From Porticoccaceae bacterium (lineage in GTDB: Bacteria > Pseudomonadota > Gammaproteobacteria > Pseudomonadales > Porticoccaceae), in NCBI GenBank assembly GCA_018663035.1, contig JABJEX010000047.1, forward strand, positions 1 through 64,000: a stretch of 64,000 nucleotides of DNA, given 5' to 3'. A program made the translations under genes and the position numbers. The notes beneath the pieces were generated by a model, which saw only the letters and a program-made list of their open reading frames with translations, had not been told where the DNA came from and made no database searches. Below are positions 1 to 64,000 of the stretch, one piece after another. How positions within the stretch are numbered: the stretch's first letter is position 1; every line of letters begins with the position of its first letter.

Positions 1-1
1 G

Positions 2-223
2 TTCTTTAATGAAACCTTTGTCTATGTTCGTGAACTGACTGGTGATAATCAGGCCATACTGGAGTTTAAGGTCGAGATTAACGGCATTACCGTAAACGGT
101 GTAGACATGATGACTTGGGATGAGACTGGCCAAATTATTGACTTTAAAGTAATGATACGGCCGCTAAAGGCAGTGAGCCTGATCCATGAAAATATGGGCA
201 AAATGCTGGCGGCGCACAAATAA
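2..223 (+). CDS. C-terminal fragment of a SnoaL/NTF2-like family protein (5' truncated by window edge)
   Basis: Open frame from base 2: FFNETFVYVRELTGDNQAILEFKVEINGITVNGVDMMTWDETGQIIDFKVMIRPLKAVSLIHENMGKMLAAHK*; resembles the C-terminal part of SnoaL-like proteins. Confidence 0.6.
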   Translation, partial: FFNETFVYVRELTGDNQAILEFKVEINGITVNGVDMMTWDETGQIIDFKVMIRPLKAVSLIHENMGKMLAAHK

Positions 224-224
224 C

Positions 225-1148
225 ATGTCTTTGCGAATACTGCTGACCCTGACCCTGTGCTTGGCTAATTTTTATGTTGCAGCCGATCAGACTGAACGTC
301 CTTACCTCTATGTGCTGGGAGTTGCCCAAGATGCCGGTTATCCGCAGGCAGGCTGTTATCAGCAACACTGCATGCCAGGATGGGTTGATGCAAAGCGTGA
401 ACTGGGTGCCACCGCCTTGGCTCTGGTGGATCCTAAAACAAGAAAGACCTACCTATTTGAGGCAACTCCGCATCTGCCGCGGCAACTTTATAGGCTTGAG
501 CAACAGGCAGGGGGCTATGCGCTGTCGGGTGTATTTCTTACCCATGCCCATATTGGTCATTATGCAGGCCTGATTTTTTTTGGTCATGAGGCCATGGGTG
601 CTAGCAATATACCGGTGTTTGCCATGCCACGAATGGCCGACTATCTAAGTTCCAACGGCCCCTGGAGTCAGTTGGTGGCCTTCAATAATATTATTTTGCA
701 GCCGCTAGCCCACAATCGCACTGAAACGCTTTCAGGTCTCGGTGTTACCCCGTTTTTAGTGCCTCACCGCGATGAATTTTCTGAAACCGTGGGCTATTCC
801 ATAAAGGGCCCAGCCAAGACTGCGCTATTTATCCCAGATATTAATAAGTGGTCAGTCTGGGAAAAGGATATTGCCGAGGTTATTAAGACGGTCGACTATG
901 CTCTGCTGGATGCGACATTTTTTGGCGACGGTGAGCTACCTGGACGGGATATGTCCAAAGTTCCGCACCCCCTAGTAACAGAAACCATGGAGGCTCTGGC
1001 AGCGTTGGGGCCAGAGCAGCGAGAAAAAGTCTGGTTTATTCATATGAACCATACCAATCCGCTGTTAAACCCTGAGAGCACAGAGGCCTTAATGGTGCGT
1101 GCTGCCGGCTATAATATTGCTACACAATCTACTCGCCTCGACCTCTGA
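225..1148 (+). CDS. PqqB-like MBL-fold metallohydrolase, secreted (signal peptide)
   Basis: ATG at 225 inside the 186-1148 ORF gives MSLRILLTLTLCLANFYVAADQ signal peptide; LTHAHIGHYAGL motif and PqqB-like layout. Confidence 0.8.
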   Translation: MSLRILLTLTLCLANFYVAADQTERPYLYVLGVAQDAGYPQAGCYQQHCMPGWVDAKRELGATALALVDPKTRKTYLFEATPHLPRQLYRLEQQAGGYALSGVFLTHAHIGHYAGLIFFGHEAMGASNIPVFAMPRMADYLSSNGPWSQLVAFNNIILQPLAHNRTETLSGLGVTPFLVPHRDEFSETVGYSIKGPAKTALFIPDINKWSVWEKDIAEVIKTVDYALLDATFFGDGELPGRDMSKVPHPLVTETMEALAALGPEQREKVWFIHMNHTNPLLNPESTEALMVRAAGYNIATQSTRLDL

Positions 1149-1182
1149 AAGGCTTTACACAACATAGGCCACAACTCTGATA

Positions 1183-1737
1183 ATGCATATTCCTGTTAAA
1201 CCACTAAAACAATACCCCTTCTGGCTGAGGCCATTTTTTTGGAATCAACAGCGTAAATATGGCGCTGTCCTTGACCCGGGATTGCTCTGGGGTCGAGTAC
1301 CAACACTGTTTGCTGCAGTGGCGCTGCTGTACGGCGCAATTGATCGTAAAAGATCCCCTATCGATCAGGTCCTTCGGTCCTTGGTAACAGTGCGAGTTTC
1401 ACAGATTAACTGGTGTCATTTCTGTGTCGATATAAATTCTGCTACCTTGGCCGCCAGAGCCGGCTCAATGGAAAAGGTAGAGCAGCTTGAGCACTGGCGC
1501 GAATCTGCAGTCTATACGGATAAAGAACGCGTCGCCCTGGAGTATGCAGAGGCCGTTACCTATTCCCATCAACAGATCAGCGCAGACTTGATGGCAAGGC
1601 TGAAAACATTTTTTAGCGATGATGCTCTGGTCGACCTCACTGGCCTCATTGCTTTTCAAAATCTCTCCAGCAAATTTAATGCAGCCTTAGATGTCCCAGC
1701 TCAGGGCTTTTGTCAGCTGGGTGAGCAGCCTAAATAA
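1183..1737 (+). CDS. Carboxymuconolactone decarboxylase / AhpD-like family protein
   Basis: SQINWCHFCVDINSA CxxC-type motif and helical CMD-like context. Confidence 0.8.
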   Translation: MHIPVKPLKQYPFWLRPFFWNQQRKYGAVLDPGLLWGRVPTLFAAVALLYGAIDRKRSPIDQVLRSLVTVRVSQINWCHFCVDINSATLAARAGSMEKVEQLEHWRESAVYTDKERVALEYAEAVTYSHQQISADLMARLKTFFSDDALVDLTGLIAFQNLSSKFNAALDVPAQGFCQLGEQPK

Positions 1738-1828
1738 GCACGCATAATAGGGTACTAAGTGATGCTATTGGCTCCACACAGAATAACGAGAGGGTTATTT
1801 TAATGTTCGTTTTTGCCGCGCTCGATGG

Positions 1829-2125
1829 TTGCCTGTGAGTATTGATGTGCATAATCTGGTTGATCCAGACATTAGCTGTGCCAGCTGCAAAGCGGACTGT
1901 TGCAAGCTGGAGGTTATGCTTATCACTGATACCGGTGTGCCAAGAGAATACATCAGTGAGGATCGCTGGGGTGCTGAAACCATGACGCGTCTCGCCGACG
2001 GATGGTGTGCAGCGTTGGATCGCAGCACCATGATGTGCCGGATTTATGAGCATCGCCCCTGGATCTGCAGGGAGTTTGAGATGGGAGCCCAGGACTGTCA
2101 GGTCGAGCGCTTAAAAGCGGACTAA
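1829..2125 (+). CDS. YkgJ family cysteine-cluster protein
   Basis: Cys-rich pattern CASCKADCCKLE...CAALD...MCRIYEHRPWICREFEMG; start is TTG 1829 or GTG 1835. Confidence 0.85.
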   Translation: MPVSIDVHNLVDPDISCASCKADCCKLEVMLITDTGVPREYISEDRWGAETMTRLADGWCAALDRSTMMCRIYEHRPWICREFEMGAQDCQVERLKAD

Positions 2126-2226
2126 TCGGCTCTTGTCCAAATATTCTGGTTGAGCTGGGTCGTTGCAAGAGCCCAACGAGCAAAATCTCTGTATAGTTCG
2201 GACATAATCCCCTGAGGCCATTAGCT

Positions 2227-2523
2227 ATGCCAGATTCTCAACCCAATAACCCGCTGCACGGCATTAAACTTGAACAGGTGGTTACCCAGCTGCAAGAGCA
2301 TTATGGCTGGGCGACTTTGGCTGAGAAGATAAATATTAACTGTTTTAAAACTGATCCCTCGGTCAAGTCGAGCCTTAAATTCCTGCGCAGAACACTTTGG
2401 GCGAGAGAGAAAGTCGAAGCCCTGTATGTCAGGACTTTTGCCAATCAAACTCAGGGTATAAGCACCTCTAGAAAGCCCGCTGCTATCGACCCCTGGGCCA
2501 ACAGCCGGGCGAAAAAACTCTGA
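2227..2523 (+). CDS. VF530/DUF2132 family DNA-binding-like protein
   Basis: [62 protein letters not shown] matches the VF530 family pattern. Confidence 0.85.
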
Positions 2524-2840
2524 CGTCGCAGTCTTTTAAAATCTGGTCTATCTTTAGATAACTGCCAGATAACTGTCTTTCACAGGCTGCAGAGATCGCT
2601 CTCTAATTTGTGGCCAACCCCTAAAACTTTAAAGTGCTTTACGTCGCGATTCTCCGCTGTGCTGCGGTGATTTACATCGCTTAACAACTGGTAGGGGCGC
2701 AGGGATGGTGAGCAATAAAATCTATCCGCATACTGGTGGCTTGAGGTGTAGTTAAAGGAGAGGGAGAGGAGAGCGACAAGCAGCAGACACTTCGTAAAAA
2801 AGTTAATCAATGTTATTGCAGCAAAAGGGAGCTATTAAAA

Positions 2841-3701
2841 ATGGATTTGTTAGATTCAAAAAACGTTAATAATCGCGTTAAAAAACGCAGCATTGCCATC
2901 GCCTGCTTGGTTCATCTCTATCTAATTTTGGGTACTCTCGGCATTTGGATCATTGTCCTTGCAGTATTTGGGTTGATTACTGCAACCCTCCTGCGCAACG
3001 ATATTGAAGAGGCAGTCGCCAGCGTAAAAAATTTTAATAAGGCGCAGCCCTCCAAATATTACGGACAGGTTTACACCCATATCCAACATGTGTTCCATCA
3101 TCCGATCAATATCGAGACGGATATCTTTGCCACCATTGAACAAGAGTTAAAAAATAAAACACCGATCAGTGGGCTGGAATCTATCGCTATAACCGATAGC
3201 GACAAAGACTTATTGGCCCCAGAGCAGCGCAGCTTTTTAAAAGGCCAAGCCAGCCCAACTCAGCGTGGCACAACATTAACCCTGATTTTAAACCAGAGCA
3301 GTTTCGGCGCTATCCGCTCGTTCGAATGGCGCGTGATGGTAGGAGGCTATATAGATAAAAATGCTAAATTCAATTTGATAGCTTACTCGCCGTTTACTCT
3401 GCTTTTTTGGATTGGCGCTTACTTAAAGCGCGAGACCAATCTTTTGAATAAAGTGAGAACCGTCTACCCCAGCGCATATAACGATATTGATATCTCAACT
3501 CAGGTGCGTTCAATGAGCGAAACCGTATTCGATGCGATGGTCTTAGCACTGGATAAAAACGGCATAGATACCAGCGATCTAAAAGCACAGAAGCTACAAT
3601 CCATGAATATTAATATTACTGGTGGCAAGGTAAATATGGGCAATGTGGTACAGGGCGCCATGAATAAAATAACCGGTGCGGTGAAAGGTGCTAAGGCATG
3701 A
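2841..3701 (+). CDS. Hypothetical membrane protein with C-terminal NINITGG-x4-GNVVQG motif
   Basis: 286-aa ORF with RBS-like aagggagc; N-terminal hydrophobic segments; Gly/Asn-rich C-terminal motif. Confidence 0.8.
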   Translation: MDLLDSKNVNNRVKKRSIAIACLVHLYLILGTLGIWIIVLAVFGLITATLLRNDIEEAVASVKNFNKAQPSKYYGQVYTHIQHVFHHPINIETDIFATIEQELKNKTPISGLESIAITDSDKDLLAPEQRSFLKGQASPTQRGTTLTLILNQSSFGAIRSFEWRVMVGGYIDKNAKFNLIAYSPFTLLFWIGAYLKRETNLLNKVRTVYPSAYNDIDISTQVRSMSETVFDAMVLALDKNGIDTSDLKAQKLQSMNINITGGKVNMGNVVQGAMNKITGAVKGAKA

Positions 3702-4027
3702 GCAAGCCCGGAATCAATATTAATATTACTGGTGGCCGCGCGACTCTGGGTAACATCAACCAAGGCGACAACAACCATTTAGAGGCCAATCAGAGCCTTT
3801 GCTTTGCGGCCGCTGATTTGGAGCAGTTCAACAGAGCCATAGAAGCCCTAGCCAGTCAAAGCAACAGCGTCTCAGAGGAAGATTACCTTGCACTCAGGAC
3901 AACGGTAGAAAATCTTGCACAGCAACCGCCAAACACTGATATTGTAGAGCGGCTAAAAGATCTCTACCAAAAATACGCCTGGGCCGCGGCTCCATTGCGC
4001 AGATTGTTAGGGCTATTGGTCGCCTAG
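3698..4027 (+). CDS. Hypothetical protein with N-terminal NINITGG-x4-GNINQG motif
   Basis: ATG overlaps upstream stop (ATGA, translational coupling); 21-nt direct repeat shared with the upstream gene. Confidence 0.8.
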   Translation: MSKPGININITGGRATLGNINQGDNNHLEANQSLCFAAADLEQFNRAIEALASQSNSVSEEDYLALRTTVENLAQQPPNTDIVERLKDLYQKYAWAAAPLRRLLGLLVA

Positions 4028-4168
4028 ACTGATCAACCCCGAGATAGAAAATATAAACTAGCTGTAACCGATCAATGTATGTTTTGGTATTATCTTCGAT
4101 TCGATGCTGTACCGCCCTATCCAGAGTTTCAGTATCTCAAACTAGTGTTTTTCTGAGGAGTCGACGTA

Positions 4169-4336
4169 ATGTCCACAGCCTATGGTCTGGTTATTGTAAA
4201 CATTGCTTGTATCTTTGCCTGCTATCTTATCGCTCAAGAGCGTCGCGCAGATGCCCGCTTCTGGGGTTGGATGGGGGCTCTACTCGGCCCACTTGCACTG
4301 CCCTTTGTATTCTTCGCTCAACCAAAAGATAGATAA
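4169..4336 (+). CDS. Small (55 aa) membrane protein, unknown function
   Basis: Read directly: MSTAYGLVIVNIACIFACYLIAQERRADARFWGWMGALLGPLALPFVFFAQPKDR*; gaggag RBS at 4155-4160; stop 1 nt before the next CDS; below ORF-track cutoff. Confidence 0.75.
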   Translation: MSTAYGLVIVNIACIFACYLIAQERRADARFWGWMGALLGPLALPFVFFAQPKDR

Positions 4337-4337
4337 T

Positions 4338-4739
4338 ATGTCTGGTGAAACCGATTTAAAGAGACTTCTCAATGGGCTGTCGCCGCTCATTCTAGAGCCC
4401 TGCTACGTATTTTGTACTCTTGCCAATGGGTGCTACGGAGACTATTCCGAGGCTAAGCCAATCGCCAGTTTTCAGGAGCCAGAGGGTTTGACTCTGGTGC
4501 TAACCAAGGAAAATGCCGATACCTATGGATTGAGTTATGAAGGCCTGTTCCGCTGCATCAGCTTGCAGGTTCACTCCAGCCTTGAAGCTGTGGGGCTAAC
4601 GGCCATCATTTCAGGCAAGCTGGCGTCCTATGATATTAGCGCCAACGTGATCGCGGGTTTCTACCACGACCACGTTTTTGTGCCTGAGCAAGATGCCGAA
4701 CAGGCCCTAGAGCTATTGAATAACCTCAGTAAGCTCTAA
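4338..4739 (+). CDS. ACT domain-containing protein
   Basis: Internal ATG 4338 of ORF 4203-4739: MSGETDLKRLLNGLSPLILEPCYVFCTL...GLTAIISGKLASYDISANVIAGFYHDHVFVP, typical of ACT_7/DUF2241-type proteins. Confidence 0.85.
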   Translation: MSGETDLKRLLNGLSPLILEPCYVFCTLANGCYGDYSEAKPIASFQEPEGLTLVLTKENADTYGLSYEGLFRCISLQVHSSLEAVGLTAIISGKLASYDISANVIAGFYHDHVFVPEQDAEQALELLNNLSKL

Positions 4740-4744
4740 ATATT

Positions 4745-6025
4745 CTAGCTACCGAATACCCCTTTAAAGAAAAAGAAGAACAGAATAGACAGGGCTGCTC
4801 CAGCGGGCAGAGTTACTACCCATGAAAGGAAGATAGAGCCGACCATTCGCAGGTTTAGTGCGCCTATACCTCTAGCCATACCTACACCCAGAACAGCACC
4901 AACCAGAGTATGGGTGGTAGAGATCGGCAAACCAGTACCAGATGCCAAAACAACCGTCGCAGCAGCGCCTAATTCAGCAGCAAAGCCACGGCTTGGCGTG
5001 AGCTCAGTAATCTTGCGTCCAATGGTACCCATTACTTTAAAGCCGTAGGTGGCAAGGCCCACTACGATACCACCACCACCAAGCAACAGAATCCAGCTGG
5101 GCATGGAGCTTTTTGCGGCAATATCGCCACCTGCATTCACTACATTGACAACCGCAGCCAGAGGGCCAACGGCGTTAGCCACGTCGTTAGAGCCGTGTGC
5201 AAAGGCCATGCTACAGGCCGTGAAAATCATGAGTACCGCAAACACCTTTTCAACATTGTAGAAACGATTGCCTTCTTCTTTGGATTCGTCCCGTTCAACT
5301 TTGCTTAATAGATAGGTACCAATAATAGTGACCAAAATACCGAAACCAACAGCGACCAGGGCGTTTTCACCAAAGGACAACTTGATGCCGATATCTTTAA
5401 AAACGTGTTTCAGACCTTTAAGCAGGGTCACCATAGCCATCAAGAAACCCACGGCGAACATGTACATGGGCGCGTACTTTTTTGCACGCTCAAAGGGATT
5501 GTCTTGGATAAGAATCAGCCGCTGAACGCTTCTGAAAATAGCGAAGGAGATAGTGCCGGCCATAACAGGTGAAACCACCCAGCTGGCTACAATAGTGCTG
5601 ACCTTGCTCCAGTTAACCGCATCGTAAGAAACGCCAACAGCCGCAAACCCAACAATCGCTCCGACAATAGAGTGTGTCGTAGAGACCGGCCAGCCCATAA
5701 AACTAGCTATCGCCAGCCAGGTACCAGCAGCCAAAAGGGCCGACAACATTCCGAATACCAGTAGGTCGGGCTGATTAGTAAACACACCGGAGTCGACTAT
5801 GCCTTTGCGGATGGTAGAGGTCACCTCGCCACCCGCCAAATAGGCTCCTGCAAACTCAAAGACCATCGCGATCAATATTGCCTGCTTGATGGTGAGCGCT
5901 TTCGAGCCTACCGAGGTACCCATTGCATTAGCAACATCATTGGCGCCGACACCCCAAGCCATAAAGAAGCCAAACATTGCGGCCATAATGATGAGAATGG
6001 TGCCGTGTTCAGTAAATAGTTCCAT
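4745..6025 (-). CDS. pit: Inorganic phosphate transporter, PiT family
   Basis: GANDVANAMGTSVGSKALT and HGSNDVANAVGPLAAV repeats; many TM segments. Confidence 0.93.
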   Translation of the reverse strand: MELFTEHGTILIIMAAMFGFFMAWGVGANDVANAMGTSVGSKALTIKQAILIAMVFEFAGAYLAGGEVTSTIRKGIVDSGVFTNQPDLLVFGMLSALLAAGTWLAIASFMGWPVSTTHSIVGAIVGFAAVGVSYDAVNWSKVSTIVASWVVSPVMAGTISFAIFRSVQRLILIQDNPFERAKKYAPMYMFAVGFLMAMVTLLKGLKHVFKDIGIKLSFGENALVAVGFGILVTIIGTYLLSKVERDESKEEGNRFYNVEKVFAVLMIFTACSMAFAHGSNDVANAVGPLAAVVNVVNAGGDIAAKSSMPSWILLLGGGGIVVGLATYGFKVMGTIGRKITELTPSRGFAAELGAAATVVLASGTGLPISTTHTLVGAVLGVGMARGIGALNLRMVGSIFLSWVVTLPAGAALSILFFFFFKGVFGS

Positions 6026-6046
6026 AGTGACTGTTCCGAGTAATTA

Positions 6047-6727
6047 TTATTTTGCTAGGAGGAGTTCGAGGCTATTGCCCACGCGTTCTGCAGTATCTGC
6101 AATGGCACCTATATTATCTATGGTGCTGTACAGGAACATAACGTCCACAGGGGGCATATCTGCTTCAAGTTTAAAGAGTCGATGGCGGAGCTTGAGCTCT
6201 TTCTTGTCGACTTTCTGTTCCTGTGCATCCAGCTCTCGGATCAGTTTTTTGACGAATTTGACTTCCTGCCCGGTAAAGCCTGTTTCTAGCAGTTCATCGA
6301 GCTCATTGATGGCTGTCAGTGCTTTTTGGCAGGTTTCGATAGCACTCTGCACAAAACCCATAAAATCGGTTTGCAGTGCGGTGGGTATATCCATTTCGCG
6401 TCCCAGCACGATGCCGCAAACATCCTTAGTGGTGTTAGCAATCTCATCTTGCTGCGCCAAGATGCTCAGCAGATCGCCTCGTGGGACGGGCATAAAGAGG
6501 CTGTTTGGCATATTGAGCCGGAAGTCCTTTTTTAGCTCATCGGCCTTATTTTCGTACTCAACAATTTGATTAAAGATGTTGGTAGCCTGAGGCCAATTAT
6601 CGGCAATGGCTGCCTCAAAGAAGGGCTCTAGCTGGGTAGCGCATCTGACTACTAGGGACATGTGGTCCTGTAGTGGAAGGATAGGAGACTTGCCAAACAG
6701 GTTTGAAATTGGATTACTAAACGCCAT
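6047..6727 (-). CDS. DUF47/TIGR00153 family PhoU-like protein (Pit accessory)
   Basis: Similar to PhoU-like DUF47 proteins; directly upstream of pit on the same strand. Confidence 0.9.
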   Translation of the reverse strand: MAFSNPISNLFGKSPILPLQDHMSLVVRCATQLEPFFEAAIADNWPQATNIFNQIVEYENKADELKKDFRLNMPNSLFMPVPRGDLLSILAQQDEIANTTKDVCGIVLGREMDIPTALQTDFMGFVQSAIETCQKALTAINELDELLETGFTGQEVKFVKKLIRELDAQEQKVDKKELKLRHRLFKLEADMPPVDVMFLYSTIDNIGAIADTAERVGNSLELLLAK

Positions 6728-6806
6728 ATGCTTACCCTCTAATTTGGGTTTCAGTATAGGGCCTTGTCATAAAAATGAAATATTAATATCACTTATATTT
6801 TTGCTG

Positions 6807-8918
6807 TTAAGCTTGGGCGTATTGCTCGGCATGACCAAGCCATCTCGCGATAAGTGGGTCGACCTTTTGTTGGTGGTTAAGCAGGAGTTTTTCAGCGGCT
6901 CGCTTCACCTGTGGCAGCATATGAGCATCACGCTGTAGATCGGCAATATGTAGCTGCATATCGCCGGTCTGCCTAGTGCCTAGCACCTCGCCTGGCCCCC
7001 TGATTTCGAGGTCTTTTTCGGCAATCTTAAAGCCATCAGTAGTTTCGCGCATAATTTTGAGGCGTGCACTGCCATTATTGGAAATAGGAGCGCTATACAG
7101 TAGAACACAGTGGCTGCTCTGTGAGCCTCGACCTACTCGGCCGCGCAACTGATGCAGTTGAGAGAGCCCCAAACGCTCTGCATTTTCGATAATCATCAGG
7201 CTAGCATTGGGCACATCGACGCCTACCTCTATCACTGTGGTCGCTACCAGCAAATTAATGTCACCCGACTTAAATGCGTTCATCACCTCAAGCTTTTCTC
7301 TCGGCTTAAGTCGGCCATGCACCAAACCAATACTCAATTCAGGCAACATTAGCTGTAGCTCGCTGGCGGTTACCTCTGCGGCCTGAGCTTCCAGTACATC
7401 TGATTCTTCAATGAGCGTACAGACCCAATAGGCTTGACGGCCAACAGTGCATGAGGCTCGCACCCGATCTATGACGTCGTTGCGTCGTAGGTTGTTTAAC
7501 ACGACAGTTTCCACCGGGGTTCGGCCTGGGGGCAGTTCGTCTATAACCGAGCAATCTAGATCAGCATAGGCACTCATGGCCAGAGTGCGAGGAATTGGGG
7601 TTGCCGTCATAATTAGCTGATGAGGAGCAGGCCCCATGGCAACAGGGTTATCCGGATTAAAGCCTTTATTGCGCAGCGCCAGACGTTGGTGCACGCCAAA
7701 ACGATGCTGTTCGTCAATAATACTAAGCCCCAAATCATGAAAGCTTACAGCCTCCTGAAACAGAGCATGTGTGCCGATAACCATCTGCGCGGAGCCATCG
7801 ACCATGGCTTCAAGCTGCATTTCTCTGGCCTTGCCTTTAACTTTGCCGGTTAGAAAGGCAACGCGGATGCCTAGGGGGCGAAGCCACTGGTCAAAATTAA
7901 TACGGTGCTGCTCAGCTAAAATTTCAGTGGGCGCCATCAAAACGGCCTGTTTGCCATTGGCTATGGCCTGCACGGCGGCCATGGCTGCTACGACCGTCTT
8001 GCCCGAACCCACATCTCCTTGAACAAGGCGAAGCATGGGTATGGCGGTACTTATATCCTGATTAATTTCGTCTACTACTCTCAGCTGGGCTGCGGTGAGC
8101 GTAAAGGGCAGCTGTTGTAAAAATTTGTCTTGCGCCGTTTTATCTCGCATCAGCACGGGCGCTTGCTGCTGCTGTACTTTTTGGCGTAGACGAAGCAGGC
8201 TTAGGTTATGTGCTATTAACTCTTCAGCGGCCAGTCGTTGCTGCGCTGGGTGTTCGCCCTCGGATAACAGATGCAGCGCAGTCCCGGGTGGCGGGTTGTG
8301 GAGTAGGCGCAATGCGTTATCTAGAGAGTAGCTGAGTTCATGCCCTAACTCTGTTTTTACCTCATTAGGGAGCAGTTCCGCAATCTGATACTCCTGAAGC
8401 TGTTTTAGTGCCTGAGCGCAGAGATCGCGAATCCGAGTTTGAGTAATTCCCTCAGTGGCCGGATATATAGGTGTTAATGTCTCTTCTAGTTGCGCCGGAT
8501 TAGCGCTGTCTAGATACTGATATTCGGGATGGTAGAGTTCGACACCAGATTTTCCTCGCCGCACTTCGCCGAAACAACGCAGGCGAGTACCTGGTTTTAG
8601 GCGCTCCTGTTGAGCTCGATTAAAATGAAAGAATCGCAAAGTAACCACGCCGGTTGAATCTTGGATTCTGCACACTAGACTGCGACGCCGACCAAAAACC
8701 ACATCGCTCGCTCGAATCTCGCCCTCAATAACTACGTCAGACATAGGCTGAATGCCGCCAATGGGGGTGACCTGAGTGCGATCTATGTAGCGCAGCGGGA
8801 GGTGAAAAAGCAGATCTTGCACGCTGTAAAGGCCAAGTTTCTTTAGTTTGGATGCAAGCTGAGGCCCCACCCCATGCAGACTGGTAACGCTTATTTTATC
8901 AAGAGTTTGCGGCGCCAT
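6807..8918 (-). CDS. recG: ATP-dependent DNA helicase RecG
   Basis: Full-length; Walker A QGDVGSGKTVVAA, DEQHRFGVHQR, TATPIPRTLAM, QLRGRVGRG. Confidence 0.97.
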   Translation of the reverse strand: MAPQTLDKISVTSLHGVGPQLASKLKKLGLYSVQDLLFHLPLRYIDRTQVTPIGGIQPMSDVVIEGEIRASDVVFGRRRSLVCRIQDSTGVVTLRFFHFNRAQQERLKPGTRLRCFGEVRRGKSGVELYHPEYQYLDSANPAQLEETLTPIYPATEGITQTRIRDLCAQALKQLQEYQIAELLPNEVKTELGHELSYSLDNALRLLHNPPPGTALHLLSEGEHPAQQRLAAEELIAHNLSLLRLRQKVQQQQAPVLMRDKTAQDKFLQQLPFTLTAAQLRVVDEINQDISTAIPMLRLVQGDVGSGKTVVAAMAAVQAIANGKQAVLMAPTEILAEQHRINFDQWLRPLGIRVAFLTGKVKGKAREMQLEAMVDGSAQMVIGTHALFQEAVSFHDLGLSIIDEQHRFGVHQRLALRNKGFNPDNPVAMGPAPHQLIMTATPIPRTLAMSAYADLDCSVIDELPPGRTPVETVVLNNLRRNDVIDRVRASCTVGRQAYWVCTLIEESDVLEAQAAEVTASELQLMLPELSIGLVHGRLKPREKLEVMNAFKSGDINLLVATTVIEVGVDVPNASLMIIENAERLGLSQLHQLRGRVGRGSQSSHCVLLYSAPISNNGSARLKIMRETTDGFKIAEKDLEIRGPGEVLGTRQTGDMQLHIADLQRDAHMLPQVKRAAEKLLLNHQQKVDPLIARWLGHAEQYAQA

Positions 8919-9841
8919 TAGGACTTATTGATTCCCGGTAGCTTGCGGTCATAGATCGCGTTGCGCAATGCATCTATCGCTTTGTGGCGGGGGAAACTTG
9001 CTCGCCAAGCCAATGCCGTTGTGCGCGACGGGCTACTGCCGGCGAAGGGACGAGTCACTAAACTATTGCCGCGGTGCTCTGCGCCTATGGCCGCAGATTG
9101 CGGCAATATGGTGATGCCCAGACCAGAGGCAACCATGTAGCAAAGGGTTTCCAGAGAACTGCCTTCGGTCATAGTGCGGATTGGCGCACTGCCAACAGGG
9201 TTTCGATTAATATTGGGGAGCGCCTCTATTACCTGGTCTCTAAAACAATGCCCCTCTCCCATCATCAGAACATTTTCGCCATCTAAATCACTGTGATCAA
9301 TTTCCTGCTTGGCGGCGAGTGGGTGGTTGCCCGGCAATAGCAGTACAAAGGGTTCTTCGTACAGTGGTTGCACCACGACATCTGGTTCATTAAATGGCAG
9401 CGCGACAATAATCACATCTACCTCGCCACTGCGCAGGCGTTTGCGCAGCGTACTAGTGTAGCCCTCCTCAATGACCAGCGGCATCTGTGGTGCAGACTTT
9501 TGCAGCGGTGGAATAAAGTGCGGGAATAGATAGGGGCCAATGGTAAAAATAGCGCCCACATGCAGTGGGCTGTTGAGCTGATCTTTACCGGAGGTCGCAA
9601 TATCTTTAATGGCCGCTGCTTCTTCCAGTACTCGCTGAGACTGGGCGATTATCTGCTCTCCTATAGGCGTGGGTCTAACGCTGCTTTTTGAGCGCTCAAA
9701 AAGATCAACTCCAAGCTCACTTTCTAGTTTTTTAACCGCTATACTCAGAGTTGGCTGGCTGACATTGCAGCGCTCTGCGGCATGGCCAAAGTGCGAGACC
9801 TGAGCCAGAGTTGTGATATAGCGGAGTTCTGTAAGTGTCAT
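8918..9841 (-). CDS. oxyR: Hydrogen peroxide-inducible LysR-type regulator OxyR
   Basis: LysR HTH; MMGEGHCFRDQVIEAL redox-Cys region; adjacent to recG as in pseudomonads. Confidence 0.92.
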   Translation of the reverse strand: MTLTELRYITTLAQVSHFGHAAERCNVSQPTLSIAVKKLESELGVDLFERSKSSVRPTPIGEQIIAQSQRVLEEAAAIKDIATSGKDQLNSPLHVGAIFTIGPYLFPHFIPPLQKSAPQMPLVIEEGYTSTLRKRLRSGEVDVIIVALPFNEPDVVVQPLYEEPFVLLLPGNHPLAAKQEIDHSDLDGENVLMMGEGHCFRDQVIEALPNINRNPVGSAPIRTMTEGSSLETLCYMVASGLGITILPQSAAIGAEHRGNSLVTRPFAGSSPSRTTALAWRASFPRHKAIDALRNAIYDRKLPGINKS

Positions 9842-9896
9842 GTTATAGGCTCAATTGAAAAACAGTTTCTCTAATAATAGCTAATATTAATCAAGC

Positions 9897-10772
9897 ATGA
9901 AAGATCAATTAAAAATACTATTTGCCGGCTGTGGTGACATTGGTCAACGCACGGCGCTGCGTCTGGCGCCAAACCATTGTTGCTACGGCATGAAACGACA
10001 GCCTCAGAATCTTCCTCAGGGCATTGTTCCTATTGCCGCAAATATTACGGATGCTGAGCAATTAACGACTATTCTCGATCAGGGTTTTGATGTGGTGGTG
10101 GTAACGCTGACACCAAGCGGCTTTACTGAACAGGCTTATAGAGAGTCCTATGTGCGGGGCGCCGCAGCCCTATCCAAGGCAATTGATGCCACTGCACATA
10201 GGCCAGGTCTAGTTATCTGGGTATCTAGTACCAGTGTCTATGGCAACAATAATGGTGACTGGGTTGACGAGACAACAGCTACAGAACCTGAGTCTTTCTC
10301 TGGCGTTCTGTTACTAGAGGCCGAGCAACTCATAAAGGCGCTGCCAGTGGCTCAGACCACTGTGCGTTTCTCTGGCATATATGGGCCCGGGCGCACCAGA
10401 ATGCTGAGCCAGATAATGGAGGGTAAAGGTCGGCCGGCGCAGCCACCGCAATGGAGTAACCGGATTCACAGTGATGACTGCGCTGGTGTTCTCTGCCATC
10501 TTGTTGAGCGCTATGCTGCTAATAAGCCTATCGAAACGCTTTATTTGGCTACCGACTCACAGCCAGTCACTCAGCATGATTTGCGGCGTTGGATGGCGGA
10601 CCAGATGCAGGTCAAGTTAGAAGATGAAATTGTCGAGCAGAAGGCGGCGAGGCGCTGCAGTAATCAGCGCCTTTTAGCTAGTGGATATCAGTTTATTTTC
10701 CCCAGCTATAAAGAAGGCTATCTGGCATTGATGGCAGAGGTTGGGGGGTTAGCGGGTAATCTAGATAACTAG
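9897..10772 (+). CDS. NAD(P)-dependent epimerase/SDR family protein (YeeZ-like)
   Basis: [13 protein letters not shown] nucleotide-binding motif, [17 protein letters not shown]. Confidence 0.85.
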
Positions 10773-11144
10773 AATACCGTCCATTTCAACTTCAGCCCCT
10801 TTGGGTAGTTCGCTGACACCTATAGCTGCTCGTGCCGGGTAGGGTTCTTGAAAATGTTGGCTCATAATCTCATTGACCTTAGGGAAATGGCTGAGATCGG
10901 TGAGGAAGATATTGAGCTTAACTATATTGCTAAGGTCACCACCGGAGGCCTCGCAGACGGCAGCGAGATTTTTAAACACCTGATGAATCTGTGCGCTGAT
11001 ATCACCCTCCACTACAGTCATCGTCTCTGGATCTAGTGGAATCTGGCCAGACAGGTACACAGTGTTATTGACCTTTACTGCCTGAACGTAGGTGCCTATG
11101 GCTGCCGGGGCGCTGTCTGTATGGATAATGGCTTTATTGGTCAT
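10761..11144 (-). CDS. ridA: RidA family enamine/imine deaminase
   Basis: [31 protein letters not shown]...[23 protein letters not shown]. Confidence 0.95.
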
Positions 11145-11158
11145 CTATGTCTCCTAGC

Positions 11159-13273
11159 TTACTTATTTTTTACACGGTAAATACGGCGTACAGGTTTTAG
11201 GCTGCGCGCACGACGCAGAATATCTGCCAGATGAATGCGGTTCTTAACATTGAGCACCACATCAACCACACTGGTAAAGGCATCCTTTTCAGTGACGGTG
11301 ATATTCTCAATAGTGGCGTCTTCCTCTGTCATTCTGGATGCCAGCGCGGCAATAAACCCGCGCTCTGGGGTGATTTCTACTTTGATCTCTACTGGGAACT
11401 CTCCCCTGACTACCGTTGACCAGGTCAGAGGCATGCATTTCTCTGGATTGGAACGAATCTCTTTGAGATTGCGACAGGACTCAAGATGAATAACCAACCC
11501 TTTGCCTGGAGTTACATGACCAAGAATTGGGTCGCCGGGAATTGGGTGACAGCAGCGCGCATATTGCAGCAGCAGCCCCTCCGAGGCATCTATGACTACC
11601 GGCAGGGTAGAGTTGCGCTTGCCGTCAGCAATTTTACGTTTGGCTGGCGGCACTAAAAGATTAGCCACTGCGAAGGGCACTCGGTTGCCAAGCCCGATTT
11701 GCTGGAGCACATATTCGAAGGTCGAAGCTCCAGTTTCTTTGAGCAGGCGCTTAATCTGCGATTTCTTGAGTTCTTTGTATCTGGTGCCAAGGTTGGAAAG
11801 TGCCTGATCTAACAGCCGCTTGCCCAGATCCACAGATTCATCGTGCTGCTGATTTTTCAAGAAGTGGCGAATAGCACTGCGCGCCTTTGCCGTTACTACA
11901 AAATTCAACCAGTTAGGGTTTGGCTGAGCGCCGGGTGTGCTAACAATTTCAATCTTCTGGCCACTTTGGAGGTGTTCGGAAAGAGGTGTTAATTCGCCGT
12001 CTACTCGACAGGCAATACAGGTGTTACCCAGGCCAGTGTGCACAGAGTAGGCAAAATCAATTGGCGTGGCACCCGAGGGTAGCTCAACTATGGTGCCCTT
12101 GGGGGTGAACACATAGATTTCGTCTGGAAACAGATCAGCTTTTACATGCTCCAAGAATTCTAGCGAGTCACCCGCCTGCTTTTGCATTTCCAGCAGGCCT
12201 TGTACCCAGCGTGTTGCGCGGTGCTGACTACCTTCAATATTTTTATTGCCAGCTTTGTACTCCCAGTGAGCGGCAATACCATAGTTGGCCATTCTCTCCA
12301 TTTCTTTGGTGCGAATCTGCACCTCAATAACAACCCCATGCATACCAACCAACAGGGTATGCAGTGACTGATAGCCATTGGCCTTGGGGATGGCAATATA
12401 GTCTTTGAATTCGCCGGGTACTGGCTTAAAAATATTATGCACTATACCTAGGGTACGATAGCAATCATCCACGGTATTGACGACAAGTCGAAAGGCAAAT
12501 ACATCCATGATGTCGCGGAAAGATCTGTGCTTACCACGCATTTTTTTGTAGATACTCCACAGGTGCTTTTCTCTGCTTTTCACTATAGCGGGGAAGGATT
12601 CACTTTCCATCCGCAGTTCAATTGCCTGATGGATTTCTGCAACAATCTCTTTACGGTTTTTGCGCGCCGCTTTCATTGCCTCGCGCAGGCGTCGGTGACG
12701 CAGCGGATACATGGCGGCAAAGCCGAGATCCTCGAATTCAATACGAATATCATTAATCCCAAGGCGCTGGGCAATTGGTGCATAGATATCTAAGGTTTCC
12801 CTGGCAACGCGACGCCGTTTTTCGGGGGAGAGCCCGCCAAGGGTGCGCATGTTGTGCAGCCTGTCTGCGAGCTTGACTAGAACAACACGGATATCTCTGG
12901 ACATTGCCAGAGTCATCTTCTGAAAACTTTCTGCCTGCTGCTCGGCTTTGGTTTCAAATTCTATTTCGGTGAGTTTGCTAACGCCATCTACTAGATCGGC
13001 AACAGTACGCCCAAAACGGCGGCTGATCTGCCCTTTGGTGACACCAGTATCCTCGATAACGTCATGTAAAAGAGCCGCGATAAGGCTCTCGTGATCCATA
13101 TGCATGTCGGCCAAAATATTGGCCACTGCCAGCGGATGGGTGATGTAGGGGTCGCCACTTTGGCGCATCTGGCCCCTGTGACACTGCTCGGAGAATTTGT
13201 AAGCTCGCTCGACCCTGCGGACTTCTCCTGGGTCGAGGTAAGAAGAGAGCTTGTCGGTGAGCACTGTCAGCAC
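11159..13273 (-). CDS. spoT: Bifunctional (p)ppGpp synthetase/hydrolase SpoT
   Basis: HD domain (HPLAVANILADMHMDHESLIAALLHDVIEDTG), synthetase, TGS and ACT domains; next to rpoZ. Confidence 0.96.
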   Translation of the reverse strand: MLTVLTDKLSSYLDPGEVRRVERAYKFSEQCHRGQMRQSGDPYITHPLAVANILADMHMDHESLIAALLHDVIEDTGVTKGQISRRFGRTVADLVDGVSKLTEIEFETKAEQQAESFQKMTLAMSRDIRVVLVKLADRLHNMRTLGGLSPEKRRRVARETLDIYAPIAQRLGINDIRIEFEDLGFAAMYPLRHRRLREAMKAARKNRKEIVAEIHQAIELRMESESFPAIVKSREKHLWSIYKKMRGKHRSFRDIMDVFAFRLVVNTVDDCYRTLGIVHNIFKPVPGEFKDYIAIPKANGYQSLHTLLVGMHGVVIEVQIRTKEMERMANYGIAAHWEYKAGNKNIEGSQHRATRWVQGLLEMQKQAGDSLEFLEHVKADLFPDEIYVFTPKGTIVELPSGATPIDFAYSVHTGLGNTCIACRVDGELTPLSEHLQSGQKIEIVSTPGAQPNPNWLNFVVTAKARSAIRHFLKNQQHDESVDLGKRLLDQALSNLGTRYKELKKSQIKRLLKETGASTFEYVLQQIGLGNRVPFAVANLLVPPAKRKIADGKRNSTLPVVIDASEGLLLQYARCCHPIPGDPILGHVTPGKGLVIHLESCRNLKEIRSNPEKCMPLTWSTVVRGEFPVEIKVEITPERGFIAALASRMTEEDATIENITVTEKDAFTSVVDVVLNVKNRIHLADILRRARSLKPVRRIYRVKNK

Positions 13274-13371
13274 TTTACGGCCGCCCCCTTCTCTTATCTG
13301 ATTGGTGGAACTTTGACTGGGTTAATCTATATTCGGGCTAATAGCTATTGAACAGACTACTATGCAAAAGA

Positions 13372-13650
13372 CTAAAAAGCAGGCGGAATAGCAGCCTCTT
13401 CAGTTGTTTCAGCTATTTCTTCAGCGTCGACAATTTCGTAGTCCTGAGCGACTTCCGTCAGGATGTCTGCGTTAATAAGGCCTTCTTCGATTTCACGAAG
13501 AGCAATAACCGTGGGTTTGTCGTTTTCTTCGTCAACCAGAGCAGGTCTGCCTTCAACCGCTAGTTGACGAGCGCGCTTAGAGCCAACCATAACCAATTCA
13601 AAACGGTTATCTACATGATCTAAACAGTCTTCTACAGTAATGCGAGCCAT
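13372..13650 (-). CDS. rpoZ: DNA-directed RNA polymerase omega subunit
   Basis: [30 protein letters not shown]. Confidence 0.97.
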
Positions 13651-13742
13651 CTTTTTTCCGCCAATACTAAAATTTCGATAAATTTAATAACAGTAGCACA
13701 GCCAAAGGCTGCGCGGCCGGCCAGTTTACCTAAAGACGGTGG

Positions 13743-15283
<1,541 letters not shown>

Positions 15284-15300
15284 GCCTTTGGCTGTAAAAA

Positions 15301-16164
15301 TTATTCAATATTCTGGATCTGCTCGCGCATCTGTTCTATCAATACCTTGAGTTCTACAGAGGCCTGTGTGGTCACGCCAGCAATAGATTTTGAGCCCAGA
15401 GTATTGGCCTCTCTGTTTAATTCCTGCATTAAAAAATCTAGTCGGCGGCCAATGGCATCAGAGCTTTTGAGGGTCAAACGAATCTCGCTGATATGAGCTT
15501 CGAGGCGATCGAGCTCTTCATCGACATCGGCTCGATTGGCAATGATGATCATCTCCTGTTCGAGACGCTCTTCGTCTAGCTGAGATTTTAGCTCACTGAG
15601 TTTTTCACTAAGTCGTGCACGCTGTTGACTGAGAATGTCGGGCAGGTGGTTACGAACCGTATCGATCTGTTTTTCTATACCGACAAGCCGTTGTTCAATC
15701 ATTTCAGCTAGTTTATCGCCCTCCCGTTGACGCCCCTCTAAGAGCTTATCCGCAGTTGTGCTATAAGCCTGAATCGCTGCTGCATGCAGTATCTCTGGCT
15801 CTAGGTGCTGATCTTTGAGTATGCCGGGCCAGCGCATAATCTCTAGAGGCGAAATTGGCGCTGGATTGCGTATTTCTCCGGCTACTTTTTCGGCGATATC
15901 TATATAGCGCTTTGCTAACTCAAGATCGGCATTAACCGAGGCATCGTTACTATTAAAGCTGACCTGTATGCCACAGTCGACTTTGCCGCGTTTGAGCTTC
16001 TTGCGGGCGATTTCACGCAGCGGCATTTCAATATCTCGAAGAGTCTCAGGAAGCCGGAAGCCCGTTTCCAGAAAGCGATGGTTGACCGAGCGCAGTTCAC
16101 AGGTTAGTGAACCCCAGCTAAATTCAATAGTGTTTCTGGCAAATGCCGTCATGCTGCGAGGCAT
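15301..16164 (-). CDS. YicC family endoribonuclease-like protein
   Basis: MPRSMTAFARNT...LRSVNHRFLE; C-term FLMQELNREANTLGSKS. Confidence 0.93.
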   Translation of the reverse strand: MPRSMTAFARNTIEFSWGSLTCELRSVNHRFLETGFRLPETLRDIEMPLREIARKKLKRGKVDCGIQVSFNSNDASVNADLELAKRYIDIAEKVAGEIRNPAPISPLEIMRWPGILKDQHLEPEILHAAAIQAYSTTADKLLEGRQREGDKLAEMIEQRLVGIEKQIDTVRNHLPDILSQQRARLSEKLSELKSQLDEERLEQEMIIIANRADVDEELDRLEAHISEIRLTLKSSDAIGRRLDFLMQELNREANTLGSKSIAGVTTQASVELKVLIEQMREQIQNIE

Positions 16165-16230
16165 ATTTTCTCCAAACTAAAAATTAATGGTGTGCCATGG
16201 TAACAAAGGCGGTCAATGGGTAGGTAGATT

Positions 16231-16239
16231 TGCTACAAT
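16231..16239 (+). promoter_or_regulatory. Putative extended -10 element upstream of rph-pyrE
   Basis: TGcTACAAT in the yicC/rph divergent region; no clear -35. Confidence 0.4.
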
Positions 16240-16279
16240 TCCGCAAAATTTTTATCGCCCATTATCCAGGATACCCATT

Positions 16280-16999
16280 ATGAATAGACCTAGCGGCAGA
16301 CGCCCAGAACAACTCCGACAAGTAAAGATCACAAGAGACTATACCTGTCACGCCGAGGGCTCTGTGCTAGTCGAGTTTGGCAATACCAAAGTTATCTGCA
16401 CTGCGAGTGTCGAAAACGGTGTGCCGAGATTCTTGCGCGGCAGTGGCCAGGGTTGGGTAACCGCCGAGTATGGTATGTTGCCGCGGTCAACCAATAGCCG
16501 GATGGGTCGCGAGGCTGCGCGCGGTAAACAGAGCGGTCGAACCCAAGAAATTCAACGTCTGATCGGTCGGTCTCTGCGAGCTGCGGTGGACCTCAAGCAG
16601 CTTGGTGAACACACCATCAATATTGACTGTGATGTCATTCAGGCAGATGGCGGTACCAGAACCGCTTCCATCACTGGTGCTTGCGTTGCTCTGGTGGATG
16701 CAATCCGCCACCTTCAGCGCAAGAAGGCTATCGCTGGAGATCCTTTGGTCACAATGATTGCTTCAGTTTCTGTAGGTGTCTACAAAGGTGTTCCAGTATT
16801 GGATTTGGATTATGCAGAGGATTCTAATGCCGAAACCGATATGAATGTGGTGATGAATAGCGACAATGGTTTTATCGAGGTGCAGGGCACTGCTGAAGCT
16901 GCGCCCTTTAGCGCGGAAGAATTAACTCAGATGTTGGATCTGGCCAAACGTGGCGTCGCTGATTTGGTGCGAGTTCAGCAAATGGCATTGGCTCAATAA
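16280..16999 (+). CDS. rph: Ribonuclease PH
   Basis: [45 protein letters not shown]. Confidence 0.97.
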
Positions 17000-17011
17000 T
17001 AGAAGACTACT

Positions 17012-17653
17012 ATGACTAATTACAAAACTCAGTTTATCGATAATGCCCTTGATAGTGGCGCTTTAAAGTTTGGCCAGTTCAGGCTTAAATCTGGACGCGT
17101 ATCACCGCACTTTTTTAATGCGGGCGAATTTTATCGCGGCAAAGCTCTTGCTGCGTTGGGACGGTGCTATGCGGCGGCGATTGTTGAGTCTGGAATCCAG
17201 TTCGATGTGTTGTTCGGGCCAGCATATAAAGGTATTACTTTGGCTTCGGCGACTTCTGTTGCACTTGCCGAGCATCATGATTTGGATGTGCCATACTGTT
17301 TTAACAGAAAAGAGGCGAAGTCCCATGGCGAGGGCGGCACTATAGTGGGGGCGCCGCTCGAAGGCAAAGTCCTGATAATTGACGACGTGATTACTGCAGG
17401 TACAGCGATCAGAGAAGTCATGGCTATGGTTGACCAAGCTGGCGCACAGGCCGCTGGTGTTGTGATAGGCGTGGATCGCAAGGAGCGCGGCAATACTGAA
17501 CTATCGGCGATTCAAGAAGTAGAAAAGCAGTTCTCTGTTCCAGTGGTTAGCATTATCGATATTGATGATATTTTAGATTACCTGAATGCTAAGCCAAATA
17601 TGCAATTGCTGGTTGAGCAGATTAAAGAGTACAGGCAAGAGTACGGCGTATGA
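17012..17653 (+). CDS. pyrE: Orotate phosphoribosyltransferase
   Basis: [39 protein letters not shown] motif. Confidence 0.97.
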
Positions 17654-18213
17654 ATAAAATGGTAGGTCTTCTTATGCTGCTGTTAATCCAAGGGGTTGCA
17701 GCCAAGGAGCTCTACCGTTTTCAGGATAGCACTGGCACCCATGTCACTGCTGATACCATTTCGCCACTGGATGCTGCCGAAGGCTACGAAATTGTGAACG
17801 AATGGGGTCAGGTTCTGCGAGTGGTTGTTGCTCAACCAGTTGAGCTTTCCGATCTCGAGCAGCGCAAGCAGGACAGCTATCTGCTCTCTAGCTTCAGCAA
17901 GGTCTCTGATATTATTCAGTTAAAAGATCGCAAAATGGCGCTGTTAACCAGAGAAATCACTAACCTAAAAAGCAACCTGCAAAGCCTTCAGTCTCTTGAG
18001 CTGGAGTACCTTAGAAGCGCAGCTTACAACGAGATGGCTGCCGAGCAGGTTCCAGAGTCGCTGCGCCAAAAGCTTAGCCGGGTTGAGCAGGATACAACAG
18101 AGTTGCAAAACATGCTGCGCGAGCGTCAAGCGGACGTTGCCAATCTAGTTCTGCGCTATGGGCATTACGAAGATCGGCTGCGTCAGCTCAAAAAGGCTGA
18201 GCAATCTGATTAA
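17650..18213 (+). CDS. DUF4124-domain-containing protein, exported
   Basis: Signal peptide; [45 protein letters not shown] overlap with pyrE stop. Confidence 0.75.
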
Positions 18214-18238
18214 CCCTATTGAGTGGGCCCTAGGCTAT

Positions 18239-18825
18239 CTAGTTGAACATCCTAGCCGTCATCAGCGACCAGTGCTCAGACCAGTATTCTGTGGGCAGTT
18301 GCTTAAAGCCACTGCGGACAAACTGGCTAATTTTACCCTCAGCCGTGACCAGCATTAGGTTGGCAGTCACGGTGACAGAGGCATTCACTTTTAGTCCGTC
18401 ACGAATCTCGGCTTCCCGTAAGCACTGCTTGAGTTGCGACTCCAGGCGGTCAAAAAACTGAGCTACCCGTTCATGGAGACGGCTAGTCTCGCCGGTTAGG
18501 GCGTCGCCATTAAGGATTCTGCTGATACCCGGATTCTTCTCACTAAAGGCCAGCACCAGACTTAAAATCCTGTAACACTGATTTAGAGCGTCGGGCTCGT
18601 CATTAACAATGGTGCGCACACGTGCAAAGATAGTTTCTTCGATAAAGTCTATGAGCCCTTCATACATACGAGTCTTGCTGGGGAAGTGGCGGTAGAGTGC
18701 CGCTTCTGACACACCAAGTTCTGCTGCCAGTGCCGCGGTGGTGATGCGACCACCTTTAGAAACCTCCAGCATGCGCGCCAGTGCTTGCAAAATCTCTTGG
18801 GCTCGGGAGCCTTTTTTACCGGCCA

Positions 18826-18826
<1 letters not shown>
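18239..18826 (-). CDS. slmA: Nucleoid occlusion factor SlmA (TetR family)
   Basis: GSRAQEILQALARMLE...GRITTAALAAELGVSEAALYRHFPSKTRMYEGLIDFIEE. Confidence 0.93.
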
Positions 18827-22175
<3,349 letters not shown>

Positions 22176-22207
22176 TGTAATTTACAACCCAGCGTTAAGG
22201 GTCGGTC

Positions 22208-23404
22208 TCAAAGGCTATGGCGACTGACCAAATGCTCAATAATATCCCTTGCCAGCTGCGTCTTGTTCCTTTTGCTGAATACCTTTGATGAGTCAGCATC
22301 TATCCAGCTGACCTCATTGTGATCCGAGTTAAACCCCACGTCGCTACGAGAAACATCGTTAGCAACAATCGCACTGAGCTTCTTGCGTGCCAGTTTATCT
22401 CTGGCATAGGCTTCAATATCTTGAGTTTCGGCGGCAAAGCCCAAAACAAATAATCTGTCGTTGGCTGCAGCCACTGTACTAACGATATCTGGGTTTTTTT
22501 CCAGCAGCAGGGTCATTTCATCGCCCTGTTTTTTGATCTTTTGGTCGGCCACCACGGCTGCTCGATAGTCGGCGACTGCGGCGGCGGCAATAAAGATATC
22601 GGCGTTCGCAGCGGCTTGCAGTGAGGCTTCAAGCATCTCTTGTGCGGAAGTGACTTTCACCAGCGAGCATCGCTCTGGCGCGTCTAGATTTACTGGCCCA
22701 GAAATTAAGGTTACAGCGGCGCCTGCCGCAAGTGCCGCCTCAGCCAAGGCATAGCCCATCTTGCCTGAGCTGTGGTTGCTGATATAGCGCACTGGGTCCA
22801 GTGCTTCACGCGTGGGCCCTGCGGTAATCACAACTTTTTTACCTGCTAACAGGCTGTTGTTAAATAGTCCGCTGACCTGATCGATAATCGCTTGCGGCTG
22901 TTCCATTCTGCCCGGACCAATATCACCGCAGGCCAATATACCTGAATCTGGGCCGATAATGGTTACGCCGCGCTGTTTTAATGTCTGAATGTTGTCGATG
23001 CTGGCAGGGTGCGCCCACATTGCTTGGTTCATTGCGGGTGCGACAGCCACCACAGCGGAAGTCGCTAGGTAGACAGTGCTTAAAAGATTATCTGCTCTGC
23101 CATGCACCATGTTAGCGATAAAGTCGGCACTGGCAGGCGCGATTAACAATAGATCTGCCCAGCGAGCCAGTTCGATATGACCCATGCCTGCTTCGGCCTC
23201 TGTATCCAGTAGGCTACTGTGCACCTGATGCCCAGACAGGGCCTGCATGGTTAAGGGCCTAATAAACTCCCCTGCCGCTGGTGTCATCACTACACGCACC
23301 TCAGCGCCCTGATCTTGAAGGCGCCGAATTATTTCCGCGCTCTTGTAGGCTGCAATGCCACCAGTGACGCCGAGAATTATTCGTTTGTTTGACAGGCTGC
23401 TCAT
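22208..23404 (-). CDS. coaBC: Bifunctional phosphopantothenoylcysteine decarboxylase/phosphopantothenate-cysteine ligase
   Basis: KRIILGVTGGIAAYKSAEIIRRL; PAMNQAMWAHPA; ITAGPTREALDPVRYISNHSSGKMG. Confidence 0.97.
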   Translation of the reverse strand: MSSLSNKRIILGVTGGIAAYKSAEIIRRLQDQGAEVRVVMTPAAGEFIRPLTMQALSGHQVHSSLLDTEAEAGMGHIELARWADLLLIAPASADFIANMVHGRADNLLSTVYLATSAVVAVAPAMNQAMWAHPASIDNIQTLKQRGVTIIGPDSGILACGDIGPGRMEQPQAIIDQVSGLFNNSLLAGKKVVITAGPTREALDPVRYISNHSSGKMGYALAEAALAAGAAVTLISGPVNLDAPERCSLVKVTSAQEMLEASLQAAANADIFIAAAAVADYRAAVVADQKIKKQGDEMTLLLEKNPDIVSTVAAANDRLFVLGFAAETQDIEAYARDKLARKKLSAIVANDVSRSDVGFNSDHNEVSWIDADSSKVFSKRNKTQLARDIIEHLVSRHSL

Positions 23405-23485
23405 TTATCGTCCGGACAGGCCATAAGAAGGGGCGTAAGATAACATTTTGTCAGCCAATTCTGTAGTTATTAATAAGGACTCACT

Positions 23486-24160
23486 ATGCCTATAACTCAA
23501 TGGCCTCTGGGAGAGCGACCTAGAGAAAAGCTTCTTGCCAAGGGGCCAGCTGCCCTCTCTGATGCGGAGTTATTAGCCATTTTTTTACGCACTGGGCTGC
23601 CTGGTCACACTGCGATAGATCTGGCTCGAGATCTGCTTGAGCACTTTGGTGGGCTGCGCTCAATGTTGAGTGCCGATCAGTCCACGTTCTGCCGCGCTAA
23701 GGGGTTAGGGCCAGCAAAGTTCTGTCAGGTGCAAGCTACACTGGAATTGACCAGTCGATATTTGCAGGAGCAGTTGCGCGGCAACCCCATTTTTACTAGC
23801 CCCCGTCATGTCAGGGATTATCTTGCGGTGCAGATGAGTGCTTATCATCGAGAAGTTTTTGTCGCGTTACTGCTGGATACCAGACATCGGTTGATCGAAT
23901 TCGCAGAGTTATTTCAGGGTACGATTGACGCGGCCCATGTGCACCCGCGAGAGTTGGTGCGTCTCGCTTTAGAAAAAAATGCCGCAGCGGTGATTGTTGC
24001 CCATAACCATCCTTCTGGTAATGCAGAGCCCAGCAAGTCGGATATCAGTATTACTCGCAAGCTAAGGGACGGTCTTAGATTAATGGATATTCGTCTGCTT
24101 GATCATTTTATTATTGGCCGTGGTGAAGTGACCTCTCTGGCAGATAAAGGTCTGATATAG
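23486..24160 (+). CDS. radC: RadC family JAB1/MPN-type protein
   Basis: LSDAELLAIFLRTG; VIVAHNHPSGNAEPSKSDISITRKL (JAMM). Confidence 0.95.
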   Translation: MPITQWPLGERPREKLLAKGPAALSDAELLAIFLRTGLPGHTAIDLARDLLEHFGGLRSMLSADQSTFCRAKGLGPAKFCQVQATLELTSRYLQEQLRGNPIFTSPRHVRDYLAVQMSAYHREVFVALLLDTRHRLIEFAELFQGTIDAAHVHPRELVRLALEKNAAAVIVAHNHPSGNAEPSKSDISITRKLRDGLRLMDIRLLDHFIIGRGEVTSLADKGLI

Positions 24161-24201
24161 AGTTAAACTCAACTGTTTTCCGGTGATTCAGTGGTTTTCG
24201 T

Positions 24202-24236
24202 TTGATTCAAGTTAGGCTTTCTGGTATAAATCGCGC
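24202..24236 (+). promoter_or_regulatory. Putative sigma70 promoter of rpmB-rpmG with GC-rich discriminator
   Basis: TTGATT (24202-24207), 17-bp spacer, TATAAA (24225-24230), then tcgcgcc. Confidence 0.6.
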
Positions 24237-24337
24237 CTTCCTGCGGGACGGTCCCGTCAATGGATAAATAAATCTTAGAATTCTTTTGTTTTTCGGGTTG
24301 ATTCTCGAGGCAAAAATTGGAAACAGAGGCAGCAACA

Positions 24338-24574
24338 ATGTCCAGAGTATGTCAGGTCACAGGCAAGCGCCCAATGGCTGGAAACAATGTATCTCACGCG
24401 AAGAACAGAACACGTCGTCGCTTTGAGCCTAATCTTCACACTCACCGCTTCTGGGTTGAGTCTGAAAAGCGTTTTGTAAAGCTGCGTGTATCTACTAAGG
24501 GTATGCGCATTATTGACAAAAATGGTATTGAAAATGTCTTGTCTGGCCTGCGTGCCAATGGCGAGAAGGTCTAA
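24338..24574 (+). CDS. rpmB: 50S ribosomal protein L28
   Basis: [42 protein letters not shown] 24338. Confidence 0.98.
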
Positions 24575-24585
24575 GGAGGCTACTC

Positions 24586-24753
24586 ATGGCTAAGTCAGCT
24601 CGAGAAAAAATTCGTTTAGTGTCTAGTGCAGGTACCGGTCACTTCTACACAACAGACAAGAACAAGCGCAATATGCCCGAGAAGATGGAGATCAAGAAGT
24701 ACGATCCCACTATTCGTCAGCATGTGATCTACAAAGAAGCCAAAATTAAGTAA
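24586..24753 (+). CDS. rpmG: 50S ribosomal protein L33
   Basis: Read directly (55 aa, below ORF-track cutoff): [55 protein letters not shown]; aaggagg RBS. Confidence 0.97.
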
Positions 24754-24772
24754 TTTGGCTGCCGCTAGTCGA

Positions 24773-24802
24773 AAAATCCTGCCTTTTGGCGGGATTTTTT
24801 TT
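24773..24802 (+). terminator. Rho-independent terminator of rpmBG
   Basis: aaaaTCCTGCCttttGGCGGGAtttttttt stem with U-tract. Confidence 0.85.
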
Positions 24803-24917
24803 GCCTCCAATTCCAGCTTCGCTCAAATATATCAGGACAGGAGCAAGGTCTTACTTTAGACAGGGCACTAGGCTGAGCTGTTTCCACTGAGGCAGTAAGA
24901 AGCTGTCCGGCAGATAT

Positions 24918-24953
24918 AAAAAAAGCCCCGATAATCTCTCATCGGGGCTTTTT
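24918..24953 (-). terminator. Rho-independent, potentially bidirectional terminator downstream of csp
   Basis: aaaaaaaAGCCCCGATaatctctcATCGGGGCTttttt perfect stem flanked by A/T tracts. Confidence 0.88.
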
Positions 24954-24992
24954 AATAATTTTCGTACTGCTATCTAGCGGCAGCGACAGAAA

Positions 24993-25202
24993 TTATTCGG
25001 CGACTACGTTCTCAGCTTGAGCGCCTTTTTGACCTTGAGTAACTTCCATAGTTACTGACTGGCCTTCTTTCAAGGATTTGAAGCCTTCAGCCTGGATTGC
25101 GCTGTGGTGAACAAATACGTCACCGCCGCCTTCCTGCTCAATAAAACCAAAACCTTTGCTGTCGTTGAACCACTTTACAGTGCCAGAAACTCTCTCCGAC
25201 AT
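24993..25202 (-). CDS. Cold-shock domain protein (CspA family)
   Basis: [44 protein letters not shown]; start at second Met of ORF 24993-25214. Confidence 0.96.
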
Positions 25203-25631
25203 AACTAACCTCACTTAAAATTTGAATACCGTTTAAGGCGTTTAAAATATCCAGCCTCATAACGGGGCTAGCGTATACCAACAAGTGACCAGAATATCTG
25301 TACAGCTGTTGGCACTACTGACTCGGGACTCTGAAAAATTTCAGAACTGACCGGTCAGAATCAAGCAGTGTATTTGTTTTTTGGGGTTTTGGCTAATTTT
25401 GTGTGTTTTTAAATGAAAAAAAATGCCCTTTTGGCGGTTTTTTATCTGTTTTGTCGCAATTTGACCTCAGATTAAGGCCCTCTCTGGCAGAGAGCTTGGT
25501 AACATAGCCGCTCTTTGCAGCGATCCATAATCTAGAAAGTACTGAAAGCAATCAGTGCTATTCTTTATTCAGATGGGCTGTATTACTTTTTTACGCATTA
25601 TATCCAAGCAGATTATTCTCAGGAGACTGCT

Positions 25632-25994
25632 ATGAGTGAACATGTTGCCGAGCCGCAAGCTGAAGTCAAAAGCGACGAGCTTCAGCACAGGAATCTGGCA
25701 CTTTTGGTCTATGTGCTACAAGGACTTGGTTTCTTTGCCGGCGGTATCACCTGTGTTGCGGCTCTGATAGTCAACTATCTCAAAATGAATGAGGTTCGGG
25801 ACACCTGGTTGGAGAGCCACTTTCGGTGGCAGTTAAATACCTTCTGGTACGGACTGCTGTGGACTTTTGTTGCGGCTATGTTCTGGATTGTGCTGCTCGG
25901 TTGGCTTGCTGGCGGAGTGGTAACGCTTTGGTTGATCTATCGGATCGTCAAGGGCGCACTCTACCTCAATGACAACAAGCCAATTATTTTTTAA
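25632..25994 (+). CDS. DUF4870/Tic20-like small membrane protein
   Basis: HRNLALLVYVLQGLGFFAGGITCVAALIVNYLK...WLESHFRWQLNTFWYGLLW...IYRIVKGALYLNDNKPI. Confidence 0.85.
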   Translation: MSEHVAEPQAEVKSDELQHRNLALLVYVLQGLGFFAGGITCVAALIVNYLKMNEVRDTWLESHFRWQLNTFWYGLLWTFVAAMFWIVLLGWLAGGVVTLWLIYRIVKGALYLNDNKPIIF

Positions 25995-26040
25995 TCTGCA
26001 ATAGATTTAATGAGCTAGGCTGGAGCTGCTCAATTAGGGA

Positions 26041-26721
26041 GTGGGAGTATTGAACTACCGTCATATAATCAATGGCGTCGACGCTGAGTTGCCTCTGGGT
26101 AAAGTCGTCTGCGTTGGGCGTAACTATGCTGCTCATGCTGCGGAGCTGAATAATCCTGTGCCCACTGAGCCGGTGCTCTTTATTAAGCCTAGCTCTGCTT
26201 TGGTCAGTCTCGATGAGCCTATCGCGATTCCTAGTCAGTTAGGTGACTGTCATTTTGAAGCTGAGATGAGTATTTTGGTTGGTAGTCCGCTCAGAGCGGG
26301 CTGTTCAGCAGAACAGGCTCGCGCAGCGATTGCCGGCGTTGGGTTGGCGTTGGATTTGACACTGCGAGATCTTCAACAACAGCTTAAAGAAAAGAGTCTA
26401 CCCTGGGAAAAAGCCAAGGCCTTTGACGGTGCATGCCCGATGTCAGAGTGCGTTTCATTAGATCGAGTTGCCGACCTGCAAAACCAAACTATTCAACTCC
26501 GCCAAAACCAACAACTGAGGCAGAACGGTAATACTGCGGATATGCTCACGCCAGTGCTGCCTCTATTAGGTTACATCAGCCAATTTTTTACTCTGTTACC
26601 TGGTGATCTGGTGCTGACTGGGACACCTGCCGGGGTCGGACCTTTGGCCGTAGGCGATGAACTAGAGCTATCACTGTCAAATCTATTGCACTGTCAGACC
26701 CAGGTCACTGCGAGAGTGTAG
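26041..26721 (+). CDS. Fumarylacetoacetate hydrolase family protein
   Basis: VVCVGRNYAAHAAEL; FEAEMSILVG; LTGTPAGVGPLAVGDELEL; GTG 26041 or TTG 26050 start. Confidence 0.93.
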   Translation: MGVLNYRHIINGVDAELPLGKVVCVGRNYAAHAAELNNPVPTEPVLFIKPSSALVSLDEPIAIPSQLGDCHFEAEMSILVGSPLRAGCSAEQARAAIAGVGLALDLTLRDLQQQLKEKSLPWEKAKAFDGACPMSECVSLDRVADLQNQTIQLRQNQQLRQNGNTADMLTPVLPLLGYISQFFTLLPGDLVLTGTPAGVGPLAVGDELELSLSNLLHCQTQVTARV

Positions 26722-26730
26722 GGAGCTATC

Positions 26731-26961
26731 ATGAGCCTTCAGCCGGGAATTTATAAGCATTATAAAGGCAACCTCTATAAGGTTATGGGAGTGGCGCGCC
26801 ACAGTGAAACCGAGGAGCCGCTGGTGGTCTACACAGCCCTCTATGGAGACTTTGGTCTCTGGGTAAGGCCTCTAGAGATGTTTGTAGAAACGGTGCAAAT
26901 CGCTGATCGACAGATTCAGCGATTCGAATTTGTCGAATCTAGCGACGAGGCAAATCTCTGA
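26731..26961 (+). CDS. DUF1653 domain-containing protein
   Basis: GIYKHYKGNLYKVMGVARHSETEEPLVVYTALYGDFGLWVRPLEMF. Confidence 0.9.
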   Translation: MSLQPGIYKHYKGNLYKVMGVARHSETEEPLVVYTALYGDFGLWVRPLEMFVETVQIADRQIQRFEFVESSDEANL

Positions 26962-27377
26962 TGCTTTTTATTACCAACAGCATGGCAATTGCTGATCATG
27001 AGATAGAGTTAACTGCTGTGCGTGCTCAGGGCCCGGGTGGCCAGAATGTCAACAAGGTTTCCACTGCGATTCACCTGCGCTTTGATATCCGATCGTCCTC
27101 GCTGCCAGAGATCTATCAGCAGCGCCTGTTAAAACTCAGTGACCACCGTATTTCGAAAGAGGGTGTGATTATTATTAAGGCGCAGCGCTCGCGGAGTCAG
27201 GACAAGAACCGCAGCGAGGCGCTGCAAAGATTACAGGCGCTGTTGCAATCGGTGACCCGTGATCCCAAGGTGCGCACCCCTACCAAACCCACCCGAGGGT
27301 CACAGCTAAGGCGAATGGATAAAAAAACACAGCAGGGCTTGAAAAAAGTCATGCGCTCTAAACCTAGCATTGACTAG
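26961..27377 (+). CDS. arfB: Alternative ribosome-rescue peptidyl-tRNA hydrolase ArfB
   Basis: ELTAVRAQGPGGQNVNKVSTAIHLRFD GGQ motif; basic C-terminal tail. Confidence 0.93.
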   Translation: MLFITNSMAIADHEIELTAVRAQGPGGQNVNKVSTAIHLRFDIRSSSLPEIYQQRLLKLSDHRISKEGVIIIKAQRSRSQDKNRSEALQRLQALLQSVTRDPKVRTPTKPTRGSQLRRMDKKTQQGLKKVMRSKPSID

Positions 27378-27396
27378 CAGGATCCTAAAGTAGCCC

Positions 27397-28401
27397 ATGA
27401 CAGAGACCAGCAAGCACCCCTTCGATATTTTGACTCCCGACCTACTTATTGACGCGGTTGAGGCTCAGGGGTTTATCTCTGATGGCAGATTTATTGTTTT
27501 AAATAGCTACGAAAATCGCGTGTATCAAATAGGCATCGAAGACCAGACGCCAATGATCGCCAAATTTTACCGACCGGGGCGCTGGACTGACCAGCAGATT
27601 CAAGAGGAGCACGATTTTTGCTTTGATCTTCAAGAGCAGGAATTGCCCGTTGTCTGCCCCTGGCGCAATGCTGAGGGAAAGTCGTTTTTCCACTACGCTG
27701 GTTTCTGTGTTGCCCTGTATCCACGCAAAGGCGGCCATGCCCCTGAGCTAGACAATCTTGATAATTTATTTATCCTCGGGCGCCTGCTTGGACGTTTTCA
27801 CGCCATCGGAGCTACAAGGCCTTTTAAGGCTAGGCCAACGTTGAATGTCGAATCATTTGGCCGGCGATCGTTTCAGCTGATCAGCGAGCAGTTTATCCCA
27901 GCCGAGCTGGGTGCTGCATACAACTCCCTGGCTGAAGATCTCTTGAAAAAGATTGACCAGATCCTGACCGACTACGGGCCTATTAACAATATTAGAGTTC
28001 ATGGCGATTGCCATTCAGGCAATATTTTATGGCGCGATGAAAACCCACATTTTGTAGATTTCGACGATGCGAGAATGGCGCCCGCAGTGCAGGATTTATG
28101 GATGTTGCTGTCTGGTGACCGCCATGATCAAACATTGCAGATGGCTGAATTAATCGAAGGATACAATGAGTTCCATCTGTTTGATTACCGCGAATTACAG
28201 CTGATCGAGGTGCTGCGCACATTGAGGATTATGCATCACAGTGCTTGGATTGCTCGTCGTTGGGGTGACCCTGCTTTTCCGCGAGCCTTTTCTTGGTTTG
28301 ATTCCCCCAGATACTGGAGCGAGCATATTTTGATGTTGAGAGAGCAGTTGGCGGCACTCAATGAGCCGCCACTGCAAGTCAGACCTACCAGCTATAACTA
28401 A
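27397..28401 (+). CDS. srkA: Stress-response serine/threonine kinase SrkA (YihE)
   Basis: FDILTPDLLIDAVEAQGF; VHGDCHSGNILWRDENPHFVDFDDARMAPAVQDLWMLLSG. Confidence 0.95.
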   Translation: MTETSKHPFDILTPDLLIDAVEAQGFISDGRFIVLNSYENRVYQIGIEDQTPMIAKFYRPGRWTDQQIQEEHDFCFDLQEQELPVVCPWRNAEGKSFFHYAGFCVALYPRKGGHAPELDNLDNLFILGRLLGRFHAIGATRPFKARPTLNVESFGRRSFQLISEQFIPAELGAAYNSLAEDLLKKIDQILTDYGPINNIRVHGDCHSGNILWRDENPHFVDFDDARMAPAVQDLWMLLSGDRHDQTLQMAELIEGYNEFHLFDYRELQLIEVLRTLRIMHHSAWIARRWGDPAFPRAFSWFDSPRYWSEHILMLREQLAALNEPPLQVRPTSYN

Positions 28402-29281
28402 CTCCAACAGTAAACTGGCTATCACTGGGGTCTTTGCCGGCGACAGGTTGGTTGTCATAGATCCATTCAAATTTAAGTTCGGTGAAAATATTGTTGACCA
28501 ATGGGGCTTTGAGGCCGACGTCAGCGCTGATTTCAGAATCACTCATATCTGATAACGAGACCCTTAGATAATGAGTATGAAACAGTTCCAACTGGTCGGT
28601 CAGCATCTGTCGATAATTGGCACCCCAGCTCCAGGTCAATCGGTTATCAGAGGTCTGATCCTGAAAGTCTTCGTTGACCCACACTAGACCTGTTTCAGCA
28701 GATAGAGCGCCAGTCTCAGTATCCCAGAACTGGCGACCTAGGGCGCTACCTATAGAGTAATATTGGTCAATGGCACGATTATCGTTGGCGCCAAAGGCAG
28801 CGCCTGTTTTTAAAAACCACTGTTCTTGGAAAAACCAGTCAAGGCTGTAATTTATACTGTACTCTTCATTGGCCGCAGAATTGTTCAGGCTGTGGCTTTC
28901 GAAGTTTATTCCTGAGCCATGACGAAAGTCACCTTCCCGCCATTCCACACTGGATTCGAAATCCCAGTCCTCACGCTCTTCATTGCCGCTGGCATAGGCG
29001 CCGGTCAATGATAGGTCGCCACTGTAGGTGTCTGCGAACCTTGCCGTTTCAACAACTGTTTGGTCGGGTTCTTCGATAGGGCTACCGTTGATGCTGGCGA
29101 TCTTATCCAGAGGAATTGGCAGCGCTCCGAAATTATCTGACTGCCAGATTAGCTGGTGTTCAGAGCGTTCGACCAGGCTGCCCTGAAGGATGTCGCCATT
29201 GCGTAATATCAGCTCGTCTGCACAGAGATTGGATGTTGCGATGATTAGAATAAAAAGCGATCTGCCAAGTCTGTACTGCAT
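28385..29281 (-). CDS. DUF481 family outer-membrane beta-barrel protein (YdiY-like)
   Basis: Signal peptide; [34 protein letters not shown]; aromatic terminal residue W; 3' end overlaps srkA. Confidence 0.87.
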
Positions 29282-29437
29282 GGATACCTCGTATGGTTAG
29301 AAGGGTCTGGATCTACTCTAGGGCGGGTATTTTACAGATTTCAGCTGTACGGTCATTGGTTAGTTAAAATAACTTTATCTTTGAGCAGTTTCATCAGTAG
29401 AATGACCGTCGCAAATGATCAGGCTAAGGAGAACATA

Positions 29438-29827
29438 ATGAGCGATTTACCTACAGAGTTAAAATATGCCAACAGCCATGAGTGGGCTAGGGTAGAGAGT
29501 GATGGCACTGTAGTGATTGGTATCACTGACCATGCTCAGGAAGCCTTGGGTGATGTGGTCTATATTGAGTTGCCGGAAGTTGGTGCCGAAGTTGATGCCG
29601 GCTCTGAGGTTGCCGTTGTTGAATCTGTAAAAGCGGCTTCGGATATTTATTCACCGGTAAGTGGAGAGGTTGTTGAAATTAACCCAGTTCTGGAAGATGA
29701 ACCTGAAACAGTCAATCACAGCCCCTATGCAGACGGCTGGATGTTCCGGGTCAAGATCACAGATCAGGGTGAGCTGGATGAGATGCTTGATGCTGATGGT
29801 TATCAGGCTGCTATCGAAGAGTCCTAA
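29438..29827 (+). CDS. gcvH: Glycine cleavage system H protein
   Basis: [49 protein letters not shown]; lipoyl-Lys [18 protein letters not shown]. Confidence 0.97.
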
Positions 29828-29847
29828 ATTAAGCGCAGATATCCCAG

Positions 29848-29874
29848 AGCCTCGGCAGTTGTCGGGGCTTTTTT
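29848..29874 (+). terminator. Rho-independent terminator of gcvH
   Basis: AGCCTCGGcagttgTCGGGGCT followed by tttttt. Confidence 0.75.
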
Positions 29875-29896
29875 ATGCGCGTACTGATACTTAAAG

Positions 29897-30553
29897 CTAG
29901 TCCCGGAGAGAGATAACGCTCCAGCCTCTTTTGGCTGCTTCGTCCTGAAGTGCTGGGTCAGGGTCCACGGCGATCGGATCACTGACTTGTAAAAGCAGCG
30001 GCAGGTCGTTGATCGAGTCAGTGTAGAAATAGCTGCGCGCTGGTTGCCCACCGTTTTCCGCCAGCCATTGGTTATAGCGTACAACCTTGCCGTCTTTATA
30101 GGTGGGTGTTCCGACAACCTCTCCGGTATATCGACCCTCTATCATCTCTGGGTCCGTTGCTAGGATGTCCTGAATACCCAAGGACTGACAGATTGGCTCA
30201 ACAATAAAGCGGTTGGTCGACGTAATAATTAGCAGTTGGTCGCCGGCCTGCCTGTGCTTTTCAACAAGTTGAGTGGCCTTTTCAAGACGCATGGGAGCGA
30301 TAACGGTGTGCATAAATTCTTGATGTAACTCCGCCAGTTCGGCGCTGGCAATAGCAGCTAAGGGAGCCAGAGAAAATTTTAAATAGGCATGAATGTCGAG
30401 ACAGCCAGCCTCATAGTCCGCATAGAAGCGGTCATTCATGGCGCGATAATGCGTACTGTCTACGCGGTTTTTGCTGACTAGAAACTCGCCCCAGCCATGG
30501 TCGCTATCGCCTGCTATCAAAGTGTTATCCAGATCAAAAATAGCTAGCGCCAT
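29897..30553 (-). CDS. HAD-IB family hydrolase (SerB-like)
   Basis: MALAIFDLDNTLIAGDSDHGWGEFL; ITSTNRFIVEPI; YFYTDSINDLPLL. Confidence 0.9.
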   Translation of the reverse strand: MALAIFDLDNTLIAGDSDHGWGEFLVSKNRVDSTHYRAMNDRFYADYEAGCLDIHAYLKFSLAPLAAIASAELAELHQEFMHTVIAPMRLEKATQLVEKHRQAGDQLLIITSTNRFIVEPICQSLGIQDILATDPEMIEGRYTGEVVGTPTYKDGKVVRYNQWLAENGGQPARSYFYTDSINDLPLLLQVSDPIAVDPDPALQDEAAKRGWSVISLRD

Positions 30554-30699
30554 GAAGAATTTCTCGGTTGGTTAAAAACAGTGATTGTGGCTGATCAAGG
30601 ATAGCGATGATGAAACAGAGCCTCAAGAGAAAATTGCTGGTCTCGCAAGACTGTGGAACAATGGGTCAACTTTACTAGCGCTTAAAAAGGATATACCAC

Positions 30700-31197
30700 G
30701 TGGTCGATAAGGACGGGTTCCGCTCCAATGTTGCTATTGTTATTGGCGATGGCCATGGCAAGGTATTCTGGGCTAAAAGATTGGGTCAGAACGCCTGGCA
30801 ATTCCCTCAGGGTGGCGTGAATCTCGGCGAGTCTGCCGAGCAGGCCCTATATCGAGAGCTGTACGAAGAGGTTGGCTTGGAGTCAACCGACGTTAAAATT
30901 ATCCAGCGCACCAAGCGATGGCTGCGCTATCAGATTCCGGTACAGATGCAGCGTAAAAATTCGCTACCTCTATGCATTGGTCAAAAGCAGAAATGGTTCT
31001 ACTTACAGCTTACTGGAGATAGCTCTAAAGTCTGCTTTAATACCACAGGGACGCCAGAGTTCGATGGTTGGGAGTGGGTAAATTATTGGTACCCCATAGA
31101 CTCTGTGGTCTCGTTTAAGCGCAATGTCTATCGCAATGCACTGATGGAGTTTGCAGGCGCCAATGCGCGTTTTGAAAAGCTCAGCCAAGGACGCTAA
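30700..31197 (+). CDS. rppH: RNA pyrophosphohydrolase
   Basis: VDKDGFRSNVAIVIGDGHGKVFWAKRLGQNAWQFPQGGVNLGESAEQALYRELYEEVGL Nudix; GTG start. Confidence 0.96.
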   Translation: MVDKDGFRSNVAIVIGDGHGKVFWAKRLGQNAWQFPQGGVNLGESAEQALYRELYEEVGLESTDVKIIQRTKRWLRYQIPVQMQRKNSLPLCIGQKQKWFYLQLTGDSSKVCFNTTGTPEFDGWEWVNYWYPIDSVVSFKRNVYRNALMEFAGANARFEKLSQGR

Positions 31198-31203
31198 CTA
31201 ACT

Positions 31204-33501
31204 ATGCTCAGCTCTCTGAGGTCCATAGTACAGGAGGTCAATAGCGCTCGCAGCCTACCTCAGGTACTTACCATTATCGTCAAAGAGGTACGCGCCGCCA
31301 TGCAGGCGGGTGTTTGCTCGGTGTATCTGTTTGATGAAACTGATCAGCGCTATGTGCTGATGGCCACCGAGGGCCTGCGCGAAGAATCTATTGGCAAGGT
31401 TCGGTTAGCCATGCGCGAAGGTCTTGTGGGCTTGGTGGCGGCCAAAGAAGAGCCGCTGAATCTTGAGGATGCAGATCAGCATCCTAACTTTGCCTACTTT
31501 GAAGAAACCGGTGAGGCACCTTTCCACTCTTTTCTCGGGGTTCCCATTATTCACCACAGAAAGGTACTGGGGGTGCTGGTATTACAGCAGCAGACTCAGC
31601 GCCGCTTCGCCTCGGAAGAAGAGGCCTTTGTGGTTACAGTTTGCGCTCAGTTATCTGGTGCTATTGCCCATGCTGAGGCGACAGGCGCTCTGCGTAAACT
31701 GGCTTCCGCAGGCCGCGGTAAAAGCCGAGAGGCAACTTTCCGCGGTATCCCCAGTTCTCCTGGTGTAGGCATTGGGCGCGTGGTTTTAGTGGCGTCAAAT
31801 ACTGATTTGGCATCCGTGCCCGAGCGCTTTACTCAAAATGCTCCCGCCGAGGTGGAGATATTTCGCAAGGCGCTAGCGGCCGTAAAAAAAGATATGCGCA
31901 AATTGGGCAGTGGTCTTGAGGACAAGCTGAGCTCTGAGGAGCTAGCGCTGTTTGATGTTTATATCCGCATGCTGGACGATAGTTCTCTGGGGGGAGAGGT
32001 AATCGCTGCTATCACTGCGGGGCAGACCGCGCAGAGCGCATGGAGTTCGGTGATTCTCAAGCACGTCCGCACATTTAATCAGATGGAAGACCCATACCTT
32101 CGTGAGCGCGCTGCAGACGTCAATGACCTAGGTAAGAGAGTGCTGGCTTATCTGCAAACCAGTCATAAAAAAGAACAGCCTATCCCGCGACGTATCGTGC
32201 TGGTGGGCGAAGACCTTTCAGCAACAGCGCTAGCGGATATTCCGGTCAATCGACTGGTAGGAATTATCTCCCTCAGAGGTTCCAGTAATTCCCACATGGC
32301 AATTGTTGGTCGTGCGCTTGGAATCCCCACTGTTATGGGAGCTATTGACCTGCCCTGGGCTGAGTTAGATGGCCAGGAACTTATTGTGGACGGCTTTACC
32401 GGCGATGTGATCAGCAGTGCTACCAGAACTCTGCGTCGCTCCTATTTGCAGCGCCAGCGCGAGGAAAAAATTCTCAATCAGGATCTTGAGAAACTCCGCG
32501 ATGTTCCCTGCGTCACGCCGGATGGCTTTGCTTTTTCACTCTGGGTCAATACAGGTTTGCGTCAAGATACGATGATGTCTCTGCGCAGTGGCGCGGCGGC
32601 AGTGGGGCTGTTTCGCACTGAGATGCCCTTTCTAATGCGCTCAAGTTTTCCAACAGAAGACGAACAGGTAGCAATTTACCGTGAGCAGCTAGAGGCCTTT
32701 GCACCGCGCCCGGTTACCATGAGAACTCTGGATATAGGTGGTGATAAAGACTTGCCCTATTTCCCCATAGAGGAAGAAAACCCCTTTTTAGGCTGGCGTG
32801 GTATTCGCATCTCACTTGACCACCCGGAAATTTTTCTGGTCCAGATTCGCGCCTTGCTGCGCGCCAGTCAAGGATCCAATAATCTGCGCATTATGCTGCC
32901 AATGATCAGCAACTTGCCGGAGCTAGATCAGGCTCTTAAATTAATTGATCGCGCCTACAGGGAGCTGACCTTAGAGGAGGGTTATCAGATTCAGCGTCCG
33001 CCGCTAGGCGCTATGATCGAGGTTCCAGCAGCAGTTTATCAGGTTAAAGAGATTGCTAAGAGAGTTGATTTTCTCTCTGTGGGTACCAATGATCTGACTC
33101 AGTATCTACTGGCTGTTGATCGCAATAATCAGCGAGTAGCAGGCCTTTATCACACATTACACCCAGCTGTATTACGAGCGCTTAAAGTGATTTATGATCA
33201 GGCTTCCTCGGTCAACTGCCAGCTCAGCGTCTGCGGTGAAATGGCGGGAGATCCTCTGTGTGCAGTGGTATTAATGGGCATGGGTTATGAGAATCTCTCC
33301 ATGAGTGCCAGTACCCTACTGCGGGTGAAATCTATGCTGCTCAACACCAGCCGCCAAGATGCCAGCAGAATTGTAAAGCGAGCGCTGCGGCTTTCGGATG
33401 CGGAGTCTATAGCACAGTTTATTTCTGCCTCATTAAAGCAACCTGAGGTGGTGAAATTGATTCGATCCTCGTCGACCAATCAGCGCTCGACGATGCGATA
33501 G
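31204..33501 (+). CDS. ptsP: Phosphoenolpyruvate-protein phosphotransferase PtsP (EI-Ntr, GAF domain)
   Basis: N-terminal GAF; RGSSNSHMAIVGRALGIPTVMG His-active site; RTLDIGGDKDLPYF; FLSVGTNDLTQYLLAVDRNN. Confidence 0.96.
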   Translation: MLSSLRSIVQEVNSARSLPQVLTIIVKEVRAAMQAGVCSVYLFDETDQRYVLMATEGLREESIGKVRLAMREGLVGLVAAKEEPLNLEDADQHPNFAYFEETGEAPFHSFLGVPIIHHRKVLGVLVLQQQTQRRFASEEEAFVVTVCAQLSGAIAHAEATGALRKLASAGRGKSREATFRGIPSSPGVGIGRVVLVASNTDLASVPERFTQNAPAEVEIFRKALAAVKKDMRKLGSGLEDKLSSEELALFDVYIRMLDDSSLGGEVIAAITAGQTAQSAWSSVILKHVRTFNQMEDPYLRERAADVNDLGKRVLAYLQTSHKKEQPIPRRIVLVGEDLSATALADIPVNRLVGIISLRGSSNSHMAIVGRALGIPTVMGAIDLPWAELDGQELIVDGFTGDVISSATRTLRRSYLQRQREEKILNQDLEKLRDVPCVTPDGFAFSLWVNTGLRQDTMMSLRSGAAAVGLFRTEMPFLMRSSFPTEDEQVAIYREQLEAFAPRPVTMRTLDIGGDKDLPYFPIEEENPFLGWRGIRISLDHPEIFLVQIRALLRASQGSNNLRIMLPMISNLPELDQALKLIDRAYRELTLEEGYQIQRPPLGAMIEVPAAVYQVKEIAKRVDFLSVGTNDLTQYLLAVDRNNQRVAGLYHTLHPAVLRALKVIYDQASSVNCQLSVCGEMAGDPLCAVVLMGMGYENLSMSASTLLRVKSMLLNTSRQDASRIVKRALRLSDAESIAQFISASLKQPEVVKLIRSSSTNQRSTMR

Positions 33502-34265
33502 TTAAATACCTGTGAGCCCAGTACGGCCCCTGCCTCATGGGTGGTTTCCATTGCTGCCACCTGAGCTGATGCAGAGATAACTATGGCTGCTGATGCTCTG
33601 GTGCCATAGCCTTCAGCAACAATAAATGGCGACGACAGCAACTCCTCCCAGTCTTCCGACAGTCCAGTTTTTGGCAATAGCTTTCGCGCATAGGTCTTTT
33701 GCACAGACAGGGTCGCGATAAGCTCCGGTAGCTGTGTGGCGCCTATGTCGGGACGATCAATCGCAGCGCATAAGGTCTGACGTGCATGGTCGACCTTGGG
33801 CCAGGGGCTGTCTAAGTTGTTGTTGCTCAGCGCATAGACACCGGGCGCTAAATTCTTGGGAGGCTGGTTTTGGTAATTGTTCCAGTAAACCAGCGTTTGC
33901 CCGTCGTAGAGAAGTAGATTAAAACCTGCATAGCCAGCTGCACTGGCAGCGATGCTTTGGACCCAGTTTTCAGAGCTCTGTGTCGAGCATAAAAAATCGC
34001 AGACCAGATTTCCTCGCGACAGAGGCTTGGTTTCTAACTCGCCATTCTCTGGAATATAGCGATAGTTAGTCACTGCGGCAAAGCGACCATTGCGGGATAG
34101 GCCCATCCAGGTTCCTCCAGCTTGCAGATCCTTGCCGGCAAGTATTGGGGCGTCTTCCCACCAATGCATAGCCAATGTAGGGCGCGGATAAAACTCATCA
34201 CGATTAGAGGTGACGATCAGCGGCGCATCTGGATGGGTTTGAAAGGCAATTGCAAGTAAGCACAT
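33480..34265 (-). CDS. NRDE family protein (TANGO2-like)
   Basis: MCLLAIAFQTHPDAPLIVTSNRDEFYPRPTLAMHWW...GTWMGLSRNGRFAAVTNYR. Confidence 0.9.
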   Translation of the reverse strand: MCLLAIAFQTHPDAPLIVTSNRDEFYPRPTLAMHWWEDAPILAGKDLQAGGTWMGLSRNGRFAAVTNYRYIPENGELETKPLSRGNLVCDFLCSTQSSENWVQSIAASAAGYAGFNLLLYDGQTLVYWNNYQNQPPKNLAPGVYALSNNNLDSPWPKVDHARQTLCAAIDRPDIGATQLPELIATLSVQKTYARKLLPKTGLSEDWEELLSSPFIVAEGYGTRASAAIVISASAQVAAMETTHEAGAVLGSQVFNYRIVER

Positions 34266-34307
34266 GTATCGCAGTGTAACTTTTTCTCCTTGAGAACGAC
34301 ATCCTGC

Positions 34308-34337
34308 TTGGCGCATAGCCTTAGAACCCGCTATGAT
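34308..34337 (+). promoter_or_regulatory. Putative sigma70 promoter of lgt
   Basis: TTGGCG (34308-34313), 18-bp spacer, TATGAT (34332-34337). Confidence 0.45.
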
Positions 34338-34370
34338 CTGCCCTCAAATAGAGATGGAGTACAGACCGTC

Positions 34371-35192
34371 ATGTTGACTTATCCAGCCATAGATCCGGTG
34401 GCGATCGCCTTGGGCCCTATTGAGATTCACTGGTACGGCGTTATGTATCTAGTGGCATTTGGGTTGGCCTGGTTTTTGGCTATGCGCAACAGTCAGCGAC
34501 CCTGGTCCCCCGTCAAGACAACTCAGGTTGAGGATCTAATCGTCTATGGCGCCTGGGGTGTTATCCTCGGTGGTCGTCTGGGCTATATGTTCTTCTACAA
34601 TGCCGACAAGTGGCTGGCTGATCCTGCTATGTTGCTGCGCATATGGGAAGGCGGTATGTCATTCCATGGCGGCTTAATCGGCGTTGCCATTGCTCTGTTT
34701 ATCTATGCGCGCAAACACAGATTGGCATTTTTAAGTCTCGCTGACTTTGCTGTGCCCCTGGTACCAACTGGGCTGTTTTTTGGCCGTATTGGTAATTTTA
34801 TTGGTCAAGAACTCTATGGTCGACCCACGGACGGCCCCTGGGCAATGGTTTTCCCCTCCGATCCAACGCAGCTTGGGCGCCATCCGTCCCAGTTGTACGA
34901 GGCTTTTCTTGAGGGTCTGGTGCTGTTCTTTATCATTAGCTGGTTCTCGCGCAAGCCAAGGCTCTATGGCGAAGTGACCGGGTTGTTTTTAGTGCTCTAT
35001 GGCCTTTTCCGTTTTGCAGTTGAGTTTGTGCGTCAGCCAGATGCACAATTTGCTGGACAGACTGGCATGTTTGAAGCCCTAGACTGGATGACTCGCGGCC
35101 AAACTCTGTGTATTCCCATGATTCTGCTGGGTCTTTGGTTTATGCGCAAAACTGTTCAGCGGCTACTGGCGCGTCCAAGCGTCAAGGCATAG
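34371..35192 (+). CDS. lgt: Prolipoprotein diacylglyceryl transferase
   Basis: IEIHWYGVMYLVAFGLAWFLA; GGMSFHGGLIGV; GRIGNFIGQELYGRPTD; HPSQLYEAFLEG. Confidence 0.97.
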   Translation: MLTYPAIDPVAIALGPIEIHWYGVMYLVAFGLAWFLAMRNSQRPWSPVKTTQVEDLIVYGAWGVILGGRLGYMFFYNADKWLADPAMLLRIWEGGMSFHGGLIGVAIALFIYARKHRLAFLSLADFAVPLVPTGLFFGRIGNFIGQELYGRPTDGPWAMVFPSDPTQLGRHPSQLYEAFLEGLVLFFIISWFSRKPRLYGEVTGLFLVLYGLFRFAVEFVRQPDAQFAGQTGMFEALDWMTRGQTLCIPMILLGLWFMRKTVQRLLARPSVKA

Positions 35193-35211
35193 TGGGATCA
35201 GAGGTTAAAAG

Positions 35212-36117
35212 ATGAAGCAGTACTTAGATTTGATGCGCCATATCCGTGATTCTGGCGTCAAGAAAGAAGACCGCACAGGCACTGGCACGTTAAGCGTATT
35301 TGGCTATCAGATGCGTTTCGACTTGGCAGAAGGCTTCCCTTTGGTAACCAGCAAAAAGGTTCACCTAAAATCTATTTTGCATGAGCTGCTGTGGTTTATC
35401 CGCGGCGATACCAATATTCGCTACCTAGTTGAGAATGGCGTAGGTATCTGGAACGACTGGCCCTATCAAAGCTGGCTGCGTCAAACAGGTCAGGATGCAG
35501 CATTTGAGATGTATTCGCCGCAATGGAAGGCGAAAATGCAAGAATTTATTGAACTGATTAAAACTGATGATGCCTTCGCTCAGCAATACGGTGATTTGGG
35601 GCCAGTCTACGGTCATCAGTGGCGTAATTTCGAAGGGGTGGACCAGCTGGCGCAGGTAGTTGAAGATATCAAAACTAATCCCGACTCTAGGCGCTTAATT
35701 GTCTCAGCCTGGAACCCTAAAGATATTCCCATCATGGTTAAATCTGGGTTGCCACCCTGCCACAGTCTTTTTCAGTTCTATGTTATCGATGGTCGATTGT
35801 CCTGTCAGCTCTATCAGCGCAGTGCGGATGTATTTTTAGGCGTGCCCTTTAATATAGCGTCCTACGCGCTTTTAACACTGATGATCGCTCAGGTGACCGG
35901 CTTAGAGCCCGGCGACTTTGTGCACACCTTTGGAGACGCGCACCTTTACACCAATCATATGGAACAGGTTGAAGAGCAGCTCTCTAGAACTACTTTCCCG
36001 CTACCCAAGATGCAGTTAAACCCCGCAGTCGACAGTTTGTTTGATTTTGTTTACGAGGATTTCGAACTGCTTGACTACCAGTCGCATGGGCCCATTTCCG
36101 CTCCAGTAGCTGTTTAG
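35212..36117 (+). CDS. thyA: Thymidylate synthase
   Basis: [64 protein letters not shown]. Confidence 0.97.
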
Positions 36118-36129
36118 CTGAGGTAAAAG

Positions 36130-36627
36130 ATGAAACTCTCTCTTATAGTGGCTGTGAGTCGCAACGGTGTAATCGGTATCAATAATCAGCTGCCCTGGCA
36201 TCTGCCTGAGGATCTTAAATACTTTAAGTCTGTGACCATGGGTAAACCAATGATTATGGGCCGTAAAACCTATGATTCCATTGGCCGCCCTCTGCCTGGT
36301 AGAACGAATATTGTGATTACTCGAGACCCCAGTTGGCAGGCAGAAGGCGTAGAAGTTGCCAGCACCCTCGAGGCGGCTTTAGAGTTGGGACGGATTGCTT
36401 GCGACAAGGCTAATGCCGATGAAATTATGGTTATTGGTGGTGAGCAAATTTACCGCATGACAATACCTGCGGCCAAGCGCCTCTATCTTACACAGGTAGA
36501 GGCTGAGGTTGAGGGCGATGCCTTTTTTCCAGAGATTGATAACAATGATTGGCAGCAGGTGGCAGAAACACATCCTGAGCTAACTGATACACACCCCTAC
36601 AGATTTTTGATATTAGATCGAAGCTAG
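36130..36627 (+). CDS. folA: Dihydrofolate reductase
   Basis: SLIVAVSRNGVIGINNQLPWHLPEDLKYFKSVTMGKPMIMGRKTYDSIGRPLPGR. Confidence 0.97.
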   Translation: MKLSLIVAVSRNGVIGINNQLPWHLPEDLKYFKSVTMGKPMIMGRKTYDSIGRPLPGRTNIVITRDPSWQAEGVEVASTLEAALELGRIACDKANADEIMVIGGEQIYRMTIPAAKRLYLTQVEAEVEGDAFFPEIDNNDWQQVAETHPELTDTHPYRFLILDRS

Positions 36628-36847
36628 TTGGCAGAAATTTCAAAACTACTGCCCAGTTGTTACGTTAGGTAACATACAGAAAACTTCTCTCTCTTATCCT
36701 GCGAATTCATTGCGGCCAAATTGATTCTTGTTCTAGAGACTGTTACAAAGTAGCCCCCAACAAAACACGTCTGATGTTGAAGGTTGGATTTGTAGATTGT
36801 TAGGCAGTAACAGATAACTAAACCGGTAGACCCAAATTGAGGGAACT

Positions 36848-37630
36848 ATGAACAAGCAACCACTAAAAGTATTGGCCTTTGCCGCCGCGCTTGCTGGTGG
36901 TCTGACTGTAGCAACAGTCCAGGCTGCTGAAGTAAGCGACGTGCTAGAAGCTGGAACCGCCAAGGTCCAGGCAGCCAAAGTCGCGCAAACCAAAGTTGAT
37001 CGTATTGCTGATCAAACTGACGGTCTTTTGCAAGAATTCAAACAGGTAAATAAGCAGATCGAATCGCTGAGAGTTTATAACTCGCAGTTGGATCGTCAGA
37101 TCGAAAGCCAGCAGCAGATGATGGCTGAGCTTAAAGAGTCTATCGAGAATGCTACTGTTATCGAGCGCGGTATCTCGCCTCTGATGCTGAGCATGCTCAA
37201 AGGTATTGAAGACTTTGTTGCTCTTGACGTTCCATTTAAGAAAGACCAGCGCGAAGCTGCTATTGCCGACCTCTATATCAACATGGACAGCGCCAAGTTC
37301 TCTGCTGCGGAAAAATTCCGCCAGATTCTGGAAATCTATGATATCGAGTCAGAGTACAGCCTCTCACTAGAGTCCTACCGAGACATGGTTGATATCAATA
37401 GCGACGGTTCTGAAGTAGAAGTAGAAATGCTTCGTATCGGACGTGTCGCATTGATGTACCAGACTAAAGACAAGTCACAGACTGGAGCTTGGAACAAAGA
37501 AACTTCGTCCTGGGAAACTCTAGGGTCTGAGTACCGTCGTCCAGTTGATCAGGGCATCCGCATAGCGAAGAAACTATCGCCTCAGGATGTTATGAAAATG
37601 CCAATTACAGCTCCGGAGTCAGCACAATGA
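36848..37630 (+). CDS. DUF3450 family exported coiled-coil protein
   Basis: Signal peptide; LLQEFKQVNKQIESLRVYNSQLDRQIESQQQMMAELKESI; first gene of TonB-type operon. Confidence 0.9.
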   Translation: MNKQPLKVLAFAAALAGGLTVATVQAAEVSDVLEAGTAKVQAAKVAQTKVDRIADQTDGLLQEFKQVNKQIESLRVYNSQLDRQIESQQQMMAELKESIENATVIERGISPLMLSMLKGIEDFVALDVPFKKDQREAAIADLYINMDSAKFSAAEKFRQILEIYDIESEYSLSLESYRDMVDINSDGSEVEVEMLRIGRVALMYQTKDKSQTGAWNKETSSWETLGSEYRRPVDQGIRIAKKLSPQDVMKMPITAPESAQ

Positions 37631-38991
37631 ATAATTTTGTAAAAGTTTGTGCCGCTTTTGTAGCCGCTGCTGCTTTCAGCATGCCAGCGCTGGCACAGGA
37701 TGCGAAGACTCTTGATGAGCTTCTGCAAATGATCGAGAGCGCCAAGATTTCCGAAACAGCGGAACAGCGCGAGCGTGAGGCCGCCTTTAAAAGCGACCAG
37801 CGCAAACAGGCGGATGTCCTAAAGACAGCTCAGAACACCAAGGCTGCTGAAGAGCGTCGCTCTGACCGCTTGGAGCAAACTATCCGTGACAACGACATTA
37901 TGTTGGCTGGATTGCGTGAGCAGCGTGATAAGCGTTTGGGTTCTCTTAAAGAGCTATTTGGCCACCTGACTGGAGCGGCTGGTGATATTCGCGCCAACCT
38001 CAATCAGTCGATTGTTAGCGCCCAGATCCCAGGTCGTACCGAGTTTCTGGATGAGTTAATCGCCAAGATGAGCAGTGACACCCGTCTGCCTTCTATCGAA
38101 GATATCGAAAAGCTGTGGTTTGAACAGCAGCGTGAGATGGTTGAAAGTTCGCGTGTTGTTAAGTTCCCGGCTACTGTACTGCTTGCCAGCGGCGAGCAAA
38201 CTGAGATGGAAGTTGTGCGCGTTGGTACCTACAACCTGCTGTCTGATGGCATGTATCTTGAATACAGCCCTGAGAGCGGACAGGTTTCTGAGCTAGCGCG
38301 TCAGCCCTCTGGCTATGCAGGTAGCGCAGAGGATCTGCAGAGCTCTGAGTCTGGTTTCACTATGGTTGGCCTAGATCCTACTGGCCCACTGGGTGGCGGC
38401 TTGTTAAAAGCGCTGATCAACACGCCTACATTAGTTGAGCGCTGGCACTTCGGTGGCATCGTCGGTTACGTGATCACCGCGGTATTTGCAATTGCGATTA
38501 TGCTGGCTATCTGGCGTACCGTTGTACTGTCCGACATGTCTAGCAAGGTGAAAAAGCAGTTGAAAGCTGGCTCAGCCGATACTGGTAACCCGTTGGGTCG
38601 CGTACTGCAGGTAGCTGCTAACAATCCAGGTTTGGATCCAGAGTCTCTAGAGCTAAAACTGCACGAAGCTGTACTCAAAGAGCGTCCCGCAATTGAGTCT
38701 GGTCTGAGTCTGCTGAAAATTATTGCCATGGTTGCCCCTCTACTCGGTCTGTTGGGTACGGTGACAGGTATGATTATCACCTTCCAGATGATTACACTGT
38801 TTGGTGCTGGCGATCCTAAAGCAATGGCGGGTGGTATCTCTCAGGCCCTGATCACTACTGTATTGGGTCTTGTGGTAGCTATTCCTACCGTACTGATGCA
38901 CACCTTAGTAAATGGTAAAGCTCAGCGTATCCTGCACGTTCTAGAAGAGCAGAGCGCAGGTATTGTGGCTGGTTCCATCGAGGGTAAATAA
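37627..38991 (+). CDS. MotA/TolQ/ExbB proton channel family protein with periplasmic coiled-coil extension (TtpC-like)
   Basis: Signal peptide, coiled coil, then C-terminal LLGLLGTVTGMIITFQMITLFGAGDPKAMAGGISQALITTVLGLVVAIP; ATGA overlap with DUF3450. Confidence 0.92.
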   Translation: MNNFVKVCAAFVAAAAFSMPALAQDAKTLDELLQMIESAKISETAEQREREAAFKSDQRKQADVLKTAQNTKAAEERRSDRLEQTIRDNDIMLAGLREQRDKRLGSLKELFGHLTGAAGDIRANLNQSIVSAQIPGRTEFLDELIAKMSSDTRLPSIEDIEKLWFEQQREMVESSRVVKFPATVLLASGEQTEMEVVRVGTYNLLSDGMYLEYSPESGQVSELARQPSGYAGSAEDLQSSESGFTMVGLDPTGPLGGGLLKALINTPTLVERWHFGGIVGYVITAVFAIAIMLAIWRTVVLSDMSSKVKKQLKAGSADTGNPLGRVLQVAANNPGLDPESLELKLHEAVLKERPAIESGLSLLKIIAMVAPLLGLLGTVTGMIITFQMITLFGAGDPKAMAGGISQALITTVLGLVVAIPTVLMHTLVNGKAQRILHVLEEQSAGIVAGSIEGK

Positions 38992-38992
38992 G

Positions 38993-39517
38993 ATGTTTAT
39001 CGCTGATACGCTAGCGGAAGTTGGAAAGTTTATGGATTCAGGTGGCATGGTCCTTTGGGCCATTGTCATCCTGCTGTTCATCATGTGGACTCTCCTCTTC
39101 GAACGCATGTGGTATCTCCGATCCTCCGTCGGTACCGATGTACAGGGTGCTCTCGACGCATGGGAAAGCCGTGCCGAGCGCAAGTCAAAATTAGCGCACC
39201 AGGTTCGGGAGAAGTTAATTTCCGAGGTCAGCGTTAAGATTGATGAAAACCTAATGATGATCAAAACCCTAGTAGCCGTGGCTCCATTATTTGGGCTGCT
39301 GGGTACCGTAACGGGAATGATCGTGGTATTCGACGTGATGGCATTTACTGGTGGTGGTGATGCCAAGGCAATGGCCGGTGGTGTTTCTCAGGCAACTGTT
39401 CCAACAATGTCCGGAATGGTTGCTGCGCTCTCAGGTGTATTCGGCATGACTTATGTCGAGCGTATCGCTGAGCGCGAGAAGAACCTATTAGAAGACCATT
39501 TGACCATGGATCACTAA
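38993..39517 (+). CDS. MotA/TolQ/ExbB proton channel family protein (ExbB2-like)
   Basis: Start ATG 38993; APLFGLLGTVTGMIVVFDVMAFTGGGDAKAMAGGVSQATVPTMSGMVAALSG. Confidence 0.92.
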   Translation: MFIADTLAEVGKFMDSGGMVLWAIVILLFIMWTLLFERMWYLRSSVGTDVQGALDAWESRAERKSKLAHQVREKLISEVSVKIDENLMMIKTLVAVAPLFGLLGTVTGMIVVFDVMAFTGGGDAKAMAGGVSQATVPTMSGMVAALSGVFGMTYVERIAEREKNLLEDHLTMDH

Positions 39518-39562
39518 TTGGAGCCCGCCGCGTATGCGGCGGGCGTCCTATGAGAGAGAACT

Positions 39563-39967
39563 ATGCGTAACAGAACAAATAAAGCACAACCACAGGGTGA
39601 GGCGATTGACCTGACCCCAATGCTTGACGTGGTTTTCATTATGCTGATCTTCTTTATTGTGACAGCATCGTTTATCAAGCTACCTGGCGTCGAAGTTAAT
39701 AAGTACGATGCCGTTACTGCAGACCCCTACAAGAAGGTCGGCATTCTGGTTGCGGTAAGCGAAACTAATGAATATTGGATTGATAAGAAGCGCGTCGAAA
39801 CTACTGCGCTAAAGCTCAATCTAACTAGATTATTCAATGAAAACCCAAAGGGCGGCATGGTTATCCAAGCCGATAATGAGTCCAACATTGAAACAGTCGC
39901 CAAGGTAGCTGATATCGCCCGTGATATTGGTATTACGCCAGTGGCTATTTCTGTAGAAAAAGACTGA
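39563..39967 (+). CDS. ExbD/TolR family biopolymer transporter
   Basis: AIDLTPMLDVVFIMLIFFIVTASFIKLPGVEVNK. Confidence 0.94.
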   Translation: MRNRTNKAQPQGEAIDLTPMLDVVFIMLIFFIVTASFIKLPGVEVNKYDAVTADPYKKVGILVAVSETNEYWIDKKRVETTALKLNLTRLFNENPKGGMVIQADNESNIETVAKVADIARDIGITPVAISVEKD

Positions 39968-39976
39968 GTTTATAGT

Positions 39977-40582
39977 ATGGCTTTAATCAGAGTTGGTGTT
40001 TCTGCCGCACTTGGAGTCTTAGTTACTTTTGCGTTGATTATCTTAATGTACAAGCTAATTGACTCAGGCAACAAAGATCTGGACGAAAAAGAAGCATTTA
40101 AAATTCCAGACTTTCTCCATGTCGAGCGACAGTTAACCGAGAATGCAAAGAAAACCGAGGTTGAAAAGCCTGAAGAGCCTGAGACTCCTCCACCAGAAAT
40201 TCCTGAGGAAAATCTCGAGTTTGAAGTGCCAGACAATGCTGTCAGCATGGCTGCGCCATCAGCTGGCGGTAACCTGAGTATTGGTAATTCAGGGTTTGCC
40301 CGTGATTCGGATTATATTCCGGTATACATTCCTCAGCCTCAGTATCCACGCCGTGCTCAAACGCGTGGTAAAGAAGGCTATGCAGTTGTTGAGGTAATTA
40401 TTACGACGACTGGTGGTGTACGTGATCCGATTATGGTCGAAGAATGGCCTGAAGGTTGGGGTTTTGGGCGAGCAGCGTTGAAAGCAGCTGGCAAGCTCAA
40501 GTACAACCCGAGAGTGATTGATGGCAAGGCCGAAGAAGTTCCGGGCGTGCTGTACAAATTCAGCTTCCAGATGGCGAAGTAA
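39977..40582 (+). CDS. Energy transducer TonB family protein
   Basis: N-terminal TM; EKPEEPETPPPEIPEE Pro-rich; C-terminal YPRRAQTRGKEGYAVVEVIITTTGGVRDPIM...GVLYKFSFQM. Confidence 0.93.
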   Translation: MALIRVGVSAALGVLVTFALIILMYKLIDSGNKDLDEKEAFKIPDFLHVERQLTENAKKTEVEKPEEPETPPPEIPEENLEFEVPDNAVSMAAPSAGGNLSIGNSGFARDSDYIPVYIPQPQYPRRAQTRGKEGYAVVEVIITTTGGVRDPIMVEEWPEGWGFGRAALKAAGKLKYNPRVIDGKAEEVPGVLYKFSFQMAK

Positions 40583-40592
40583 GGGGTAAACA

Positions 40593-41957
40593 ATGTTTAA
40601 AATTAGAACAGTATTAGCCGCCTTGGGCTTTGCCTTTGTACTTCCTTTGGTTGCAGCGAACATTTCGCCTGATTCCTCGTTTTCCTCCAGTGCTCAGGCT
40701 CAGGAAGAGAAGAAACAACCTAAGTATAAAGACGTAAAAACCCGTCAGCGTGCCTCTGTAGGTAAGAAGTGTGCGTCGGCTCTAGAAAAAGTACAGGTTG
40801 TAATCGAGCAAGAGCTATGGGCTGAGTCTCTTGAACAACTAAAGAGCATCGAAGCTAGTACCAAGACCTGTGACAGTGACTACGAGCAGACTCAAATCTG
40901 GAAGTTTATGGGCTATGTATATTATTCCCTAGACGATTTCCCCGGAGCCATTGGTGCATACCAGAAGGTTATCAATGGTGAGGGAACTCCAGAAGAACTC
41001 CGACTGGACACCAGGTACACATTGGCTCAGCTCTTCACCGTAGAAGAGCAATATGCCCTAGCTGCTAAAGAGCTCGAGATTTGGATGGAAGCGTCGATTA
41101 TCGTCGGCAGTGATGCGCGTGTCCTGCTGGCACAGATTTACTACCAGCTGGATCGCAAAGAAGACTCGCTGACTATGTTGGAAATCGCCATCGCCGATGC
41201 AGAGGCCAAAGATATTTTGCCCAAAGAAGGCTGGTGGAGTTTGCAGCGTGTTCTCTACTACGAGAAAAACGACTACAAGCGTGTAACCAGTATTCTTGAG
41301 CAGCTTATCAAACACTACCCCAAGTGGTCCTATTGGAAGCAGGTGGGTGGTATGTACGGTGAGTTGGAGCGTGAAGCCGATCGTCTGGTTGCCACAGAAG
41401 TTGTTTACCTAAATGATCAGCTCGACAAGGAAAGCCAGGTCATGAGCATGGCTTACATGTATCTTGGCGCGGAGGTTCCTTACCGTGCTGCAGTGATTAT
41501 CGAGAAAGGTATCAATGATGAGATCATTAAGAAAAATGCCAAAAATCTAGAAGTGCTTGGCACGGCTTGGTATCAGTCAAAAGACCTTAAGAAGGCGCTG
41601 AGTGCACTTGAAGCTGCCTCTAAGTACAGTGACACAGGCAACCTGCAATCTCGTCTGGCTGGTATTTATCTGGATTTGGGTCGTGATAAAGAAGCCTATA
41701 TCGCCTCTGTTCGCGCAGCGGAAAAAGGTGGTGTAAAGCGTCCCGATGCCAACTACCTAGTGATGGGTAATGCCTTAATCAATCTGCATTGCTACAAGGA
41801 TGCGATTACCGCGTTTCAAAAATCACTGAAGGTTGCCAAAGATAAGAAGAGCAAGAAATATCCTCAGCAGTGGATCCGTTATGCGGACACTGAAGGGAAA
41901 CGACTGGGTAAGTTGCGTGACGTAGGTGCGAAGGTACCTAGCTGCTCCAAGGCCTAG
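40593..41957 (+). CDS. Tetratricopeptide repeat protein (TonB-operon associated)
   Basis: Signal peptide; repeated TPR-like helices; last gene of operon. Confidence 0.85.
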   Translation: MFKIRTVLAALGFAFVLPLVAANISPDSSFSSSAQAQEEKKQPKYKDVKTRQRASVGKKCASALEKVQVVIEQELWAESLEQLKSIEASTKTCDSDYEQTQIWKFMGYVYYSLDDFPGAIGAYQKVINGEGTPEELRLDTRYTLAQLFTVEEQYALAAKELEIWMEASIIVGSDARVLLAQIYYQLDRKEDSLTMLEIAIADAEAKDILPKEGWWSLQRVLYYEKNDYKRVTSILEQLIKHYPKWSYWKQVGGMYGELEREADRLVATEVVYLNDQLDKESQVMSMAYMYLGAEVPYRAAVIIEKGINDEIIKKNAKNLEVLGTAWYQSKDLKKALSALEAASKYSDTGNLQSRLAGIYLDLGRDKEAYIASVRAAEKGGVKRPDANYLVMGNALINLHCYKDAITAFQKSLKVAKDKKSKKYPQQWIRYADTEGKRLGKLRDVGAKVPSCSKA

Positions 41958-41974
41958 TAAAGACCCTAGAGACT

Positions 41975-42003
41975 AAAAAGCCCAGCTGTGCTGGGCTTTT
42001 TTT
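41975..42003 (+). terminator. Rho-independent terminator of the TonB operon
   Basis: aaaaAGCCCAGctgtgCTGGGCTttttttt. Confidence 0.88.
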
Positions 42004-42045
42004 ATGCCTGTCTAAAACTAATGTCTGGATTAACGCAAGCCTGTA

Positions 42046-43881
42046 TTAGAGCTGAGACAGATCGCGAACTGCGCCTTTGTCCGCACTGGTTGCCAGTTTG
42101 GCGTAGGCTTTAAGAGCAGCAGACACTTTGCGAGGTCGGTCCTCTACTGGTTGCCAGCCCAGTTTCTCCTGCTCAGCTCGGCGATTCTGTAGCTCCTCAT
42201 CAGATATCAATACATCGATACTGCGGTTGGGAATATCAATTCGAATGCGGTCTCCCTGGCGTACAAGGGCGATGTTACCGCCAGCACCAGCCTCTGGTGA
42301 AACATGGCCGATTGACAGGCCAGAGGTGCCGCCAGAGAATCGACCATCAGTAATTAGTGCGCAGGCCTTGCCGAGATTCTTAGATTTGATATAGCTGGTG
42401 GGGTAAAGCATCTCTTGCATACCTGGACCGCCGCGGGGGCCTTCGTAACGAACAATAACCACATCACCCGCTTTTACTTTGTCGTTGAGAATACAGTCAA
42501 CGGCCTCATCCTGACTTTCAGTAATAAATGCTGGTCCTTCGAAGAGATGTATCGACTCATCTACACCGGATGTTTTCACCACACAACCATCGGGCGCTAG
42601 ATTACCCGTAAGAACCGCAAGACCACCCTCAAGGCTAAATGCGTTTTCGAGGTTGCGTATACAGCCGTTAGCGCGGTCAGCATCAAGCGATGGCCATCTA
42701 GTGCTCTGACTAAAAGCAGTCTGAGTTGGAATGCCAGCCGGGCCTGCTTTGTAGAAGGTTTTTACCTCTTCGCTGACGTGGCCACTAACAATGTCCCACT
42801 TGTCCAGGGCCTCTTGCATTGAACTAGAATGCACTGTTGGAAGGTCACCGTGAATCAAACCAGCTCGGCTAAGCTCAGCTAATATCCCCATGATACCGCC
42901 AGCGCGGTGGACATCTTCGATATGATATTCAGGAGTGTTCGGCGCTACCTTGCATAACTGTGGCACCGATCTGGATAGACGGTCAATGTCGTCCATATCA
43001 AAATCAATTCCGGCTTCCTGAACAGCGGCTAATAGATGCAGAATGGTATTGGTCGACCCACCCATACAGATGTCCAGCGTCATGGCGTTTTCAAAGGCCT
43101 TAAAATTCGCGATCGAACGCGGCAGTACGGAGTAGTCGTCCTGCTCATAGTGTTGGCGGGCCAAATCAACAATCGTGCGCCCAGCCTCTTTAAATAATTC
43201 GCGGCGATCAGAATGGGTTGCCAATACAGTACCGTTACCCGGTAGAGAGAGACCTAGCGCCTCGGTTAGGCAGTTCATAGAATTGGCTGTAAACATACCA
43301 GAGCAGGAGCCGCAGGTTGGGCAAGCAGAGCGCTCGTACTCTGCTACTTTTTCATCGCTGGCGGTGTCGTCAGCTGCAATCACCATTGCATCAACAAGAT
43401 CCAATTTGTGCTCAGACAGCTTTGTCTTACCGGCCTCCATAGGGCCGCCGGAGACAAAAATAACGGGAATATTTAGGCGCATGGCGGCCATCAGCATGCC
43501 AGGAGTAATCTTGTCGCAGTTGGAGATACAGACCAAGGCATCCGCACAATGTGCATTGACCATGTACTCTACAGAGTCAGCGATCACATCGCGAGAAGGC
43601 AATGAATAGAGCATGCCATCATGGCCCATCGCAATGCCATCGTCGACTGCGATGGTATGAAATTCCCGCGCAATACCGCCGGCCTTGGCGATCTCACCAG
43701 CCACTAGGTCGCCGAGATCTTTAAGGTGAACATGACCGGGGACAAACTGAGTATAGCTATTGGCAATGGCGATCATCGGCTTGTCAAAATCATCATCCTT
43801 CATGCCCGTTGCGCGCCAAAGCGCGCGAGCGCCAGCCATATTCCGGCCTTGGGTGGTTGTGTGTGAACGATACTTCGGCAT
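42046..43881 (-). CDS. ilvD: Dihydroxy-acid dehydratase
   Basis: [79 protein letters not shown]. Confidence 0.98.
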
Positions 43882-43920
43882 GATGGTTCTCTTATTTACT
43901 GTTGTGGAACAAGCAGCAGC

Positions 43921-45225
43921 CTAAAGGGCTCTGCTAAAAATCCGTGAATTGCGTTGATAGTTGTAGAGCGACTGTCGCTGTTCCGGCAAATCAGTTACCG
44001 CTGCTTCCACAAAACCCTTTTCTAAAAACCAATGTGCAGTTTGCGTAGTCAGTACGAACAATCGCTCCATACCGATGTTTTTAGCGTCTGCAGCAATGCT
44101 ATCAAACAGCCTTGAGGCTATGCCCTGGCCATGGAACTCTGGATGGGTCGCAACACAGGCAAGTTCTCCGACCCTATTGTCTGCAGTCGGATACAGGGCC
44201 GCGCAACCCAGCAGCAACCCCTCAGGATGAACCACTACTTTAAAGCGGGCAATCTCATTTTCCAGCAGCTCTCTGGAACGTTTAACTAGTACCTGCTGCT
44301 CTTCCAGCGGGCTAATCAAATTAATAATGCCAGCCACATCATCGATGGTTGCCGGTCTGATCACTTCAGAGTGATCTTTCATGATTAGTGTGCCACTGCC
44401 GTCTCTGGTAAACAGCTCTGATAGCAGGGCGCCATCTTCAGCACAGCCGACCAGATGTACACGGTCCACTCCATGGGTACAGGCGCGATAGGCGCTGACT
44501 AGCAGCTGCTGCTCTTCGCTGTGCTTGCACTCAGTCAGCAGCGCTTTAACCTCTGGCAATGAAAGATTGCGCAGCAGTTCACCCTTCTCAAGAATACCTG
44601 GCGCTTCGCTGACCAGAATAAGCTTCTCCGCTTTCAGGCTTATTGCTACCTCTGCGGCTACATTCTGAAAATTGAGATTAAAGGCTTCGCCTGTTGGCGA
44701 AAAACCAACCGGAGAGAGTAATACCAGAGAGCCATCGACAAGCTGTTGCTGAATTGCAATGGCGTCAATCCGCCTGACTTCACCTGTAAGTTGGAAGTCA
44801 ATCCCATCGCGGACTCCCACAGGTTTTGCAGTGATAAAATTACCGCCTATAACGCGGATTCTTGCACCATGCATTGGCGAGTTGGGTAGACCCATGGACA
44901 GCTCGGACTCTATATGCAGTCTGGTGCTACCTACAGCTTCTTTCACGCAGAGCATGGCTTCGCTATCAGTGATGCGCAGTTGATCGTGAAATTTACTTTG
45001 CAGTCCAGCTTGGCTCAGTCGACCATTGGTCTGTGGTCGAGCCCCATGCACCAACACCAGACGAATGCCCAAGCTCTGCAGTAGAGCAATATCATGCACA
45101 ATGCTATGAAAGTTGGCGTGCGCAACCGCATCACCGCCAAGGGCGATAACGAAGGTTTTGCCTCTGTGGGCATGTATATAGGGAGAGGTCTGGCGAAAGA
45201 ACTCTAGGTAACCGTTTGTGTTCAT
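43921..45225 (-). CDS. argA: Amino-acid N-acetyltransferase (N-acetylglutamate synthase)
   Basis: N-terminal AAK domain (YIHAHRGKTFVIALGGDAVAH), C-terminal GNAT (ACVATHPEFHGQGIASRLFDSI). Confidence 0.96.
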   Translation of the reverse strand: MNTNGYLEFFRQTSPYIHAHRGKTFVIALGGDAVAHANFHSIVHDIALLQSLGIRLVLVHGARPQTNGRLSQAGLQSKFHDQLRITDSEAMLCVKEAVGSTRLHIESELSMGLPNSPMHGARIRVIGGNFITAKPVGVRDGIDFQLTGEVRRIDAIAIQQQLVDGSLVLLSPVGFSPTGEAFNLNFQNVAAEVAISLKAEKLILVSEAPGILEKGELLRNLSLPEVKALLTECKHSEEQQLLVSAYRACTHGVDRVHLVGCAEDGALLSELFTRDGSGTLIMKDHSEVIRPATIDDVAGIINLISPLEEQQVLVKRSRELLENEIARFKVVVHPEGLLLGCAALYPTADNRVGELACVATHPEFHGQGIASRLFDSIAADAKNIGMERLFVLTTQTAHWFLEKGFVEAAVTDLPEQRQSLYNYQRNSRIFSRAL

Positions 45226-45404
45226 GGCTGCGATTATATCATGCGTTGTGGTACAAGTAGCCTAGTATTGAAGTGCTCTGCTGATCGGCGAAATAAACTT
45301 ACACAGCACATCTCAGGCGAGTAAACTATGGATGATTAAGACGCCTAATCCGAACTAGCAAGTGCGAGCCAAGCCCACAGAACTAAATTAACCATGACAG
45401 TGCA

Positions 45405-48308
45405 ATGAGTGAAATCGAGACACCACATTTACTAGAAAAAACCTACCAGCGTTATTTAGAGCGTTTTGGCCATATTGGTGCACAGTCTCAGTGGTTGCAG
45501 GAAAAATTACAGGATCCGATTTTCGCTGGACAACTTCAGCTGGTGTGGAGCTGCAGTGATTTTGTTGCAGAGCAGTGTATAGCGGCGCCCGCTCTGTTTA
45601 GAGAGCTGGTTGACAGTGGTGATTTGCAGCGAGCATACGATTCAGATCATTACCTAACCCTGATGGCCACCCGAACTAAACTGTTAGCAGATAATCCTTC
45701 AGAGGAGCATTTGCATCGCCAATTAAGACAGTTTCGTCTGCGCGAGATGTTGCGGATTATCTGGCGAGATTTTACGCGCTTGGCCTCAATGCGCGACACT
45801 ACCAAGGATGTCACCCTGCTCGCAGAGGCCTGTATTAACGGCGCACTGGAATATTTGCATCCAGTCACGGCGGCGGAGCTAGGCACGCCAATCGGCCGAT
45901 CTGGCCGGGAGCAGCAGCTGTCAGTTATAGCTATGGGCAAAATGGGGGCTCAGGAGCTAAATCTCTCGTCAGATATAGACCTTATTTTTGCCTACCCAGA
46001 ATCAGGCGAGACTCAGGGCGCCAAGAAAACCGTCTCCAATCAGGAGTTTTTTCTACGCCTTGGTCAGAGACTAATTGCTGCGTTGGATCGACAAACCGCT
46101 GATGGGTTTGTATTTCGTGTGGATATGCGCCTGCGACCCTACGGCCAGAGCGGTAGCCTAGTGCTCAATTTTGCGGCTCTGGAGGAGTACTACTTAACTC
46201 AGGGTCGCGACTGGGAGCGCTATGCAATGATTAAAGCCCGTGTCGTGGCTGGTGCTTCGGCAGATGCGGCCTATTTGCACGAGATGTTGCAGCCCTTTAT
46301 CTATCGCAGGTATCTGGATTACGGTTCGATCGAATCGCTTAGAGATTTAAAGCGTACCATTAATCGCGAGGTCAGCCGCAAAGGTATGCAGGACAATATA
46401 AAGCTTGGCTCAGGGGGGATTAGGGAGGTCGAGTTTATTGCCCAGACCTTCCAGCTGATTCGCGGTGGCCGCGATAGTCGCTTGCAAACTCAATCGTTGC
46501 ATAGGGTACTGAGTGTTTTGGCTGAAGAAAAGCTGTTGCCGGAGCCCGAGTACCAAAACCTCTGTGCTGCCTATGAATTTTTGCGCAATACCGAGCATGC
46601 TATTCAGGGCATGGCTGACAAACAAACTCAGCAGCTTCCCCAAGATGAGTTGAGTCAACAGCGGCTGGCAACACTGATGGGATACACAGGCTGGATCTCT
46701 TTCTATCAGCAGCTACAGCAATGGCGCCAGCATGTCAGCGATAGCTTTGCGGCGATTATTTCGGAGCCTAATACAGCGCCTGAAACGGTTCAGTTGGATC
46801 TGCAGACTAACTGGCCGACCGAGCCAGAGCCTCAAGAGATAGCGCAATACCTAGAACAGCTCGGCTATCAGCAAGTGCAGGATACCAGCGATGTACTCGC
46901 GGATATGTACCACAGCCGAGCGGTTCAAAAGCTGGAAGAGCTACCTAGAATTAGGCTGGCTACACTGATGCCCAGACTATTGGAAGCTTGCGCTCAGCGA
47001 GAGAATAATGATCAAACATTACTGCGGGTACTAGGTCTTGTTCAGGTGATTCTGCGGCGCAGTGCCTACCTGGCACTATTGGTTGAAAATAATCAGGCGC
47101 TGCATCAGCTGTGTATTCTCTGCGAGCGCAGTGGCTGGATTGCCGACGAGCTCACCGCTTACCCGGCGCTACTTGATGAGTTATTAGATCCTCGCACCCT
47201 GTACAGCATTCCGCAAAAGCAGCATCTGCGGGACCAGCTTCGTCAACAGACCATGCGAATTGCCAGTGAAGACTTAGAGCAGCAGATGGAAGTGATTCGC
47301 TACTACTGCCGATCCTACACATTGCGTGCTGCAGCCTGTGAGGTCACCGACGCACTGCCACTAATGCAGGTCAGCGACTATCTAACTTGGATTGCCGAGG
47401 TGGTAGTTGAGCATGTGGTTAACGTAGCCTGGGATCAGCTGTTAGCAACTTACGGGAATCCAGTGATCAATGAGAGTGCAGATGCTGCCCTGAGCACCAG
47501 TCAAACACCGGGTTTTATTGTCGTCGCCTATGGCAAGATGGGCGGCATAGAAATGGGTTACAAGTCTGACCTCGATCTAGTGTTCTTACACAATGGTCAG
47601 GCCTCCCAGATGACCGATGGGCCGCGCAGCATAGATACGGGCACTTTTTTTATGCGCCTGGGACAGCGTATTATCCACATGTTAGCGACCTCTACTCCCT
47701 CGGGCATTGCCTACGAAATTGATATGCGCCTGAGGCCCTCAGGTAATTCAGGGCTATTGGTATCCAGCTTAAAAGGCTTTGAAAAATACCAGCAAACTGA
47801 TGCTTGGACCTGGGAGCATCAAGCCCTAGTGCGCTCACGCGTGGTCGCCGGAGACGAGCAGTTGGCTGCTGCCTATGATCTGGTGCGCGAAAATACGCTC
47901 AAGCAGAAAAGAGCACAGCAATCTGTGGTACGCGAAGTGCAAGAAATGCGAGAAAAAATGCGCAAACACCTAGGTCAGGGCACCAAAGATGGCAAATTCT
48001 CTCTCAAGCAAGGCAGCGGAGGTATCGTCGATATTGAATTTATGGTTCAATTTGCAGTCTTGGCTTGGTCTCACGAACATCCACAGCTTACTCGCTGGAG
48101 CGATACGATCCGTATACTAGAGTCTCTGGCTCAATCTGGACTGTTATCTGATCATAAATCTCTCCAGTTGATAGACGCGTACAAGAGTTACCGTTCCGCA
48201 GGGCATAGATTACAGCTGCAAAATCAGCAGGCCGAGGTGGCGATATCTGAATTTGTGGCGGAGCGCAAAGTAGTGGCAGATCTGTGGCAGGCGTTATTTA
48301 AAAGTTAA
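45405..48308 (+). CDS. glnE: Bifunctional glutamine synthetase adenylyltransferase/deadenylase
   Basis: Two nucleotidyltransferase modules: LSVIAMGKMGAQELNLSSDIDLIF and VVAYGKMGGIEMGYKSDLDLVFLH. Confidence 0.97.
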   Translation: MSEIETPHLLEKTYQRYLERFGHIGAQSQWLQEKLQDPIFAGQLQLVWSCSDFVAEQCIAAPALFRELVDSGDLQRAYDSDHYLTLMATRTKLLADNPSEEHLHRQLRQFRLREMLRIIWRDFTRLASMRDTTKDVTLLAEACINGALEYLHPVTAAELGTPIGRSGREQQLSVIAMGKMGAQELNLSSDIDLIFAYPESGETQGAKKTVSNQEFFLRLGQRLIAALDRQTADGFVFRVDMRLRPYGQSGSLVLNFAALEEYYLTQGRDWERYAMIKARVVAGASADAAYLHEMLQPFIYRRYLDYGSIESLRDLKRTINREVSRKGMQDNIKLGSGGIREVEFIAQTFQLIRGGRDSRLQTQSLHRVLSVLAEEKLLPEPEYQNLCAAYEFLRNTEHAIQGMADKQTQQLPQDELSQQRLATLMGYTGWISFYQQLQQWRQHVSDSFAAIISEPNTAPETVQLDLQTNWPTEPEPQEIAQYLEQLGYQQVQDTSDVLADMYHSRAVQKLEELPRIRLATLMPRLLEACAQRENNDQTLLRVLGLVQVILRRSAYLALLVENNQALHQLCILCERSGWIADELTAYPALLDELLDPRTLYSIPQKQHLRDQLRQQTMRIASEDLEQQMEVIRYYCRSYTLRAAACEVTDALPLMQVSDYLTWIAEVVVEHVVNVAWDQLLATYGNPVINESADAALSTSQTPGFIVVAYGKMGGIEMGYKSDLDLVFLHNGQASQMTDGPRSIDTGTFFMRLGQRIIHMLATSTPSGIAYEIDMRLRPSGNSGLLVSSLKGFEKYQQTDAWTWEHQALVRSRVVAGDEQLAAAYDLVRENTLKQKRAQQSVVREVQEMREKMRKHLGQGTKDGKFSLKQGSGGIVDIEFMVQFAVLAWSHEHPQLTRWSDTIRILESLAQSGLLSDHKSLQLIDAYKSYRSAGHRLQLQNQQAEVAISEFVAERKVVADLWQALFKS

Positions 48309-48328
48309 TAATTGAGAGGAATTGGTCG

Positions 48329-49258
48329 ATGTCGTTTTCAGACCGCGATGGTTTTATTTGGATGGATGGTGAAATGGTCGACTGGCGAGATGCTCAGACT
48401 CATTTTCTGACCTCGTCACTGCACTATGGCAACGCCGTTTTTGAGGGCATTCGGGCCTATCCGACGGCCAATTCTGGCACCTGCGTATTTCGTCTAGAAG
48501 ATCATATTAAACGCCTGTTTAACTCTGCAAAAATCCTACATATGCAGATTCCTTTTACTCAGGAAGAAATCTGTGAAGCCCACCGCGAAGTGATTAGAGT
48601 TAACAATCTAGATGCGGCCTATATCCGTCCTCTGGTCTTCTTGGGCTCTGAGGGCATGGGCCTACGCGCTGAGGGCCTCAAAGTACATGTTGGTATTGCG
48701 GCTTGGGATTGGCCCTCTTATATGTCGCCAGAGACATTGGAGGCTGGTTTAAAGGTGCGCACATCCTCTTACACAAGACATCATGTCAATATCACCATGG
48801 TTAAGGCCAAGGCCAGCGGCAACTATGTCAATAGTATGCTGGCGCTGAGAGAGGCTCTGGATTCCGGCTGTGACGAAGCCATTATGCTCGACCCAGAAGG
48901 TTATGTTGCTGAGGGTAGCGCCGAGAACTTCTTTATTGTTAGAGATGGGGTGATTTACACGCCCGATCTCACCTCTTGTCTTGACGGTTTGACCAGAGAC
49001 ACGGTGTTTAAACTAGCTGCTGATCATGGCATCGAGATACGCGAAAAGCGCATCTCACGAGATGAGGTGTATATCTCCGACGAGGCATTCTTTACAGGCA
49101 CTGCGGCAGAGGTTGTGCCCATTCGTGAATACGATAGCCGAATTATAGGTAGCGGTGCGCGCGGGCCGGTTACAACAGTGTTACAGGCGGCCTATTTTGA
49201 TCTGGTGCGTGGCAAAAATGATAAGTATCAGCACTGGCTAGCGCCAGTTGCTAACTAA
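48329..49258 (+). CDS. ilvE: Branched-chain amino-acid aminotransferase
   Basis: SLHYGNAVFEGIRAYPT; VKAKASGNYVNSMLALREAL; EVYISDEAFFTGTAAEVVPI. Confidence 0.97.
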   Translation: MSFSDRDGFIWMDGEMVDWRDAQTHFLTSSLHYGNAVFEGIRAYPTANSGTCVFRLEDHIKRLFNSAKILHMQIPFTQEEICEAHREVIRVNNLDAAYIRPLVFLGSEGMGLRAEGLKVHVGIAAWDWPSYMSPETLEAGLKVRTSSYTRHHVNITMVKAKASGNYVNSMLALREALDSGCDEAIMLDPEGYVAEGSAENFFIVRDGVIYTPDLTSCLDGLTRDTVFKLAADHGIEIREKRISRDEVYISDEAFFTGTAAEVVPIREYDSRIIGSGARGPVTTVLQAAYFDLVRGKNDKYQHWLAPVAN

Positions 49259-49284
49259 TAGACTATAGATTAGGAATATTCCTG

Positions 49285-50019
49285 ATGGCGACGGTAAGCG
49301 AACCAGTCAATGTCCTGTGCATGAAATGGGGCACCAAGTACAAAGCTGACTATGTAAATACGCTGTACTCCATGGTTGCTCGCAATATGAGTAGAGATTT
49401 CCGATTTATCTGTCTGACCGAAGATGGCGCAGGCTTGCATGAAAATGTAGAGGTCTTCCCTCTACCTGAGATTAATGTAGATTTAAACGGCCCTGAGCGT
49501 GGCTGGAACAAGCTCGCGGTGTTTGGTGAAACACTCTACGACCTCAAAGGCAAGGTGCTCTGTTTAGATCTTGATCTGATAATCACTGGTAGTCTGGACG
49601 ACCTGTTTGATTGTCCCGGTGAAGTGATGATTATCAAAGACTGGATTAAAAAAGATGGTACCGGTAATTCTTCGGTGTACCGTTTTGAAGTGGGTGCCCA
49701 TCCAGAGGTGCTGGCCGAATTTGAAAAATCATTCGCGCATATAAAACAGATGCATCGCAATGAGCAGGAATACATGTCTGCGGCCATGATGGCCAAAGGT
49801 GCCTTGGTATACTGGCCCGACCACTGGTGCCGAAGCTTCAAGCGCCACTGTATTAAGCCATGGTCATTTTTATTCGCTCGTGAAACTGGTTTGCCGGCGG
49901 ATACCAGAGTACTGGTCTTCCATGGCAAGCCGGATCCCCATGAAGCGATCGCCGGTGTCAGTGGTAAATGGTATCGACGTTTCAAGCCCGCCACTTGGGT
50001 AGGTGAACACTGGCATTAA
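49285..50019 (+). CDS. Glycosyltransferase-like protein (DLDL motif), tandem paralog 1
   Basis: VNVLCMKWGTKYKADYVNTLYSMVARNMS...KGKVLCLDLDLIITGSLDDLF...WVGEHW. Confidence 0.7.
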   Translation: MATVSEPVNVLCMKWGTKYKADYVNTLYSMVARNMSRDFRFICLTEDGAGLHENVEVFPLPEINVDLNGPERGWNKLAVFGETLYDLKGKVLCLDLDLIITGSLDDLFDCPGEVMIIKDWIKKDGTGNSSVYRFEVGAHPEVLAEFEKSFAHIKQMHRNEQEYMSAAMMAKGALVYWPDHWCRSFKRHCIKPWSFLFARETGLPADTRVLVFHGKPDPHEAIAGVSGKWYRRFKPATWVGEHWH

Positions 50020-50043
50020 TTCGCCCCCACTAGGGAGCCACGG

Positions 50044-50859
50044 ATGGCTAACTCAGAAAAACAGATTATTTGTATATACTGGGGCACCAAATATAGTGCT
50101 GACTATGTGAACCGCCTCTATGGCATGGTCGCTCGCAATATCACTTCGCCCTTCAGTTTTACCTGCTTCACCGACAGCAGTGATAACTTTAGACCCGAAA
50201 TTACAGCTGCGCCCCTGCCGGGACTCAGCTTTGACCTACCAAAAACTAAAAAAGGTATCTGGCCGAAATGCCGGCTTTGGAGTGCAGCGCTCGGGGGTCT
50301 AAAAGGGCCGGTATTATTTTTGGATCTGGATTTGGTAGTGACGAGCAATCTAGATGCCTTCTTTGAATATGGCGATCCAGAGGATGTGATTCTGGCGCGT
50401 AACCCTAGCAACCCGCTCGAGAGGCTTGGTCAGACATCGGTTTACCGTTTTCCAGTGGGAAAACTATTGCCACTGCTTGAGGAGTTTTCCAGTTCACCAC
50501 TGGAAATTGCTGAGCGCTACGAATACGAACAGCGCTATGTAACTCGCAATGCTCCTGGCGGTGTTAAATTTTGGCCCAAGTCTTGGGTCCTGCACTTTCG
50601 CCGAAAATGTCGACGAGTTTTTCCGATTAATTATTTCAAAGTCCCAAAGCTGCCCACTGGTTGCAAGATAGTGATATTTCCGGGGGACCTTAACCCTGCA
50701 GGGGCCATTGAGGGTCGCTACCATGAAGACGAGGCACTTCGCACCCCTAGGGAACATATCAAAATGGCATTCAATGGCCAACGCAAGCGTTCATTAGCGG
50801 CACATTTAAGGCATTATATCTTGCCGACAGGCTGGGTTGAGCAGCACTGGAGAGAGTAG
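50044..50859 (+). CDS. Glycosyltransferase-like protein (DLDL motif), tandem paralog 2
   Basis: KQIICIYWGTKYSADYVNRLYGMVARNIT...KGPVLFLDLDLVVTSNLDAFF...WVEQHW. Confidence 0.7.
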   Translation: MANSEKQIICIYWGTKYSADYVNRLYGMVARNITSPFSFTCFTDSSDNFRPEITAAPLPGLSFDLPKTKKGIWPKCRLWSAALGGLKGPVLFLDLDLVVTSNLDAFFEYGDPEDVILARNPSNPLERLGQTSVYRFPVGKLLPLLEEFSSSPLEIAERYEYEQRYVTRNAPGGVKFWPKSWVLHFRRKCRRVFPINYFKVPKLPTGCKIVIFPGDLNPAGAIEGRYHEDEALRTPREHIKMAFNGQRKRSLAAHLRHYILPTGWVEQHWRE

Positions 50860-50910
50860 TTTTTCAGCGGTATTAACCGAGCTTTGCCCTGCTATTGCTC
50901 GCAGTGAGGT

Positions 50911-51570
50911 TCATTTTCTCTCATAGCCAAAGGCGGCAAAATCCTCACTGTAGATACTGTTGATAATCTGCAGAGACTCGGTACTGATCGCGGGGGGTGG
51001 CTTGATAGCGCCGGTGCTATTAGCACGATTGCTAAAGTCAAAGCCCGTGGCACTGGCAAAGGCCTCCATCTCCTCAGGCCGATCCATTTTGTAGATATTG
51101 AGTCTTGCAGGGTCGGCGCCTAGATCTTTTAAGAACCAATAGTTGGGATGGTTAAGAATCCAATACTGGGGCTGAATATGTTCATCCTGCCAGTAACATT
51201 TTTCTAGCAGTTTGACATAGTCGTCAAAAGAGGTGTTGATCAATGCCTGTTGAATTTCAAGATCGCTATTGTGTTTTAACGAGAGTCCCATGTAAGGAAA
51301 AAAAACACGCTGCGGCTTTTCCCACTTAAAGGGTTTGCCAAGATCTATGTTCTGGGGAATCTTCTGGAATTTGTCTTTATAAAGTGAAATCGCTTTTTGA
51401 TAGGGGTCTCTGACAGTAAAGTGAACCTCTGGGCGACTATATTTAGTCAGCAAGCGAGTCTTGTAGCGTTTGATCTTGGTGAAATTTGGCGTTTTCTTAA
51501 AAGAGGAAAACATTACTTTAAAATTGGTAACCACCAGATTATTGCTGTTATCCACAGTAAAATACGGCAT
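50911..51570 (-). CDS. Sulfotransferase-like family protein
   Basis: VHFTVRDPYQKAISLYKDKFQ resembles the 3'-phosphosulfate-binding RDPxxRxxSxY motif; weak N-terminal NFKVMFSS site. Confidence 0.6.
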   Translation of the reverse strand: MPYFTVDNSNNLVVTNFKVMFSSFKKTPNFTKIKRYKTRLLTKYSRPEVHFTVRDPYQKAISLYKDKFQKIPQNIDLGKPFKWEKPQRVFFPYMGLSLKHNSDLEIQQALINTSFDDYVKLLEKCYWQDEHIQPQYWILNHPNYWFLKDLGADPARLNIYKMDRPEEMEAFASATGFDFSNRANSTGAIKPPPAISTESLQIINSIYSEDFAAFGYERK

Positions 51571-51745
51571 TGAGATGCTCTTCTTATAAGAAAACGTTGG
51601 AACAAAATAATATCTTATTATCGATGCAGATAAAAAATAAAATAGCCTTTGCTGGCCGATTGAAGCTATTAATCTGTCAATCGCCCTATGACTTTGCTAA
51701 CTTACTGCACAGGCTCCACAACTCAAACTGCAATCGGTATTGTGA

Positions 51746-53044
51746 ATGACTTTAAGTAGGCTCCTCTACACGACGATCCTCTATTTATTGAGCCCCGTGA
51801 TTATGCTGCGGTTAATGTACCGTGCACTAAAGTCTCCGGCTTATGCCGAACGCTGGGCTGAACGCTTTGGTTGGTATGACTCTATTGATAGCGACAACGT
51901 TATTTGGTTGCATGCGGTTTCTGTCGGCGAGACGCTGGCCGCCGCACCTCTGATAAAAGCCTTACAAAACACCTATCCCGATAGCCGCCTTTTGGTGACC
52001 TGTATGACACCCACAGGGTCCGAACGCATTCAGGCGTTGTTTGGGGACTCTATTGAGCACAGCTATGCACCCTATGATATGCCCCATGCTGTGGCCAGAT
52101 TTTTAGCAGTATTTAAGCCTAAACTGTTAATTGTCATGGAGACCGAGCTCTGGCCAAATACTATAGCTGCCTGTACCAAGCGGCATATTCCGGTAATTCT
52201 AGCTAACGCCAGACTGTCAGAAAAATCTGCTCGGGGCTACGGCAAAATAACCTCTATAGTGAAACCAATGTTGCAGTCAATGACCTCTGTCGTGGCTCAG
52301 CACCCAGATGATGGGGCTAGATTTGCAGCGCTGGGTCTGCCGCCGCAGTCGCTATCTGTCAGTGGCAATATTAAATTTGATCTAAACCTAGACGAGGGGC
52401 TACAGATTCAGGCAGATAAGTTGGCTGCCGAGTGGCGTGGCTTTCAGCAACGTAAGGTTTGGTTGGTAGCCAGCACCCACAGGGGTGAAGACGAAATTGT
52501 ATTGCAGGCCTTCAAAAAAATAGTGGCTGCTATGACAACGCCGCCACTATTAGTGCTAGTACCCAGACATCCAGAGCGCTTTAATCAGGTAGCAGAGCTC
52601 TGCGGAGAGGCCGGTTTCAAAGTTGCTCGGCGCAGCGTTCAGCAGTCTGTAGAGCAGGCAGATATTCTGTTGGGAGATACCATGGGTGAACTCATGAGTT
52701 TCTTTGGCGCCTGCGATGTGGCCTTTGTGGGCGGCAGTTTAGTACCCAATGGCGGTCACAATATGATCGAGCCAGCAGCCTGGGGTGTGCCTATTCTAAG
52801 CGGCCCCCACCTGTTTAATTTTTCTGAGGCCTCAAGGCTACTGATTGAGGGTCGAGCCATGCGAGTTTGCGAAGGCGCCGAGTCTGTGAACCGCGCAGAT
52901 AGCCTAGCCGGTGAATGTATAGAGATATTGCAAAATCAGTCACTAGCGACTGAGATGGGTAATGCCGCGCGCCGAATCGCAGAGGCCAATCGCGGCGCGT
53001 TAAATAAACTCCTTAAAGTTATCGATGATAACCTTAAGGAATAG
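51746..53044 (+). CDS. waaA: 3-deoxy-D-manno-octulosonic acid transferase
   Basis: YAERWAERFGWYD; WLHAVSVGETLAAAPLIKAL; VMETELWPNTIAACTKRHIPVILANARLSEKSARGY; GGHNMIEPAAWGVPILSGPH. Confidence 0.96.
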   Translation: MTLSRLLYTTILYLLSPVIMLRLMYRALKSPAYAERWAERFGWYDSIDSDNVIWLHAVSVGETLAAAPLIKALQNTYPDSRLLVTCMTPTGSERIQALFGDSIEHSYAPYDMPHAVARFLAVFKPKLLIVMETELWPNTIAACTKRHIPVILANARLSEKSARGYGKITSIVKPMLQSMTSVVAQHPDDGARFAALGLPPQSLSVSGNIKFDLNLDEGLQIQADKLAAEWRGFQQRKVWLVASTHRGEDEIVLQAFKKIVAAMTTPPLLVLVPRHPERFNQVAELCGEAGFKVARRSVQQSVEQADILLGDTMGELMSFFGACDVAFVGGSLVPNGGHNMIEPAAWGVPILSGPHLFNFSEASRLLIEGRAMRVCEGAESVNRADSLAGECIEILQNQSLATEMGNAARRIAEANRGALNKLLKVIDDNLKE

Positions 53045-53049
53045 GCCAA

Positions 53050-54432
53050 TTATTTAGCAATCACCAGCTGAGGGTCTAGCCACGCATTGAGAGCGAACAC
53101 ATCTTCCGGCGACAGTTGGCCGGCGACTTCCTTGAGGCTCATCATCGACAGAATGTAATCGTATCGAGCATTGGCAAAGTTGCGACGGGCTTGGTACAGC
53201 GTGCGCTGCGCCACAAGTACGTCGACAATATTTCTAGTGCCCACCTCATAACCAGCCTGAGTTGCTTCTAGAGCGCTGTTAGCCGAGGTGATTGCCTGCT
53301 TGCGGGCCTTAACTCGCGCCGCATTAGTAATCACCAGTTGGTGTAGCGAGCGAGCAGCCTGAACTGTGTTGCGCTGAGCCGCAGAGAAATTTTCACGAGA
53401 CTGAATAGATCGCTGTTTTGCTTGGCGACGCTGAGCATCTAGACCGCCACCCATCCAGATCGGCATGGTTACGCCGACAGTAACAGAGGTGCCATCCTGA
53501 ATAGCTTCAAAAGCTGAATCATATCTTGTGCCATCCGAGTCCGACTCAAAGTAGCTAGCGCGAGCGGACACCTTGGGTAGTCTTGCAGCGGCAGCAGCCT
53601 TGGCGCGATGGTAGGCTGCATCGCTACCTAATTTGGCAGCCTTGAGTTGAAAGTTGTTATTGATCGCAAAGGTTACCCAGTCCGAATTATCCAAAGGCTC
53701 TGGATTGGAAGCGACAAACTTATCTGTCAGACCCGCTAGCACCTCGTGGCTCTGGCCAGTCAGCACCTCTAGCCCTTCGAAGGCTATATTGAGAGCGCCG
53801 CGTGCTTCTAGACTGTTCACTCTGGCGTCATCGTATGCAGCCTGAGCTTCGTGGACATCAGTGACCGGCAGCAGGCCGACTTCGAAACGCTCTCTGGTTT
53901 GCTCAAGCTGTCGCTGGATAGCGCGTTCCTCGGCCTTGCGAGTTTCCATATTGTCGTAGGCTCGCAGCACGTTGAGGTACGCTTGGCTAACGCGAATAAT
54001 GAGAGACTGCTGGTCAGCAGAAAACTGTGCCTGAGCGCTTTTGCTTAACGCCTTGCCTGACTGAAAGTTATACCAGGATGGCATATCAAAGATCGCTTGG
54101 CTGAGAGACACATTATAAGAAGTGCCGGTGCTATCGATCAGGCCCTGGCTCACTGAGGACAGAGTCTGCCCTTCAATAATAAAAATTGAACGGGAGTCGT
54201 CGTTGGTCTCGGACTCTCTGTACTCTCCGGAAGCAGAAAGCTGCGGTAATAGCGCAGCGCGGCTGATATTTTTGGCTTCGCGCTCAGCATTAAAGCTGGC
54301 TTTAGCTGCTCGCAATACAGGGTCGTTTTGTAAGGCACTTTGATAGATATCTTTGAGGGAATCAGCCCAGCTGATCTGTGCAGCTAACAGCGTCGTACCA
54401 ACTGCGAATAGGCCCTGTTTAACCAAGCGCAT
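53050..54432 (-). CDS. tolC: TolC family outer-membrane efflux protein
   Basis: Start MRLVKQGLFAVGTTLLAAQISWADSLKDIYQSALQNDPVLRAAKA; TYEVGTRN-like QAGYEVGTRNIVDVLVAQRTLYQARRNFANARYDYI; divergent from nudF. Confidence 0.94.
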   Translation of the reverse strand: MRLVKQGLFAVGTTLLAAQISWADSLKDIYQSALQNDPVLRAAKASFNAEREAKNISRAALLPQLSASGEYRESETNDDSRSIFIIEGQTLSSVSQGLIDSTGTSYNVSLSQAIFDMPSWYNFQSGKALSKSAQAQFSADQQSLIIRVSQAYLNVLRAYDNMETRKAEERAIQRQLEQTRERFEVGLLPVTDVHEAQAAYDDARVNSLEARGALNIAFEGLEVLTGQSHEVLAGLTDKFVASNPEPLDNSDWVTFAINNNFQLKAAKLGSDAAYHRAKAAAAARLPKVSARASYFESDSDGTRYDSAFEAIQDGTSVTVGVTMPIWMGGGLDAQRRQAKQRSIQSRENFSAAQRNTVQAARSLHQLVITNAARVKARKQAITSANSALEATQAGYEVGTRNIVDVLVAQRTLYQARRNFANARYDYILSMMSLKEVAGQLSPEDVFALNAWLDPQLVIAK

Positions 54433-54661
54433 AAACTCTCCATCTATTATGTTGTCGGGGAAGCTCCATCTCTGGGCTTCCAGCATTATATTTAGTTACA
54501 AAACTCCCGAGCATTCTAGCAGAAATGCTTGGTTGGGATAATAAATTTGGCTTTAACAGATCACCAACTTGGTAAGACGTTGCAGCTCATCAAAGCGTTG
54601 ACCTGCAGTGTAATAAGTTATTAAGTGACCAGGGCCATTAATTACGGATAAGCCTCGAAAA

Positions 54662-55288
54662 ATGATTAAAAAACATCGATATAGTCGTCAAGACTATGTA
54701 ATTGATTCGCGAGAAACTATGTTTCAAGGCTTCTTTCGGATCAGTAAATTAATTCTGCGCCATCGTCTATTTGCTGGCGATTGGAGTCAGCCGATTAGTC
54801 GCGAGTTATTTGAGCGCGGAGAAGCGGTTGGCGTACTATTATTCGATCCTGACCATCATCTGGTTGGGCTGGTGGAGCAATTTCGGGTCGGAGCTCTCAA
54901 TGAGCAGCATGGGCCCTGGCAGTATGAGGTGGTTGCTGGAATGGTAGAGCCTGGCGAGACACCGACGCAGGTCGCACTCAGAGAGCTCAAAGAAGAGGCT
55001 GGTGTGGATCTGACCCAGCTAATCCCCATTTGCAATTATCTCGTGAGTGCCGGAGGTACAGATGAAAAGATGCATATGTTCTGTGGCCTGTGCAATCTTC
55101 AAGAGCAGGGCGGTATCTTTGGTGTTGAGGGCGAAGCAGAGGACATTTTGTTCGAGGTATGGACCTACGCAGACGTTTTGAAGGCTCAAGCTGAGGGGCT
55201 ATTTAACAGCGCCGCCGCAACAATTGCGTTACAGTGGCTGCAACTAAATATAGAAAATTTAACCAACATCTCTGCCCGCAAAGACTAA
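54662..55288 (+). CDS. nudF: ADP-ribose diphosphatase (Nudix)
   Basis: QYEVVAGMVEPGETPTQVALRELKEEAGVD; synteny tolC/nudF/yqiB/cpdA. Confidence 0.93.
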   Translation: MIKKHRYSRQDYVIDSRETMFQGFFRISKLILRHRLFAGDWSQPISRELFERGEAVGVLLFDPDHHLVGLVEQFRVGALNEQHGPWQYEVVAGMVEPGETPTQVALRELKEEAGVDLTQLIPICNYLVSAGGTDEKMHMFCGLCNLQEQGGIFGVEGEAEDILFEVWTYADVLKAQAEGLFNSAAATIALQWLQLNIENLTNISARKD

Positions 55289-55349
55289 AATAGAGGTAGC
55301 GTCCCAGTAAAAGTAAGCTGGACTAGATTGAACAAATGGCAACCATAAA

Positions 55350-55799
55350 GTGACTCGTATGTCGGTGTTAGAAACCAGAAAACGGCAGTTGGACTTAGCG
55401 CGCTTGCACGAGGAGTGCGAGTTCAATTATCAGCGCTTGCACCGGGTAGTTCCCGAGGCCTTAGCCCTCGGCGCGCGCTTTGATTTGCATTATCGAGACC
55501 AACCGGATTCTGGTATCAGGCTAGAGGTTATCGAGGTCACTAAATACACCAGCACTGTTCTTATTGTCGCCGATCGGGCCGGCCCCCATTGGTTACCAAA
55601 GATTGAAATTAAGGTTCGAGTTTATCGCGACGCTAAAATGGCCGAGGTTGTTGAGTGGTGCAGCGACAGGACTATTCCCTGGGCGCTGTCCGAAAATAAG
55701 GGTATGCAGTCAAGAGATGAGAAACTGCAGTGGAATATGTTTCTAAGCGAACTGTTGGTCTTTGGCCTGAGGTCGGGTCTTGTGGGAGCAGATGCTTAG
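55350..55799 (+). CDS. DUF1249 domain-containing protein (YqiB)
   Basis: ETRKRQLDLARLHEECEFNYQRLHRVVPEAL; GTG 55350 or ATG 55359 start. Confidence 0.92.
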   Translation: MTRMSVLETRKRQLDLARLHEECEFNYQRLHRVVPEALALGARFDLHYRDQPDSGIRLEVIEVTKYTSTVLIVADRAGPHWLPKIEIKVRVYRDAKMAEVVEWCSDRTIPWALSENKGMQSRDEKLQWNMFLSELLVFGLRSGLVGADA

Positions 55800-55804
55800 A
55801 TTTT

Positions 55805-56590
55805 ATGGCCAGCATTTCTCTCACTCAAATCACCGATCTTCATCTGGGCGATCACAGCGAATTCAGACTTGGTGGTGTACCCACCTTAGCGAGTTTTGAA
55901 GCAGTATTGCGAGCTGTGGAGGAGCAGGGTCGCGGCGCAGACAGGTTGCTGTTGACAGGTGATCTTGCCAGCGACTGCCAGCCGCATGCTTATCAACAAC
56001 TTAATCGGATACTGCGCCATCAGCAAAAGCAGGCAATCTGGCTGCCCGGCAATCATGATGATCCTGCACTGATGAGAGAACACCTAGTGGACTACCCGCC
56101 AACACCCTATGTGGAGTTGGGTTGCTGGGGGATCCTGACCCTAGACAGCTCAGTGCCTGATCAGCCTGGCGGTCATATTGCGGAGGTACAGTTGCAGCAG
56201 GTTCAGCGGAGCCTCAAAGCCCTAGAAGATAAATTTATCCTTGTTGCCATGCACCACAGCCCGGTCCCTGTTGGCTGCGCCTGGCTGGATAGGCAACAAA
56301 TTGACAATCAACAGCAGCTCTATCAGCTGTTGCAAAGTCAGTCCAACATCAAGGCCGTAGTTACTGGCCATGTGCATCAACAGTTCGAGGGATACTGGGG
56401 CAACCTGCCAATTTACTGCACCCCGTCAAGCTGTGTGCAATTTAAGCAACAGAGTTTTGATTTTGCTCTTTCAGAGCAGCCCCCAGCCTATCGCTGGTTC
56501 AATTTACATGACGATGGCAGCCTGGAGACCGATGTGACTTTTGTCGAGAATTTTACACCGCGCCCAGATCCCAATAGCGCAAGTTATTAA
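55805..56590 (+). CDS. cpdA: 3',5'-cyclic-AMP phosphodiesterase CpdA
   Basis: ITDLHLGDHSE; LLTGDLASDCQPHAY; WLPGNHDDP; VTGHVHQQFEG. Confidence 0.93.
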   Translation: MASISLTQITDLHLGDHSEFRLGGVPTLASFEAVLRAVEEQGRGADRLLLTGDLASDCQPHAYQQLNRILRHQQKQAIWLPGNHDDPALMREHLVDYPPTPYVELGCWGILTLDSSVPDQPGGHIAEVQLQQVQRSLKALEDKFILVAMHHSPVPVGCAWLDRQQIDNQQQLYQLLQSQSNIKAVVTGHVHQQFEGYWGNLPIYCTPSSCVQFKQQSFDFALSEQPPAYRWFNLHDDGSLETDVTFVENFTPRPDPNSASY

Positions 56591-56603
56591 GCAAAATCAG
56601 TCG

Positions 56604-56631
56604 CTGACAACACCTCAGCTTTGGCTATAAT
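56604..56631 (+). promoter_or_regulatory. Putative sigma70 promoter of yqiA-parE(-parC)
   Basis: CTGACA (56604-56609), 16-bp spacer, perfect TATAAT (56626-56631), 28 bp before yqiA ATG. Confidence 0.65.
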
Positions 56632-56658
56632 GGAGCCTGTTTTTCAGGTTAGCTAACT

Positions 56659-57234
56659 ATGCCAATGCTGCTCTATCTCCATGGGTTTAACAGCTCACCT
56701 CAGTCTAAAAAGGCTCTGCAAACTCAGCATTGGTTTGCTGCTAATGCGCCTGAAATAAAGTTTATATGCCCTGCGCTGCCGCCATTTGCGAACAGCGCGA
56801 TGCAAATGCTGAAAGCTCTGGTTGAGGCGCAGCTGCCAGAGCCGGTTTATTTAGTGGGTAGCTCTATGGGCGGTTTTTTTGCCACCTGCCTCGCCGAAAA
56901 ATATGATTTGCGCGCTGTGCTGATTAATCCGGCGGTAAGTCCGGGCCGAGGCCTCCACAGTTGGCTGGGCGAGAATAGCAACTACATGACCGGCGAAAAA
57001 TGGACGTTTACATCTCAGCATATAGAGGAATACCTGGCCTTGGATCCCAGGGAGATAAAAAACAAAAATAACTACAGAGTACTCTTGCAAACTGGTGACG
57101 AAGTGCTTGACTATCGAGACGCACAGGCGCGCTACAAGGGATGTGATATTGTCACTGAACAGCAGGGTGACCACAGTTTTATAAATTATCATCAGCACCT
57201 GACGGCAATACATCAATTTTTGATTGCCCTGTAA
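56659..57234 (+). CDS. yqiA: YqiA/YcfP family alpha/beta-hydrolase (esterase)
   Basis: LLYLHGFNSSPQSKKA; YLVGSSMGGFFATCLAEKY; upstream of parE. Confidence 0.93.
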   Translation: MPMLLYLHGFNSSPQSKKALQTQHWFAANAPEIKFICPALPPFANSAMQMLKALVEAQLPEPVYLVGSSMGGFFATCLAEKYDLRAVLINPAVSPGRGLHSWLGENSNYMTGEKWTFTSQHIEEYLALDPREIKNKNNYRVLLQTGDEVLDYRDAQARYKGCDIVTEQQGDHSFINYHQHLTAIHQFLIAL

Positions 57235-57267
57235 AAATGCCACTAACTAAATTGACCAAAAGAGCTA

Positions 57268-59160
57268 ATGAGCAACTACAACGCAAAAGACATTGAAGTT
57301 CTAACTGGATTGGATCCGGTGCGGAAGCGCCCTGGAATGTACACGGATACCAGTCGCCCAAATCATCTCGCCCAAGAGGTTATAGACAACAGTGTCGACG
57401 AGGCACTGGCCGGACATGCTAGCCGCATTGATGTGACACTGCACAAAGATGGCTCGCTGTCTGTCTGTGACGATGGCCGCGGCATGCCCGTTGATATTCA
57501 TCCTGAACAGGGGCTGCCGGGAGTAGAGGTAATTCTCTCTACGCTGCATGCAGGTGGTAAATTTTCCAATGATAGCTATCAGTTCTCCGGTGGTCTGCAC
57601 GGTGTTGGTGTATCGGTAGTTAACGCCCTGTCCAGCAAGCTGGATCTTATTGTTAAACGAGACGGCAAGGTGCATCAAATGATGTTTGCCGGCGGTGATA
57701 AAACCTCTGATCTGGCAGTGATTGACAGCTGCGGTCAGCGCAATACTGGTACTATTCTTCGGTTTTGGCCCGATGCATCCTACTTCGACTCGGTAAAGTT
57801 TAGCCTCTCAAGATTACGCCATGTACTGCGAGCTAAAGCGGTACTCTGTGGCGGCCTAACCATGAGCTTTCACGACGAGAATAGCGGTGAGAGTGACGAG
57901 TGGTTCTATGAAGATGGCTTAAAGGACTATCTAGCCGGCGCCCTTCACGGTTGGGAAGTACTGCCTGCGGACCCTTTTATTGGCAGCTTCACCTCCGAAA
58001 ATGAAGCGGCAGACTGGGCTGTTCAATGGCTGCCTGAGGGAGGTGAACTGGTACAGGAAAGCTATGTCAACTTGATTCCAACACCCCAGGGCGGTACCCA
58101 TGTGAACGGTCTGCGCACCGGTTTGCTGGAGGCTATTCGCGAGTTTTGTGAATTCAGGAATTTGCTGCCCCGTGGTATTAAGTTAGCGCCAGATGACATT
58201 TGGGATCGCTGTAGTTTTGTGCTGTCATCTAAACTGGCTGACCCGCAGTTTTCTGGACAGACCAAAGATCGACTGTCTTCCCGTGAAGTTGCTGCTTTTG
58301 TCTCAGGGGTGGTTAAAGATGCCTTTAGCCTGTGGCTTAACCAGCATACCGAAGAGGCAGAGAAACTCGCAGAACTCTGCATTATGAACGCCCAGCGCCG
58401 CATGCGTGCAAGCAAAAAGGTGGTGCGCAAAAAGATCACTCAGGGCCCGGCTTTACCAGGAAAGTTAGCGGACTGCTCCAGTGGCGAGCCAGAGCGCAGC
58501 GAAATATTCTTGGTGGAGGGTGATTCTGCAGGGGGGTCGGCAAAACAGGCCCGCAACAGAGAGCATCAGGCAATCATGGCTCTGCGCGGTAAAATTTTAA
58601 ATACCTGGGAAGTGGATTCGCAGGAAATTCTCGCCTCTCAAGAGGTTCATGATATCTCCGTGGCGCTGGGGGTGGATCCAGGTGTAGAGTCCATAGAGTC
58701 TCTGCGCTATCACAAGATTTGTATTCTTGCCGATGCCGACTCTGACGGGCTGCACATAGCCACGCTCCTGTGCGCTCTTTTCGTTCGCCATTTTCGACCT
58801 CTAGTCAGTGCTGGACATGTCTACGTTGCTATGCCGCCGCTGTTTAGAATAGATGTCGGAAAAGAAGTTTATTACGCCCTAGACGAGGCCGAGCGGCAGG
58901 GTATTCTCGATCGCATTCAGGCTGAGGGCAAACGAGGCAAGGTCAATGTACAACGTTTTAAAGGTCTGGGTGAGATGAACCCACTTCAGTTGAGGGAAAC
59001 TACTATGGATCCCGACACTAGAAGACTGGTACAGCTGACTTTGGAGCCCGGCGATGACACTAACAGTATGCTCGATATGCTGCTTGCCAAAAAACGTGCC
59101 TCAGATCGACGTGCCTGGTTAGAGACCAAGGGTAATCTTACCGATGCAGCCAATCTTTAA
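57268..59160 (+). CDS. parE: DNA topoisomerase IV subunit B
   Basis: KRPGMYTDTSRPNHLAQEVIDNSVDEALAG; LVEGDSAGGSAKQARNREHQAIMALRGKILNTWEV; length and parC adjacency favour ParE over GyrB. Confidence 0.97.
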   Translation: MSNYNAKDIEVLTGLDPVRKRPGMYTDTSRPNHLAQEVIDNSVDEALAGHASRIDVTLHKDGSLSVCDDGRGMPVDIHPEQGLPGVEVILSTLHAGGKFSNDSYQFSGGLHGVGVSVVNALSSKLDLIVKRDGKVHQMMFAGGDKTSDLAVIDSCGQRNTGTILRFWPDASYFDSVKFSLSRLRHVLRAKAVLCGGLTMSFHDENSGESDEWFYEDGLKDYLAGALHGWEVLPADPFIGSFTSENEAADWAVQWLPEGGELVQESYVNLIPTPQGGTHVNGLRTGLLEAIREFCEFRNLLPRGIKLAPDDIWDRCSFVLSSKLADPQFSGQTKDRLSSREVAAFVSGVVKDAFSLWLNQHTEEAEKLAELCIMNAQRRMRASKKVVRKKITQGPALPGKLADCSSGEPERSEIFLVEGDSAGGSAKQARNREHQAIMALRGKILNTWEVDSQEILASQEVHDISVALGVDPGVESIESLRYHKICILADADSDGLHIATLLCALFVRHFRPLVSAGHVYVAMPPLFRIDVGKEVYYALDEAERQGILDRIQAEGKRGKVNVQRFKGLGEMNPLQLRETTMDPDTRRLVQLTLEPGDDTNSMLDMLLAKKRASDRRAWLETKGNLTDAANL

Positions 59161-59190
59161 ACTGAATTTAAGTTAGGAATAGGAAAAACG

Positions 59191-61443
59191 ATGAACGATA
59201 TCGTCACCTTCAACGATCAGGGGCTCGAGAGCCGCCCTCTAAGTGACTATGCCGAGCAAGCTTATCTCGATTACTCCATGTACGTAATCCTAGATCGAGC
59301 ACTGCCGCATATTGGCGATGGTCTCAAGCCTGTGCAGCGCCGGATTGTCTATGCAATGAGCGAATTGGGCCTCAAAGCAAGCGCCAAATATAAAAAATCT
59401 GCGCGCACTGTGGGTGATGTGATTGGTAAATTTCACCCCCATGGTGACAGCGCCGCCTATGAAGCTATGGTGTTGATGGCACAGCCTTTTTCCTACCGTT
59501 ATCCGCTAGTTGATGGCCAGGGTAACTGGGGCTCGGCCGATGATCCTAAATCTTTTGCGGCTATGCGTTACACCGAGTCTAAACTTTCCAAATATGCGGA
59601 TGTACTGCTGTCTGAATTAGGTCAGGGAACAGCTAACTGGCGGCCTAATTTTGATGCCACCCTCGATGAGCCTGAGATTCTCCCAGCTCGGGTTCCCAAT
59701 GTATTACTCAATGGCACTACAGGTATTGCTGTGGGCATGGCAACAGATATTCCACCCCACAACCTCAATGAGGTCGTGAAGGCCTGCTTGCATTTGCTGG
59801 ATAGTCCGAAGGCGACTGTGCCAGAGTTAATGGAATTTATAAAGGCGCCGGACTTTCCCACCGACGCAGAGATCATTACCCCCAGAAGCGATATTCTCAA
59901 TGCCTATGAGACCGGCCGCGGCTCTGTAAAGATGCGCGCTGTGTGGAATAAAGAAGACGGCGATATTATTGTCACTGCGTTGCCATTTCAGGCCTCAGGT
60001 TCAAAAATTTTAGAGCAGATTGCAGCACAGATGCGCAATAAAAAATTGCCAATGGTGGAAGACCTACGTGATGAATCTGACCATGAAAACCCAACCAGAT
60101 TAGTGATTACCCCACGCTCCAACCGAGTTGATGTGCCGGCTCTAATGGATCATTTATTTGCCACTACAGACCTTGAGCGCAGCTATCGCATCAATATGAA
60201 TATTATTGGTATTGATGGTCGTCCAGCTGTAATGGATCTGCGGCGTATTCTTAAAGACTGGCTCAGCTTCAGAGTCGATGTGACTCGTCGTCGCTTGGAT
60301 TATCGCTTGCAAAAAGTCGATAAGCGACTGCATCTATTGGATGGCTTGCTGATTGCCTTCTTAAATATCGATGAAGTAATCCATATTATTCGTACTGAAG
60401 ACGAGCCTAAGCCCGCTTTGATTGCTCGCTTTGCGCTTTCAGATACTCAGGCTGAATATATCTTAGATACCAAGTTGCGTCAGCTGGCACGACTTGAAGA
60501 GGTAAAAATCCGTGCCGAGCAGGATGAACTAGCTCGAGAAAAAGCTGAGTTGGAGTTGTTGTTGGGCTCAGATGCGCGACTAAAGACACTGGTTAAGAAA
60601 GAGCTGGTCGCCACCGCAGAGGAATACGGCGATGAGCGCCGATCACCCTTAACCGAACGTGGAGAAGCTCAGGCCTTTAGTGAAAAAGATCTTATGACCG
60701 CCGAGCCGATTACTGCTGTTCTCTCCGATAAGGGTTGGCTGCGCGCGGCAAAAGGCCATGAAATTGACCCTACTAGCCTAAGTTATAAGTCTGGTGACAA
60801 ATTCCTCTCCGCCGCCAAAGGTAAGAGCAATCAAAATGTCTTCTTACAAGACACCACAGGGCGTTTTTATGCGCTGCCAGGCCATACCTTGCCCTCTGCT
60901 CGCGGCCAGGGCGAGCCAGCCACAGGGCGTCTAAAAATGCCGCCAGGTGCGCTATTTACCGATGTCGTGATGGGGCCGGATAATCAAAAGATACTGTTGG
61001 GTACTGATGCTGGCTATGGCTTTATTGGCACCATTACGGATCTGTACACCAAGAACAAAGCGGGTAAAGCAGTGGTCTCGATTTCTAAGGGCGCACGGAT
61101 CCTCAGCCCTAAGATGATTGGTGATCAAAATGCTTTGATTGCAGCAGTGAGCAACGAGGGCCGCATGTTAGTGTTCCCAATTAGCGAACTTCCGGAGCTG
61201 GCGCGAGGTAAAGGTAATAAGATTATCAATATTCCCAGTTCGAGACTGCAGTCCCGTGAAGAATACGTAGTAGATTACGGTGTTGTGCCTGAAGGCGGCG
61301 CTCTGGTGGTGCATTCCGGTAAGCGCTATCTAGTAATGAAAGGTAAGGATCTCGAACATTATCGCGGAGAGCGCGGCCGTCGTGGTCACAAGTTACCTCG
61401 AGGCTTCCAAAAGGTCGATAAATTGGATGTCGAATCCAATTAA
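59191..61443 (+). CDS. parC: DNA topoisomerase IV subunit A
   Basis: [66 protein letters not shown]. Confidence 0.97.
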
Positions 61444-61565
61444 AGACCCCTACAAAAATTCTTTTAGTCGAGCTTTAGTCGACTACGCTTAATAGGAATA
61501 CTTGGCCCCCACTTATAAAGTTGGGGCTGAGATTACCTATAACTAGTGATAAAAAGGAATTTAAA

Positions 61566-62399
61566 ATGCCTGAGACAATTGAGTTATTTCAGGAGCTAGC
61601 ACTGCGCTACGGCATCAAGATAATTTTGGCGTTGGCGATCTTTATTCTGGGTAGGTGGCTGACCAAAAAAATCTCAGTACTTGTGCAGCATGTGCTGGAA
61701 AAAAACAATACCGACCGCGTTATTCAGCACTTTGTTGGTAGTTTGGTATCTTGGATATTACTTATTTTCGTGGTGATTGCAGCTCTGGGACAACTGGGTA
61801 TTCAGACTGCCTCTTTCGTCGCCATTGTGGGTGCCGCAGGGTTGGCGATTGGGTTGGCGCTGCAGGGTTCGCTGGCTAACTTCGCTGCCGGCGTACTGAT
61901 TCTGATCTTCTGTCCGTTTAAAGTCGGTGACTTTATTGAGGTTGCCGGTGTTGCTGGTGTGGTGCAGAGGATTCATATTTTTACCACAGAGTTACATTCC
62001 CCAGATAACAAAAAGATCATCGTGCCCAACGGTGGCGTTATCAGCGGTAACATTACCAACTATTCTGCCAATCAAACTCGCCGTGTTGATCTACAGTTTG
62101 GTATAGGTTACGGGGATGATATCGATGATGCTAAAGCTGTGCTAACTTCTGTGATCGCAGCTGAGTCAAAGGTGCTCTCAGATCCAGCTCCGAGCATTGC
62201 TGTGGTCGAACTGGCCGATAGCAGCGTTAATTTGGTCTGTCGACCCTGGGTTAAAACTGCGGACTATTGGGATGTCTATTTCAATATTACTGAAGCGGTA
62301 AAAAAAGCACTGGATGCCAAAGGTATTTCGATTCCCTATCCTCAGCGCGACGTGCACCTGCATCGAGCAGGAGAGCAGCCCCTGGTGGCGGAATCATAG
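61566..62399 (+). CDS. mscS: Mechanosensitive ion channel, MscS family
   Basis: ATG 61566; GAAGLAIGLALQGSLANFAAGVLILIFCPFKVGDFIEV; IIVPNGGVISGNITNYS. Confidence 0.94.
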   Translation: MPETIELFQELALRYGIKIILALAIFILGRWLTKKISVLVQHVLEKNNTDRVIQHFVGSLVSWILLIFVVIAALGQLGIQTASFVAIVGAAGLAIGLALQGSLANFAAGVLILIFCPFKVGDFIEVAGVAGVVQRIHIFTTELHSPDNKKIIVPNGGVISGNITNYSANQTRRVDLQFGIGYGDDIDDAKAVLTSVIAAESKVLSDPAPSIAVVELADSSVNLVCRPWVKTADYWDVYFNITEAVKKALDAKGISIPYPQRDVHLHRAGEQPLVAES

Positions 62400-62430
62400 G
62401 GGAGGGGGTTAACCGACAAGGAGAGAAACT

Positions 62431-62679
62431 ATGGGTATTTTTTCATGGATTTTGTTAGGTCTTATAGCAGGTATCTTGGCCAAATATATAATGCCAGGCA
62501 AGGATAATGGTGGCTTCGTCATTACCACAATACTGGGTATTGCCGGTGCCTTTACTGGAGGCTGGCTGGGCTCTTTGGTGGGTCTAGGTACTGTTGGTGA
62601 GTTTAGTTTTTCGGGCTTAATTACCGCTGTGGTGGGCGCCCTGCTGCTGTTGTTTATCTACAGATCCTGCACCAAGTAG
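62431..62679 (+). CDS. GlsB/YeaQ/YmgE family stress-response membrane protein
   Basis: GIFSWILLGLIAGILAKYIMPGKDNGGFVITTILGIAGAFTGGWLG. Confidence 0.93.
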   Translation: MGIFSWILLGLIAGILAKYIMPGKDNGGFVITTILGIAGAFTGGWLGSLVGLGTVGEFSFSGLITAVVGALLLLFIYRSCTK

Positions 62680-62688
62680 TCGTGGAAT

Positions 62689-62715
62689 AAAAAACGCCGG
62701 CTGGCCGGCGTTTTT
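62689..62715 (+). terminator. Rho-independent terminator, probably bidirectional
   Basis: aaaaaACGCCGGctggCCGGCGTttttt. Confidence 0.88.
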
Positions 62716-62740
62716 GCAGATTCGTCTCAACCTGCTTGCA

Positions 62741-64000
62741 TCACTGGTTTAGGGTTCGATTACCTAAAAGATAAAAGCCCTTGAGTAGATTGACTGCCTC
62801 GTAGAGTTGATTGTCAACGCTGAGGTCTTCAGCGGGCGAACTGTTGTTGTCTGTCGGCTTGTTTTGAGATGCATCCTCAGTTTCAAGATGCCCTTCCAGA
62901 TCGGCCTCACGAACCCGTTTTCTGCTGAGGTAGGGGCGAATCTCTGCTCGCTCAACCACAATGTCTGGAACAATTCCCTCTGCCTGAATAGAGCGTCCCT
63001 TTGGGGTGAAGTAGCGGGCTGTGGTCAGTTTAACTGCGCGCCCATCACCCAATGGAATCACTGTCTGTACCGACCCCTTACCAAAACTTTGTGTACCCAG
63101 AATAGCGGCTCGGCCATGGTCTTGAAGTGCTCCTGCGACAATTTCAGAGGCTGAGGCGCTGCCGCCATTGATTAGTACCACCACAGGCAGGCCTTTGAGT
63201 ACGTCACCAGCTTTTGCATCAAAGCTTATATTTGAGCTTGGCAGACGCCCCTCGGTGTAGACGAGGGTGCCGCTGTCTAGCAATGCATCGGCAATCTCAA
63301 CCGAGGCGGGCACTAGACCACCAGGATTATTACGCAGATCAATAACCACGCCTTTCAATGGCTGCGACTGGTCAGATTTGCTCTGTAATTCCTCGACCGC
63401 GGCAACAAAATCTTTGCCTGAATTCTGCTGAAACTGGGCAACCCGAATGTACCCATAGCCCGGCTCTAACAGGCGATTGCGCACCGAGCTAATTTTGATA
63501 ATGTCACGCACCACTTCAATATCTAGGGTTTCATCCTGCCCCTCACGAAATACCGTAAGTTTAATACTGGTGCCCTTTTCCCCGCGCATTTTGTCTATGG
63601 CTTTTTGCAGGCTCATACCCTGCACTGGTTTGCCATCCATTTTGACAATCAGATCGCCAGCCTGAACGCCTGCTTTAGCCGCTGGGGACTCGTCGATTGG
63701 CGACACCACTCTAATAGCGCCCTCTCCTGTCCCTACCTCCAGGCCCAGGCCACCATATTCGCCCGTTGAGTTTTCTTGAAGGTCATCATAGTCCGCTTCG
63801 TCTAAATATACGGAATGGGGGTCTAACTCAGTTAGCAAGCCGGCTATCGCGTTATTTAAAAGCTCCGCATCGCTGACTTCTTCAACATAGCCAAGACGAA
63901 TCTGTTCGAAAACCTGGGTAAATATGCGCAGCTCTCGCAACGGTAGGCGCTGCTGTTCTTCCTTGCCTGCCTCTGTATCAGTCACAGGGCTCTGTGCCAG
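62741..64000 (-). CDS. S41 family C-terminal processing peptidase (CtpA-like); N-terminus beyond window end
   Basis: PDZ (GLEVGTGEGAIRVVSPIDESPAAKAGVQAGDLIVKMDG), VVLINGGSASASEIVAGALQDHGRAAILGTQSFGKGSVQ; frame stays open upstream (LAQSPVTDTEAG) so the called GTG start at 63985 is unlikely. Confidence 0.93.
   Translation of the reverse strand: MAQSPVTDTEAGKEEQQRLPLRELRIFTQVFEQIRLGYVEEVSDAELLNNAIAGLLTELDPHSVYLDEADYDDLQENSTGEYGGLGLEVGTGEGAIRVVSPIDESPAAKAGVQAGDLIVKMDGKPVQGMSLQKAIDKMRGEKGTSIKLTVFREGQDETLDIEVVRDIIKISSVRNRLLEPGYGYIRVAQFQQNSGKDFVAAVEELQSKSDQSQPLKGVVIDLRNNPGGLVPASVEIADALLDSGTLVYTEGRLPSSNISFDAKAGDVLKGLPVVVLINGGSASASEIVAGALQDHGRAAILGTQSFGKGSVQTVIPLGDGRAVKLTTARYFTPKGRSIQAEGIVPDIVVERAEIRPYLSRKRVREADLEGHLETEDASQNKPTDNNSSPAEDLSVDNQLYEAVNLLKGFYLLGNRTLNQ

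Follow-up and report, generated by a model that had tools for sequence, protein, structure and literature searches.

A short motif shared by two overlapping genes of the SAR92 clade and its possible role in pairing a membrane protein with a small soluble partner

Among described bacterial systems, the BASS or NLR-Bell pairs come closest to the locus discussed here; their paired proteins share a motif of 20–40 amino acids that is rich in G, N and Q and has a beta-arch-like pattern, and such a motif is proposed to link the membrane effector with its NLR (PMC7889193; PMC8086366). The effector-associated domains (EADs) of bacterial conflict systems are likewise small homotypic modules found in neighboring genes, and these are small domains, nine of twelve of which are alpha-helical (PMC8195603). 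The gene pair analyzed here, called P1 and P2, lies in a window of 64,000 nucleotides (the whole stretch of DNA analyzed, positions 1–64,000 of contig JABJEX010000047.1) from a Porticoccaceae bacterium of the marine SAR92 clade.

P1 (bp 2841–3701, forward strand, from the open reading frame call) encodes a 286 amino acid membrane protein with the motif at its C-terminus, and P2 (bp 3698–4027, forward strand) encodes a 109 amino acid protein with the motif at its N-terminus followed by a helical domain. The P1 stop and P2 start codons overlap in an ATGA on the forward strand (bp 3698–3701) that is identical in all 12 pairs checked and that points to translational coupling of the two genes. P1 ends in ...LQSMNINITGGKVNMGNVVQGAMNKITGAVKGAKA and P2 begins with MSKPGININITGGRATLGNINQGDNNHLE. 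The initial annotation had reported both genes, these peptide ends and an exact 21 bp direct repeat (bp 3606–3626 and 3716–3736, both forward strand), and all of them are present as claimed; the repeat is the sole match of its kind in the window at three or fewer mismatches, and shuffled sequences give an expectation of zero. The shared core it had named, NINITGG, is indeed matched, and the extent of the similarity is here refined to about 23 amino acids, MNINITGGKVNMGNVVQGAMNKI in P1 (amino acids 255–277, bp 3603–3671, forward strand) and ININITGGRATLGNINQGDNNHL in P2 (amino acids 6–28, bp 3713–3781, forward strand). The two peptides match with a BLASTP E-value of 3e-6 and a profile-profile E-value of 6e-7 over 24 columns, and the match is not due to chance. 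When P2 was used to search the whole genome, it found itself and the P1 tail alone.

The K/R-rich N-terminus of P1 precedes 35 uncharged hydrophobic residues (amino acids 17–51, bp 2889–2993, forward strand, by hydropathy) that may form a TM hairpin or one long TM segment, and AlphaFold2 (AF2) predicts a helix across residues 6–63. A predicted alpha/beta domain with the order b-a-bbbb follows (AF2 model; amino acids 64–170, bp 3030–3350, forward strand), and then a second hydrophobic segment by hydropathy (amino acids 177–195, bp 3369–3425, forward strand) with K/R residues behind it, after which the model has helices and finally the disordered motif tail (mean pLDDT 60), with pLDDT below 50 in the motif of the monomer. 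A resemblance of P1 to SRPBCC/START-like proteins was considered and is not relied on, the Foldseek matches being weak (TM-scores of about 0.13–0.32). In P2, residues 4–32, which include the motif, are predicted to be disordered in the AF2 monomer (pLDDT below 50), and amino acids 38–107 (bp 3809–4018, forward strand) form a predicted four-helix domain whose 10-residue blocks lie mostly at 74–88; it matches no fold in the PDB or viral libraries at E ≤ 0.001. The positive charges that follow segment 177–195 favor a cytoplasmic P1 tail, and since P1 shows a positive-inside pattern and no signal peptide is obvious in the P2 sequence, both motif copies would provisionally be placed in the cytoplasm. 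If segment 177–195 and the 17–51 hairpin both span the membrane, the P1 motif would lie in the periplasm, apart from P2.

As in the BASS and NLR-Bell pairs, the P1 and P2 genes are adjacent and overlap, and the motif sits C-terminally in a membrane-type protein and N-terminally in the protein encoded next to it. P1/P2 differs from them in having no NLR (NB-ARC or NACHT) or NTPase partner; P1, with its 286 amino acids, hydrophobic N-terminal region and predicted alpha/beta domain, seems unlike the small, helical Bell; and the pair belongs to a gammaproteobacterium of the SAR92 clade, filamentous bacteria being the hosts emphasized in the reviews. The motif is not significantly similar to the BASS3 peptide or to an archaeal BASS3-like peptide, the two BASS-type peptides compared, and against three published signaling-amyloid peptides of confirmed aggregation the best p-value was 0.01, uncorrected and among 28 comparisons. 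The fungal HET-S/NWD2 and sigma-type pairs likewise use motifs at facing ends to couple a membrane-acting protein to its partner, but P1/P2 has neither an NLR nor a HeLo domain, and its similarity to the sigma peptide is at noise level. Like the RHIM-type motifs (including BASS3 and PP), the P1/P2 motif is short, flanked by G and contains Q and beta-branched residues, but neither copy has the [IV]-Q-[IVL]-G tetrad (P1 reads VVQG and P2 INQG) and no Pfam RHIM match occurs at E ≤ 5. P1 and P2 resemble the EAD proteins in being neighboring genes that carry the same small element; what they share, however, is a segment of about 23 amino acids that is predicted to be disordered, and not a homotypic adaptor domain. 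Pairing of the BASS or HET-s kind had been proposed for this locus, and the facing copies, the membrane domain, the overlapping genes, the occurrence in two orders and the motif damage found in both genes of two decaying copies all agree with it; the NLR partner does not appear. The reading we favor is that of a paired, BASS-like assembly motif that has no NLR and lies outside BASS as defined.

Neither P1 nor P2 belongs to a family in Pfam, NCBIfam or PDB, no Pfam signaling-amyloid model including RHIM matches at E ≤ 5, and no toxin family matches the pair; matches to PHROG are weak. No NLR adjoins the pair, the helical 109 amino acid P2 has no NTPase match, the P1 of the window matches none of the curated defense families, and the neighbors of the pair are core-genome genes. 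The P2 proteins of three genomes do match the candidate PADLOC profile PDC-M14B weakly (E-values 6e-4 to 0.01, 13.6–17.4 bits) over the motif and first helices, and most P2 members are unmatched. The hits of this profile in the class include small proteins in which an Asn/Gln-rich N-terminal stretch precedes a helical domain and whose genes lie beside NB-ARC or TPR genes. In genome G576 such a small motif-and-helix gene (locus L089) overlaps and precedes an NB-ARC gene (L092, G576:C111, bp 6323–7836), and the two proteins have in common an N-terminal IHA[GS]RDxF motif (E-value 1e-4); the NB-ARC frame ends beside an IS-like transposase gene, on the far side of which a short remnant of TPR sequence is left. 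A small motif-and-helix protein of G545 adjoins a TPR protein, and in another genome (G584, locus L086, bp 1492–2067, reverse strand) a protein that combines an Asn-rich segment (NITGPNARVNNNSTDNSTN) with a helical C-terminus matches PDC-M14B with an E-value of 1.6e-7 in that one genome, a candidate for a wider class of proteins with an Asn-rich motif and helices. A small motif-and-helix protein thus occurs as partner of an NLR-type protein in Gammaproteobacteria. Profile comparison of P2 with this class was not significant, and a post hoc comparison gave an E-value of 2e-4; homology of P2 to the small partners of NLR/TPR proteins is suggestive only.

Within the genus (SAR92 clade), whole-genome searches of 50 genomes find P1 and P2 together in 15, and the pair is absent from the other 35; no P2 without P1 was found above noise in these 50 genomes, and every genome of the genus with P1 has at least a P2 remnant. 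Among 84,980 species genomes, P1 matches are limited to SAR92/Porticoccaceae-type genomes and P2 has no matches. The inspected loci of the genus are syntenic, with the order YkgJ-like, VF530, [P1-P2], (GNAT), small membrane protein, ACT, PiT, PhoU-like, RecG. In the window, the gene at bp 4169–4336 (a 55 amino acid protein with two hydrophobic segments) and the ACT-domain protein gene at bp 4338–4739 are not considered part of the module because both are also kept in genomes that lack the pair. Directly upstream of P1, four loci of relatives (L051, L053, L054 and L060, at about bp 5440–5940) have a gene for a secreted avidin-like small protein that is absent in the window, and two others (L057 and L059) have one for a different small Zn-ribbon-like membrane protein. 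A scan for promoters and terminators gave no signal above shuffled sequences. P2 diverges faster than P1, with identities to relatives of about 39–59% versus 65–86%; the P1 homologs in the genus span 52–86%, and in the nearest relatives P1 is 86% identical, about the rate of its core neighbors RecG (84–85%) and the PhoU-like protein (85%). A mobile, phage or plasmid origin was considered and set aside; P1 is unmatched in phages, plasmids and viral contigs.

Outside the genus the searches found one homologous pair, in genome G661 from another gammaproteobacterial order, and P1 searches of order, class and phylum samples gave nothing besides it. Its P1 and P2 show 41 and 35% identity, its neighbors differ from those of the genus locus, the ATGA overlap is retained, and both proteins carry the motif (P1 ...MNISVSGGKVNMGNIVQGGMNKI; P2 MTGKGINFNISGGNVNLGPVVQGDSN). 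Motif models built from just one of the two SAR92 genes detect, in G661, the motif in the partner gene with E-values of 8.8e-7 and 8e-5, with G661 excluded from training and best shuffles at 0.2–0.8. In 369 gammaproteobacterial genomes, a motif model whose training set included the G661 sequences scores above about 18 bits on proteins of the pair only, and no third carrier of the motif rises above noise there or in the pair's own genome.

The motif is the best conserved part of both proteins. It is the most conserved 24 amino acid window of P1 (0.89 versus 0.63 elsewhere) and the most conserved 19 amino acid window of P2 (amino acids 6–24; 0.65 versus 0.39 elsewhere). Its pN is 0.020 in P1, about eightfold lower than the 0.170 of residues 1–250, and 0.186 in P2, about twofold lower than the 0.354 of the helical tail, while synonymous differences are 0.57–0.75 across motif and non-motif parts of both genes. 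Because pN is low in the motif and pS is comparable, selection acts on the protein sequence and not on a DNA repeat. The exact 21 bp identity is peculiar to this genome, and relatives encode the peptides with other codons.

It had also been expected that the two copies would co-vary, and this was not borne out: the two copies of one genome resemble each other no more than copies taken from separate genomes do (p = 0.79 for protein and 0.16 for DNA), although the test has low power because the P1 motif is nearly invariant. Gene conversion between the copies was considered as well and left no signal in the same comparisons (DNA p = 0.16, protein p = 0.79). The initial annotation's premise that both partners carry the motif holds throughout the intact pairs, none of which has a one-sided motif.

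Several genomes have decayed or altered copies. In G022, the middle domain of P1 is gone and its motif is lost behind a stop codon, and P2 retains its helical frame and has lost the motif. In G301, the P1 frame is full-length with a changed motif (SGEKVN), and P2 is truncated with its motif destroyed. G028 has stop codons in both genes and a GN to DN change in the P1 motif, and G016 has a frameshift near the start of P2 that may be an assembly error; G301, G028 and G016 are draft genomes. Both genes are open in G237, where the P1 motif carries two substitutions and the P2 motif is retained. At the pair locus of G008 (L079, G008:C26, about bp 669–870) the first P1 residues are fused to a P2 remnant, a scar from both genes that a deletion of the pair has left. 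The damage to the motif in both genes of G022 and G301 is supportive rather than decisive with regard to a joint function, since both genes decay as a whole.

There is, in our judgment, about an even chance that P1 and P2 are a translationally coupled module whose proteins co-assemble through the shared motif of about 23 amino acids. It is the best explanation because the copies face each other, a membrane protein is combined with a soluble partner, the genes overlap and no part of either protein is more constrained than the motif. The significance and cross-recognition of the motif, the co-occurrence of the genes, the distant G661 pair and the joint decay also speak for it. In its favor, too, both copies are predicted to be disordered beside folded parts in the AF2 monomers, and G576 has an NB-ARC protein with a small motif-and-helix neighbor that draws the same PADLOC profile as P2. 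Against it stand the lack of within-genome co-variation (p = 0.79), the lack of significant likeness to the aggregating signaling-amyloid peptides tried, the open genes of G237 despite two substitutions in the P1 motif, a P1 topology that might put its motif in the periplasm, and the weakness of the link from P2 to the small proteins that partner NLRs. In such a module the membrane-anchored P1 and the small soluble helical P2 would bind each other, and probably also themselves, through a Gly/Asn/Gln/Ile-Val-rich motif that would be without order in the monomer and, when assembled, would most likely form stacked beta-arches; P2 would nucleate the motif on the P1 tail, or be nucleated by it, and P1 would thereby be switched or clustered. 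We infer direct contact of P1 with P2 and an assembly of the beta or amyloid type, which would be like the coupling of an NLR to a membrane effector proposed for BASS, here without an NLR or NTPase. As to the direction of signaling, a modest preference, based on position, goes to P1 as the membrane-acting output and P2 as the trigger; by analogy with the G576 pair, P1 might instead be the sensor and P2 the effector.

Other accounts of the shared motif seem less probable. The P1 tail might self-assemble and be membrane-active, with P2 a co-translated, antitoxin-like inhibitor that caps it and does not trigger it. Coupling to a small soluble gene in second place, the joint decay of P1 and P2, and the lack of any genus P1 without at least a P2 remnant agree with this, but no toxin family is matched, in G301 the P1 frame is full-length beside a P2 that is degenerate and truncated (its P1 is also damaged, in a draft), and P2 is broken by a stop in G028 and by a frameshift in G016 (G028 P1 is damaged too, and both are drafts); we regard it as unlikely. 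About as unlikely is that both motifs dock on the same third protein in a house-keeping membrane complex without assembling together. Absent co-variation is what two sites constrained by a common invariant partner would show, and P1 sits at a fixed core locus and diverges about as fast as its core neighbors; yet patchy loss (35 of the 50 genus genomes lack the pair) and different neighbors in the other order argue against a core third partner, and the low-complexity GG/GN/QG pattern is atypical of a docking peptide.

Still less probable is a coupling without amyloid, in which the motifs fold on binding into a beta-strand or glycine-rich interface of a finite heteromer, with no polymer growth or templating. 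The same conservation data would fit it, as would the lack of ordered structure in the AlphaFold models of either copy alone, but the length, placement and Gly/Asn/Gln composition of the motif are like those of signaling amyloids (PMC8086366), a resemblance only. That the repeat is a recent local duplication in one strain without function at the protein level, an outcome that the initial annotation had named as fatal to its proposal, is very improbable: the exact 21 bp identity in this genome fits it, but relatives and a second order keep the peptides with different codons, which also speaks against a repeat maintained at the DNA level, and the distant G661 pair refutes a recent duplication.

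Returning to co-assembly, one form of it would be a signaling amyloid free of NLRs, in which a free-living marine gammaproteobacterium would use a paired prion-like motif to couple a small soluble helical trigger to a membrane protein and which is inherited with the core genome and not as mobile defense; we put this forward tentatively, as possible and somewhat doubtful. The proposal that the pair is a conflict module is not supported, as the locus is a vertically inherited part of the core genome, no defense family is matched above noise and P1 evolves at roughly a housekeeping rate. A conflict role is possible, and the evidence tilts toward a stable chromosomal function because the locus is fixed, P1 changes at about the rate of RecG and its neighbors, and no defense genes are nearby.

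Whether bacteria use signaling amyloids independently of NLRs was named as an open question in a 2021 review (PMC7889193). P1 and P2 are a small and defined candidate for such use, comprising two proteins and one short motif, for which nature offers both intact and decayed versions as well as a homologous pair in a distant genome. If the co-assembly reading is true, motif-paired assembly extends beyond the NLR systems of filamentous bacteria.
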